From the IMG/VR virus record IMGVR_UViG_3300045790_002333, positions 1-38,654 of that record: a stretch of 38,654 nucleotides of DNA; one strand, 5' to 3'. The position numbers and the translations under genes were made by a program. This stretch comes from a virus. A model generated the notes under the pieces. It had not been told where the DNA came from. It did no database searches and worked only from the letters and a program-made list of their open reading frames with translations. This document shows positions 1 to 38,654 of this stretch, piece by piece. Each line of letters starts with the position of its first letter. Position 1 is the stretch's first letter.

Positions 1-127
1 GGCGCTGCATTACTCTGCCGAAGCCGACATGACAAAGCGATCCGGCGAGGCTATGAAGCTCTTGTCCGGCGCGCTTTCGGACGCAGGTTTTGGAAAACCT
101 TTTGGAAAACCCGGCACCAATGACCGG
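1..127. repeat. Left copy of the 127-bp terminal repeat (circular-assembly overlap)
   Basis: Bases 1-127 are identical to bases 38528-38654. The integrase frame passes through the right copy without interruption and reaches a stop at 164-166 only if the two copies are merged. This shows that the window is a circular sequence opened at an arbitrary point. A length of exactly 127 is typical of the largest k-mer of short-read assemblers, so an assembly overlap is more likely than a biological terminal repeat. Confidence 0.93.
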
Positions 128-166
128 GGAGAAAAACCAAAAGGCCCCGCCAAACCAACAGGTTAG
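1..166 (+). CDS. int: Integrase, 3' end (continues from 38654 across the circular junction)
   Basis: This is the carboxyl end of the tyrosine recombinase that starts at 37587. Position 1 is the third base of an ATG codon; whole codons run from 2 to the TAG at 164-166. The segment holds the catalytic tyrosine motif (LHYSAEADM), then a tail with FGKPFGKPG. Merged, the protein is about 368 residues. Its stop codon touches the first base of the tRNA-Cys-like attachment core (166-206), so int ends exactly at attP, as is common for phage integrases. The part at 1-127 duplicates 38528-38654; only 128-166 is new sequence. Confidence 0.9.
   Translation, partial: ALHYSAEADMTKRSGEAMKLLSGALSDAGFGKPFGKPGTNDRGEKPKGPAKPTG
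88..111. repeat. Tandem 12-bp repeats, candidate integrase arm sites
   Basis: TTTTGGAAAACC occurs twice head to tail at 88-99 and 100-111. TTGGAAAACC recurs at 247-256 and a looser match (GTTTGGCAAAC) lies near 288-298. The copies therefore flank the putative attP core at 166-206. The tandem pair lies inside int and encodes FGKP twice. Arm-type sites on both sides of a core are usual for tyrosine-recombinase phages. Assignment to integrase binding is inference. Confidence 0.45.
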
Positions 167-206
167 GCACCGTGGCGGAGTGGTTACGCAGCGGATTGCA
201 AATCCG
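166..206 (+). other. Putative attP core: 5' half of a tRNA-Cys(GCA) gene
   Basis: The 41 bases read as the 5' half of a tRNA-Cys: an acceptor 5' strand GGCACCG, a D-arm region ending GGTTACGCA, and an anticodon stem-loop with stem GCGGA/TCCG and loop TTGCAAA (anticodon GCA at 198-200). The tRNA resemblance stops after position 42 (base 206); no T-arm or acceptor 3' strand follows. This is what is expected if the phage carries only the piece shared with its bacterial attachment site. It abuts the int stop codon. Integration here would supply a new 5' half to the host tRNA-Cys gene, whereas most tRNA-targeting phages supply the 3' half. Confidence 0.65.
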
Positions 207-951
207 AGGGCAGCCCCGCAATTTCAATGCGTTGACGCGCCCGGCCTTGGAAAACCCCCGACCAAGCATCAATACGTTAGGGGTATGTTTGGCAAACTTT
301 CTGGCTTCCATTCCCCGCCTGTATCTGCTAGGTATTGGGCTCACCTCCAATCTCCCGGGTGGGGTTTGGCGGTTCGGGCGTTAGCGCCCGCCTCTGGGGG
401 ATTGCACTCTTTCAGATGACAGCCGGGAAAGACCGGCACTAAGACCTAGCTTGCTAGGCCGGGTGGGTTGAACTCCGCCCGTTACAATTCGCGCGTCGGG
501 TTTACTCGATGCCTCCTCCGGGTTCCGGCTCGGAGGGATTATTCGCCTGAGATGGCGTGAATGAAAGCGGAGGTCGCCGGTTCGAGTCCGGCCACCAAAC
601 CAGCGGAACCTAGGATAACCGCTGCGGGAGGTGTAGCTCAGCTGGTTAGAGCGCCGCACAAGTTTCGCCCGAACGGGCAACACGTTTGACACTGCGCCAA
701 TGGCGACGAGTGCTATCGAGGCGACCGGAGGGCCAGCGTAGCGAACATCCGGGATGTGAGTGGTCAAGGAATGCTTGCCGACTGAACATGTAAGTAACGG
801 TTACAAGTTCGCCCGCTGGCGCAACCGGCCAAATAACCGGCCATTGGTGTCTTATGTGGCACCATACCAGGGTTAACCGGTCATCAAAGCCCGGTCCAGC
901 GTCGCCAAGCCGCCCTCTTGCGGGCATAGCGCCACTGCTTGAAGCGGTTCA
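207..951 (+). other. Long protein-free, hairpin-rich region between int and the phosphoesterase gene
   Basis: No convincing protein gene lies here; the short open frames have no good start signals or recognisable products. The sequence folds locally again and again: CGGGCG/CGCCCG at 375-390, GCCGG/CCGGC at 422-437, CCTAG/CTAGG with a CTTG loop at 445-458, CGGGTGG/CCGCCCG at 460-481, CCTCCG/CGGAGG at 515-536, CGCC/GGCG at 544-557, GCCC/GGGC at 667-678, CACT/AGTG enclosing CGCC/GGCG at 690-712, and ACATC/GATGT at 745-757. A tRNA-like element sits in the middle (554-669). The length and density of helices suggest a large structured RNA read in the int direction. I do not recognise the family; phage-borne GOLLD or ROOL RNAs are possible comparisons only. 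Confidence 0.5.
561..665 (+). ncRNA. Permuted tRNA-like element (3' half upstream of 5' half)
   Basis: The upstream part (561-602) has a tRNA 3' half: anticodon-stem strand AGCGG, variable loop AGGTC, T-arm GCCGG-TTCGAGT-CCGGC, then CACCAAACCA. The downstream part (627-659) has a tRNA 5' half: GGAGGTG, TA, a perfect D-arm (GCTC/GAGC with loop AGCTGGTTA), G26 and CCGCA. The halves fit each other: GGTG pairs with CACC in the acceptor, CCGC pairs with GCGG in the anticodon stem, and G15/C48, G18G19/T55C56 and T8/A14 agree with tRNA tertiary contacts. The 24 bases between the halves form a hairpin (CAGCGG/CCGCTG, 601-624). Against a working tRNA: three acceptor-tip mismatches, an A-A pair at 31/39 and no clear T33. 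Two unrelated tRNA remnants side by side is the alternative. Confidence 0.45.
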
Positions 952-2049
952 TCAGGCGGCGCATTTCTGCTCACCGTAGCGGTCCAGAACTTCCAGCATA
1001 TCAAACCACTTTTCAGCGATGATCTGACCGCCCTGTATAGTCAGCTCCATGACGCCATAATCCCAGCCGGTTGTTGACAGCTTGGCGTAATCCTCGACAT
1101 GGCCGAACGGCAGGGCGCACCCGACATTGACCACCTTGAGCTGATTGACCGGGCCGATCTTAGGAACTGACTTCACCACCTTTTTGTGCGTGTGGCCGTA
1201 GACGATTGAGAACGTCGCGTCATTGCCAATCTGGTTTTCAGGGTTCTTGCCGCCATAGGGCTTACCCATGATATTGAGCGGGACGTGCGTAAACCCTACG
1301 CCATCAATGAACAGGAATTCGCCAAAGCGCCGGGTCTGCCAGCGGTATTGCTCGAACATCTCCACTAGGCGGCGATACATGCCACCTTCCATGACAGGGT
1401 GCAGGTTTTCATAGACCCTAACCCGGTCTTCATGGTTGCCCAGCGGAATGTGAAGTTCGCAGCGGTAGGTGTCCATCCCTCGATTAAAGGCCATCAGGGC
1501 CATCCGACATGATGCCATGTCATCTTCGAACGAGGGCAGCGCCCGGCCCGCAATCGTGCTGCGGTCTTCATGGCGGCTCACACTGTCCCAGGTGCCGAAG
1601 TCCCCGATCTGGACCACACGGTCAACCTTGCGCTCTGCTGCCATCCGTCCGAACGCTTCGAAGCGCGATTTATCCGGGTGGCGCGGGTCATCGTGGCAAT
1701 CGCCAATCACGAGCACGCGGATCGGCTCGCCCTCGCGTTCCTTGACGCTTTCGGGGATCGGGTCACGGGCATTCGGGTTGCGCCTGGTTCCCTTGGCCTG
1801 CTGATACTGCGGCGCTCGCCAGAGTGACCAATCAGGCTCTAGCCCATATCGCTCACGAGCCGTTGTGAGGCGTGTAGTGAACGCCTTGGGTGTCAGTCCG
1901 GTTTGCTCTTGGAAGCGCTTTCCGGCCTCTGTTATCGCGGCCATTCCAGCGCGCGGCGTTGATGGTGGGGCGAACCCCTCACGCAAACAATCCTCAATCA
2001 GCGCAATGACGTTTTGCGCCTGCTCTAGTGAGAGTGGCTTTGCAGGCAT
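952..2049 (-). CDS. Calcineurin-like metallophosphoesterase
   Basis: A 365-residue protein with the metallophosphoesterase metal-binding motifs in order: GDCHDD (D-x-H), GDFGTWDS, GNHEDR and YGHTHK (G-H-x-H). Such enzymes use two metal ions to cleave phosphomonoesters, phosphodiesters or nucleotides; the substrate here is unknown. The first ~90 residues are mostly helical and precede the catalytic domain. The frame is open further upstream to about 2130, but the ATG at 2049 follows a strong ribosome site (AGGAGGG, 6 nt) that lies inside repeat R1, so I chose it. It is the last gene of the leftward transcript and was probably adjacent to Rz1 before the 2073-3573 cassette arrived. The gene converges on int. 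Confidence 0.85.
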   Translation of the reverse strand: MPAKPLSLEQAQNVIALIEDCLREGFAPPSTPRAGMAAITEAGKRFQEQTGLTPKAFTTRLTTARERYGLEPDWSLWRAPQYQQAKGTRRNPNARDPIPESVKEREGEPIRVLVIGDCHDDPRHPDKSRFEAFGRMAAERKVDRVVQIGDFGTWDSVSRHEDRSTIAGRALPSFEDDMASCRMALMAFNRGMDTYRCELHIPLGNHEDRVRVYENLHPVMEGGMYRRLVEMFEQYRWQTRRFGEFLFIDGVGFTHVPLNIMGKPYGGKNPENQIGNDATFSIVYGHTHKKVVKSVPKIGPVNQLKVVNVGCALPFGHVEDYAKLSTTGWDYGVMELTIQGGQIIAEKWFDMLEVLDRYGEQKCAA

Positions 2050-2072
2050 CAATCGCCCTCCTGATTGGCAAC
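2047..2072. repeat. Direct repeat R1 bounding the moron cassette
   Basis: CATCAATCGCCCTCCTGATTGGCAAC is given here by its ends only: it runs from CATCAATCGCC to TGATTGGCAAC and matches 3574-3599 at 25 of 26 positions (T in place of C at position 12). Read on the minus strand it codes for VANQEGD-stop in one frame, closely like the Rz1 end VANQGGD-stop, and also provides the ribosome site and start of the phosphoesterase. It therefore looks like a duplicated gene junction. Confidence 0.85.
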
Positions 2073-2094
2073 GGATAGGGTTTCGAGAAAGCGC

Positions 2095-2122
2095 TTGCAC
2101 CGTGACTAAATCACGGTATTCT
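2095..2122 (+). promoter_or_regulatory. Promoter with operator in the spacer, driving the moron genes
   Basis: A -35-like TTGCAC (2095-2100), a 16-nt spacer and a -10-like TATTCT (2117-2122) precede the small ORF at 2148. The inverted repeat CCGTGA-CTAAA-TCACGG (2100-2116) fills the spacer exactly, the classical place for a repressor operator. The HTH protein encoded at 2263-2445 is the obvious candidate to bind it. Boxes were assigned by eye. Confidence 0.55.
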
Positions 2123-2147
2123 TGCGGCATATCAAGGGAGAATTGAC

Positions 2148-2273
2148 ATGGAAGTCACGCCATTTCATAAAGAGCGGCTCGATCACCTTGACCAGAAATG
2201 CACGTTTGACGAAGCTGCCGAGGCATACCGCGCCAAGGCCCGCGAAATGGAAGAGCTGCGCAATGACGCCTGA
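2148..2273 (+). CDS. Small protein upstream of HTH regulator (41 aa)
   Basis: A 41-residue, charged, helical peptide beginning MEVTPFHKERLDHL. The ATG has a ribosome site (AAGGGAG) 7-8 nt upstream. It lies directly behind the 2095-2122 promoter, and its stop codon overlaps the first codons of the HTH gene by 11 nt, so the two are probably translationally coupled. No family recognised. It could be a partner or antitoxin-like companion of the HTH protein, but nothing in the sequence proves that. Confidence 0.55.
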   Translation: MEVTPFHKERLDHLDQKCTFDEAAEAYRAKAREMEELRNDA

Positions 2274-2445
2274 CGAACTCAAACAGGCCCGCGCTGCGCT
2301 CGGCATGACCCAAGCCCAACTCGCTCAAGAGCTGGAAGTGTCAGAGGATGCGGTGCGGGGCTGGGAGACTGGGCGCAGGCCGATCCGCAAGACCGTGGCG
2401 ACAACCGTGCTGCACCTTTTGCATTGCCCGCCTATTACTGACTAG
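2263..2445 (+). CDS. XRE-type helix-turn-helix regulator (60 aa)
   Basis: A 60-residue protein that is almost only an HTH domain: MTPDELKQARAALGMTQAQL, followed by AQELEVSEDAVRGWETGRRP, matches the XRE/Cro HTH core (GMTQAQLAQEL turn VSEDAVRGWE). It lies second in the cassette, overlapping the 41-aa ORF, 21 bp before the acyltransferase. Likely role: autorepressor at the palindrome in the 2095-2122 promoter, setting the level of the acyltransferase in the lysogen. It resembles the MqsA/HigA antitoxin type of HTH as well as simple phage regulators. Operator binding is inferred from position only. Confidence 0.75.
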   Translation: MTPDELKQARAALGMTQAQLAQELEVSEDAVRGWETGRRPIRKTVATTVLHLLHCPPITD

Positions 2446-2466
2446 CAACAAGATCGGAAATCAGCC

Positions 2467-3525
2467 ATGCCGCTTTCGTCTCCCCATCCTGAAATTGCTC
2501 GCTTCGGCCATCTTGACACACTGCGGTTTGTTTTCGCGGCTATCGTTGTCGTGGGCCATGCCTTCGGGTGGGGCTGGGTTCCGCGCGGCGCGCTGGCAGT
2601 GGATTTTTTCTTTCTGCTGTCGGGCTTCGTTTTGGCCCACTGGATCGTTGAGAGGCAGCCGAAGTATTGGCCGTTTGTGAAAGCACGGATTGCCCGAATG
2701 TGGCCCCTTCACGCTGTTACGGCTGTCGTCACGGTCGCGATCTATTACAACACCGGGGGTCGTCTGTTTCCCGGCGAGGACAGCGCCGCATTCACCCTGC
2801 TGGCGAACCTGCTATTTCTTCAAAACTCCGGCATCATGGACGGGCTGACGCTGAACTTCCCAAGCTGGTCCATCGGCGCGGAATTTTGGGTGAACGTGCT
2901 CTTGCTGTGGTTCGTCGTAATGGGGCGGCGCGTCGGCTTGGCCGCTCTGCTGGGAGGTGCCGCCCTGGCCGTATTGCTGCTCTATCATCCCAAGTTCGAC
3001 CACGCACACCACCAGTCGTTTTACATCACAACACTCGGCACCGTCCGCTGTGTAGCTGGCGTGATGTTCGGGTATCTGATCTATGAAATCACGCGGCGCG
3101 GAAAGCCTCTGCCGTGGTTGCAGGCAGTTCAGGCCGTGCTGCTGGTGGCGGCGCTCTATATGTGCGTCACCGGCCCATCAGAGCCGCGCTCCAACATGGT
3201 GGCTTACGGGCTTATGGCCTGCCTGCTAGCTGCGTTGGCATACCCAACCGCCCTGACACGCTGGCTGGGTCATCCGGTATTGGCGTGGCTCGGAAACCTG
3301 TCCTTCGCGATCTACATGATCCATGGCCCGCTTCTGATCGCCGCACGGCGCAGCGGGTTTATCATCCCCAATCAGACTACGTGGATTGAGGGGGCCGCTT
3401 ATATTGCCATCCTGATGTTCTTGGCGGTGGGGTCATTCTATCTGCTAGAGAAGCCTGCCAAGAAGCGAATTTTGGCGCTGGGAATGCCCGATCGCTCACG
3501 CCAAGCCACGCAAGACAGGGCGTGA
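2467..3525 (+). CDS. Membrane acyltransferase (acyltransferase 3, OafA/YrhL-like)
   Basis: A 352-residue integral membrane protein with about ten hydrophobic segments. Near the N-terminus it has the family signature: DTLRF, then VVGHAFG with the conserved His, then AVDFFFLLSGFVL. Members move acetyl or other acyl groups onto cell-surface sugars; in phages such genes alter O-antigen and block superinfection or change serotype. It points opposite to all surrounding late genes and has its own promoter and regulator, so it should be expressible from the prophage. The cassette is bounded by the direct repeats at 2047-2072 and 3574-3599. The substrate cannot be read from the sequence. The ribosome site before ATG 2467 is weak (GATCGGA). 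Confidence 0.85.
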   Translation: MPLSSPHPEIARFGHLDTLRFVFAAIVVVGHAFGWGWVPRGALAVDFFFLLSGFVLAHWIVERQPKYWPFVKARIARMWPLHAVTAVVTVAIYYNTGGRLFPGEDSAAFTLLANLLFLQNSGIMDGLTLNFPSWSIGAEFWVNVLLLWFVVMGRRVGLAALLGGAALAVLLLYHPKFDHAHHQSFYITTLGTVRCVAGVMFGYLIYEITRRGKPLPWLQAVQAVLLVAALYMCVTGPSEPRSNMVAYGLMACLLAALAYPTALTRWLGHPVLAWLGNLSFAIYMIHGPLLIAARRSGFIIPNQTTWIEGAAYIAILMFLAVGSFYLLEKPAKKRILALGMPDRSRQATQDRA

Positions 3526-3573
3526 ACCCTAATCCGGCTGGCCGGTAGTTCGGTCCGCCCAACCATGCGGGGC

Positions 3574-3599
3574 CATCAATCGCCCCCCTGATTGGCAAC
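3574..3599. repeat. Direct repeat R2 bounding the moron cassette
   Basis: Matches R1 (2047-2072) at 25 of 26 positions. It covers the last codons and stop of Rz1 (VANQGGD-stop on the minus strand). A further 13-nt word, GCAACAAGATCGG, is shared between the R2 edge (about 3595-3607) and 2446-2458 just before the acyltransferase, another sign of patchwork assembly here. Confidence 0.85.
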
Positions 3600-3842
3600 A
3601 AGATCGGCAACGTCTGCCAGCGTGTCCCGGCAGTCCCGCCATGCGTCCTCACCGCGCAGCATGTAGACGGCTAGGTCCACATCGCTCGCCGTGTCATCCG
3701 GGGTTGGCGGGTACTCCGCGCAAGTCAGAAGGCTCGGCGGTATCACCATCGGCGGGCGTATCACTCGCTCGACGGTCCCGCAGGATGCGCAGGCTATCGC
3801 GCACAGCGGGGCTAGAAGCGCAGTTATAGGTTTCCGGGGCAT
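3576..3842 (-). CDS. Rz1-like outer-membrane spanin lipoprotein
   Basis: An 88-residue, proline-containing protein with a lipoprotein signal: a basic start (MPRKP), a hydrophobic stretch and a cysteine-rich lipobox region (LCAIACASC) before GTVERVIRPP. It starts inside the preceding membrane protein gene in another frame (149-nt overlap), the standard arrangement of Rz/Rz1 pairs. Rz1 sits in the outer membrane and links to Rz across the periplasm to disrupt the outer membrane at the end of lysis. The cleavage cysteine is either of two nearby residues. Its last codons form repeat R2. Confidence 0.75.
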   Translation of the reverse strand: MPRKPITALLAPLCAIACASCGTVERVIRPPMVIPPSLLTCAEYPPTPDDTASDVDLAVYMLRGEDAWRDCRDTLADVADLVANQGGD

Positions 3843-4092
3843 TGCGTATCACTTCCTCATCGCGGCGCTGTGTGGCCGTCTGTGTGGCCCGCGCGGTTGC
3901 TCTGGATTCAGCGGCGACTAACGCGGCCTGGGTACGGACGATTTCGGCCTCTGCCTTTGCCGTCGCGTCTCGCTCGTCTTGTAGCTCTCCAACAGCGTCC
4001 ATCCAGCGATTGCAAAAGAAAGCGGCCGCGATGAATAACACCACAGCCGCCCCCATCATCGCTTTGCCCCAAAGGCTGGCTAAAAATGTCAT
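3694..4092 (-). CDS. Rz-like inner-membrane spanin
   Basis: A 132-residue protein with one N-terminal membrane segment (roughly residues 9-27, AMMGAAVVLFIAAAFFC) followed by a long charged coiled coil (about residues 34-85). This is the i-spanin plan. Its 3' end contains the Rz1 start in a different frame. Position immediately after the endolysin and holin supports the call. The start at 4092 overlaps the end of the M15 peptidase gene by 4 nt (ATGA). Confidence 0.8.
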   Translation of the reverse strand: MTFLASLWGKAMMGAAVVLFIAAAFFCNRWMDAVGELQDERDATAKAEAEIVRTQAALVAAESRATARATQTATQRRDEEVIRNAPETYNCASSPAVRDSLRILRDRRASDTPADGDTAEPSDLRGVPANPG

Positions 4093-4418
4093 TTCGGGTC
4101 GTACTCGAAGTGAAAATGATCCCCCTCCACAACCACGTCATAATCACTGCCAAGGTGGTTTCGGCATGTGTCCGCGATTTGGAGTTTCAGCACATCAGGC
4201 CATTGCGCATAGCGCGGTCCTTCGCCTCTGGACCGCACATCCCAGCCGTCGCCAGTGTAGTGCTTGGACCCCCGCATATGGCGGCCATCATTCATGCTTG
4301 TGACAGTGAGGCGCTTGCCGTAGCCATCGAATACGCCAGCACAAATGGCAATGCCCCGGATTGTTGCGAGGCTCGCGCCTTTCGGGTCCACGCTATCTTT
4401 GAAATGCACATCAAGCAT
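4089..4418 (-). CDS. Endolysin, peptidase M15-like (L,D- or D-Ala-D-Ala-type)
   Basis: A 109-residue protein with the zinc-ligand pattern of small M15A peptidases: SKHYTGDGWDVRS (H and D ligands) and, near the C-terminus, GDHFHFEYDP (H-x-H). Such enzymes cut peptidoglycan cross-link peptides. It has no signal peptide, so release depends on the holin encoded just upstream. The start overlaps the holin stop by 8 nt. The size matches single-domain phage M15 proteins. Cleavage specificity is unknown. Confidence 0.75.
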   Translation of the reverse strand: MLDVHFKDSVDPKGASLATIRGIAICAGVFDGYGKRLTVTSMNDGRHMRGSKHYTGDGWDVRSRGEGPRYAQWPDVLKLQIADTCRNHLGSDYDVVVEGDHFHFEYDPK

Positions 4419-4632
4419 CGCTCACCCCCGCATTCTTGCCCCATTGGCGAATTCCAAACAGGGACGCGGCCAGCCCGTAGACCAGCCCGACAAGCGCCAC
4501 CACGGACGCGCCAACCTCTGGCCGGGCAATCATGGTTGCAAACCCCAAGGGAACGGAGACACGCACCATCCACACCACAGAGTGTGCAAGTCGCGGTCGC
4601 CACGTCTCACGCATGTCTTGAATGGTGCTCAT
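4411..4632 (-). CDS. Holin-like protein with two membrane segments
   Basis: A 73-residue protein with a charged N-terminus, two hydrophobic segments (around residues 19-36 and 41-60) and a hydrophilic C-terminus. Its position between a second membrane protein and the endolysin, with overlapping stops and starts on both sides (ATGA at the upstream junction), fits a holin, which opens the inner membrane for endolysin release. No specific holin family was recognised by sequence; the call rests on topology and context. Confidence 0.65.
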   Translation of the reverse strand: MSTIQDMRETWRPRLAHSVVWMVRVSVPLGFATMIARPEVGASVVALVGLVYGLAASLFGIRQWGKNAGVSDA

Positions 4633-4973
4633 TGGTTGGCCCTCCGTTCGGCTCGTATGTCTTCGCGAAGCTGGTTTATCTGATCGGCCAAGCGGTCATA
4701 GCTGGCGTCAATGCGGGCCTCTAACCGAGCACCATCAATGCCGGTAAATCGGTTCGCCTCGACCGCGATTATGCGGTCCTGAAACTCCCGGTCACGCACC
4801 ATGCGGGCCTCGATATTGGCCGTGTTGAGCGCAACCTCACGGTCCGTGTCCCACATCCAAATAAACATGCCGATGAGGGCGGGTACGGCCAGAGGAGCGA
4901 TGAGGCGCGACACCAGGAGGAGCCAAGCACTATCTGCCAAACGCCGGACGCGTTCTTCTGTTGGAATGGTCAT
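4629..4973 (-). CDS. Membrane-anchored coiled-coil protein of the lysis cassette
   Basis: A 114-residue protein with one strong membrane segment (about residues 16-43, LLLVSRLIAPLAVPALIGMF) and a long charged helical tail (residues ~50-114). It is first in the lysis cassette after the terminator at 4994-5013, with a ribosome site (AAAGAG) 6 nt before ATG 4973. It could be a second holin component, an antiholin or a pinholin-like regulator. Topology is visible; the exact role is not. Confidence 0.6.
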   Translation of the reverse strand: MTIPTEERVRRLADSAWLLLVSRLIAPLAVPALIGMFIWMWDTDREVALNTANIEARMVRDREFQDRIIAVEANRFTGIDGARLEARIDASYDRLADQINQLREDIRAERRANQ

Positions 4974-4993
4974 GTGAGGCTCTTTCAGACATG

Positions 4994-5013
4994 AAAAAAC
5001 CGCCCGGAGGCGG
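4994..5013 (-). terminator. Rho-independent terminator after the tail-tip gene
   Basis: Read on the minus strand: CCGCC-TCCG-GGCGG followed by six T. It stands 7 nt after the end of the 5020-8832 gene and before the lysis cassette. It should reduce flow of late transcript into the lysis genes unless there is antitermination or a separate promoter. Confidence 0.85.
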
Positions 5014-5019
5014 CGGCTA

Positions 5020-8000
5020 TTACGGGGAGATCAGGATGCGCATCTGCGTGCCGGTGCCAGCCAGCAGAATTTGGTCGGATGTAAATGAGGTCAGCCTGAG
5101 AAGCAGGCAGAGATAACAAGTGCCTTCGTAGGCGACCGGGATGCGGTAGCCGCCCACATCAAGGATCAGCCCCTCGATGCCATTCCCGTTGACAACCACG
5201 TCAGAGCCGTCGAGCTGGAAGTTGATGGTCCGCCCATCCGCAATGATATTTTCTGTCCCTGTGCCTGCCCACGCGTCCCCCGGCGCGCGCGAGGCATCGA
5301 CGATGCCGATGGCCCACTCCCCGACCACGTTTTCGTTTGTCGCCTCGTTCGGCCCTTGGAAGTTCGACTGCAAGGTTTGGATCGACAACAGGTCCAGCTC
5401 TTTCAGGCCGGGAACCTCGATTGCCACGACAACCTTGTAGGCCGCGCCGGAAAAGCCCGTATTCGAGCCGAGATTGTCGGTCAGGGCTTCTCTGGAAATA
5501 CGGCGGATGTCCGTTCCGTCATCATACCAGATCACGTCATTTGTCGTATCTTCATAGATGCGCCGACTGGTCGCGGTCGGCGTCCCCGCACCGCTTTCAA
5601 TCAGCGAATAGCCGCTGGAAATTTCGGCCTGCGCAACCGTTGACTTACCGGCCAATGTCCCCGCGTCCGACACCTTGGAAAGTGTCAGCGTCGGAATTTG
5701 CGAGGCGTTCGGGATGGCCGTTTGCAGGATGCCGGAGGCGTTGAGAGCCGAGGTGATGCGCCCGTCCGTCAACTCTGCTGGCCGTGACGAGATCGACGCC
5801 CAGGCAGCCGTCGTGCCCAACGCCGCCCCATCGGTGAGTTCGTTCGTGTTGGTGATGTAGTTCGCATTGAGGGCGCCAGAAAAAAGGCCGCCGCCCGTGC
5901 GCCGCAAAGCGTTCGAGCTATCCAGCCGTGCGCTTGAAATGTTCCGGTTGAGGTCGCCGAGAGCATCCAGCCCAGCCGCAACACGCCCGTCCGTCAATTC
6001 CGTCGGGCGGCCCGTGACCGTAGAACCCCACGCCGCCCCATAGGTGGCATTCGTGTCACCGGTGAACCCGACGCCGGACAGCGTGACCTGACCGCCACCA
6101 GCACCCGAAAGAGTGCCATTTGCCGCGATTGAAACGGCTGTATTCAGAATGCCCTCGGAACCGGTCAGAGAAGAAAGGTTCGCCGGGATACTCCCGACAT
6201 TATTTCCCCATGTTGCGCCGAGGGTGGCGTTAGGTTCTGGCCGGTTTCCGTCATCATCCGAGACGCCAGACCAGCCAACAGAAGTCGCGCCGCCAACGGT
6301 CCAGGTTGCCGACACCGTGACATTGGCCCAAGCCGTCCAGCTTCCACCGCCGTAGACATCTTCAGCCCGCGCCCGGACATTATACGTCGCCCCGGCGATC
6401 AGGCCCGCAACAGCCTTGCCGGTTTCGTCTGCCTCGACATAAAGCGTCGTGACATTCGTTGTGCCGTTTAGCCGGTATTGCACTGCTATCGAGCGCGTGC
6501 GTTGCAGGTCGTCCCCAGCCAGCGCATCCCATGACGCCGAAAAGCCTGGCAAGGTGTAGCTGCCTGCCGTTTGCGACGTGGAAATCACCGCAAAGCTGGA
6601 TAGCGAGAGCGCAGACGCTGCGTCAACGTCAACCGGGATGACCTGTGCAGGCCCCCACACCCCGCCATCAGCTCCGTATCGGATACGCACATAATAGCGT
6701 TCGGACGCGATTGCTTGCAGTGTGCGGCCCCTTGACGCCTCTGCCCGGCTCAAGATGATTTGATCAGAGAACTCGGTATCTGTAACCGCGCGCATATCAA
6801 TTGCGACCAAACTGGCCTCGGCAGGAACGCCCGCAGTCGGAGCCGTTAAGGTCACAACCGGTCGCGCGTAGCCTTCTGCGCTGGTTTGCGTACCGCTAGC
6901 CGCTGTCCACCCGGACGGGGCAGAAAGCGCACTGCCCCCCGACGCTACAGAGACCTCAACGGTCAGCCAGCTAGACGCGATCTGATAGGCGGATCGGTAG
7001 CGGATGCGCACGGAGTAAACGCGAGCGCGCTCCACATTGGGAATGCGAAAGCCGTTTAGCGCCTGATTGCGCGATAGGGTCGCCGCAGGAATATAATCCG
7101 TGTCCCCGGCTGGTGCTGTGTCGTCATTCGCAAATTGCCCGCCAAGGAAATCAAGTCCTAACGTTGCCCCGCCCTGTCGCTTATACTCGACTTCCACGCT
7201 CTGGATGGTTGGCCCGATAGCCCCCGGCGCTGTAATGTCAATTACGGTCTGCGCTGCACCCTGCGGCCCGGAAACCTCCGTTGCCGTAGCCGTCCACCCG
7301 CTTGGCGTCTGCGTGGTTGGTGCGGTTGCGGCAGTCACCGTGCCGGACGGGGCGTCTTCCTCTTCGCTGGCAGCGGTCCAATCATATTTAGTGTCCGTCT
7401 CAGACCGCGCGACAATATCAACCGTCCCGTCCGCATTGGCCTTGCGGCTGACAAGCAGGTACTTCCCGTTTGCTGCCGAGCCGTAGCTATCGCTGTCAAG
7501 GGTGAACACTTCACCCTCTTGGATGCCCAGAGCCTTGACCTTGTAGCGGGCCTGTATTTCGCGCGGCTCACGCTTGTTGCCGCCGTAAATTTTGGCCAGC
7601 CTTTGCGCGCGGCGGTGGTCGTCCGTGAACGGCAGGCGTAGCTCTGCCCAAAGAACTTCGCTGTCGTCCTCCGTCTCCCAAGTCGCATTGCGGTAGGCAG
7701 GAGCGCCCGCGAAATTATACCCTGCGGACGGCTCGCGGTATTGAACCGCTATAGCGTTTGCCGTCTCACGCACGGACCGGGCGGACGTGATGCGGATCGG
7801 CCCAGCCAAGTCATCATCAGTTAATGTGATTGTCGCGGTTTGTGCTTCCCCGCTATAGATAGCAACTTTGCCGGACCGAGTGGTAAGCATCCCGGCCATG
7901 GCCGAGAGCATCCCCTCAAGAACGCCGATAGGATCGTCAGCCGCAGACACAACGCCGCCGCCGCCCGTATAGCGCGCAATGGTGCCGCCTGCCTTGACAC

Positions 8001-8832
8001 TAACCGTTTCATCGCACACGTCCGCAGCATCAGCGAAGCTCTGAAAGTCAATCAGCGCGGTTGGCACGCCAAGGCCAAGGATGCGTGTCCCGTTGACCTT
8101 GACTCCCATCAGGAAATCAAGCGCCCACAGGGCCGGGTTTTGTGTCCAGGCTATGTATGATGCGTTAGTAGGGTCATTGCCCGGCGAACTATCGAGGCGG
8201 GGGTCGTAACACTTGCGGCCACGCATGACGAAAAGCGGCTGCGGAATTCCAGAGGTCCAGACTTCCGGGTCGTATTCAAAGCGCAGATAGGCGAGCGCAA
8301 CACCTTTGCCAGCGTGCGCGCTGGTCCAATCGCCGATCTCTGACACAGCGGTCGAGAACGCAGACTGAGACGTGGTGCCGAGCGTTGTTTCAATCCGGGC
8401 CTTCTGGCTCGCCCACTTGCTCGGGGCGGTGATATACCCAGACCCGTCAAGCGTGACGGTCTCGCTATTCAGCCGAACCTCTTCGACACTTTCGTATGGC
8501 CCGCCATCACCGAGCGCGGCGATCAGATGTAGGTATTTGTTATCGTCGCCCGTTGTCCGGCCCGGCAAGATGACCTGACCACCCACCGCCGTTTCACCGT
8601 AGATGACCTGTCGCGGCGCGTCCGGGTTTGGCTGGAATGTGAGGGCGCGCCCCGGATCGGTGAAGGCTGGAGTTTTGGGTTTGGGGGACAGTGACGACGC
8701 AACCGCGCTAATCCCTGCGCTGATAAGCGCGCGCCCCGCAAATTGCATCAGCGTTGTAGAGACGGCCTGCGTGAACCCGGCTGTCAGCGCGGACGCAACA
8801 AGAGTAGAGGCAGCGGCAACAACAGGTGGCAT
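5020..8832 (-). CDS. Tail-tip / host-specificity protein (central fibre, J-like)
   Basis: A 1270-residue protein, the largest in the window. The N-terminal part has a hydrophobic small-residue stretch (MPPVVAAASTLV...), then the region typical of phage tail-tip attachment proteins (VIYGETAVGG..., LHLIAALGDGGPYESVEEVRLN). The middle has repeated fibronectin-like segments (motifs PSGWTA at several positions). The C-terminal third carries short repeats (TELTDGRV, AELTDGRI) and a compact end that may contact the receptor. I took ATG 8832, where TGATG couples it to the upstream gene; the open frame extends about 47 codons further but inside that gene. It would sit at the end of the tail and recognise the host. 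Confidence 0.85.
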   Translation of the reverse strand: MPPVVAAASTLVASALTAGFTQAVSTTLMQFAGRALISAGISAVASSLSPKPKTPAFTDPGRALTFQPNPDAPRQVIYGETAVGGQVILPGRTTGDDNKYLHLIAALGDGGPYESVEEVRLNSETVTLDGSGYITAPSKWASQKARIETTLGTTSQSAFSTAVSEIGDWTSAHAGKGVALAYLRFEYDPEVWTSGIPQPLFVMRGRKCYDPRLDSSPGNDPTNASYIAWTQNPALWALDFLMGVKVNGTRILGLGVPTALIDFQSFADAADVCDETVSVKAGGTIARYTGGGGVVSAADDPIGVLEGMLSAMAGMLTTRSGKVAIYSGEAQTATITLTDDDLAGPIRITSARSVRETANAIAVQYREPSAGYNFAGAPAYRNATWETEDDSEVLWAELRLPFTDDHRRAQRLAKIYGGNKREPREIQARYKVKALGIQEGEVFTLDSDSYGSAANGKYLLVSRKANADGTVDIVARSETDTKYDWTAASEEEDAPSGTVTAATAPTTQTPSGWTATATEVSGPQGAAQTVIDITAPGAIGPTIQSVEVEYKRQGGATLGLDFLGGQFANDDTAPAGDTDYIPAATLSRNQALNGFRIPNVERARVYSVRIRYRSAYQIASSWLTVEVSVASGGSALSAPSGWTAASGTQTSAEGYARPVVTLTAPTAGVPAEASLVAIDMRAVTDTEFSDQIILSRAEASRGRTLQAIASERYYVRIRYGADGGVWGPAQVIPVDVDAASALSLSSFAVISTSQTAGSYTLPGFSASWDALAGDDLQRTRSIAVQYRLNGTTNVTTLYVEADETGKAVAGLIAGATYNVRARAEDVYGGGSWTAWANVTVSATWTVGGATSVGWSGVSDDDGNRPEPNATLGATWGNNVGSIPANLSSLTGSEGILNTAVSIAANGTLSGAGGGQVTLSGVGFTGDTNATYGAAWGSTVTGRPTELTDGRVAAGLDALGDLNRNISSARLDSSNALRRTGGGLFSGALNANYITNTNELTDGAALGTTAAWASISSRPAELTDGRITSALNASGILQTAIPNASQIPTLTLSKVSDAGTLAGKSTVAQAEISSGYSLIESGAGTPTATSRRIYEDTTNDVIWYDDGTDIRRISREALTDNLGSNTGFSGAAYKVVVAIEVPGLKELDLLSIQTLQSNFQGPNEATNENVVGEWAIGIVDASRAPGDAWAGTGTENIIADGRTINFQLDGSDVVVNGNGIEGLILDVGGYRIPVAYEGTCYLCLLLRLTSFTSDQILLAGTGTQMRILISP

Positions 8833-9218
8833 CAGATCACCCAAGCATGAGAGCAGGCGCGCAACGGGCGGCGGACGTAATCGCCACCGAGCGCTAGAAA
8901 GATTGCAGAGGAACCGTCGCAAATGCCGAGGGCATCCATTGGCGGTGATGGGTGCGCGACAATGGCACCCCAATAGGCTTGTTCCGGGGCCACTGGCCGA
9001 CCGGCGAAGTTGTGCATCATGTCAGCCAGGCGCTGGCCGTGACGGCGGACCACACGCAGCGCGCCAAACGCGCTCGACCATTCCGGCAATTCGACCGGGC
9101 GTCCGCTGTCTGCAAGCCATGCAGCCGCGTATCGTGCGCAGTCCCAATTCTGATAATCGACCACTTTTCCGCGATGCGTATCGAGGAAGGCTTGAAGCCT
9201 CTTTCGGTCTTTAATAAT
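8832..9218 (-). CDS. Tail-assembly protein, DUF6950 / NlpC-P60-like
   Basis: About 128 residues. It has a DCARYAAAW motif near the start (a Cys in NlpC/P60 position) and a C-terminus (LGICDGSSAIF ... ACSHAWVI) that matches the DUF6950 phage family, usually encoded just before the tail-tip protein. A peptidoglycan-cleaving or tail-tip assembly role is likely. The start is unusual: no ATG, GTG or TTG lies at the right place, and the frame joins the previous gene at ATTATTAA, so ATT at 9218 is my choice; GTG at the VVDYQNWDC site would remove part of the domain. The stop is joined to the next start as TGATG. Confidence 0.65.
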   Translation of the reverse strand: MIKDRKRLQAFLDTHRGKVVDYQNWDCARYAAAWLADSGRPVELPEWSSAFGALRVVRRHGQRLADMMHNFAGRPVAPEQAYWGAIVAHPSPPMDALGICDGSSAIFLALGGDYVRRPLRACSHAWVI

Positions 9219-9849
9219 CGCGAAGCGTCCGGCCGGGTGCGAGGCCAGACCCGGTATTGATCCCGGCCCCTGTTGCCGAACCCGCGCCGCCCCCAGCAGT
9301 CGGCCCGCCCCAGTTGGCAGGCTTGGTGTCAGCCACGAATTCAAACACCTCATCGCCCGAGAAGATGCCCTCTTGATCCGCGCTGTTGCGGCGGTGCTCT
9401 GTCCGGCGCAAAGCTGCTCCGACACCATCAAGGCAGGACACGACAATCTCGATACCGTCTGACTTTTCAGTCACGGACGGCTGATCGACTTTGCCGAAAA
9501 ACGCCAACCACGGGTCCGCAACAATCGCGTCCGTGGCCGTGTCGAAAAAGCCGAGGTAAATATAAACATTGGCACCGCGCGCCAGCTCGTTAAGCGCATC
9601 AGCCTTCACGCTCGCATCAAGACCGGACAAGCCAATCTCGACCCGCCCCGCACGAAGCTCCGTCGAAGACTCCAGCGGCCCGATAAAGCCCAAGTCGCCC
9701 GCGCCGGTCCACGTCTGGCTGTCCCATGTCAGCTCGCCAACACCCGTGAAAAAGCGGACGGTCGCGGTTGGAAGCTCAATCTTGACCATCGCAAAGGGTG
9801 CGTTTTGCGCGGCTTCCGCCTCTGTCTGCCATGCTGCGGTCTGGCTCAT
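9211..9849 (-). CDS. Tail protein (baseplate/hub-like)
   Basis: A 212-residue, mostly beta protein of the virion cluster, between a distal-tail-like protein and the DUF6950 gene. Segments such as VRFFTGVGELTWDSQTWTGA and GRVEIGLSGLD resemble the conserved phage tail proteins (DUF2163-like group) found before the NlpC-type gene in alphaproteobacterial siphoviruses and gene transfer agents. The C-terminus is a glycine-rich linker. It overlaps its upstream neighbour by 4 nt. Placement at the tail tip is inferred from gene order. Confidence 0.6.
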   Translation of the reverse strand: MSQTAAWQTEAEAAQNAPFAMVKIELPTATVRFFTGVGELTWDSQTWTGAGDLGFIGPLESSTELRAGRVEIGLSGLDASVKADALNELARGANVYIYLGFFDTATDAIVADPWLAFFGKVDQPSVTEKSDGIEIVVSCLDGVGAALRRTEHRRNSADQEGIFSGDEVFEFVADTKPANWGGPTAGGGAGSATGAGINTGSGLAPGRTLRDY

Positions 9850-10541
9850 CGCAAGAACTCCCGCAGCTTGAAAGCAATCGTTCTGGTTCCGTTTGCGCCA
9901 TCGAGGCTTTCGGCTGCTTGGTTGTTATCGAGCGCGATGAATTCACCGGTCGGCTTCTCAAGGATGACGGCGGCGTTATCCGATGGGCTGCGGCGAATTT
10001 TGGGGGCGACAGATATCGTCATGTCCCCGTTACTGTCAGCAAAGCTGTCAGCGGTGAGGATGTGGAGCTCTCGGAATGTCCCGTTTTCAAAAGCGATGTA
10101 ATCGCCCTTGTTCAGGCCGTCGCCTGGCAACCATCCGTCTGTTTGCAGCGAGGTGCCTGTCTGCGATCCACCGTCAACCAGCGGTGTTGGCACCGTGACC
10201 CAGCGGAGCGCGTATTCTCCTGCGATGAAGTCGAAATCCAAGCTTGCGGAATTTGGGTGCGCAGGCGGGACAGAGGCGTCGTAATAGTCAACCGGTCGCG
10301 GCGCGTGCGGCCCGGCGTAAATGGACCCAAACACACCATTCGCCTCGGTTAGAACCGCCATCCACTGCCCGGCCTGATATCGGGTCATTGGCGGCAACTC
10401 GACCTCTAGACGCCACATTGCGCCAAACCGAGCCGAAACCTGTGTAGCGCCGGTAATCGGGCTGGTCTGACTGGCAGAGTTTGCGGCAAGCCAAACGCGC
10501 TGACGAACGGGGCCGGGGCTAGTGGGGAGGCTGGCGACCAT
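9846..10541 (-). CDS. Distal-tail-like minor tail protein
   Basis: A 231-residue protein directly after the tape measure gene (TAATG junction at 10541). No cysteine-rich or enzymatic motif is seen; it contains RYQAGQWMAVLTEANGVFG and a long central insertion. By gene order (tube, chaperones, tape measure, then this) it should be the distal tail protein that starts tail assembly below the tape measure. Family assignment by eye is weak, context is strong. Confidence 0.6.
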   Translation of the reverse strand: MVASLPTSPGPVRQRVWLAANSASQTSPITGATQVSARFGAMWRLEVELPPMTRYQAGQWMAVLTEANGVFGSIYAGPHAPRPVDYYDASVPPAHPNSASLDFDFIAGEYALRWVTVPTPLVDGGSQTGTSLQTDGWLPGDGLNKGDYIAFENGTFRELHILTADSFADSNGDMTISVAPKIRRSPSDNAAVILEKPTGEFIALDNNQAAESLDGANGTRTIAFKLREFLR

Positions 10542-12349
10542 TACACGGCACTCCTGGAGCCTGAAATCTGTGAAAACGCCTCAACAGAACCGGCGATTGA
10601 AGATTGAACGAGCGCCGGTCCGTTCGTCTGGAACGCCTTGGCGATCATTTCCGCCGTCCCCTCGGTGGCATATCGAGCGTCCACATTCACAATTGTTTGC
10701 GAAACGGCTTGCGATGCAGACTTGCCCGACACGCTTGTCAGGCCCGGCGCTGATGCCGTGCCCAAGGCGGTGCCGATGGCCCCGTCAAAAAGGCCCTGTG
10801 TGAAACTGGCGAGGGGTTGGGCAATCAAGTTGTTAAATGCCACGCGGGCCATAATGGCCACGATTTCGCTAGCCAGATCGCGGAACGTCACCGAAATTCC
10901 CCGCGCCATGTTATCGAAGGCCGACCCGATAGCGTCCGTCACTGAGTAGGCGGCGCGCTCGCTGTCGATTGTGAACCGGTCGAAGGCGCGCGAAGTCTCC
11001 TCTAGAGCCTCCCGTGCACGGCGGGCCGGAGCACTCGCCTTGATTTTATCTTGCTCGGCCCGTTGCTCCGCCAACCTGCGGCGCTCGGCTTCAACAGTAC
11101 GCGACACCCCGTCAAGGTACTCGCTTAATTCTGCCGTTGCGGCGGCGCGGGCGCGGGTGTTGCTGGCCGTTGACCCGGTGTTGGTGTCTTGGGCCTCCGT
11201 AAGCCCTTCAAGCTGCCCGCGAAGCTCTGCCACGCGCTCGTTTAGCGCCCCGACAATGGTCAATTGAGCGCCAACGCTTGTTGGGTCGGGCAGGCCAGCG
11301 CTATTGGTGAAGGTTTCGCCAAGGCCTTCCACGAAATCGGCACCGAGGAACGAACGGAGCGTCCCAGTGCTTTGCACGCCCCGGCGCTCGTTTCGCTGGA
11401 TGGTTTCCCAGTAGCTTTCTATTGCCCGCTCGATGGCAATTATTTCAGCCTCAATGGCTCCTGCCGTCTCTGGGTTAAATTGCCCCTCTGAGAAGGCCCG
11501 ACCGAAAGAGTCGAACATATTGCCCAGCACCACACCCACACGCTCGATGTGCGGGATGATGTCGATAGCCCAAGCCAGCATGACCCGCGCCGCAGGCATG
11601 AAGCTATCACCGATGGCTACCGCCGCGTCTCGTACTTCTGCCTGAAATTCGCGATATCGGTTGGTCAGGCTGTCCGCAGTGCGTGCGGCATCGCCTTGCG
11701 CGTCCCCGGTGCCAGCCATGATGATGTTAAGGCGGGCAAGCGCGAGCTGTTGAGCCGTCGCCGCGTCCGTGCCGCCCCGAATGCCCATGTTGAGCAATTC
11801 GGATTCAAGCGCAGCCTGATTGATAATCACGCCATAACGGCGCACCGTTTCGTGATTGCCGACCAGCGCGGATTGCAGCGCCCGTACCGTTTCCGGCTCG
11901 CTCTCATTGTTGAAACTGGCCAGGTCTACGGCAAGCTGTGTCAGGGTCTGCGAAAACTGCGCAGCCTCTTCGCGGGCAAAGCCTAGCGGTACGAACGTAT
12001 CCTGAAACGTGGACAGATATTGCTCAAGAGCAATGGAAGACCGGGCAACCGCATCAGCCGTTGTCTCTGCCCAATCCCGCACACCATCCGCACTGTCACG
12101 GAAAACCGCGTCAAACTTGGAGCGGATTTCTTCCGCGCCCGCCGCTTCCCGTACAGAAAGGCCAACGCCCGCAGCGACCGCCGCGCCCATGATGGCCCCG
12201 ATTTGCGCGAACCGACGCCCCAAGGCGGCAAAATCAGCGCCCATGCGGTCAGTGGCATTGCTTGTGGCCGTCTGCGCACGACGAAGCGCAACGTCAAGGT
12301 CGCGCATGTCGCCCGTGATGTGGACTTTTACCTCGCCCGCACTGACCAT
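10541..12349 (-). CDS. Tape measure protein
   Basis: A 602-residue, alanine-rich, mainly helical protein with coiled-coil stretches (RRFAQIGAIMGAAVAAGVG, and VEAERRRLAEQRAEQDKIK) and a hydrophobic central segment (MPAARVMLAWAIDIIPHIE). It lies right after the tail-assembly chaperone pair, as tape measures do. It sets tail length and may pass into the host envelope. At the usual ~0.15 nm per residue, 602 residues imply a rather short tail of roughly 90 nm. ATG 12349 gives MVSAGEVKVHITGDM. Confidence 0.9.
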   Translation of the reverse strand: MVSAGEVKVHITGDMRDLDVALRRAQTATSNATDRMGADFAALGRRFAQIGAIMGAAVAAGVGLSVREAAGAEEIRSKFDAVFRDSADGVRDWAETTADAVARSSIALEQYLSTFQDTFVPLGFAREEAAQFSQTLTQLAVDLASFNNESEPETVRALQSALVGNHETVRRYGVIINQAALESELLNMGIRGGTDAATAQQLALARLNIIMAGTGDAQGDAARTADSLTNRYREFQAEVRDAAVAIGDSFMPAARVMLAWAIDIIPHIERVGVVLGNMFDSFGRAFSEGQFNPETAGAIEAEIIAIERAIESYWETIQRNERRGVQSTGTLRSFLGADFVEGLGETFTNSAGLPDPTSVGAQLTIVGALNERVAELRGQLEGLTEAQDTNTGSTASNTRARAAATAELSEYLDGVSRTVEAERRRLAEQRAEQDKIKASAPARRAREALEETSRAFDRFTIDSERAAYSVTDAIGSAFDNMARGISVTFRDLASEIVAIMARVAFNNLIAQPLASFTQGLFDGAIGTALGTASAPGLTSVSGKSASQAVSQTIVNVDARYATEGTAEMIAKAFQTNGPALVQSSIAGSVEAFSQISGSRSAV

Positions 12350-12352
12350 GAC

Positions 12353-12580
12353 TTAACCTTTCTGTCGGGCCTCATCCCAAGCGATGGTGGCCTCGATTTC
12401 TTCCATTGTCGGGAGGTCTGGCCGTCCAGCTCCGTGGAACTCTGCGAACCCCTCGGCAGAGGCCAGCCATTCCGCGACGCTCATTGCCCAGAAGTCAGCG
12501 GGGCGAAGACCCATCTTGCCGATCCCTAGCGCCATCCAGCCGCGCCAAGGGATGGCCTCTAGGTCTTCGCCCCGTCCGCG
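12353..12580 (-). CDS. Tail assembly chaperone, frameshift extension (T part of G-T)
   Basis: This frame is read after a -1 slip at 12580-12586 and adds 75 residues (RGRGEDLEAIPWRGW ... EARQKG) to the upstream chaperone, giving a fusion of about 178 residues. The motif PWRGWMALGIGKMGLRPADF matches the tail assembly chaperone family seen in Rhodobacter-type gene transfer agents. In lambda, gpG binds the tape measure and the rarer gpGT brings in tail-tube protein. An ATG at 12535 could give a separate short product, but it lacks a good ribosome site. Confidence 0.75.
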   Translation of the reverse strand, partial: RGRGEDLEAIPWRGWMALGIGKMGLRPADFWAMSVAEWLASAEGFAEFHGAGRPDLPTMEEIEATIAWDEARQKG

Positions 12581-12888
12581 TTTCCCGCTTCGTCCTGCCC
12601 AGCAAAGGCGGCTGACACGCACGCGCCAACCGCCCCCGCCAAACCAGCAAGATCATTGCTCTGGCGAAGCTTGGATGTGTCCCTGGACCCGCCCGCCCGT
12701 GCGAACGCATCCGCGCAAGCCAGCAGCACGCGAACGGACACACTGCCAGACTGCATGTCTGCCGCGACTTGTGGGAACGTCTTGCCGAGAGCGTCCTCAA
12801 TCTCAGCAAGCGCACCAAGGTTGGCAACGAATACGAACGACTCGCCGCCGACCTCTACGCTGACTTCGCCGCGCGCCTTGTTAACCAT
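12559..12888 (-). CDS. Tail assembly chaperone (G-like)
   Basis: A 109-residue protein between the tail tube and tape measure genes: MVNKARGEVSVEVGGESFVF, then an acidic/helical body. Size and position are those of the gpG-like chaperone that coats the tape measure before tube assembly. I chose ATG 12888 because it overlaps the tube protein stop as TAATG; an ATG five codons upstream lies in that gene. Near its 3' end it has the slippery heptamer, so a fraction of ribosomes should make the longer G-T form. Confidence 0.8.
   Translation of the reverse strand: MVNKARGEVSVEVGGESFVFVANLGALAEIEDALGKTFPQVAADMQSGSVSVRVLLACADAFARAGGSRDTSKLRQSNDLAGLAGAVGACVSAAFAGQDEAGNADGAKT
12580..12586 (-). other. 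Programmed -1 ribosomal frameshift site G_GGA_AAC
   Basis: On the minus strand the codons gcG GGA AAC form the X_XXY_YYZ heptamer GGGAAAC in exactly the right phase, close to lambda's GGGAAAG. A -1 slip enters the frame that runs to 12353 and is conserved-looking chaperone sequence. The zero-frame stop TAG is 21 nt downstream. Confidence 0.85.
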
Positions 12889-13289
12889 TAGGTGAACGTC
12901 CACGCATCGCCAGATTGCAGGGAAATCGAGAATTCGCCGCCACTGTCGAACGAACCCTTGTGCGACAGCTCGGTAATAATAAAGCCGCCCTCATAGGTGC
13001 CGAAATCAGGGATCACGATCTGGAAATCCCGAAGCGTCCCGGCCTCGAAATCGGTTTGCAGGGCAGCGTCGGAAGCCGCATCGGTGAAGACCCCGGAGAA
13101 CGAAACGTCCAGCGTCTTTTTGCCAGCCGTTGAAAGCAGCTCACGGGCGAAACCCGAGCTATCGGCGGAGGTCACATCGACCGGCGCGCGGTTCAAACGC
13201 ATGTCAAGGCTGCGCATCCCGGCAATGGTGGTAAAGACGGTCGAAATATCGACCTTGAGAAGATAGGCGAGACCCTTTTGAGCGGCCAT
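12888..13289 (-). CDS. Major tail (tube) protein
   Basis: A 133-residue protein starting MAAQKGLAYLLKVDISTVFT with the pattern of small siphovirus/GTA tail tube proteins: a TTIAGMRSLDMRLNRAPVDVTSADS segment (given in part: LDMRLNRAPVDVTSAD), GKKTLDVSFSGVF and a C-terminal FSISLQSGDAWTF. Many copies stack as the tail tube. It lies between the terminator-type protein and the chaperones, as expected. The ATG is 12 nt after the upstream stop. Confidence 0.88.
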   Translation of the reverse strand: MAAQKGLAYLLKVDISTVFTTIAGMRSLDMRLNRAPVDVTSADSSGFARELLSTAGKKTLDVSFSGVFTDAASDAALQTDFEAGTLRDFQIVIPDFGTYEGGFIITELSHKGSFDSGGEFSISLQSGDAWTFT

Positions 13290-13300
13290 GATTTAAGCTC

Positions 13301-13846
13301 CTAGTTGGAAGGGCTGATGAGAGCGCGGAACGTCACGACACCGCTGATGGATTGGCCCCGCGCCTTGCCAAGCACGACACCACCAGCCGGATCATCATTC
13401 AGCCCAGGAATGATGACGGCAGAAACGTATCGACAGGACACCAGCCGCTTATCGGCTGCGGTGGCAACCCGCATCGGGCCTGTCAGGAAATCAAACGCGA
13501 CGCTCTCACCCTCAGCCGGGCTGGCTGACAGGTCGAAGCCGTCGCGATGGGTTAGAATGTCGCGGATGCGCTCGATGGCTTTCGCCACGTCAAGCACTCC
13601 GGTTGGGGAGGTGGACTTGCCCCGCTCGAAATGCGCGGCCACCTGAAACTGTATTTCGTCCCCGTCGAAGTCGGCAGCGCTCCAATCGGTTGCGCTGACA
13701 AATGAGAGCGTGACATATGGCAGGGCTTGGTTGTCGGGCGCGTCTAGGGTGAAGACGTTTGCGTTCCCACCCATGAATCCGGCCAGCAGGCCGTCACCAG
13801 TCAAAGCTGCCTTGACGGTTTCCAGTAGTGGCAATCCTGAGAGCAT
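13301..13846 (-). CDS. Tail completion/terminator protein (DUF3168-like)
   Basis: A 181-residue protein: LPLLETVKAALTGDGLLAGF, then LPYVTLSFVSATDWSAADFDG and FERGKSTSPTGVLDVAKAIE. This follows the DUF3168 pattern (short N-terminal helix, PYV..G segment, tube-capping fold). It caps the tail tube and joins it to the head connector. It is longer than most family members because of an extra C-terminal ~50 residues. It lies between the HK97-gp10-like gene and the tube gene, in canonical order. Confidence 0.72.
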   Translation of the reverse strand: MLSGLPLLETVKAALTGDGLLAGFMGGNANVFTLDAPDNQALPYVTLSFVSATDWSAADFDGDEIQFQVAAHFERGKSTSPTGVLDVAKAIERIRDILTHRDGFDLSASPAEGESVAFDFLTGPMRVATAADKRLVSCRYVSAVIIPGLNDDPAGGVVLGKARGQSISGVVTFRALISPSN

Positions 13847-13849
13847 GGC

Positions 13850-14278
13850 TTAGGGCCTTTGCAAAATCCGGCGCACCGCCCAGATCACAATCTGATGGAT
13901 GCGGCCCTCGTTCTCTTGCAGCCCGCGCCGCATGAAGGGCCTGCCACCGCGCGCCGGGTCTTTGAATTCCAGGCGCTCGGCATAGGGTGCACGCGCCACC
14001 ACGTCCGCGCCGTCATTGCGGCGGGCGGTTGAAATGGACGCAGCCAGAATGCCCATGTCCGTCATCGGGTATTCACCCGGCGCAGACGCTCGCGACTTGC
14101 CATTAGGACGCGTCTTCCCGGTAGCGGGGCCTTGATTGAGCGATGTGACGATGTGGCGCTCAAGATCCAAAGCAGCGGCGTGTGATCCTTCACGAATGGC
14201 ATTTCGCTTGATGCGCTGCCCGATTTTCTGCATTTCGACTTGCAGTTCCGAAACGCCCGTGATGCGAGCGCCCGGCAT
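13850..14278 (-). CDS. HK97 gp10-like neck protein
   Basis: A 142-residue basic protein: ITGVSELQVEMQKIGQRIKR at the start, then APGEYPMTDMGILAASIS and APYAERLEFKDPARGGRPFM. The pattern SGx(L)..S, YA..LE(F/Y)G..R...RPFM is characteristic of HK97 gp10 family neck proteins, which help connect head and tail. Start overlaps the upstream stop as TAATG at 14278. Confidence 0.78.
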   Translation of the reverse strand: MPGARITGVSELQVEMQKIGQRIKRNAIREGSHAAALDLERHIVTSLNQGPATGKTRPNGKSRASAPGEYPMTDMGILAASISTARRNDGADVVARAPYAERLEFKDPARGGRPFMRRGLQENEGRIHQIVIWAVRRILQRP

Positions 14279-14574
14279 TACATGAACCCCTGCTCGCCAT
14301 CTGGATTGATCAGGTAATCCGCCGCGTCCGGGTATTCGACCGGCGAGAGGATAACGAAATCAGCCGACCGCACACCGGGTGTAACGACTGTTTGCTCGCC
14401 CGTATCTGGGTCTGGCTCACTAAAAACCGGCTGCGTCAGCCACACGCCGCGCTGCGAGCGCAAGAGCGCACCCACGGTCAAACTCGGCTCGCCTTCGGCC
14501 CCAACGGTCCAGACGCTGGGGATTTCCTGCCCACACGTAGCGGCGTCTTCGAATGCGTAGAAGTAACTGCTCAT
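14278..14574 (-). CDS. Hypothetical virion-cluster protein (98 aa)
   Basis: A 98-residue acidic protein starting MSSYFYAFEDAATCGQE. It is placed between a lectin-like gene and the gp10-like gene, 2 nt after the former. I chose ATG 14574; the longer open frame upstream lies inside the previous gene. The sequence has beta-rich phrases (VWTVGAEGEPSLTVGALL) but no family recognised. It may be a companion of the lectin-like protein or a head-tail joining factor. Confidence 0.6.
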   Translation of the reverse strand: MSSYFYAFEDAATCGQEIPSVWTVGAEGEPSLTVGALLRSQRGVWLTQPVFSEPDPDTGEQTVVTPGVRSADFVILSPVEYPDAADYLINPDGEQGFM

Positions 14575-14576
14575 AA

Positions 14577-15809
14577 CTAGTTTCCCACCAATGCTTCTAG
14601 CTCGGCATCGCTCAGGCGGCGCGGGATATAGCGGAAGTCTCGGATATACCCGCAAAAAGTGGCGGTCGCCGCCGCAGACCAAGGGCCGTTTCCAAGTGAC
14701 AGCCTTGTATTGGCTACCGGCATTGCGCCGCTTGCGTCCGTAGCCTGCGTTGCGCCGTTCAAGCTCATCGCGAAGTTGTTCGCCTCAACACCAATCGCCA
14801 CACTTAATGTGTTGCCGACTGCGTAATCTGACTGCCCAGATGGTGTAAGGCTTGCGACGGCGGCCCCACCAGACCGGACGTAAGTGCTTGCACGGGTGCC
14901 GCCAGTCGCCCCAATGTCGAGGTAAACCGCATCGTTGAACGTAGCGCCAACCCCGCCAACAACTTTCGCCGTTTCGCCCGCAGTAATGGGTTTGACGCTG
15001 AAATATGCGCTCCACGCCACGGAGGAAAACCATGACCCCGCCGCCGCAAGGGTTATGAGGTCAGCCGCCCGTGTCGCGGCAGCGGGGCTGGCGGCGGTCG
15101 GCAAGATTGGGCTAGTCGGGTGCGCCTTGTTTTCGCATTGCGGGATGGCTATCCGAAAAGTGGCGTCAATATCGCCCGCCCCGTCCCACTCCACTTTTAT
15201 TCGTGGCTCGATTGAGCCGACCGTGCCCCCACCCGACAAGGCGAATGGCTCAAAAAACCTCTTCGCAGTCGCGTCGGGCGTGAAATCCGATCCGCTGTTT
15301 GTTTGCACCTCCACCCCCGCACCGGTTCGCTCGACAATTACGAACTTGACCCCAGACAGGTTGGTCATGTCGCCTGAGATCAGCGATACCGTAGCGGATA
15401 GCGTCCAGTCCTCACCCGTTGCAGCAACTATCTGCGTCAAATCTTCGAGCCTGATGTACGGGTCGGATGTCGGCGTGCCGTCGAATTTAATGTCTACGTA
15501 CTCATATCCGTCTACAGTCCCCGCCCCCTCAATGCTGGCAGTTGTTCCGCCAGCACTTATGACCCAATAGGTCGGAGCCGTCCCCGGCGTCCCTACGGCG
15601 GCCCCCTCACACCTTGGGTTACGGATTTCATTTGTGCTCGACCCTTCATTTAGAAGGCCTTCAGTCGAATGGATTGCCGCGACGTTGTTCGCATATTCGG
15701 ACAGCGCGCCGAACGCCCCCCCGTTGGTGAAATCCCACCCGCCCGCGTCGGTTTTCTTTGACGCACGGGTGACGGTCGCCAAGTTCGCGAAACTGGACGT
15801 GATAGCCAT
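14577..15809 (-). CDS. Capsid decoration / head-spike-like protein with lectin-type domains
   Basis: A 410-residue, Thr/Gly/Ala-rich beta protein. The phrases FRIAIPQCENKAHPTSPI and PVANTRLSLGNGP resemble the concanavalin/laminin-G type jelly-roll segments found in phage head-spike fibre and carbohydrate-binding virion proteins. It interrupts an otherwise standard series of head-tail connector genes, a place where accessory virion proteins are often inserted. A role in binding sugars or surfaces on the outside of the virion is likely; attachment to head or neck is not known. ATG 15809, minor ribosome site. Confidence 0.55.
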   Translation of the reverse strand: MAITSSFANLATVTRASKKTDAGGWDFTNGGAFGALSEYANNVAAIHSTEGLLNEGSSTNEIRNPRCEGAAVGTPGTAPTYWVISAGGTTASIEGAGTVDGYEYVDIKFDGTPTSDPYIRLEDLTQIVAATGEDWTLSATVSLISGDMTNLSGVKFVIVERTGAGVEVQTNSGSDFTPDATAKRFFEPFALSGGGTVGSIEPRIKVEWDGAGDIDATFRIAIPQCENKAHPTSPILPTAASPAAATRAADLITLAAAGSWFSSVAWSAYFSVKPITAGETAKVVGGVGATFNDAVYLDIGATGGTRASTYVRSGGAAVASLTPSGQSDYAVGNTLSVAIGVEANNFAMSLNGATQATDASGAMPVANTRLSLGNGPWSAAATATFCGYIRDFRYIPRRLSDAELEALVGN

Positions 15810-15825
15810 TAGCGATGTCCCTGAA

Positions 15826-16182
15826 CTATCGGGCCTGACAGACCCATGTCGCAGCCGCTGGATCGCGCTGGACGGTGATTATCTGGTAATCAGCGCTCTC
15901 CGCCGTCACCGTGTCGCCAACCTCGGGGGATGCAGACATTGACGCGGCAAAGATCGTGATTTTCCGGTCGGTGATCGGGATGCCGCCCATTTGACGAGCG
16001 GTCGCCGTGTAATCTTCAATAAAGCCCCGGCCCGTGGCGTCAGTGGTTGCGCCCGGCGTGGTGCCGCCGTAGGCGTCCACAGTTGCAGAGCCAGCCTTCT
16101 TAAGGGTGATGTCCCAAGTGGTGCCGCCGATCCCGTTGGCGGCGCTGTAGACCAGGCTGGCGACGTTATCGAGCAAGGCCAT
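15826..16182 (-). CDS. Head-tail connector protein (stopper-like)
   Basis: A 118-residue protein: MALLDNVASLVYSAANGIGG at the start, then ITLKKAGSATVDAYGGTTPG and GDTVTAESADYQIITVQRD. Position after the DnaT-like adaptor and the VxxxDxV...Y.I..V pattern fit head closure/stopper proteins. The start is coupled to the upstream stop as TAATG. The exact family was not identified. Confidence 0.6.
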   Translation of the reverse strand: MALLDNVASLVYSAANGIGGTTWDITLKKAGSATVDAYGGTTPGATTDATGRGFIEDYTATARQMGGIPITDRKITIFAASMSASPEVGDTVTAESADYQIITVQRDPAAATWVCQAR

Positions 16183-16685
16183 TAGGATTTCACCAGACTG
16201 ACCGAACCCGAACCGACGCGGGCGGTGACGATGGGGGTTAGCATCCGCTCTGCCCGGTCAAACGCCTTTTGCGTAGACACGCCCGGCTCAAACTCAACCT
16301 CAACCGAACCAGCCTTGACCCGGCTCGCGCGGTCATTGCGGGAGACTGTAACTAGCAGCTCTGCCGAGAGAGCCTCAAGCGCCAGCTCTGCGGTTGCGTT
16401 CTCGACAAGCGTCGGAACCTCGTCAACCAAATGGCGGGCCTCATGGTCATAAGCGCCCGTGCGTGGCCACCCAAGGGCCTGCGTTGTGGAGGCGATTGTC
16501 CCAACCCACCGAAACGTTGCGTCCAGGTATTCGGTAGCCTTACGCAGCGCGGCCTCTCTTGCCGGGGTCGTCGCGGCGCTCCAAGTCGTATTCGACCGGT
16601 TTGACCAATAGGTGTCCGCATCCGAGACGGACAGATAGGATTCAGCCGTTGAGAGGCCGGTACCGTCTTCGGTGATCAGCGACAT
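16182..16685 (-). CDS. Head-tail adaptor (DnaT-like family)
   Basis: A 167-residue protein with the pattern of the phage DnaT-like / head-tail adaptor group: MSLITEDGTGLSTAESYLSV, DADTYWSNR, AALRKATEYLDATFRWVG and WPRTGAYDHEARHL. Members lie just after the major capsid gene and join the portal ring to the neck. The name DnaT-like comes from databases and does not imply replication function here. Confidence 0.72.
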   Translation of the reverse strand: MSLITEDGTGLSTAESYLSVSDADTYWSNRSNTTWSAATTPAREAALRKATEYLDATFRWVGTIASTTQALGWPRTGAYDHEARHLVDEVPTLVENATAELALEALSAELLVTVSRNDRASRVKAGSVEVEFEPGVSTQKAFDRAERMLTPIVTARVGSGSVSLVKS

Positions 16686-16688
16686 GGG

Positions 16689-16853
16689 TTAATCCTTCGC
16701 TTTGCGAGGGCGTCCGCGCCTTTTTTGCGCTGGCTTTGCGGGTGCGTCGAAAAGTTCGTGTTTGGCGGGGTCAAAGTCCGCCTTGTTGATGATCGCAATG
16801 CCCGAACGTTTATTACCCGGACACTTGATGACGACCGTTGGAATGTCTGACAT
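16689..16853 (-). CDS. Small basic protein with AT-hook-like tail (54 aa)
   Basis: A 54-residue protein, MSDIPTVVIKCPGNKRSGIA at the start and AQKRRGRPRKAKD at the end. RGRPRK is a textbook AT-hook core, which binds the minor groove of AT-rich DNA. ATG 16853 follows a strong ribosome site (GGGAGG). Similar small proteins with a basic tail follow the coat gene in related phages. It could bind packaged DNA or act at the head vertex; function unknown. Confidence 0.6.
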   Translation of the reverse strand: MSDIPTVVIKCPGNKRSGIAIINKADFDPAKHELFDAPAKPAQKRRGRPRKAKD

Positions 16854-16875
16854 TCGGGCCTCCCTTGAGGGTGAC

Positions 16876-16897
16876 GGGGCGAGCCAAGGCCCGCCCC
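16876..16897 (-). terminator. GC-rich hairpin after the coat gene (possible attenuator)
   Basis: GGGGCG and CGCCCC pair around an inner GCC/GGC, with single-base bulges, between the coat gene and the 54-aa gene. It lacks a run of T, so it may be a weak terminator or an RNA-stabilising end that raises coat mRNA relative to the genes after it. Confidence 0.4.
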
Positions 16898-16903
16898 TCA
16901 CGA

Positions 16904-18049
16904 TTAGCCCAGCAGCAGAGCGATGTGCTCTTGCTTCCACGCCTTGACGCCCCACACGGCACCGACCGAGATCATGGCCTTCTTATAGCCCTTGTAGACG
17001 GACACTTCGAAGATCAGCCCGGAGTGCGGGTCTTGGATGAGCATCATATCGGACGCAGCGTCGCCGCCAATCGGATTGGCCGGAGCGCGCATAGCAAGCT
17101 CAAGCGCCGAGCGGTGGAATGCAACGTTGCCGGTGAAGTTCGCACCAACCGTAATGGCGTCGTTGTCGCTCTCCGCATCCCGCAGGCCCGGCGCACCAAT
17201 GGTGAATGAGCCCCCAGACAAGGCCGAGTTGACAACATATTTGTGCGACGTACCAGCGAAGGTCACGACATCACCAGCGAGAACGGTGCCCGTACCGGTG
17301 TCGGCGGCAATCGTGGTGTCCCCGATGGCGCTGGAAGCGTCATTCAGCAGGTAGCCGGAGCCGGTGCCTTTTGTGTGGCTTTGGACCTGCGCGGACTCAC
17401 GCATGGCCAGGCCTTGCAGATCGAGCAAAACGCCTTGTCGCAGCAGATTGTCGTTGCCTGCCTCGTTCGCCTTTTGAAGCTGCGCGAGGTTGCGAAGGTT
17501 CACGCCTGCGGACGTATCCATGACCAGCGAGATTTGCCGATCATTTACCGGGCATCCGTTGTCGGCAAGGATTTTGCGAACATCAGCAACCGTGTTGAAG
17601 TTGGACGCAAACGGGGTCGTGCCAGCAGTGCCGACTGCGCGCGAGGCGTTTCGATATGCCTCGGTTGCAAGATCGGCTTCAACCTCATTGGCCAGGGCGC
17701 GCATAGCTTGCGCAATCTGGTCGCCGTAGATCGTCTCAAAGCCAGAGCCGTTGTTGACGTGCTTGACATCCTCGCCGGTCCACGGGATCTGCACCGCCTT
17801 GGAATTATCGAGAGTCAGCGTCTTGTTATCGACGGTCTGGTCGGTGCCCTCCGGAATGGTCATCGCCGGGGAAATAGTCGCGGCAGATGCGGCGCGGGTG
17901 AAGTGCGAACGAACGGTGTCGTTTAGCGCAGCCTCTTCAGAGCCATCCGCGTTGATGGTCGAGGCGGGAATGAAGCCGACCAACTCTCGGCCAACAACAT
18001 CGGCGGCCTTGTAGATGTCAGCCGCCAGATCAGTAAGAACGTTTGCCAT
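16904..18049 (-). CDS. Major capsid protein, P22 coat family
   Basis: A 381-residue protein starting MANVLTDLAADIYKAADVVG followed by RELVGFIPA, the signature start of P22 coat-like proteins. Later segments LDNSKAVQIPWTGEDVKHV and the ISVGAVWGVKAWK end also fit. It forms the icosahedral shell on a HK97-type fold. It directly follows the scaffold gene. P22 coat proteins are best known from short-tailed phages, here joined to a long-tail module. Confidence 0.86.
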   Translation of the reverse strand: MANVLTDLAADIYKAADVVGRELVGFIPASTINADGSEEAALNDTVRSHFTRAASAATISPAMTIPEGTDQTVDNKTLTLDNSKAVQIPWTGEDVKHVNNGSGFETIYGDQIAQAMRALANEVEADLATEAYRNASRAVGTAGTTPFASNFNTVADVRKILADNGCPVNDRQISLVMDTSAGVNLRNLAQLQKANEAGNDNLLRQGVLLDLQGLAMRESAQVQSHTKGTGSGYLLNDASSAIGDTTIAADTGTGTVLAGDVVTFAGTSHKYVVNSALSGGSFTIGAPGLRDAESDNDAITVGANFTGNVAFHRSALELAMRAPANPIGGDAASDMMLIQDPHSGLIFEVSVYKGYKKAMISVGAVWGVKAWKQEHIALLLG

Positions 18050-18108
18050 GGTAATTGCCTTTCAAGCTGATGGCGTGGGATCGGAAGCTGGCGACCGGCC
18101 TTGCCGGG

Positions 18109-18771
18109 TCAGGCTTCGTCGACGACCTTGAAGCCGTCTTTCACTTTTGCAGCGCGAGCCGCCTGGCCGAGGCCATCGAACTCACTGCGCGTGATCGTTT
18201 TGCTGGAGCCATCAGCCCCGAGCGCCCCTTGGGCATTGCCACCGGAATTTGCAGGGGCAGCAACGAAGTGCTTGCCCGCGTCGCCCTGCGCCCATCCGGT
18301 GACGAACTCGGCCAGGGGCTTGCCCTCGACCGTTGCGGCGCGCTGGCCGTCAAGGTCGGAAAGCTGAATTTTCGATTGGGCCTGCAACAGGGCCTTAGCC
18401 GCTGGCAGGTATTCCGGCTTAACGCCGGCCTCGGTCAGCGCGCTGGTCAGCCCGTTTTCGACCAAGAGCTTGTGATTGACGCCCTTCTCGGCATCGAGCG
18501 AAGCTGACAGCTTCTCGATTTCCCTGGCGTGCTTGGCTTCCAATTGCTCACGCAGCTTGGTGAAGTCGCCTTCCTTCTCGGCCTTCTCGGCCTCTGCGGT
18601 GTCCCGTGCGGCCTGGATCTCGTCGAACTGGGCCTTGAGGCTGGAAAGCTCATCCTTTTGAGCCTTCAGCTTGCCAAGCAGCTCGTCATTCTTGGCCTTG
18701 AGTCCTGCCGTTGCTTTCGCCACAGCATCGCCGTCGCCGCTGTTGCCAGCGTCGGTGTTTTGTTCGGTCAT
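18109..18771 (-). CDS. Scaffolding protein
   Basis: A 220-residue hydrophilic protein with a long coiled coil (about residues 20-100: KNDELLGKLKAQKDELSSL and EKLSASLDAEKGVNHKLL) and a basic C-terminal end (AARAAKVKDGFKVV) that could bind the coat. Position just before the coat gene is standard. It guides procapsid assembly and is lost from mature heads. The start at ATG 18771 has a poor ribosome site; the terminator 18791-18812 lies just upstream. Confidence 0.82.
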   Translation of the reverse strand: MTEQNTDAGNSGDGDAVAKATAGLKAKNDELLGKLKAQKDELSSLKAQFDEIQAARDTAEAEKAEKEGDFTKLREQLEAKHAREIEKLSASLDAEKGVNHKLLVENGLTSALTEAGVKPEYLPAAKALLQAQSKIQLSDLDGQRAATVEGKPLAEFVTGWAQGDAGKHFVAAPANSGGNAQGALGADGSSKTITRSEFDGLGQAARAAKVKDGFKVVDEA

Positions 18772-18790
18772 AGGGGGATGGCCTCGCCAT

Positions 18791-18812
18791 AAAAAAAGCG
18801 GCCCTAGGCCGC
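18791..18812 (-). terminator. Internal rho-independent terminator between packaging and capsid genes
   Basis: On the minus strand GCGGCC-TAG-GGCCGC is followed by seven T (18797-18791). A second hairpin (CCGGG/CCCGG near 18826-18842) lies just before it. It falls between the zinc-ribbon gene and the scaffold gene and would separate terminase/portal transcripts from scaffold/coat transcripts. Confidence 0.85.
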
Positions 18813-18856
18813 TCGCTTCACTCTACCGGGCGTCACCCGGCGCTATGTTGGCACGC

Positions 18857-19087
18857 TCACAAGAGCGTCACCTTGCCCCTTGCGAGGCAGTCAAGGCACG
18901 CCATGCCCCTTTGACCACCCACAACGCGGGTGCCCTTGAGCAATGGCATACGCTTAATTTCAATAAAGCTCGTACCCGCAACGCCGGTATCCACACGGCA
19001 CACATTGCAGGTCAGCAGCCCGTGGCCTGTGGGGGCTTTGGGCTTCTCATTCTTGACGACGCGAAGATGGGGCGGCAATGCAACCAT
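18857..19087 (-). CDS. Zinc-ribbon-like small protein
   Basis: A 76-residue protein with two C-x2-C pairs, CNVC and CLDC, spaced about 43 residues, which suggests one zinc site. It begins MVALPPHLRVVKN at ATG 19087, 2 nt after the stop of the head-morphogenesis gene; a longer open frame upstream overlaps that gene and is unlikely. Role unknown; similar small zinc proteins occur next to minor head genes in alphaproteobacterial phages. Confidence 0.65.
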   Translation of the reverse strand: MVALPPHLRVVKNEKPKAPTGHGLLTCNVCRVDTGVAGTSFIEIKRMPLLKGTRVVGGQRGMACLDCLARGKVTLL

Positions 19088-19091
19088 GCCC

Positions 19092-20066
19092 CTAAATATC
19101 AAGACCCTCGCGTCTGCGCAATTCGTCCAGGCTCCACGCCTGCCCCTTGCGGTCCACAAACCCACCCAAAGGAACCTCGCCAGACCGCCATGCCCGCGCA
19201 CGGGCAGGGCCTAGAACCTCGTTTTGAAACTCCGTCGATTGACGGCGTAGCCATTCCTCATAGGTCGTGCGGTCAGGAGGCGGTAAGCCATCAAGCACCG
19301 CAGTAATCTGCGACCGGCAATTAGGGTGCGCAGGCGGGCGCGGCCCCTCATTGATCGGGTATTCCTTACCGTCCCGTGCGGCGCACACAAGAGAAGTCCG
19401 CCCGTCAAGAACTGATGTCCACTGAACGCCCCGCACCAAGTCGCCGTTGGAAGCGAAGGCCGCCTCCCGTGCGCGCGTTGCTGTATGGGTGATAGCTGTT
19501 CTGACGATCCGCTCCGTTGAGCGCCTTCCAATCTCTAAAATCCCATCCTTAAAGCCCGCGACCCGTGTTCCGCGAACCCGCGCGACAATCTGCGCCAGAC
19601 TTTCACCCTCAACGAACCCGATGCGAACCGCGTCCCGAACGCGTCGCCCCTGGTCTTCGCCAATCCCAGCCATCCACTCACGCAGAAAGCGCCCTTGAAA
19701 GGGCCGGGAGTTTGCCGCAGCAACCACGACAGAGCGCGTCGGGACATTAAAGCTTGTCCCAACCGCCCGCGTAAGCTGTCGAGCCGTGTATTGCGCCTCG
19801 TATTCAGCCAGATCAGCCAGATCCGAAACCAACGTACCGGTCAGCTCGTCATACGCCTCCCGATACATGCGCGAGACCGTTGCGATCTGCGCATCCAGCC
19901 TGCGACCTATGACGCTATCCGGGTCAACCAGACGCAACTGCCGAACTATGTCCGCCTCGGTGCGAGCCAACAACGCCAGCATCTTTGCCACAGTCGCATT
20001 AGAAAGCCGAAGCAGCCCTATCTGGTGCGATACCGTTTGGTCGCGAAGGTCGTTAGCCGCCGTCAT
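19092..20066 (-). CDS. Minor head / head morphogenesis protein (SPP1 gp7, Mu gpF-like)
   Basis: A 324-residue protein. The C-terminal half has the family signature: RTAITHTATRAREAAF, then VQWTSVLDGRTSLVCAARDG with the Cys, then PPAHPNCRSQITAVLDG. The N-terminal half is helical. Such proteins bind the portal and enter the procapsid, affecting DNA ejection and packaging. It follows the portal gene with a 14-nt overlap. Confidence 0.88.
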   Translation of the reverse strand: MTAANDLRDQTVSHQIGLLRLSNATVAKMLALLARTEADIVRQLRLVDPDSVIGRRLDAQIATVSRMYREAYDELTGTLVSDLADLAEYEAQYTARQLTRAVGTSFNVPTRSVVVAAANSRPFQGRFLREWMAGIGEDQGRRVRDAVRIGFVEGESLAQIVARVRGTRVAGFKDGILEIGRRSTERIVRTAITHTATRAREAAFASNGDLVRGVQWTSVLDGRTSLVCAARDGKEYPINEGPRPPAHPNCRSQITAVLDGLPPPDRTTYEEWLRRQSTEFQNEVLGPARARAWRSGEVPLGGFVDRKGQAWSLDELRRREGLDI

Positions 20067-21477
20067 TCATCGCCACCGGATCAGCCACCCGGACCGGCTC
20101 GTCATCTAGCTCCTCCTGATGGTCGTCAAACGTCTTGCTCTCGCGGATGATTTCACCGCGCTGCAAGTACTCAAACAGATCACGCGACGTGATGCCGCCG
20201 CCTTGCCATGCTTGCATGATCGCGACCAGTGACGGCGCGTCCAAATGCGCAGGCATGAAATCCTTGTTCACGGAGAACGACACCTCGCCCCCCTTTACCC
20301 CGGCCCACTGCCCAACAAGGTCCAGCGTCCATTCCATCGCCTCGGAAATGGAGAACGCGATTGCGGCAAGAATACTGTTTTCGCCCGCACGGTGGATTTG
20401 CGCTGTCTCCGCAGCCTCAACCTGCTTGCGGTCTTCCATCAACATGCGCGCACCCAAGACCGCCATGTCGCGCCGCTTGTCTTCCATGGCCGTGCGGATT
20501 GCACCAAGACCTTGCCCGCCGAACTCAAGGAAGAACGCGCTGCCACCTTCGCGGAAGTTCAAACCAGATGACGAGCCGAGCGCAACCTTTTCCGCTTCCT
20601 TCAGGTCCAGGTTGACAAAACAGGGCGTCGGGTTGGCCGTCCACATGATACCCCACTGATAAAGGCAGCTATCGTTGAAATGCCCGCAATTGGTGTCAGC
20701 CAGATCAATTAGGGGCGGCTTGGGAAAGCGCGCCTCCGCACCCTTCGCGGTAACGAACCGGAACGGAATGCGGGCCATGCGCTTGCCCGCGACTTGCGGG
20801 AACACATCGCCGCCCACCTGCACCCACTCAGACTTTGACCCCTCTTCCCTCTCAAACAGGCGAACCCGATACGCGCCACCGTCCAAATCAAGCACGCGCA
20901 CGCGCTCGACCGTCTTACTTCCAAACTCATCGTCCGGCGCGTCCGTCTCCGTCGCCTCTTTGAGCCGCACCTGACTAAGAACCCGCTCGGACCCGACGCT
21001 TGCCTCTTTCCAGCCGAGGATGCTTTCTGCCGCGTACAGTCGGGCGTAAGGCTGGACCCCCTTCGCCTCACGATCCGCAACAAGCTCCCCCTCGCTCGTC
21101 TCAGGGTGATCAACCAGAATGCCGACAACCCCGGTCGTCATAATCTCTTCTGCGATCTGCTCTGCCAGCTTGGCGGCGCTCTGACCGGTCCGCGTCAAAT
21201 CCTCCGAGTAGAGGGTCAAGGCTTCGGAGTAATCTTCCTGCGGTGCCTTGCGAAACAACAGGCCGACCAAGCCTTCAACAGACCGCGCCGTCGCATTCAG
21301 ATAATACCCGCGCTGCTTGTATGACTTGTAGGTGTCATCATCATGGCCCGGCAGACGCAACACGAACGATGAACCCTCGATAACCTTGTCCCGACCGGCA
21401 ACGGTGGCGCGCATCTTCGCCCACGCGTCCCGGCGCGCCTCATATTGGGCGCTTACGTCTGCAACGGTGCTGGTCAT
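20053..21477 (-). CDS. Portal protein (DUF4055 family)
   Basis: A 474-residue protein: LRLPGHDDDTYKSYKQRGYY, TARSVEGLVGLLFRKAPQ and SSGLNFREGGSAFFLEFGGQ follow the DUF4055 pattern, a portal family. The portal ring forms the entry for DNA at one vertex and docks the terminase. It sits between large terminase (4-nt ATGA overlap) and the minor head gene, in canonical order. Confidence 0.85.
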   Translation of the reverse strand: MTSTVADVSAQYEARRDAWAKMRATVAGRDKVIEGSSFVLRLPGHDDDTYKSYKQRGYYLNATARSVEGLVGLLFRKAPQEDYSEALTLYSEDLTRTGQSAAKLAEQIAEEIMTTGVVGILVDHPETSEGELVADREAKGVQPYARLYAAESILGWKEASVGSERVLSQVRLKEATETDAPDDEFGSKTVERVRVLDLDGGAYRVRLFEREEGSKSEWVQVGGDVFPQVAGKRMARIPFRFVTAKGAEARFPKPPLIDLADTNCGHFNDSCLYQWGIMWTANPTPCFVNLDLKEAEKVALGSSSGLNFREGGSAFFLEFGGQGLGAIRTAMEDKRRDMAVLGARMLMEDRKQVEAAETAQIHRAGENSILAAIAFSISEAMEWTLDLVGQWAGVKGGEVSFSVNKDFMPAHLDAPSLVAIMQAWQGGGITSRDLFEYLQRGEIIRESKTFDDHQEELDDEPVRVADPVAMNDGG

Positions 21478-22760
21478 CCAAAGCCCACCTTAATTCGCTC
21501 ACCATGCGCACCGGCAAGCATCAAGTCAGTCAGCGCCCACACCAGCGCATCAACCCTGTCAGGCGACCGGTCGCCCATATACCCGGCTCGCGTCATGGCG
21601 AACATTTGGTCTTCAAGGTCCGGGAACCTGCCCGCGTGAAACACATCACCAGACGCATAAAGAGCCGCGACAGGCTCCGCCCGCAGAACCTTGCCGCGTG
21701 AAGCCGTCACCAGCTTTACAGGCGCGCGGCGGTCATGCGCCTGGATCACGGCGCGAACCATGTCGCCACCGAAATTGCGCTCTGCAACGATGCTGTCCGC
21801 CTTGTGCTTGTGATACGCACCAACTGTGGCAGCGGCCCACTGCTCCGGCCCGCCATTCATAGTCAGGTCTTCCAGAACGTAGCCCTTGCCATCAACGCCA
21901 AGGCCCGCAACCACAATGCCGATGTCGTCAGACCGCTTGTCGCCCTTCTCAGCCGCCCCGGATGGGTCAACAGCAACAACGATGCGCCGCATGTTCGGCA
22001 GGGCGTCAATCCCGGCGCGAACGATGCTACCCTCTGTCCAGATCGCCCCGTCATAGGAGCGCGTATACTCGCCAGACAGGAAGCGCTTGCGCTGCGCCGC
22101 TGGCATGGCCTCCAATTGGGCCAAGTAGCCCGCAGGAAGGTTGTCCGTGTTATCGCGCGGGTTGATCCGAAAGACCGTCCTATCACCAGCCAGAAGAGGC
22201 TCGCCGTCTATCGGGTTAACGCCCTCTTCAAATTCCTTGAATGTCCAGTGAACCGCGCCGACCGGGTTAAGGTCGTAATACGCCTTCAGCTTAAGCGGTC
22301 GCCCATCAACTTGCGCCACATTTTGGGCCAACCGTGTCCGAGCGGTCAGGACAGACTGATAAGAAATCTGCGAGACCTCGTTTAGGTAAATGGTCGCGTA
22401 TTCCTTACCGAGAATCTTGTCTGCCCGCTCGGCATCATCAAGGCCGCCAAACCAAACCTGCGACCCATTTTCCAGCTCTTCAAAGCCATCCTGCTTGTTC
22501 GGCGACCGACCGACTCCGGGAAAGCAGATCGACATCATCTTTGACCAAGTGTCGGCCCATACCGCTTGGCGCGCGTCCGCTGCTCGATAGCGGATGATTG
22601 CATGGCGCGAGCCTGGGGCCTTCAATGCCCGCACACCAACGCCACGGCAGAAAAGGAAAGTCTTGCCCGACCGTGATCCGCCGTAAATCAGATTATGCGT
22701 TTCAGGCCCGGCAATAAGGCGCTGCGCCTCCGCCTGCCTTGGCGTAAGGCTAAAGCTCAC
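21474..22760 (-). CDS. Terminase large subunit
   Basis: A 428-residue packaging motor. The ATPase domain has a Walker A GGSRSGKT (near residue 28) and a Walker B region ATIYLNEVSQ with the catalytic E. The nuclease domain has an acidic VVAVDPSG, followed by ERNFGGDMV and PDRVDALVWALTDL. It starts with GTG at 22760, overlapping the small terminase by 11 nt. It cuts and pumps DNA into the procapsid. Confidence 0.93.
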   Translation of the reverse strand: MSFSLTPRQAEAQRLIAGPETHNLIYGGSRSGKTFLFCRGVGVRALKAPGSRHAIIRYRAADARQAVWADTWSKMMSICFPGVGRSPNKQDGFEELENGSQVWFGGLDDAERADKILGKEYATIYLNEVSQISYQSVLTARTRLAQNVAQVDGRPLKLKAYYDLNPVGAVHWTFKEFEEGVNPIDGEPLLAGDRTVFRINPRDNTDNLPAGYLAQLEAMPAAQRKRFLSGEYTRSYDGAIWTEGSIVRAGIDALPNMRRIVVAVDPSGAAEKGDKRSDDIGIVVAGLGVDGKGYVLEDLTMNGGPEQWAAATVGAYHKHKADSIVAERNFGGDMVRAVIQAHDRRAPVKLVTASRGKVLRAEPVAALYASGDVFHAGRFPDLEDQMFAMTRAGYMGDRSPDRVDALVWALTDLMLAGAHGERIKVGFG

Positions 22761-23115
22761 TCTCGTCTCGATCGAACGTCACCGTCACGCGGTTGTTCTG
22801 GTCAATGTCCTGCTTGTCGCGCTGCCCCAGCATTTGCTTTCCAAGCCACACAAGCATCGTCGGGTTGCCGTCCATCGCGGCTGACCACTGCGCCCTGCGA
22901 AGAGATTTCTTGCCGGCGTCGGAATGCTTTTTATAGAGGGTCGAAAAACAATCCTCGCCACGCTCTTTGAGCCGGGTGTTAAGCGTCTCAGCGGTCATGC
23001 CGAAGATGTTGCAGATTTCGTCTTGAGTGCACTGAATTTCGACCATGCCGACAAGCCGATCAAAATCCTCGTTTGAAAGCTCTTTGCGCGGTCGCCCGCC
23101 CTGCCTCTTTGCCAT
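22750..23115 (-). CDS. Terminase small subunit
   Basis: A 121-residue protein with a basic start (MAKRQGGRPRKELSNEDFDR) and an HTH-like region (TQDEICNIFGMTAETLNTRL), then an oligomerisation part and an acidic tail that may contact the large subunit. It recognises the packaging site. It lies directly upstream of, and overlaps, the large terminase. The packaging site itself was not found by eye. Confidence 0.85.
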   Translation of the reverse strand: MAKRQGGRPRKELSNEDFDRLVGMVEIQCTQDEICNIFGMTAETLNTRLKERGEDCFSTLYKKHSDAGKKSLRRAQWSAAMDGNPTMLVWLGKQMLGQRDKQDIDQNNRVTVTFDRDESEL

Positions 23116-23212
23116 GTCCGCCTCGCGGGTCTTCCAGGGGCCTTACCCCTTCCACTAGACTTGATTGCCTAGCAGGCGTACCCATTGGCAAATGCGCTGC
23201 CAAGGATACAAG

Positions 23213-23452
23213 ATGAGAATTCCGATATTGGTTGGCGTGGGCCTTGCCCTCGCTGGATGCCATCAAGCCGATCAGGTTGTGAGCTTGGAGGCGTGCTCAC
23301 TCGATGCGCCACAAGTCACCATCGCATCCGTTGACGCTGAAACCCTGCGGCTTGCTGATGGCGTCGTCACGTTCACAGACGACAATGGAAACACGGTTCG
23401 CCACATCCCCTATGGGGCGGGTATTGCTGTCTGCTACGACAGCCAAGAATGA
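23213..23452 (+). CDS. Small lipoprotein on the opposite strand
   Basis: A 79-residue protein, MRIPILVGVGLALAGCHQAD, with a clear signal peptide and lipobox LALAGC. The mature part is small and beta-like with two more Cys. Ribosome site AAGGA lies 7 nt before ATG 23213, so I reject the longer open frame. It stands alone on the plus strand between small terminase and a leftward early gene, which marks it as a possible moron (surface modification or superinfection exclusion). Function unknown. Confidence 0.7.
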   Translation: MRIPILVGVGLALAGCHQADQVVSLEACSLDAPQVTIASVDAETLRLADGVVTFTDDNGNTVRHIPYGAGIAVCYDSQE

Positions 23453-23453
23453 C

Positions 23454-23515
23454 TTGCGCGGCTCACGGTCCTAAATGGCAATAAGCCTTCATGTGATGTT
23501 GGCCGGGCCGCGCAA
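23454..23515. terminator. Inverted repeat between convergent genes
   Basis: TTGCGCGGC (23454-23462) and GCCGCGCAA (23507-23515) form a 9-bp inverted repeat with a 44-nt loop, exactly filling the space between the lipoprotein gene (ends 23452) and the leftward gene (ends 23524). It probably ends one or both transcripts, though it has no long T-run. Confidence 0.5.
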
Positions 23516-23523
23516 TTTCTGTG

Positions 23524-23805
23524 TCAGCTATTGTCTGCGTCACTCTTCGCGATTTCGCGCGTGATGGCAGAGCTGACAAATGCGTTGATCTCGTTCAAAC
23601 CGATTGGGGACCGCTCAGGGGCATGTATGCGGCAGCTATACAGCTTGCTCTCGTTCCATGTGATTACAGCGAACCCCGCCACGTCGCCTTGCCGATGCTC
23701 TTCTTTGGCAATCAGGCTCAAGATGCGCGCGTTTTCCCGACCGCGCCGCTTGGGCAAGGTGTTCTTATGGACCGTCAGGCTGACGACGTTGCGCTGCTTT
23801 TGCAT
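23524..23805 (-). CDS. Hypothetical early protein (93 aa)
   Basis: A 93-residue protein, MQKQRNVVSLTVHKNTLPKR at the start, rich in Arg/Lys, then VAGFAVITWNESKLYSC. Small proteins with this VVSLTVHxNTLxKRR start occur in roseobacter phages and prophages and chromosomes; role unknown. ATG 23805 follows an AGGTGG-type ribosome site, and the upstream open frame is unlikely coding. An overlapping plus-strand frame was rejected. Confidence 0.6.
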   Translation of the reverse strand: MQKQRNVVSLTVHKNTLPKRRGRENARILSLIAKEEHRQGDVAGFAVITWNESKLYSCRIHAPERSPIGLNEINAFVSSAITREIAKSDADNS

Positions 23806-23985
23806 CGGCCACCTGTGTTGAATTGGGCCATCAACCGGCGATTGGCGAGGGAGACCGCGCACCGGGAGGCCCAAACGGGAAACGGCGCGAACCTCGAAGG
23901 CCGCGCCGCAGTAATTCCAGTCTGAATTTATCGGCATCATAGCTGATTTTGTGGCAGGGTCAACACCCATTCGCTAGATGTTGCG

Positions 23986-24546
23986 TTACGCGGCCCGCCG
24001 TCTACCCGAACGAAAATAATCAGCCAAAGCCGCAGCTCCCGCCTTGATGCTATCCGTACATCGCAGGCGGATCGCCGTCCCGCGAAAACCGTAAAGCTCG
24101 ACAATGGACCTGTGGGCAGACCTGCCCGCATCCTTCAAGGCGTCGTCCGCAGCATAGAACCTGCGCTCTTCCCATCTATCGCGGTCATCATTGCGCTCGA
24201 TGATCGGCGCGTCGTCAGGCTTCAAGCGGTCTGCATCCCTGTCTGGGTCGTAGGTGTGCGTGTGGTAAGCACCTATTGGGGACCGCCCGGACGATACACC
24301 AAACCCCGCAGCGTGGCGGAAGCCGAAGTAATGCTCCACCGCCTCGCGGTGCTCATCTGGCAGGCCCAGGTAAGACAAGGGGCTGTTAACCTCCAGCCCG
24401 CCAACAGCTTCCTTCATGGCCTCCATTTCTGGCGTCGGTCCAATGCGGGTGCGGTCCAATCGCGCCACTTTGGTTGTGGGCTTAGATACCTTCCCAGACT
24501 TGTCACGCTTTGCGCCCGAGTTACGGGGCCTTCCTCGTCTAGCCAT
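23986..24546 (-). CDS. Hypothetical DNA-binding-like protein (186 aa)
   Basis: A 186-residue protein with a strongly basic start (MARRGRPRNSGAKRDKSGK), which includes an AT-hook-like RGRPRN, then LGLPDEHREAVEHYFGFRH and a helical C-terminus. It follows the DnaB/loader-like genes and lies before terminase. A role in late-gene control or DNA metabolism is conceivable but not shown. ATG 24546 has ribosome site AGGCGG 5 nt upstream. Confidence 0.6.
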   Translation of the reverse strand: MARRGRPRNSGAKRDKSGKVSKPTTKVARLDRTRIGPTPEMEAMKEAVGGLEVNSPLSYLGLPDEHREAVEHYFGFRHAAGFGVSSGRSPIGAYHTHTYDPDRDADRLKPDDAPIIERNDDRDRWEERRFYAADDALKDAGRSAHRSIVELYGFRGTAIRLRCTDSIKAGAAALADYFRSGRRRAA

Positions 24547-24580
24547 CACACACCGCCTTTCGCGTTAATCAGGTATTGGG

Positions 24581-25288
24581 TCATGCTGCTTTCCCTTCGC
24601 CATATCCAAACTCCGCCAGCACGCCTTGAGGGGCCTTGCATCCGGGCTGACCCGGCGCTGGACCCGGCGCACACCACTCGCCCTTGCGCTGGAAATACCC
24701 GACGAATGAGCGCCATTCGCTTGGCGTGGTCGGCTCGCTGCGTTGCGCTGGCAACCACTCCCGCCACAGCCCGCCGCTCACCCATCGGTCGAACCGCTCG
24801 ACGCGCTCGCCAGACTTTTCCAACCACGGGCCAACCGCAGCCTCGATATCGGCAGGATCAGCACCAGACCCCACGGCTCTGGCAAATGCTGGCAAGCACG
24901 CAATCTCCCCGGATCGCCTCGCTTGTTGGGGCAAAAGCTTCCAAACCCTGTCAAACACCTCCCGGCTGGAAGGGGACAGGGAACCTTTTTGACCCCCTTT
25001 AGGGGGGTTTTTGGAGGGTGAAGGGGTTGGTAGGGGGGTCTGGGGGGAAGGAAGGGGGTCCGCACCGTCACGCGCCGTCACACCTTGTCCCGCAATGTCA
25101 CGCGGACACGATGTGGCAATTTCAACAACTTGTCCCGCGCGCTGCCGCCTCTTACGGTTCCGTGCGGCCTCCCGCTTCTCCGCTTCGCGTTGCTCGTCGC
25201 GCTCTGCCAGTTTCTTGACCGTGGCCAGAATCGCAGCCGCATCAACGCCCGCTGACTCCATCGCCTCTATCGTGTCAAGAATGCTCAT
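24581..25288 (-). CDS. Replication accessory / helicase-loader-like protein
   Basis: A 235-residue protein directly after DnaB with an ATGA overlap at 25285-25288. It has an N-terminal helix (MSILDTIEAMESAGVDAAAI), a basic stretch (RNRKRRQR), a proline-rich linker (about residues 75-105) and a C-terminal helical region with tryptophans. Position next to DnaB suggests helicase loading or origin binding, as for phage O/P-type proteins; no AAA+ motif is present, so it is not DnaC-like. Confidence 0.5.
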   Translation of the reverse strand: MSILDTIEAMESAGVDAAAILATVKKLAERDEQREAEKREAARNRKRRQRAGQVVEIATSCPRDIAGQGVTARDGADPLPSPQTPLPTPSPSKNPPKGGQKGSLSPSSREVFDRVWKLLPQQARRSGEIACLPAFARAVGSGADPADIEAAVGPWLEKSGERVERFDRWVSGGLWREWLPAQRSEPTTPSEWRSFVGYFQRKGEWCAPGPAPGQPGCKAPQGVLAEFGYGEGKAA

Positions 25289-26694
25289 CGCTGGCCCTCC
25301 AACAGATCGCTAAACCGGGTGGTTGCACCATCGAACGCGCACTTGACCGCACCCAGCGGGCCGTGACGCTGCTTCCCAATAATGACCTCAGCCTTGCCCA
25401 TGGCCGCTCGCATGGCGTCTTCCCATTCGAGGCTTTTAGGACTGTCCGGGCGAGGCTCTTGGCGTTCGAGGTAGTATTCCTCGCGGTACACAAACAAGCA
25501 CACGTCAGCGTCTTGCTCGATTGATCCGCTCTCCCGAAGGTCGGACAATTGCGGGCGCTTGTCGTCACGCTGCTCAACCGCACGGGACAATTGCGAGAGC
25601 GCCAGAACGGGCACGCCAAGCTCTTTAGCCAGAGCCTTGAGGCCGACCGTAATCTTGCTCACCTCCTCCACCCGGTTGGCGGATGATCGCATACCCGACG
25701 CGGTGCAGAGCTGGATGTAATCGACCACCACCAGGGCGAGGCCGTGCTTGCGCTTCAACCGGCGCGCGCGGGCCGACAGGGTGGCGATGTTCAAGCCGCC
25801 CGTGTCGTCGATATGCAATGGCAGATCGGCCAGCTCTTTTGCAGCTTCGCGCCAGCGCAGCATTTCATCACGGCTTGCGCCGCCAGATCGGATGACATGC
25901 GATCCAATCCCTGTGCGGTCAGACAGTATGCGGTTGGCAAGCTGGTCAGCCGACATTTCCAGCGAGAAGAACCCGACCGGCTCTCCCGCCTTCGCGGCAG
26001 AATAGGCCATGTTCGTGGCCAGCGCCGTTTTACCCATAGAGGGGCGACCGGCGAGAATGACCAGATCAGACCCGTGCAGGCCCGAAAGCTTGTGATCCAG
26101 ATCACGCAGGCCGGTTGACAAGCCAGACAGCCCGCCATGCTCAAAGGCCGCGTCCGCCGTCTCGATGGATACCCGCAACGCCTCTTCAAAGCTGACAAAC
26201 CCGCGCGAGGCTTGCCCCTGCTCTGCTAGAGAATAGAGCTGGCCCTCCGCGTCTTGGATAACCTCGTCCGCCGTCTCGGTTTCAGCATCGCAAACCCGGG
26301 CGGTCATTTCCTCGGCAATGCGGGCGACCTCACGGCGGCGCGACAGGTCCAGCACGTCGCGGGCATACTCCACAGCCGCCAGCGACGTTGCGCCGCCATA
26401 GACCAGCTCTGACAGGTACTGTGTGCCGCCAATCTCCTGCATGGCCGGTTCCGCGCCGATGGCTCGATTTAGCGTCACGGCGTCGGCCAGACGCCCGGAC
26501 CCGATCAGCTTGGCAATCTCCGAAAAGATGCGGCCATGCAGCGGATCATGGAAGTGTTCGGCGCGAATGAATGCCGCGTTGTGAAACACCTCGTTGTCAA
26601 TCAGGACGCCACCAAGGAATGCCTGTTCCGCATCTAGGTTGGAAAGAGGCTCGACCGGCGACCGGCCCGCGTCATAAGCGATAATCTCAGCCAT
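25285..26694 (-). CDS. dnaB: Replicative DNA helicase (DnaB-like)
   Basis: A 469-residue helicase. The N-terminal domain has PLSNLDAEQAFLGGVLIDN. The RecA-like domain has Walker A GRPSMGKTALA, GFFSLEMSADQLA, Walker B ALVVVDYIQL and the loop QLSRAVEQRDDKRPQLSDLR, followed by SGSIEQDADVCLFVYR. It unwinds DNA at the phage fork. Start ATG 26694 overlaps the preceding stop; the frame extends 55 codons further upstream but inside that gene. Confidence 0.93.
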   Translation of the reverse strand: MAEIIAYDAGRSPVEPLSNLDAEQAFLGGVLIDNEVFHNAAFIRAEHFHDPLHGRIFSEIAKLIGSGRLADAVTLNRAIGAEPAMQEIGGTQYLSELVYGGATSLAAVEYARDVLDLSRRREVARIAEEMTARVCDAETETADEVIQDAEGQLYSLAEQGQASRGFVSFEEALRVSIETADAAFEHGGLSGLSTGLRDLDHKLSGLHGSDLVILAGRPSMGKTALATNMAYSAAKAGEPVGFFSLEMSADQLANRILSDRTGIGSHVIRSGGASRDEMLRWREAAKELADLPLHIDDTGGLNIATLSARARRLKRKHGLALVVVDYIQLCTASGMRSSANRVEEVSKITVGLKALAKELGVPVLALSQLSRAVEQRDDKRPQLSDLRESGSIEQDADVCLFVYREEYYLERQEPRPDSPKSLEWEDAMRAAMGKAEVIIGKQRHGPLGAVKCAFDGATTRFSDLLEGQR

Positions 26695-27092
26695 CACGTG
26701 GCCACCACGTGGCGCAATGTACTCTTTGCCTCGTCGCTTATGACGTACCCAAGGCCCCAACAGTTGCGTATTTCGATGCCGTGCGCAGAAAGCTTCGCGC
26801 GCATCTTGCATATGAAGACGTTTAGAGTGTTGATTCGCGGCTCTTTGCCGCTTGGCCACTCCTCGTCAAAAAATTCATATCTCAGCGGGCACGAGGATGT
26901 GAACATGCGCCACAGGATGTGTGCCTCGCTCTTCGTCAACCCGTAAACTCGCATGAATGCAGGCAGTATGTCATCGTACTCCTCGCCACGCTTGGAGCCT
27001 TCCAATTGCAAAAGGCGCTCAGCCAGTTCGTCTCGCTCCTCTCGAAGCGTCCGATAAGCTGCCGCTGAAACCATTGAATCTGGAAATGTCAT
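26694..27092 (-). CDS. Winged-helix protein (OmpR/CtrA-type C-terminal domain)
   Basis: A 132-residue protein. An N-terminal coiled coil (YRTLREERDELAERLLQLEG) is followed by a domain ending RINTLNVFICKMRAKLSAHG and GLGYVISDEA, which fits the winged-helix DNA-binding domain of OmpR/PhoB and CtrA regulators (recognition helix then GxGY wing). It has no receiver domain. Phage members could act at host CtrA-type promoters or at the phage origin. TAATG junction upstream, TGATG-type junction downstream to dnaB. Confidence 0.65.
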   Translation of the reverse strand: MTFPDSMVSAAAYRTLREERDELAERLLQLEGSKRGEEYDDILPAFMRVYGLTKSEAHILWRMFTSSCPLRYEFFDEEWPSGKEPRINTLNVFICKMRAKLSAHGIEIRNCWGLGYVISDEAKSTLRHVVAT

Positions 27093-27217
27093 TACCGGTC
27101 CTCCGGCTTGTGTTGGGGACAGAACCATGAACCGCGCGTGCGCTTCGATACGTTGAACCCGTATCGTGCGGGCTTGCCGCAGGTCTGGCAGATGAATGGA
27201 GGGACAGGGCCGGTCAT
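27092..27217 (-). CDS. Zinc-ribbon micro-protein (41 aa)
   Basis: A 41-residue protein, MTGPVPPFICQTCGKPARYG then KRTRGSWFCPQHKPEDR. The CQTC and CPQH pairs make a likely zinc knuckle. Both ends overlap neighbours (ATGA with the nuclease, TAATG with the winged-helix gene), which supports expression. Probable role: nucleic-acid or protein binding in replication; unknown. Confidence 0.65.
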   Translation of the reverse strand: MTGPVPPFICQTCGKPARYGFNVSKRTRGSWFCPQHKPEDR

Positions 27218-27735
27218 GCCGCTTCCTTCACAAACGCACCTTGAGCGGCACAGTTGGCAATGTCCCAAAAAGCAGATTCCGGCACCCACCAGCGCGGCGG
27301 CTTGTGGTTAGGCTTGACCACCAGAAGGTCACAGCCCTTGCGCCAACCCTCGTAGACCGTGTTTGCCCCGTTCACCTTGAGGCTGGCCAAACGCAGGACG
27401 GGAAGGCCGCCACCGACATAAGCGCGGCGGATCAGGTCGAGGAAGCAATCATGGGTCAGCCAGTAAAAGCGCCCCTCGCCCGTCTCGACCGCAGCGCCAT
27501 CGCACAGAAGACGCGCCTTCTCGTACCGGTCGTAGTGAGAAATGGCCTTGTGGTGCTTGCACTCGATTTGGAGCGCCCACCCTTGCGGGTCCAGGATCAC
27601 GTCACCGGGGAACGCATCGAGCGCACCGGAAAGCGGCTGACGGCGGCTGTTCACCGCGCCCGCGCCCTCAAGGTCTTTGCGGATTTGGGTTTCGAAGTCG
27701 GTGCCTTTTGCTTTCGGGGATTTGAGCCTAGCCAT
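27214..27735 (-). CDS. PD-(D/E)XK nuclease, Holliday-junction-resolvase-like
   Basis: A 173-residue protein with the catalytic pattern of archaeal-type Hjc/RecB-like resolvases: KGTDFETQIRKDLE (conserved E), PLSGALDAFPGDVILD (D) and ALQIECKHH (E-x-K). It probably resolves branched DNA before packaging or supports recombination. It lies in the replication cluster. Its start overlaps the preceding small gene by 8 nt. Confidence 0.78.
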   Translation of the reverse strand: MARLKSPKAKGTDFETQIRKDLEGAGAVNSRRQPLSGALDAFPGDVILDPQGWALQIECKHHKAISHYDRYEKARLLCDGAAVETGEGRFYWLTHDCFLDLIRRAYVGGGLPVLRLASLKVNGANTVYEGWRKGCDLLVVKPNHKPPRWWVPESAFWDIANCAAQGAFVKEAA

Positions 27736-27913
27736 TGCGCGCCTCCCGGTTCCAGATAAGGGCCTCTATGGTCAGGCTTCGCAGCTCTTGCAGGCGGGCC
27801 GTGCGCTCACCCTTGGGTGCTCGTATCCAGCGCTCACGGGCAGCAGCACGGGCTGGTTCCATGGCGATGGGGTGAGAGTTGGGGGTATGCGGAGGGGTGA
27901 AGAGGTCAGTCAT
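27728..27913 (-). CDS. Hypothetical protein (61 aa)
   Basis: A 61-residue protein, MTDLFTPPHTPNSHPIAMEP, then an Arg-rich helical part (ARERWIRAPKGERTARLQEL). Overlaps both neighbours by 8 nt, so it belongs to the operon. No family recognised. Confidence 0.6.
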   Translation of the reverse strand: MTDLFTPPHTPNSHPIAMEPARAAARERWIRAPKGERTARLQELRSLTIEALIWNREARNG

Positions 27914-28361
27914 TGGGGGCTCCCCTTGGGGCGGCCCGAACGTGCGCCATCTGGTCTAGTGCCGTTGGCAGGCGCTCAAACATGCTGCCGCCGCGAGAGT
28001 TGCGCTGCCAAAACATCAAGCGGAGGTGTCGCGGACTCGCCGGGCAAATCTCAACCCGGAGCATCTTGTTTGCGCAGTGCGCCCAAATCGCTGTTAGGTT
28101 CGCTGCATCCCAGTTCGACAGGGTGCCCGACCAGCAGACAGAGACGCAATGCGGGTCAGTAAGGTCGGCGCGATCCCAGTTGACTGGGCGATTATAGATG
28201 CCACCGGGGCCAGCGAATTGGAGAACATCGCAGACCTGCTTAGCCAAGAGCGAGAGCGATTGACCTGTGGTTTCCGCAACCCATTCGTGAGCATTGGTGA
28301 GGAGTTCCCGGCCCGCAGCCTCTGGCGAGGACACGGAGCGATCCGTAGGAGAGCCACTCAT
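27906..28361 (-). CDS. Hypothetical protein (151 aa)
   Basis: A 151-residue protein, MSGSPTDRSVSSPEAAGREL, with a body containing GIYNRPVNWDRADLTDPHC and AANLTAIWAHCANKMLRVEI. No family recognised. The N-terminal RSVSSP is encoded by a copy of the recurrent word at 28325-28341. The same peptide recurs in the unrelated gene at 36842. The start is joined to the previous stop as TGATGA within a duplicated 17-nt junction. Confidence 0.6.
   Translation of the reverse strand: MSGSPTDRSVSSPEAAGRELLTNAHEWVAETTGQSLSLLAKQVCDVLQFAGPGGIYNRPVNWDRADLTDPHCVSVCWSGTLSNWDAANLTAIWAHCANKMLRVEICPASPRHLRLMFWQRNSRGGSMFERLPTALDQMAHVRAAPRGAPND
28325..28341 (+). repeat. Copy 1 of recurrent word GAGGACACGGAGC
   Basis: GCGAGGACACGGAGCGA is identical over 17 nt to 35788-35804. 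It lies inside the N-terminal codons of the 27906-28361 gene, which runs on the other strand. Confidence 0.8.
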
Positions 28362-28375
28362 CACAAAGCCTCCCG
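28359..28375 (-). repeat. Duplicated gene junction, copy 1
   Basis: On the minus strand CGGGAGGCTTTGTGATG ends one gene (codes for REAL-stop), gives the ribosome site GGGAGG and starts the next gene (TGATG). The same 17 nt occur at 28625-28641 with the same function. Confidence 0.85.
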
Positions 28376-28627
28376 CGCAATACGGGCCATACGCTTGACA
28401 GTGGCGTTAGCATTGGGGGTTTCTTGCTCGATGATTTGACAGAGAGCGTCTCTGGTTTCCATCCTTTCGACACCCATCTTTGCAAGCATATTAGCGGCGG
28501 TGCACAACCGCCCCATCGTCTCGGCCAGAGTGCTACGCCGCGTCGTCAACCTCATCACCCTAGCCACCAGAAAGAGGATTGCTGCGGCTTCCAGCATTGC
28601 TAGTCCGAACCAGATAAGAGTCCACAT
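28361..28627 (-). CDS. Small membrane protein (88 aa)
   Basis: An 88-residue protein with one N-terminal membrane segment (MWTLIWFGLAMLEAAAILFL, residues ~2-25) and a helical cytoplasmic tail. It begins and ends in the duplicated junction. No family recognised; it could be an inner-membrane early protein affecting host functions. Confidence 0.6.
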   Translation of the reverse strand: MWTLIWFGLAMLEAAAILFLVARVMRLTTRRSTLAETMGRLCTAANMLAKMGVERMETRDALCQIIEQETPNANATVKRMARIAREAL

Positions 28628-28641
28628 CACAAAGCCTCCCG
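28625..28641 (-). repeat. Duplicated gene junction, copy 2
   Basis: Identical to 28359-28375 over 17 nt; end of the CII-like gene and start of the small membrane protein gene. Confidence 0.85.
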
Positions 28642-29034
28642 AGACAGAGCTGCAATCAACGCATCCGCTTCCGCGCGGAGCTGGTCAGCAGCCGCGGTCA
28701 ACACCCGGCGCTCACTCTCATCAATGCGACCATCGGCAAGAGCTTCATGAACCTGCGCAGGCAAGCCACCGGCAATTCGGGCCGCGCCCATCGCGTCACA
28801 CAGGATCGACTTGGACGGCTCGACACGCACCAGGTTGACCAGTGCGGCGGAATAGACCGGCTGGCCCGCCTCACGTTCCAAAGCTTCAATGAAATGCGGA
28901 GGCATGAAGGCGCGTTGAGCGGGGTTCTGGTAATTGCTCATCATCTGGGCAGAAACGCCGCAGATCGAAGCTGCAGCCTCTACGCCGCCAACCATTCGGA
29001 TAAGCCGTCTCGATTGAGTTGAATGGAAGCACAT
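28627..29034 (-). CDS. CII-like phage regulatory protein (HTH)
   Basis: A 135-residue protein with an N-terminal HTH of the phage regulatory CII type: RLIRMVGGVEAAASICGVSA, then SNYQNPAQRAFMPPHFIEAL. The C-terminal half is helical (RVLTAAADQLRAEADALIAA) and may oligomerise. It is the first gene of the long leftward operon after the cro region, where a regulator of lysogeny choice is expected. ATG 29034 follows GGAGAGGGA. Confidence 0.7.
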   Translation of the reverse strand: MCFHSTQSRRLIRMVGGVEAAASICGVSAQMMSNYQNPAQRAFMPPHFIEALEREAGQPVYSAALVNLVRVEPSKSILCDAMGAARIAGGLPAQVHEALADGRIDESERRVLTAAADQLRAEADALIAALSREAL

Positions 29035-29114
29035 GGAAAATCCCTCTCCGATTAAAGCTGACTGGACGCCCCGGCCCGACCATGTTCACGGCGGGCAAAA
29101 TGAGGGCGAATAAG

Positions 29115-29300
29115 ATGAAGGGTGCGGACCAAACCGCGCGGGGCGGCGACATGGCTCAGCGATTGAGCCGAATTGCCGTCGCAGCAGACCGGCGTGCAGC
29201 CAGCCTCTCCGAGAATGACCCGGAACGGGCATTCCACGCGGCGCATTGTGATCTGGCGATGACCAGACTGGCGCGGCTTCATGGCCGCCGCCATGCGTGA
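29115..29300 (+). CDS. Possible small protein (61 aa, start uncertain)
   Basis: A plus-strand frame, MKGADQTARGGDMAQRLSRI at the start and helical to the end (AHCDLAMTRLARLHGRRHA). In-frame starts are at 29082, 29100, 29115 and 29151; 29115 has GAGGG at a suitable distance. It lies opposite the gap between cro and the CII-like gene, so it would be antisense to the leftward leader. No family recognised; I am unsure that it is expressed. Confidence 0.35.
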   Translation: MKGADQTARGGDMAQRLSRIAVAADRRAASLSENDPERAFHAAHCDLAMTRLARLHGRRHA

Positions 29301-29306
29301 AGGGGT

Positions 29307-29357
29307 GCGCGTCCGGGGCAAAGGGGGAGAGACCCGGACGCGCTTCGCGACGCGAAG
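29307..29357. other. Strong double hairpin in the cro to CII interval
   Basis: GCGCGTCCGGG (29307-29317) and CCCGGACGCGC (29333-29343) form an 11-bp perfect stem with a purine-rich 15-nt loop. Directly next to it, CTTCGC-GAC-GCGAAG (29343-29357) forms a second perfect stem. There is no T-run on either side. It could be an RNA control element of the early leftward transcript. The rest of 29301-29507 shows no gene. Confidence 0.6.
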
Positions 29358-29507
29358 GGATGACCGCGCGCGAATTGGATTATTCGAAAAACATTTGCAA
29401 CTCAGGGCTTTGTGTTCGGAACCGCGCAATTCGGCCTCAATCGCGACAGATTCTGTCACCACCGTCCTGTATGGAGTTGGGGAACAACAAGAAACGGATG
29501 GTGCCGC

Positions 29508-29720
29508 ATGGAAAAGATGCCCAAGCTCTTTATTGATCACCCGCCGCTCGTCGAATGGCATGGCGACAGGTTTGAGATCACATTCGAGAGCGGGGGCGTG
29601 GAGATCCCTGTCGTCCTCACTCGCCACGCCGCAGTTGGCATGTTCGCCAGCCTTCGCCGCACGATCCTCGAAAGCGAACGGATTGACGAAGTGCCAGTCG
29701 AGCGTATGTATCGGCGCTAG
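29508..29720 (+). CDS. Hypothetical protein (70 aa)
   Basis: A 70-residue protein, MEKMPKLFIDHPPLVEWHGD, with a beta-then-helix composition and an Arg-rich end (VERMYRR). It converges on the Cro-like gene, its stop lying 2 nt from the cro stop. The ribosome site is weak. It has coherent codon use and could be expressed in the lysogen; no family recognised. Confidence 0.5.
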   Translation: MEKMPKLFIDHPPLVEWHGDRFEITFESGGVEIPVVLTRHAAVGMFASLRRTILESERIDEVPVERMYRR

Positions 29721-29722
29721 CA

Positions 29723-29944
29723 TCAGGCCGCGTCGTTTCGCGCCAAGTAGCGCGATTGCCAATACGACATCGGAATCTCTCCGCCAGAGGCGATCTCAAT
29801 CCGCGTGCCAATGGCAACCGATGGCAGGCGGGCCGAATTGGAGCGCAAGCCGGACAGGTAGTGCGGCGCGCAACCCGCAGCACGAGCCAGGGCTGACCAG
29901 CAGCCTCGGCCATGCTTGCGTTCATATGCTTCGAGTTTGTCCAT
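29723..29944 (-). CDS. Cro-like HTH regulator
   Basis: A 73-residue protein, MDKLEAYERKHGRGCWSALA then RAAGCAPHYLSGLRSNSA, which has the shape of small YdaS/Cro-like HTH proteins. It is divergent from the CI-like repressor, with operator O1 (29955-29969) in its promoter. No ribosome site precedes the ATG (the bases are CTCCTTTC), and the predicted -10 is only ~9 nt away, so the mRNA may be leaderless. Likely role: represses the repressor and early promoters in the lytic cycle. Confidence 0.72.
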   Translation of the reverse strand: MDKLEAYERKHGRGCWSALARAAGCAPHYLSGLRSNSARLPSVAIGTRIEIASGGEIPMSYWQSRYLARNDAA

Positions 29945-29952
29945 GAAAGGAG

Positions 29953-30003
29953 ATATCGCATATTGCGATTATCGCGGTCAACGAAAATATCGCAGAGTGC
30001 AGC
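29953..30003. promoter_or_regulatory. cro/cI divergent control region with operators O1 and O2
   Basis: O1 (29955-29969) is the perfect palindrome ATCGCA-TAT-TGCGAT; O2 (29989-30003) is ATCGCA-GAG-TGCAGC, a clean half-site plus a poor half. Centres are 34 bp apart. On the minus strand TTGACC (29981-29976) stands 17 nt before CGATAT, with O1 overlapping that -10, as the cro promoter. On the plus strand TTGCGA (29963-29968) and AAATAT (29985-29990) may start cI. Confidence 0.65.
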
Positions 30004-30038
30004 ACGACACGTATTCGCGTGCATGGCAAAACACAGGG

Positions 30039-30353
30039 ATGCAAGACCGACAGAGCCAATTTTTCGCGCAGTGGCGCAAGCACCGGGGCATGACCCAATC
30101 GGCAGCGTCCGAAGCCACCGGCATTCCGCAGGGATACCTGTCTGATCTTGAGCGTGGCGCAAGGCGCTTCAATCAGGACCACCTAGAGGCCCTGGCCCAG
30201 GCATACCGCTGCTCGCCTGCCGATCTGCTCGGCCGCGATCCGGGCGCTCCCGACGCCACCGCAGAGATTGTCGACATCTGGGAACACATCAAGCCCGGTG
30301 ACCGCGAGGTGGCTCGGCGTGTGTTGCGCAGCCTCGGGCAATCGGATGCATAA
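30039..30353 (+). CDS. CI-like repressor (short, HTH only)
   Basis: A 104-residue protein with an XRE HTH: GMTQSAASEATGIPQGYLSD then LERGARRFNQDHLEALAQAY, and a short C-terminal helical part (IKPGDREVARRVLRSLG). It has no S24/LexA-type peptidase domain, so it cannot self-cleave as lambda CI does; induction must use another route. I chose ATG 30039; an upstream open frame starts before the operators and is not credible. The downstream lipoprotein gene overlaps its end, so both should be made in the lysogen. Confidence 0.75.
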   Translation: MQDRQSQFFAQWRKHRGMTQSAASEATGIPQGYLSDLERGARRFNQDHLEALAQAYRCSPADLLGRDPGAPDATAEIVDIWEHIKPGDREVARRVLRSLGQSDA

Positions 30354-30780
30354 TCGCTTACGGGCTCTGGTGCTGGGGCTCGCCGCGCCTCTCGGGCTCA
30401 TTGCGTGCCAGCCTGCAGGCATTGAAGTGACCGAAGGGGCGCCGGCTGTTGGGGAGTGGCGAAACTTCGGCGATGTAACCGTGGCCGTTCTCAACGTAGA
30501 AGATCGACTAGGGCGCGAGCCAAGCCTTGAGCTGGAAATCCGAAACCCTTCTCTGACAGGCATCGAAGTTCGAGCGACTTGCGACTTTTTTGCACGGAAT
30601 GGCGCAAGAGTGCTTGCCATGCCCGTCCCTGACGGTAGCTCGACGGTCATCCTTGGGCCCTTGCAGCGTCAGACGGTGCGCATGTCTCTCAGCTTCAACG
30701 ATCCCGGCGCGATGATTGCAGACGTGCCACCAGTCCGGCTATGGCTGGGCCGCGTTGAATGTATGGCCAGCAGCATCTAA
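30346..30780 (+). CDS. Lipoprotein co-expressed with the repressor
   Basis: A 144-residue protein with a signal peptide and lipobox, MHNRLRALVLGLAAPLGLIA then Cys (GLIAC). The mature part is beta-rich: VTVAVLNVEDRLGREPSLEL and RQTVRMSLSFNDPG, like a small immunoglobulin-type fold. Its ATG lies inside the end of the repressor gene (8-nt overlap), so it is tied to lysogenic expression. Prophage-expressed lipoproteins often block DNA entry of related phages, so superinfection exclusion is my leading guess. No family recognised. Confidence 0.7.
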   Translation: MHNRLRALVLGLAAPLGLIACQPAGIEVTEGAPAVGEWRNFGDVTVAVLNVEDRLGREPSLELEIRNPSLTGIEVRATCDFFARNGARVLAMPVPDGSSTVILGPLQRQTVRMSLSFNDPGAMIADVPPVRLWLGRVECMASSI

Positions 30781-30814
30781 CCCGCCCCCCGTAGACCTAC
30801 CGCAGATGTAGAAT

Positions 30815-30866
30815 ATCGCAATTAGCGATTTTTCTGCTTGACCATGTTTATCGCAATATGCGATTG
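30815..30866 (+). promoter_or_regulatory. Rightward early promoter with operators O3 and O4
   Basis: O3 (30815-30829) is ATCGCA-ATT-AGCGAT; O4 (30850-30864) is the perfect ATCGCA-ATA-TGCGAT, identical to O1 read on the minus strand. Centres are 35 bp apart. TTGACC (30838-30843) lies 6 nt before O4 and 17 nt before CGATTG (30861-30866), the same layout as at the cro promoter. The first gene starts at 30893 after a GGGAGA ribosome site. Confidence 0.7.
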
Positions 30867-30892
30867 TCTTCCTAACGAAACGGGAGACAGAC

Positions 30893-31153
30893 ATGACGCA
30901 CGCCAGCCGGGACATCTCGCAAATCGCCGCCGCTTACTTCAAGCGCTTCGGCTGGGACGCGCTGTATTCAGAGTATCGCCGGAACGAGCGCAATGCTGAG
31001 CTGACCGCTGCCAAGCTGGCCCGCCCGGAAGAGTGGAATGGCCACCATGCGGTCGAGCGTGAATGCCTTCACGGGATCACCAAGCAGCTCGATGCGGCCG
31101 CCTCTGAAATGGCCGCCGCACTGAGCCCGCAGGCGCAGGGAGAGGCAGCATGA
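30893..31153 (+). CDS. Hypothetical early protein (86 aa)
   Basis: An 86-residue helical protein, MTHASRDISQIAAAYFKRFG, first gene behind the repressed rightward promoter. It has a GGGAGA ribosome site 7 nt upstream. First genes of such operons often act against the host or its defences; nothing in the sequence shows that here. The stop overlaps the next start (ATGA). Confidence 0.65.
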   Translation: MTHASRDISQIAAAYFKRFGWDALYSEYRRNERNAELTAAKLARPEEWNGHHAVERECLHGITKQLDAAASEMAAALSPQAQGEAA

Positions 31154-31410
31154 GCGCCCTTCCCGCCAGCCTATCGCCTCGCCAGCCCGCTTTCACACTT
31201 GCTGACCGGCTCGCGCACATCATCCGGGCACGCCTGACGGGTTTCGACCCGCGCCGTGCCGATGAGGGTAACGCATTGGCCGTGCAGCGTCTGACGCGGG
31301 TTGGCCCCGGCATCTACGAAATGAACGCCGAGTTCGACGGCCAGCTCTACCGCGTGACGGTTGAGCGTGAGGCTGACGCCCTGCGAGCCGAAGAAGTGGA
31401 GGCCGCGTAA
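31150..31410 (+). CDS. Hypothetical early protein (86 aa)
   Basis: An 86-residue protein, MSALPASLSPRQPAFTLADR then a basic middle and a small beta C-terminal part (GPGIYEMNAEFDGQLYRVTV). Overlaps upstream gene (ATGA) and is joined to the ASCH gene as TAATG. No family recognised. Confidence 0.6.
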   Translation: MSALPASLSPRQPAFTLADRLAHIIRARLTGFDPRRADEGNALAVQRLTRVGPGIYEMNAEFDGQLYRVTVEREADALRAEEVEAA

Positions 31411-31802
31411 TGGCTGATCGTATCGAAGATGGGGCACTCCCGAAGGTTGCCCTGAGCATTCGCCAGCCGTGGTGTCATCGAATTTTGCACGATGGCAAGG
31501 ACGTTGAAAACCGAGACTGGCCGACGAAGTTTCGCGGCCCCGTTCTGATCCACGCCGGGAAGGCATGGGATGACGGTAAGCCGCTTGAGGCTGATCGGTT
31601 CGAACTTCCGCGCGGTGGCATCGTGGGTGTGGTCGATATCGTCGACTGCGTGACGAGCATGGAAAGCGAATGGTTTTTCGGGCGCTACGGATTTGTGCTC
31701 CGCAACCCGCGCCCACTTCCCTTTGTCCCGTGCCGTGGGCAGCTCGGATTTTTCAAGGTCGATTACGCCATGCTCTCCGCTCGCCAGAAAGGCGGTGCGT
31801 GA
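31410..31802 (+). CDS. ASCH-domain protein
   Basis: A 130-residue protein matching the ASCH fold: ALSIRQPWCHRILHDGKDVE then NRDWPTKFRGPVLIHAGKAW and GGIVGVVDIVDCVTS. ASCH domains are PUA-like RNA-binding beta barrels, some of which act on modified nucleosides. In phages they may alter host RNA or nucleotide pools. The GRYGFVLRNP segment completes the usual domain. Junctions: TAATG upstream, TGATG downstream. Confidence 0.8.
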   Translation: MADRIEDGALPKVALSIRQPWCHRILHDGKDVENRDWPTKFRGPVLIHAGKAWDDGKPLEADRFELPRGGIVGVVDIVDCVTSMESEWFFGRYGFVLRNPRPLPFVPCRGQLGFFKVDYAMLSARQKGGA

Positions 31803-31873
31803 TGACCCGCCGCGACTGGATCGGGGCCGTTAGCTGGCTCCTGCTTTTCTCTCTTCTGCTGATTGGGGGCTGA
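31802..31873 (+). CDS. Tiny membrane protein (23 aa)
   Basis: MTRRDWIGAVSWLLLFSLLL is followed by IGG-stop: a single membrane segment with a basic start. The ATG overlaps the ASCH stop (TGATG), a strong sign of coupled translation. Too short for most gene finders. Role unknown. Confidence 0.5.
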   Translation: MTRRDWIGAVSWLLLFSLLLIGG

Positions 31874-31874
31874 A

Positions 31875-32213
31875 ATGACCTACCACAAACACCTTGAAGA
31901 TGCGTCTAACACGCTTCTGGACACCTTCGACCCGGTAGCCTCTTCACTGCTGCAAATCGGCAGCATCAAGCAGGTAGACCCGGCTCGCAGCAACGGCGTT
32001 GTTCTTGGCGCGACCATCGCGAACATGAAGCGCGCACGTGACCGGATCGACGCGGCACTGGAAAGCCTGGAACTCGCCCGGTCAGCCGCCACCATCCTCG
32101 CCGCGAAAGAGGGTGGCCCGACGCTCGCACAACCCTGTGCCAAGCCGTTCCGCCCGCACATCATCGCGACAGGCAACCCGCCTGTTCGGGACTACCCGGA
32201 TGGAGTGGCGTGA
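31875..32213 (+). CDS. Hypothetical early protein (112 aa)
   Basis: A 112-residue mostly helical protein, MTYHKHLEDASNTLLDTFDP, with a proline-rich end. ATG 31875 is immediately after the 23-aa gene. The start of the DUF551-like gene overlaps its stop (TGATG). No family recognised. Confidence 0.6.
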   Translation: MTYHKHLEDASNTLLDTFDPVASSLLQIGSIKQVDPARSNGVVLGATIANMKRARDRIDAALESLELARSAATILAAKEGGPTLAQPCAKPFRPHIIATGNPPVRDYPDGVA

Positions 32214-32446
32214 TGGGCGACTGGCAACCAATCGAGACAGCGCCGAAAGACGGGACTGAAATATTGGCGTGCGACGGAAACGACCGGTCTCCCGATTATT
32301 CAATCGTGGCTTGGGATAAAAATCTCTGGGTCGCGATGGCCGATGGCGCGCGCGCCATCGAGGCTCAAGGCGACCTCTACACCGATTACGTCCAGCCGTG
32401 GGTGACCCACTGGATGCCCCTCCCCGATCCCCCGGTGACCCCATGA
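32213..32446 (+). CDS. DUF551-like protein
   Basis: A 77-residue protein with the DUF551 pattern: WQPIETAPKDGTEILA at the start and THWMPLPDPP at the end. These small proteins are very common in phage early regions and have no known function. A GTG lies one codon upstream; I chose the ATG. The stop overlaps the following 30-aa gene (ATGA). Confidence 0.8.
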   Translation: MGDWQPIETAPKDGTEILACDGNDRSPDYSIVAWDKNLWVAMADGARAIEAQGDLYTDYVQPWVTHWMPLPDPPVTP

Positions 32447-32535
32447 ACGCCCGTTTCTTCACCCTTCGCGGCTGGCTGGCTGTTGCTATGGCCGGAACCG
32501 TTTTCGCCTTCTGCGTCTTTCTGGCGCTCAACTAA
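32443..32535 (+). CDS. Tiny membrane protein (30 aa)
   Basis: MNARFFTLRGWLAVAMAGTV then FAFCVFLALN-stop: one membrane segment. Its ATG overlaps the DUF551-like stop (ATGA). Along with 31802-31873 and 32547-32918 it makes three membrane proteins in 1.1 kb. Role unknown. Confidence 0.5.
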   Translation: MNARFFTLRGWLAVAMAGTVFAFCVFLALN

Positions 32536-32546
32536 GGAACCTGACC

Positions 32547-32918
32547 ATGGAAGACCGCATTATCCAATATCTCGATGCCGCTGATAACGCCCTTGCCCAA
32601 TACGGCCCGCAAGCTGTTGAGCTGGCCATGTGGATGGGTCGCATCGGGGCCATTCAGGCAATCGTCACGCCGCTGCTTTTCACCACCGCCTGCATCATCA
32701 TTCTGGCGTGGCCTCTGCGGACCCTGTGGCGCGGGGCTAGCAATATCAATGATTCAGCCGACGCGGCCATAGCGCGGTTTGTCATTTTGATCGCGGCGGC
32801 GGTCGTCATCGGATTTGCCATCGTTGGCATCGTGTCTTTCATCAACATCTACGCATGGATCGGCATTTTCCACCCGGAAATCTGGATCGCCCATACCGCG
32901 CTTAACGCCATCGCATAA
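32547..32918 (+). CDS. Membrane protein (123 aa)
   Basis: A 123-residue protein with an amphipathic N-terminus and two or three membrane segments: IVTPLLFTTACIIILAWPL (about residues 38-58) and FVILIAAAVVIGFAIVGIVS (about residues 77-98), perhaps extending. The ribosome site AAGGA is 7 nt upstream. The terminator at 32932-32970 follows. It could be a superinfection-exclusion or holin-like early membrane protein; no family recognised. Confidence 0.65.
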   Translation: MEDRIIQYLDAADNALAQYGPQAVELAMWMGRIGAIQAIVTPLLFTTACIIILAWPLRTLWRGASNINDSADAAIARFVILIAAAVVIGFAIVGIVSFINIYAWIGIFHPEIWIAHTALNAIA

Positions 32919-32931
32919 CCCCTCCCCAACT

Positions 32932-32970
32932 GGGCCGGGTGTCTGATCTCACCACCCGGCCCACATTTTT
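32932..32970 (+). terminator. Rho-independent terminator in the early rightward operon
   Basis: GGGCCGGGTG (32932-32941) pairs with CACCCGGCCC (32953-32962) over 10 bp; ACATTTTT follows. It splits the rightward operon after the membrane protein, so genes from 32983 on need readthrough or antitermination, or their own promoter. Confidence 0.85.
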
Positions 32971-32982
32971 CGGAGAAAAACC

Positions 32983-33201
32983 ATGCCCGTTAGTATGCCA
33001 AACCTATCCGCAGTCGGTCGCGATACCTGGGACCGTGCGTGGGCCGCTCATCACCTCAATGAGATTGAGCGCCAGGCCAACATGCTGGCCACCCACACCG
33101 CCCGCATCTCTCCGACCCCGGAGGGCTGCGAGCTAATCGACACCATTTGCGCCCGGCTGCAGGCCATGAAGGGCGAACAAGCCGAAAGGGAGGCCGCGTG
33201 A
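32983..33201 (+). CDS. Hypothetical early protein (72 aa)
   Basis: A 72-residue helical protein, MPVSMPNLSAVGRDTWDRAW, first after the terminator. Ribosome site GGAG is 6-9 nt upstream. It overlaps the next start (TGATG). No family recognised. Confidence 0.6.
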   Translation: MPVSMPNLSAVGRDTWDRAWAAHHLNEIERQANMLATHTARISPTPEGCELIDTICARLQAMKGEQAEREAA

Positions 33202-33860
33202 TGGCCATTCAAGCAAACGACCGAACCAAACGCGACCGCGTTCTGGCCATCCTCAAGAATTACGATCTGGACAGCTCTGCTGTTTGGGACTGCCACGGAA
33301 CGCCGGTCATTTTCCATTGGGCCTGCGAGCGCATTGCGACCAAGGCAGGCATTGCCTTCTCATCCCCTGAAATCATCGACCGCGACACCATCAACAAGAC
33401 GGTCACGCTTCTGGTTTCGGGCAAGGTTGCCGACCGGGTTGAATGGTCATTCGGTGAAGTCACCAAGGCCAACTGCCAGAACGCCTATCCGTGGGCAATG
33501 GCTGAGAAGCGCGCCAAGGACCGCGTTACCCTGAAATTCGCGGGCCTGTCTGGCGAGGTCTACAGCGAGGAAGAGGCAGACGCCTTCAAGCAAGGCTCGC
33601 CGGCCGATCAATCGGGCGCCCGCAAGTCGTCTGCACAGGCCAAGCGCGATGGCGATTACGAAGGCATCAAAGCTGAGATCGAGGCCATCAAAACGCCGGA
33701 CGACCTCAAGGCTTGGGGCATCAAGAACCGGGACCGCATTAACGCCCTTCCCAAGGCCTTCTCCGATCCGATCCGCGATTGCTACGCGGCCCACATGGAA
33801 GACATCCAATCCTGGATTACCGAAACCGACGAAGAAGCTATGGACAGGAGCGCCGCATGA
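33201..33860 (+). CDS. Possible single-strand annealing / recombination protein
   Basis: A 219-residue protein. The first ~135 residues form a conserved-looking domain: VIFHWACERIATKAGIAFSS, then NAYPWAMAEKRAKDRVTLKF and GEVYSEEEADAF, a pattern shared by phage proteins found next to SSB and RecT/Erf-like genes. The C-terminal part is charged and helical. Place in a cluster with a coiled-coil protein and SSB suggests homologous annealing. I do not recognise a named annealase family with certainty. Confidence 0.5.
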   Translation: MAIQANDRTKRDRVLAILKNYDLDSSAVWDCHGTPVIFHWACERIATKAGIAFSSPEIIDRDTINKTVTLLVSGKVADRVEWSFGEVTKANCQNAYPWAMAEKRAKDRVTLKFAGLSGEVYSEEEADAFKQGSPADQSGARKSSAQAKRDGDYEGIKAEIEAIKTPDDLKAWGIKNRDRINALPKAFSDPIRDCYAAHMEDIQSWITETDEEAMDRSAA

Positions 33861-34507
33861 GCATCCCAAACGACCTTCCCAGCGCCGCTGATTTCGATCA
33901 CGAGATCGGCGCGCTTCAACTCGAAGCCAAGGCTTTCGAGGGCGTCGAGATTGACGCCACTGTTGCCGAGAAAATCGGGGCAATTATCGACCGCGCCCGC
34001 AAGCTGGCCAAGCGCATTGATGCCGCCCGCGTGGTGGCCAAGGAGCCGCACCTCACGGCTGGTCGGCAAGTCGATGCTGATTTCAAGGTTCCGGTGTCGA
34101 GTGCGTCCAAGGTTGCGGACGACAGCAAGAAGATGCTGCAGCCTTATCTGATTGCCGAGCAGAGGCGGCAGCAGGCCGAGGCGGAAGCTGCACGCTTGAA
34201 GGCAAAAGCTTTGCGCAATGACGCCATCTTGGCCGACCGTGCCAGTGCTCAAGCCAAGGAGGCTGAAAAGGCCGCAGCCAGCGCTGGCAAGGTCCAATCC
34301 TCGTCTGGATCGGCCCGCACAATCTCCCTGCGGACCGTCCGCAGCGCCTCTGTCACGGACGCGGCCGCTCTAGTGGCGCACTACGCTTCGCACCCGGCCA
34401 TTATCGCAGAGGCTGAACGGCTCGCGAACGCGGAGATTCGCGCTGCCAAAGGTGCGGAAATCTCCATTCCAGGTATCGAAATCAATGAAGAGCAGGTGGC
34501 AGCATGA
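33857..34507 (+). CDS. Coiled-coil protein of the recombination module
   Basis: A 216-residue charged helical protein, [20 protein letters not shown], with a long coiled coil around residues 95-150 ([20 protein letters not shown]). It overlaps both neighbours by 4 nt (ATGA). Similar proteins in other phages lie between annealase/nuclease genes and SSB. Function unknown; perhaps a scaffold for recombination. Confidence 0.6.
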
Positions 34508-34947
34508 GCGGATCACTCAACAAGGTAATCATCATCGGCCGGCTGGGCAAAGATCCGGAAGTCCGCCGCATGAACAATGGCGACCCGGTCGTCAACCTGT
34601 CCGTCGCCACGTCTGAGAAGTGGAAAGACAAGTCAGGCGAGCGCAAGGAAAAGACGGAATGGCACCGTGTCGTGATTTTCAATGACCACCTCGCCAAGAC
34701 CGCTGAGAACTACCTCAAGAAGGGGTCGCAGGTGTACCTGGAGGGTTCGCTACAGACCCGCAAATGGACCGACCAGTCTGGGCAGGAGAAATACTCCACC
34801 GAGGTTGTTCTGCAAAAGTTCCGGGGCGAGCTGACCATGCTTGACGGCAAGCCGGAGACCGGCGGCGGTGGCTATTCAGAGCCGAACCCGGATGCGCCGA
34901 AAGAGGACTTTCGGAATTCCGATCTGGATGATGAAATTCCTTTTTAA
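34504..34947 (+). CDS. ssb: Single-stranded DNA-binding protein
   Basis: A 147-residue [23 protein letters not shown] at the start, [19 protein letters not shown] and [19 protein letters not shown] in the OB fold, a glycine-rich linker, and the acidic tip DLDDEIPF that recruits partners. Length is near normal for the family (shorter linker). It protects single strands in replication and recombination. Confidence 0.95.
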
Positions 34948-34960
34948 TCAATCACTTATC

Positions 34961-34969
34961 TGGTAAAAT
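34961..34969 (+). promoter_or_regulatory. Possible extended -10 promoter before gapR
   Basis: TGGTAAAAT (34961-34969) fits the TGnTATAAT extended -10 form in the AT-rich gap between ssb and the GapR-like gene; no good -35 is seen. The leader then has GCGC-ATAATT-GCGC (near 34973-34986), a small hairpin. Confidence 0.4.
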
Positions 34970-35005
34970 ATAGCGCATAATTGCGCGCAAGAAAAGGACG
35001 AAGTT

Positions 35006-35257
35006 ATGGACCAGTCAGACGCTATCGGCGGCGCTGCCCGCGAACAGCTCAAAGCCTTCATTTCCCGCCTTGAGAGGCTTGAGGAGGACAAGGCCAATCT
35101 CATGGCCGACATGAAGGAAGTCTATGTCGAGGCCAAGTGCTTCGGCTATGACACCAAAATTCTCCGCAAGGTGATCGCACTGCGCAAGATCGACCGCCAT
35201 GAGCGTCAGGAAACCGAAGCGCTGCTGGAAATGTATCTGGGAGCAGTCGAGGGATGA
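35006..35257 (+). CDS. GapR-like nucleoid protein (DUF2312)
   Basis: An 83-residue protein that follows the GapR/DUF2312 pattern throughout: [40 protein letters not shown] and [17 protein letters not shown]. Caulobacter GapR is a coiled-coil protein that binds overtwisted DNA ahead of forks and helps topoisomerases. A phage copy may serve phage replication or displace host GapR. It has its own upstream AT-rich region and ribosome site AAGGA. Confidence 0.88.
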
Positions 35258-35772
35258 CCCGCCCTGTCCTCATACGCTGGGATGGCGAGGCATTCGTGCC
35301 AGCCAATACCTATCAGGCCCGCATCGCGTCCCAAGCGTATGAGGTCGGGCAAGCCGTGGCCATGGCACCGTTTGAAGACCGTTCGCGTGCCAGTCACAAT
35401 CACGAATTCGCATGGCTATCGGAGGCTTGGAATAGCTTGCCGGAGTGTCACTCATGCCAGTCATGGGCCGCAACGCCCGAACACCTGCGCAAGTACGCCC
35501 TGATCCGTACGGGGTTCTGCAACTCCATTGAGGTGGTCGCTGGAAGCCATGCCGCCGCGCTTCGTGTCGCCGCCGCCTTCCGGTCGGTAGATGAATACGC
35601 GGTCGCCACCGTGAGCGGACAGACCGTCACATATCTGACTGCGAAAAGCCAATCAACGCGGGCAATGGACAAGAGGCAGTTTCAAGAGAGCAAGACCGCA
35701 ATCTTGGAATTCATAGCCGGGCTGATCGGTGTTGAACCCGAAACCCTTGGCAAGCAGACCCGCGCCGCATGA
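35254..35772 (+). CDS. Phage protein, DUF1367-like
   Basis: A 172-residue protein. The segment [20 protein letters not shown] with [15 protein letters not shown] resembles the widespread phage family around DUF1367, which lies near recombination and SSB genes. A C-terminal basic helical region follows ([19 protein letters not shown]). Function unknown. Junctions: ATGA with gapR and ATGA with the next small gene. Confidence 0.65.
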
Positions 35773-35846
35773 CCGGCCCGCAGCACCGCGAGGACACGGA
35801 GCGAGCTTGCGAGCCACCACAACAACAAGGACAGGACAATGAGTGA
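35769..35846 (+). CDS. Tiny coupled ORF (25 aa)
   Basis: [20 protein letters not shown] then GQDNE-stop. It starts with an ATGA overlap and ends at ATGAGTGA, the same 8-nt overlap used at the next two gene borders that carry it. This spacing logic, rather than length, supports it. It contains copy 2 of the recurrent word. It may only keep ribosomes moving between genes. Confidence 0.45.
   Translation: MTGPQHREDTERACEPPQQQGQDNE
35788..35806 (+). repeat. Copy 2 of recurrent word GAGGACACGGAGC
   Basis: GCGAGGACACGGAGCGAGC; shares 17 nt with copy 1 (28325-28341) and 17 nt with copy 3 in inverted orientation (36872-36888). Confidence 0.8.
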
Positions 35847-36198
35847 ACGTGAAGAACTGGAAGCCGTGATTGAGAGGGCTGTAGACCAAGCGCTGGACAT
35901 TGCCGGTCAGACAGGCGGCTTCCCTCCGTTCCGTGAGAAGATCGCCACCGCCCTCATCAACTCCGGCTATACCAAGGGTAATGGTGAGCTGGTGGAGGCT
36001 GTGCGGGCGGAGCAATCAGAAAAGCTCCGGCGTGATGTTGGATACGCTGTTGCGCAATACCGCAACCTGATCCGCCTTCACACGAAAGGGGAGCCTATCC
36101 TATTGCGCATCGTGGAGGAGCGGCTTTCTGGCAATCACGACGCTGCCGACAAGCTTTTCGATTTGCTGAACAGCGAAGAGGACAACAGCCATGAGTGA
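35839..36198 (+). CDS. Hypothetical protein (119 aa)
   Basis: A 119-residue helical protein, MSEREELEAVIERAVDQALD, with a Lys/Arg-rich centre (RAEQSEKLRRDVGYAVAQYR). Begins and ends with the ATGAGTGA overlap. The acidic N-terminus resembles those of the genes at 36191 (MSDVEE) and 36842 (MSDEED). No family recognised. Confidence 0.6.
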   Translation: MSEREELEAVIERAVDQALDIAGQTGGFPPFREKIATALINSGYTKGNGELVEAVRAEQSEKLRRDVGYAVAQYRNLIRLHTKGEPILLRIVEERLSGNHDAADKLFDLLNSEEDNSHE

Positions 36199-36661
36199 TG
36201 TGGAAGAGACGATTGTGGTGCCGAAGAGGGCATCCGAGGCGATGACGAAAGCGGCGACGGCGCTCGCCATGCAGTCATGCCTCACCGGCTCTTATTCGTG
36301 GAACGACTACATGTCCGACTTGTGGGCCGTGATGGTCGCCAATGCACCCGCCGCCCCCAAGCCTGACACCTCCCCTGTATGTGTTGAGATAGACTGGGAA
36401 CGGCTTGGGAATGTGTCTTGCGATTGGAACTTTCCATTCGCCATCTTCGACCCTTCCTGCCGTGACGCGCTAAGCGCGGACATAATGAGTGTAGTCAATG
36501 CCCGGTCTGTGGCTGATGTGAGGGCCGAGTATCTGAAAGAGCTGATCGCGGGGGCGAAGGCCGAATACGCGGCGGCGTGCAAAGCCATGGACGGTGCGAG
36601 GATGGTTAGTGCCTATGCCCATTATTCTGCCCTCCGCGCTCTCACAGAGGGGGAAGGGTGA
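36191..36661 (+). CDS. Hypothetical protein (156 aa)
   Basis: A 156-residue protein, MSDVEETIVVPKRASEAMTK, with a central region VCVEIDWERLGNVSCDWNFP and a helical C-terminus (RAEYLKELIAGAKAEYAAAC). Overlap junctions at both ends (ATGAGTGA; TGATG). No family recognised. Confidence 0.6.
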   Translation: MSDVEETIVVPKRASEAMTKAATALAMQSCLTGSYSWNDYMSDLWAVMVANAPAAPKPDTSPVCVEIDWERLGNVSCDWNFPFAIFDPSCRDALSADIMSVVNARSVADVRAEYLKELIAGAKAEYAAACKAMDGARMVSAYAHYSALRALTEGEG

Positions 36662-36849
36662 TGTCGGCATCTTTCAAGAGATGGCCGCGCACTGGCGGAT
36701 GGAACCTGAGAGTGCACGGGCTGTTCATCGCATGGCACGCTGGAATCAGAGGCCTTTACGCCTTTCACCGCCATTCGCTGGGCCGCTGGTCGCTTGTGAT
36801 ATGGCGGCTTGAAATAGCATGGACACAGAAGGATCAACACCATGAGTGA
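36661..36849 (+). CDS. Hypothetical Trp/His-rich protein (62 aa)
   Basis: A 62-residue protein rich in Trp, His and Arg: MSASFKRWPRTGGWNLRVHG and RHSLGRWSLVIWRLEIAWTQ. The composition suggests an amphipathic or membrane-associated peptide. Its start (TGATG) and end (ATGAGTGA) overlap its neighbours, which supports expression. No family recognised. Confidence 0.55.
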   Translation: MSASFKRWPRTGGWNLRVHGLFIAWHAGIRGLYAFHRHSLGRWSLVIWRLEIAWTQKDQHHE

Positions 36850-37363
36850 TGAAGAAGATATGGCTCGCGATGCTCGCTCCGTGTCCTCCCCTACGGGTGC
36901 GGGCCGGTTTCGACCTATCGATGATGAGGCGAAGCGACTCGACCAAATCCTCGCATATAGCGAGCATGGCTGCACCGGAACATTGCTGGTTCGCTGGACC
37001 GCTTTGAGCGAATTTCTGTCAGACAGCGAGATCGAAGAGTATTCGCGCGAAGGGATGAGCGATGAAGCGCTAGACGAGCCGGACTGGTTTTTCGCCGACT
37101 TCTGCCTCGGGGGCCGACTATCGCCAGATTGCTACCCGACCCATTACATGCCTCTTCCAGCGCCACCAGCGGCCCGCAACGCTAGTGAGGACACGGAGCC
37201 GAAGGCCACTCCATCACAGGATGACGTAGATGCTCTGGTGAAGGTGGCGCATGTAGTGAATGGTTTTTTGGGGATTCAAGCGTTTTCTCAAAAGGACGGC
37301 AGTATTGCTGACAAGTTGAGCAGCGAGCTTGAAGACGCCCTCACCCCATTCCAGAAAGGCTAG
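36842..37363 (+). CDS. Hypothetical protein with DUF551-like motif (173 aa)
   Basis: A 173-residue acidic protein, MSDEEDMARDARSVSSPTGA. A PTHYMPLPAPP segment near residues 101-111 is like the end of DUF551 proteins (THWMPLPDPP), suggesting a fusion of a DUF551-type part with other pieces. It carries copies 3 and 4 of the recurrent word. No function known. Confidence 0.55.
   Translation: MSDEEDMARDARSVSSPTGAGRFRPIDDEAKRLDQILAYSEHGCTGTLLVRWTALSEFLSDSEIEEYSREGMSDEALDEPDWFFADFCLGGRLSPDCYPTHYMPLPAPPAARNASEDTEPKATPSQDDVDALVKVAHVVNGFLGIQAFSQKDGSIADKLSSELEDALTPFQKG
36872..36888 (-). repeat. Copy 3 of recurrent word GAGGACACGGAGC (inverted)
   Basis: On the minus strand GAGGACACGGAGCGAGC, identical over 17 nt to 35790-35806. 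On the plus strand it codes for ARSVSSP in the 36842 gene. Confidence 0.8.
37187..37199 (+). repeat. Copy 4 of recurrent word GAGGACACGGAGC
   Basis: Thirteen identical bases, in the direct orientation, coding for part of SEDTEP in the 36842 gene. The match ends after the core word. Confidence 0.75.
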
Positions 37364-37366
37364 GCC

Positions 37367-37636
37367 ATGAGCGCCCGCGCTGACATATTCCTGGAGCCGG
37401 TCGCCGTCACCGTAGCGGATGCCGCGCGCCTTGTCGGGTTCCGGTCTGCCGAGGCGTTTGCGGCCCACTACCCGCACAGAATTTTCAAGATCGGAAGCGA
37501 GCGCCGCGTTAGGGTGGCGGATGTTCGGGCTTGGATTGACCAACTGGCTGGGGCAAAGACAATGGGCTTGGGACCGGGAGCCAGACTTGCCAGCGCGGAT
37601 AAAAATATCAGGCATCAAAACGGTGCGGGTCCGTAA
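37367..37636 (+). CDS. Excisionase-like HTH protein
   Basis: An 89-residue protein: VAVTVADAARLVGFRSAEAF, then PHRIFKIGSERRVRVADVRA and WIDQLAG. This is the MerR/Xis-type winged helix (VADAARLVGF... RRVRVADVRAWI). It lies just before int and overlaps its start by 50 nt, the usual place of an excisionase that directs the integrase to excise. ATG 37367 follows the upstream stop by 3 nt. Confidence 0.75.
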   Translation: MSARADIFLEPVAVTVADAARLVGFRSAEAFAAHYPHRIFKIGSERRVRVADVRAWIDQLAGAKTMGLGPGARLASADKNIRHQNGAGP

Positions 37637-38654
37637 GGCCGGGCGTGTCTATGAATACCACTACCACCGCGCGACCCGGACGCGCCTTAAATCAGAGCCG
37701 GGAACACTGGCCTTCGCGACAGAAGTCGAGCGGCTAAACAATCAAGCCCAAGCCGATTTTCCCGGAACGCTTTATTCCATGATCAGCGCGTTCAAAGCCT
37801 CGCCAGAGTGGGCAGGCTTGGCGGATCGAACCCGCAAGGACTACGCGCAAGTCCTAGACTACCTCGCCCCACTGGGGGGAGACGACCCCTCCGCATATAC
37901 GCCGTCTGATTGCCTAGAGGTGCGGGACGCCGCGTTCAAATCTCGCGGATACAGATTTTCCAAATACGTCATACAGGTTTGCTCAAGGCTCTGGAATTGG
38001 GGCCTTCCGCGTGAGTATGTCTCGGTTAACCCATGGGCCAGCATCACGGCGATCAAGCGACCCAAAGAGCTGGGAACAGCAAACCCGCCGTGGACAGCGC
38101 AGGAGCTGGCAACCGGGCTAATGACCGCCCCGATAGGGCTGGCGCGTGGCTTGGCCCTATGCGCGATGGGCCGGGATGGGTCCGACGCGATCCGAACAAC
38201 ATGGGGGGAGATTGAAGGGGGGGAGAAGGCGCGCGGCAAAACGGGCGGATCGGGAAGACTGATCATCCCCGATGCGCTTGCCCCGATATTCCAGGGGGAG
38301 CGGTTTTGCGAGTTTGTCACCACGCATTCGGGCAACGGTCCGTGGAAGACGCAGAACACCTTCACCAAGGCCCGGCGCGACCATATGGAAGGGTTGGCGG
38401 CGCGCGGTCTGGTCAGACACGGCCTCACCACTCACGGCCTGCGCAAGACGCTGGCGACCATCATAACGGAGGGTGGCGGAGAGCTACGAACCGTACAGAA
38501 CGCATTGCAACACAAGACGGTTGCTATGGCGCTGCATTACTCTGCCGAAGCCGACATGACAAAGCGATCCGGCGAGGCTATGAAGCTCTTGTCCGGCGCG
38601 CTTTCGGACGCAGGTTTTGGAAAACCTTTTGGAAAACCCGGCACCAATGACCGG
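37587..38654 (+). CDS. int: Tyrosine-recombinase integrase (5' part; ends at 166 after circular closure)
   Basis: Merged length about 368 residues. I chose TTG 37587, giving PARIKISGIKTVRVRKAGRV at the start, as in alphaproteobacterial phage integrases, with GGGAG 6 nt upstream; an in-frame ATG at 37521 would add 22 residues. The N-terminal part binds arm sites, residues ~60-160 form the core-binding domain, and the catalytic domain has HGLRKT (box II), LQHKTV and the nucleophile Tyr in LHYSAEADM. The first catalytic Arg region reads AMGRDGSDAIR, with one more residue between R and D than the usual GxRxGD. It inserts the phage at attP 166-206. Confidence 0.9.
   Translation, partial: MPARIKISGIKTVRVRKAGRVYEYHYHRATRTRLKSEPGTLAFATEVERLNNQAQADFPGTLYSMISAFKASPEWAGLADRTRKDYAQVLDYLAPLGGDDPSAYTPSDCLEVRDAAFKSRGYRFSKYVIQVCSRLWNWGLPREYVSVNPWASITAIKRPKELGTANPPWTAQELATGLMTAPIGLARGLALCAMGRDGSDAIRTTWGEIEGGEKARGKTGGSGRLIIPDALAPIFQGERFCEFVTTHSGNGPWKTQNTFTKARRDHMEGLAARGLVRHGLTTHGLRKTLATIITEGGGELRTVQNALQHKTVAMALHYSAEADMTKRSGEAMKLLSGALSDAGFGKPFGKPGTNDR
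38528..38654. repeat. Right copy of the 127-bp terminal repeat (circular-assembly overlap)
   Basis: Identical to bases 1-127. It carries int codons including the catalytic tyrosine motif and the tandem arm repeats (a redundant copy of 88-111 at 38615-38638). Confidence 0.93.

Follow-up and report, generated by a model that had tools for sequence, protein, structure and literature searches.

In YrlA RNA the 5′ and 3′ ends come together in a large stem, to which the Ro60 orthologue Rsr binds and which bears a tRNA-like domain resembling the D, T and acceptor arms; this domain is both a substrate for DusA and TruB and a tether for PNPase (PMC8394870). YrlA has been noted in several phages (PMC7765460), and a role in competitively inhibiting a tRNA nuclease has been suggested for it (PMC7790460). 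The analysis presented here concerns a phage genome (the window, i.e. the whole stretch of 38,654 bases analysed) and confirms that it holds a permuted tRNA-like element, which is very probably a YrlA-like (bacterial Y RNA-like) tRNA mimic. The explanation that best accounts for the whole is, in our judgement, a likely one, namely that a YrlA-type module within a longer phage RNA acts as a tRNA look-alike binding host proteins without Ro60.

The two ends of the record, which IMG/VR classes as linear, are identical over 127 bp (1–127 and 38528–38654), and the integrase reading frame exits at the right end and resumes at the left, so that the integrase gene spans the join; the phage genome is therefore most likely complete and circular, at ~38.5 kb. 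The phage is temperate, and its gene content includes a portal, major head protein, large terminase, tape measure, tail fibre and DnaB-like helicase. Its host is probably an alphaproteobacterium. A related prophage fragment (L181) was found in one alphaproteobacterial MAG; as the MAG contig carries a relative and not the window phage itself, the true host may differ. Two further features were observed: an O-acetyltransferase/O-antigen acetylase-like gene at 2467–3525 (phrog_3333, phrog_6705), possibly a serotype-converting moron, and at 31410–31802 a weak match to the ASCH domain (an RNA-binding fold), just under the Pfam cut-off.

From left to right, the end of the integrase gene (at 166) is followed by a tRNA-Cys-like piece and then by ~780 bases with no convincing gene, up to the metallophosphoesterase gene (Table 1). 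The tRNA-Cys-like piece, to which the Rfam search assigned an RF00005 match at 166–237, matches by blastn the corresponding segment beside the integrase in pelagiphages, and for this reason is most likely an attachment site; we consider it probably to be attP and rejected it as a part of the RNA element. A piece resembling the 5′ part of tRNA-Cys occurs at the same place in L006 and L007.

Table 1. Features of the integrase–phosphoesterase interval of the window and of the corresponding interval in relatives (window positions unless a locus is given)
Feature	Position	Strand	Basis or remark
5′ part of tRNA-Cys, probable attP, directly after the integrase stop codon	165–208	+	RF00005, 19.5 bits; blastn
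Promoter-like motif TTCCAT-N17-TAGGTAT	306–335	+	Putative; conserved in L003, L004 and L181
5′ block of the presumed RNA, two hairpins (CCTAG-CTTG-CTAGG; GGGTGG...CCGCCC)	440–481	+	Near-identical in L003
Upstream hairpin CGCC-TGAGAT-GGCG	544–557	+	Alignment, folds; nearly identical in L003 (CGCCA GAGA TGGCG)
Alternative pairing of the upstream hairpin region, GGCGUGAA with UUUCGCC (Y-RNA basal stem)	UUUCGCC at 663–669
YrlA-type tRNA-like module, permuted (T-arm half, closed acceptor stub, D-arm half)	567–657	+	RF02553 match; 8/8 Watson–Crick; explicit structure
T-arm half, then D-arm half	567–596, 630–657	+
GCGG, equivalent of anticodon-stem 3′ strand (positions 40–43), pairs with 654–657	567–570	+	Compensatory changes in L003
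T-arm GCCGG TTCGAGT CCGGC	576–592	+	Direct sequence
Acceptor stub CACC (593–596)/GGTG (630–633), closed by hairpin-bearing linker	593–633	+
Linker hairpin AGCGG/CCGCT	602–606/619–623	+
D-arm GCTC AGCTGGTTA GAGC with G18G19	636–652	+	Direct sequence
CCGC, equivalent of anticodon-stem 5′ strand (27–30)	654–657	+
Downstream hairpin GCCC-GAAC-GGGC	667–678	+	Sequence block kept in L003
3′ border GGCGCAACCGGCCAAATAACCGGCC (CCGGCCAAATAACCGGCC)	818–842	+	Common to relatives whatever RNA fills the slot
Metallophosphoesterase gene	952–2130	− (opposite strand)
Skipping-rope RNA	L004:5208–5297	−	RF02924
Skipping-rope RNA	L181:1159–1248	−	RF02924

Read 5′ to 3′, positions 566–658 present GCGG, a 5-base variable loop, the T-arm, CACC, the hairpin linker, GGTG, TA, the D-arm, G and CCGC. 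Each of the structural observations in the initial annotation stands: direct sequence places the T-arm and 3′ acceptor strand (576–596) ahead of the 5′ acceptor strand and D-arm (630–652), the two halves pair with one another through CACC/GGTG (equivalent to tRNA positions 4–7/66–69) and GCGG/CCGC (27–30/40–43), and the link between them forms a hairpin. The tertiary residues that it described as kept are present as well, with canonical tRNA residues at 8–14, 15–48, 18–55, 19–56 and 54–58 (U8–A14, G15–C48, G18G19 and U54UCGA58). The module encodes no anticodon loop, its ‘anticodon stem’ opening to flanking sequence, and its acceptor is a 4-bp closed stub without discriminator and CCA; consequently it cannot be charged or decode. 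The minimum free energy fold of the isolated stretch is another structure (−40.0 versus −30.0 kcal/mol for the tRNA-like form), as calculated with an energy model that ignores tertiary contacts.

In the Rfam search the YrlA model (RF02553) matched 554–674 over its entire length (model 1–114 of 114) with 37.0 bits (E 2.6e-6), which is below the gathering score of 69 bits, a score that no phage record examined reached, Ro60-linked ones included. Since the same model gives phage records with tRNA arrays (n=30) as much as 38.5 bits, score and E-value alone are not decisive. Because the arrangement of YrlA resembles a junction between adjacent tRNAs, where a 3′ end meets the 5′ end of its neighbour, tandem tRNAs were used as the control: a broad pattern search returned mostly tandem tRNAs, and these became the null set. 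Pairing was measured in 169 junctions of adjacent ARAGORN tRNAs in phage contigs and in 25 junctions lacking an ARAGORN tRNA on either side, the mimic class. Within the window a separate pattern search gave one match (0.00 expected in shuffles). At the eight positions compared between upstream and downstream halves, the window shows 8/8 Watson–Crick pairs against a mean of 2.7/8 in the tandem junctions, a single one of which reached 7/8 and none 8. All 25 mimic-class modules have at least five standard pairs out of eight, mostly 6–8 Watson–Crick pairs; together they hold 157 Watson–Crick cells out of 200 (5000 shuffles: mean 74.7, maximum 101), whereas the tandem junctions hold 461 of 1352 as compared with 431 in shuffles. 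The Levitt pair 15–48 is G–C or A–U in 22/25 mimics (permutation p = 1e-4) versus 91/169 tandem junctions.

The pairing is also maintained in L003, a close relative (phosphoesterase 91% identical) that has a homologous module at the same locus (RF02553, 30.8 bits). Its stems read GTGGA/TCCAC and CCGT/GCGG, with two-sided changes relative to the window at 27–43, 29–41, 30–40, 6–67 and 5–68, and the Levitt pair, G–C in the window, is A–U in L003. The initial annotation had named two findings that would speak against its reading, halves that evolve without compensation and intact standard tRNAs in relatives; what L003 displays is five compensatory changes, and ARAGORN finds no intact standard tRNA in L002–L012. 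The acceptor stub of L003 is CCGU-UUCG-GCGG, so that its linker is only a UUCG loop and this 12-nt stub cannot hold two tRNA acceptor ends. About 90 bases past the first module, a second, weaker and degenerate T-arm/D-arm module was seen (L003:5430–5600, minus strand), with T-loop TTCGCTA and D-arm GTAGCTCAAGAGGTAGAGC. Further close homologues were not found in the IMG/VR and genome searches: the pattern AAGACCTAGC..GCTAGGCCGG matched the record of L003 only, no genome contig matched GAGATGGCGT..T-arm..D-arm, a looser version of which retrieved from viral contigs the L003 record and two ordinary tRNA arrays (L042, L180).

These data bear directly on what else the element could be. A decayed pair of tandem tRNA genes, of which the 3′ part of the first and the 5′ part of its neighbour survive, would fit with tRNA arrays being common in phages and with tandem tRNAs matching RF02553 just as strongly, but neither partner halves nor intact tRNAs are present in the window or its relatives, and the cross-half pairing, the compensatory changes in L003 and a UUCG stub too short for two acceptor ends already contradict this reading, which we regard as very improbable. 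A permuted tRNA gene, whose transcript would be circularized and cut into a functional tRNA, is harder still to credit. The order of the halves agrees with it, and ARAGORN recognizes the L003 module as a tRNA once it is un-permuted and given an artificial 7-nt loop (the un-permuted window module is not recognized, as expected for a 4-bp acceptor); set against this, the anticodon loop is not encoded, the stem opens to unrelated flanks, U33 is absent and the UUCG-closed stub of L003 leaves no room for discriminator and CCA. ARAGORN detected no tRNA in the window or in its un-permuted module.

A permuted tmRNA of the alphaproteobacterial type likewise has the tRNA 3′ half encoded ahead of the 5′ half, and the host is probably alphaproteobacterial, but the tmRNA model (RF04321) attains only 10.3 bits with E = 9.2 over a part of its length (model 36–95 of 213), which is no covariance-model match, and the window element has a full tRNA-type D-arm; we rejected this candidate and give it next to no credence. 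Hence the algal or archaeal permuted tRNA genes and the permuted tmRNAs that the initial annotation had offered as context do not apply, in the former case given the stem open to the flanks and the 4-bp stub without discriminator and CCA, whereas the annotation was right to favour a mimic, or part of a larger RNA, over a charged tRNA. Its surmise that a phage example would be new does not hold, as other phage contigs hold YrlA-like modules whose halves pair likewise, many of them near TROVE.

With respect to Ro60, no Ro60/TROVE gene (PF05731) was found in the window record, which is closed by the 127-bp overlap, nor was a TROVE gene found in the 40-kb record of L003. Chen (2014) reportedly described bacterial and phage Y RNAs that lie close to Ro60. 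TROVE is encoded by nine other viral records with YrlA-like matches, mostly within ~1.5 kb of the match; further TROVE-encoding records were seen beyond those nine, and hundreds of phage records are annotated with Ro-like proteins. The Ro60-linked phage Y RNAs (G006–G009, G012, G013 and G016–G018) share with the window the module itself, with 5–8 of 8 Watson–Crick pairs in the modules measured, and have multiple modules per locus, as does L003; they differ from the window in having TROVE within ~1.5 kb and basal stems of 8–12 bp. On the other hand, several large, possibly incomplete contigs carry a module without TROVE, namely G011 (159 kb), G015 (94 kb), G052 (91 kb) and G026 (55 kb), and such Ro60-less phage modules may be common. 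The modules of these four contigs are loci L164, L167, L114 and L044, respectively.

The main alternative to a Ro60-independent role is that the RNA is a canonical Y RNA partnered by a host Ro60 (Rsr), in whose ring the basal stem GGCGUGAA/UUUCGCC would dock while the tRNA-like module recruits or gates PNPase in a RYPER-like manner. The window flanks can indeed form this stem (13 pairs, duplex z −1.8), in competition with a local hairpin; the Rfam alignment runs through the stem, and Ro60-linked phage YrlA exist. However, the phage is without Ro60, L003 does not keep the stem (duplex z −0.6) and forms a strong local hairpin from the equivalent bases instead, and TROVE is rare in genomes near the alphaproteobacterial MAG that holds L181 (2/118). 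We therefore consider the use of host Ro60 unlikely. Because there is no phage Ro60 and the basal stem is doubtful, we prefer, tentatively and short of calling it probable, a decoy or docking role independent of Ro60. Given the compensatory changes in the stems and in the 15–48 pair, the RNA is expected to fold into a tRNA-like elbow (T-loop/D-loop) that carries a short, closed acceptor stub. According to this proposal, the elbow would be presented to host proteins that read tRNAs; candidate partners are modification enzymes of the TruB/Dus type, PNPase or a tRNA-cleaving nuclease. The module would thus act mainly as a decoy or docking unit within a longer phage RNA, in the absence of Ro60.

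Sequence conserved with L003 extends on both sides of the module (Table 1). We infer that the YrlA-type module is part of a phage RNA spanning ~340–830, transcribed from a promoter common to the relatives and deduced from the conservation of the motif, with a putative start near 340; a generic promoter scan found no promoter at the motif. In L004 and L181 the motif (CTGGTAGGYATTG) lies upstream of a different RNA, the skipping-rope RNA (RF02924), which scores above gathering (40.6 bits) in the slot between integrase/attP and phosphoesterase of both relatives and has no match in the window or in L003. The skipping-rope RNA thus has the slot and the preceding promoter-like motif in common with the window module, but differs in having another structure and in not being a tRNA mimic. 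Since the same borders hold skipping-rope RNA in L004 and L181, this phage group appears to keep an ncRNA slot beside attP whose occupant varies.

Considering these observations together, we propose, with slightly less confidence than we attach to the decoy or docking role as such, that the element may represent a class of phage RNAs whose Y-RNA mimic module, freed from Ro60, serves as a standalone tRNA decoy within a longer transcript, occupying a swappable attP-side slot shared with skipping-rope RNA. If this were true, YrlA-type and skipping-rope RNAs might serve a common purpose, and the tie of the uncharacterised skipping-rope RNA to the same slot provides a testable hint on both RNAs. 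YrlA-type mimics, mainly known as Ro60 partners, are also present in phages without a Ro60 gene, and for this reason the tRNA-like module may function independently. A note of caution is that Y-RNA-like mimics can hide behind phage tRNA or tandem-tRNA signals.

Finally, in comparison with YrlA (RF02553), the window element has the same placement of the T-arm before the D-arm with a closed acceptor stub between them, the paired halves (8/8 Watson–Crick, with covariation), the GUAGCUCA and GGUUCGANNCC signatures, and an anticodon-stem equivalent that leads outward into flanking RNA. It differs in scoring below gathering, in belonging to a phage without a Ro60 gene, in a Ro60-type basal stem that is uncertain and not conserved in L003, in an extended acceptor linker with an extra hairpin, and in its location inside a presumed longer phage RNA. 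The YrlA design and its occurrence in phages are already known; what is new is that Ro60 is missing and that the slot is shared with skipping-rope RNA.
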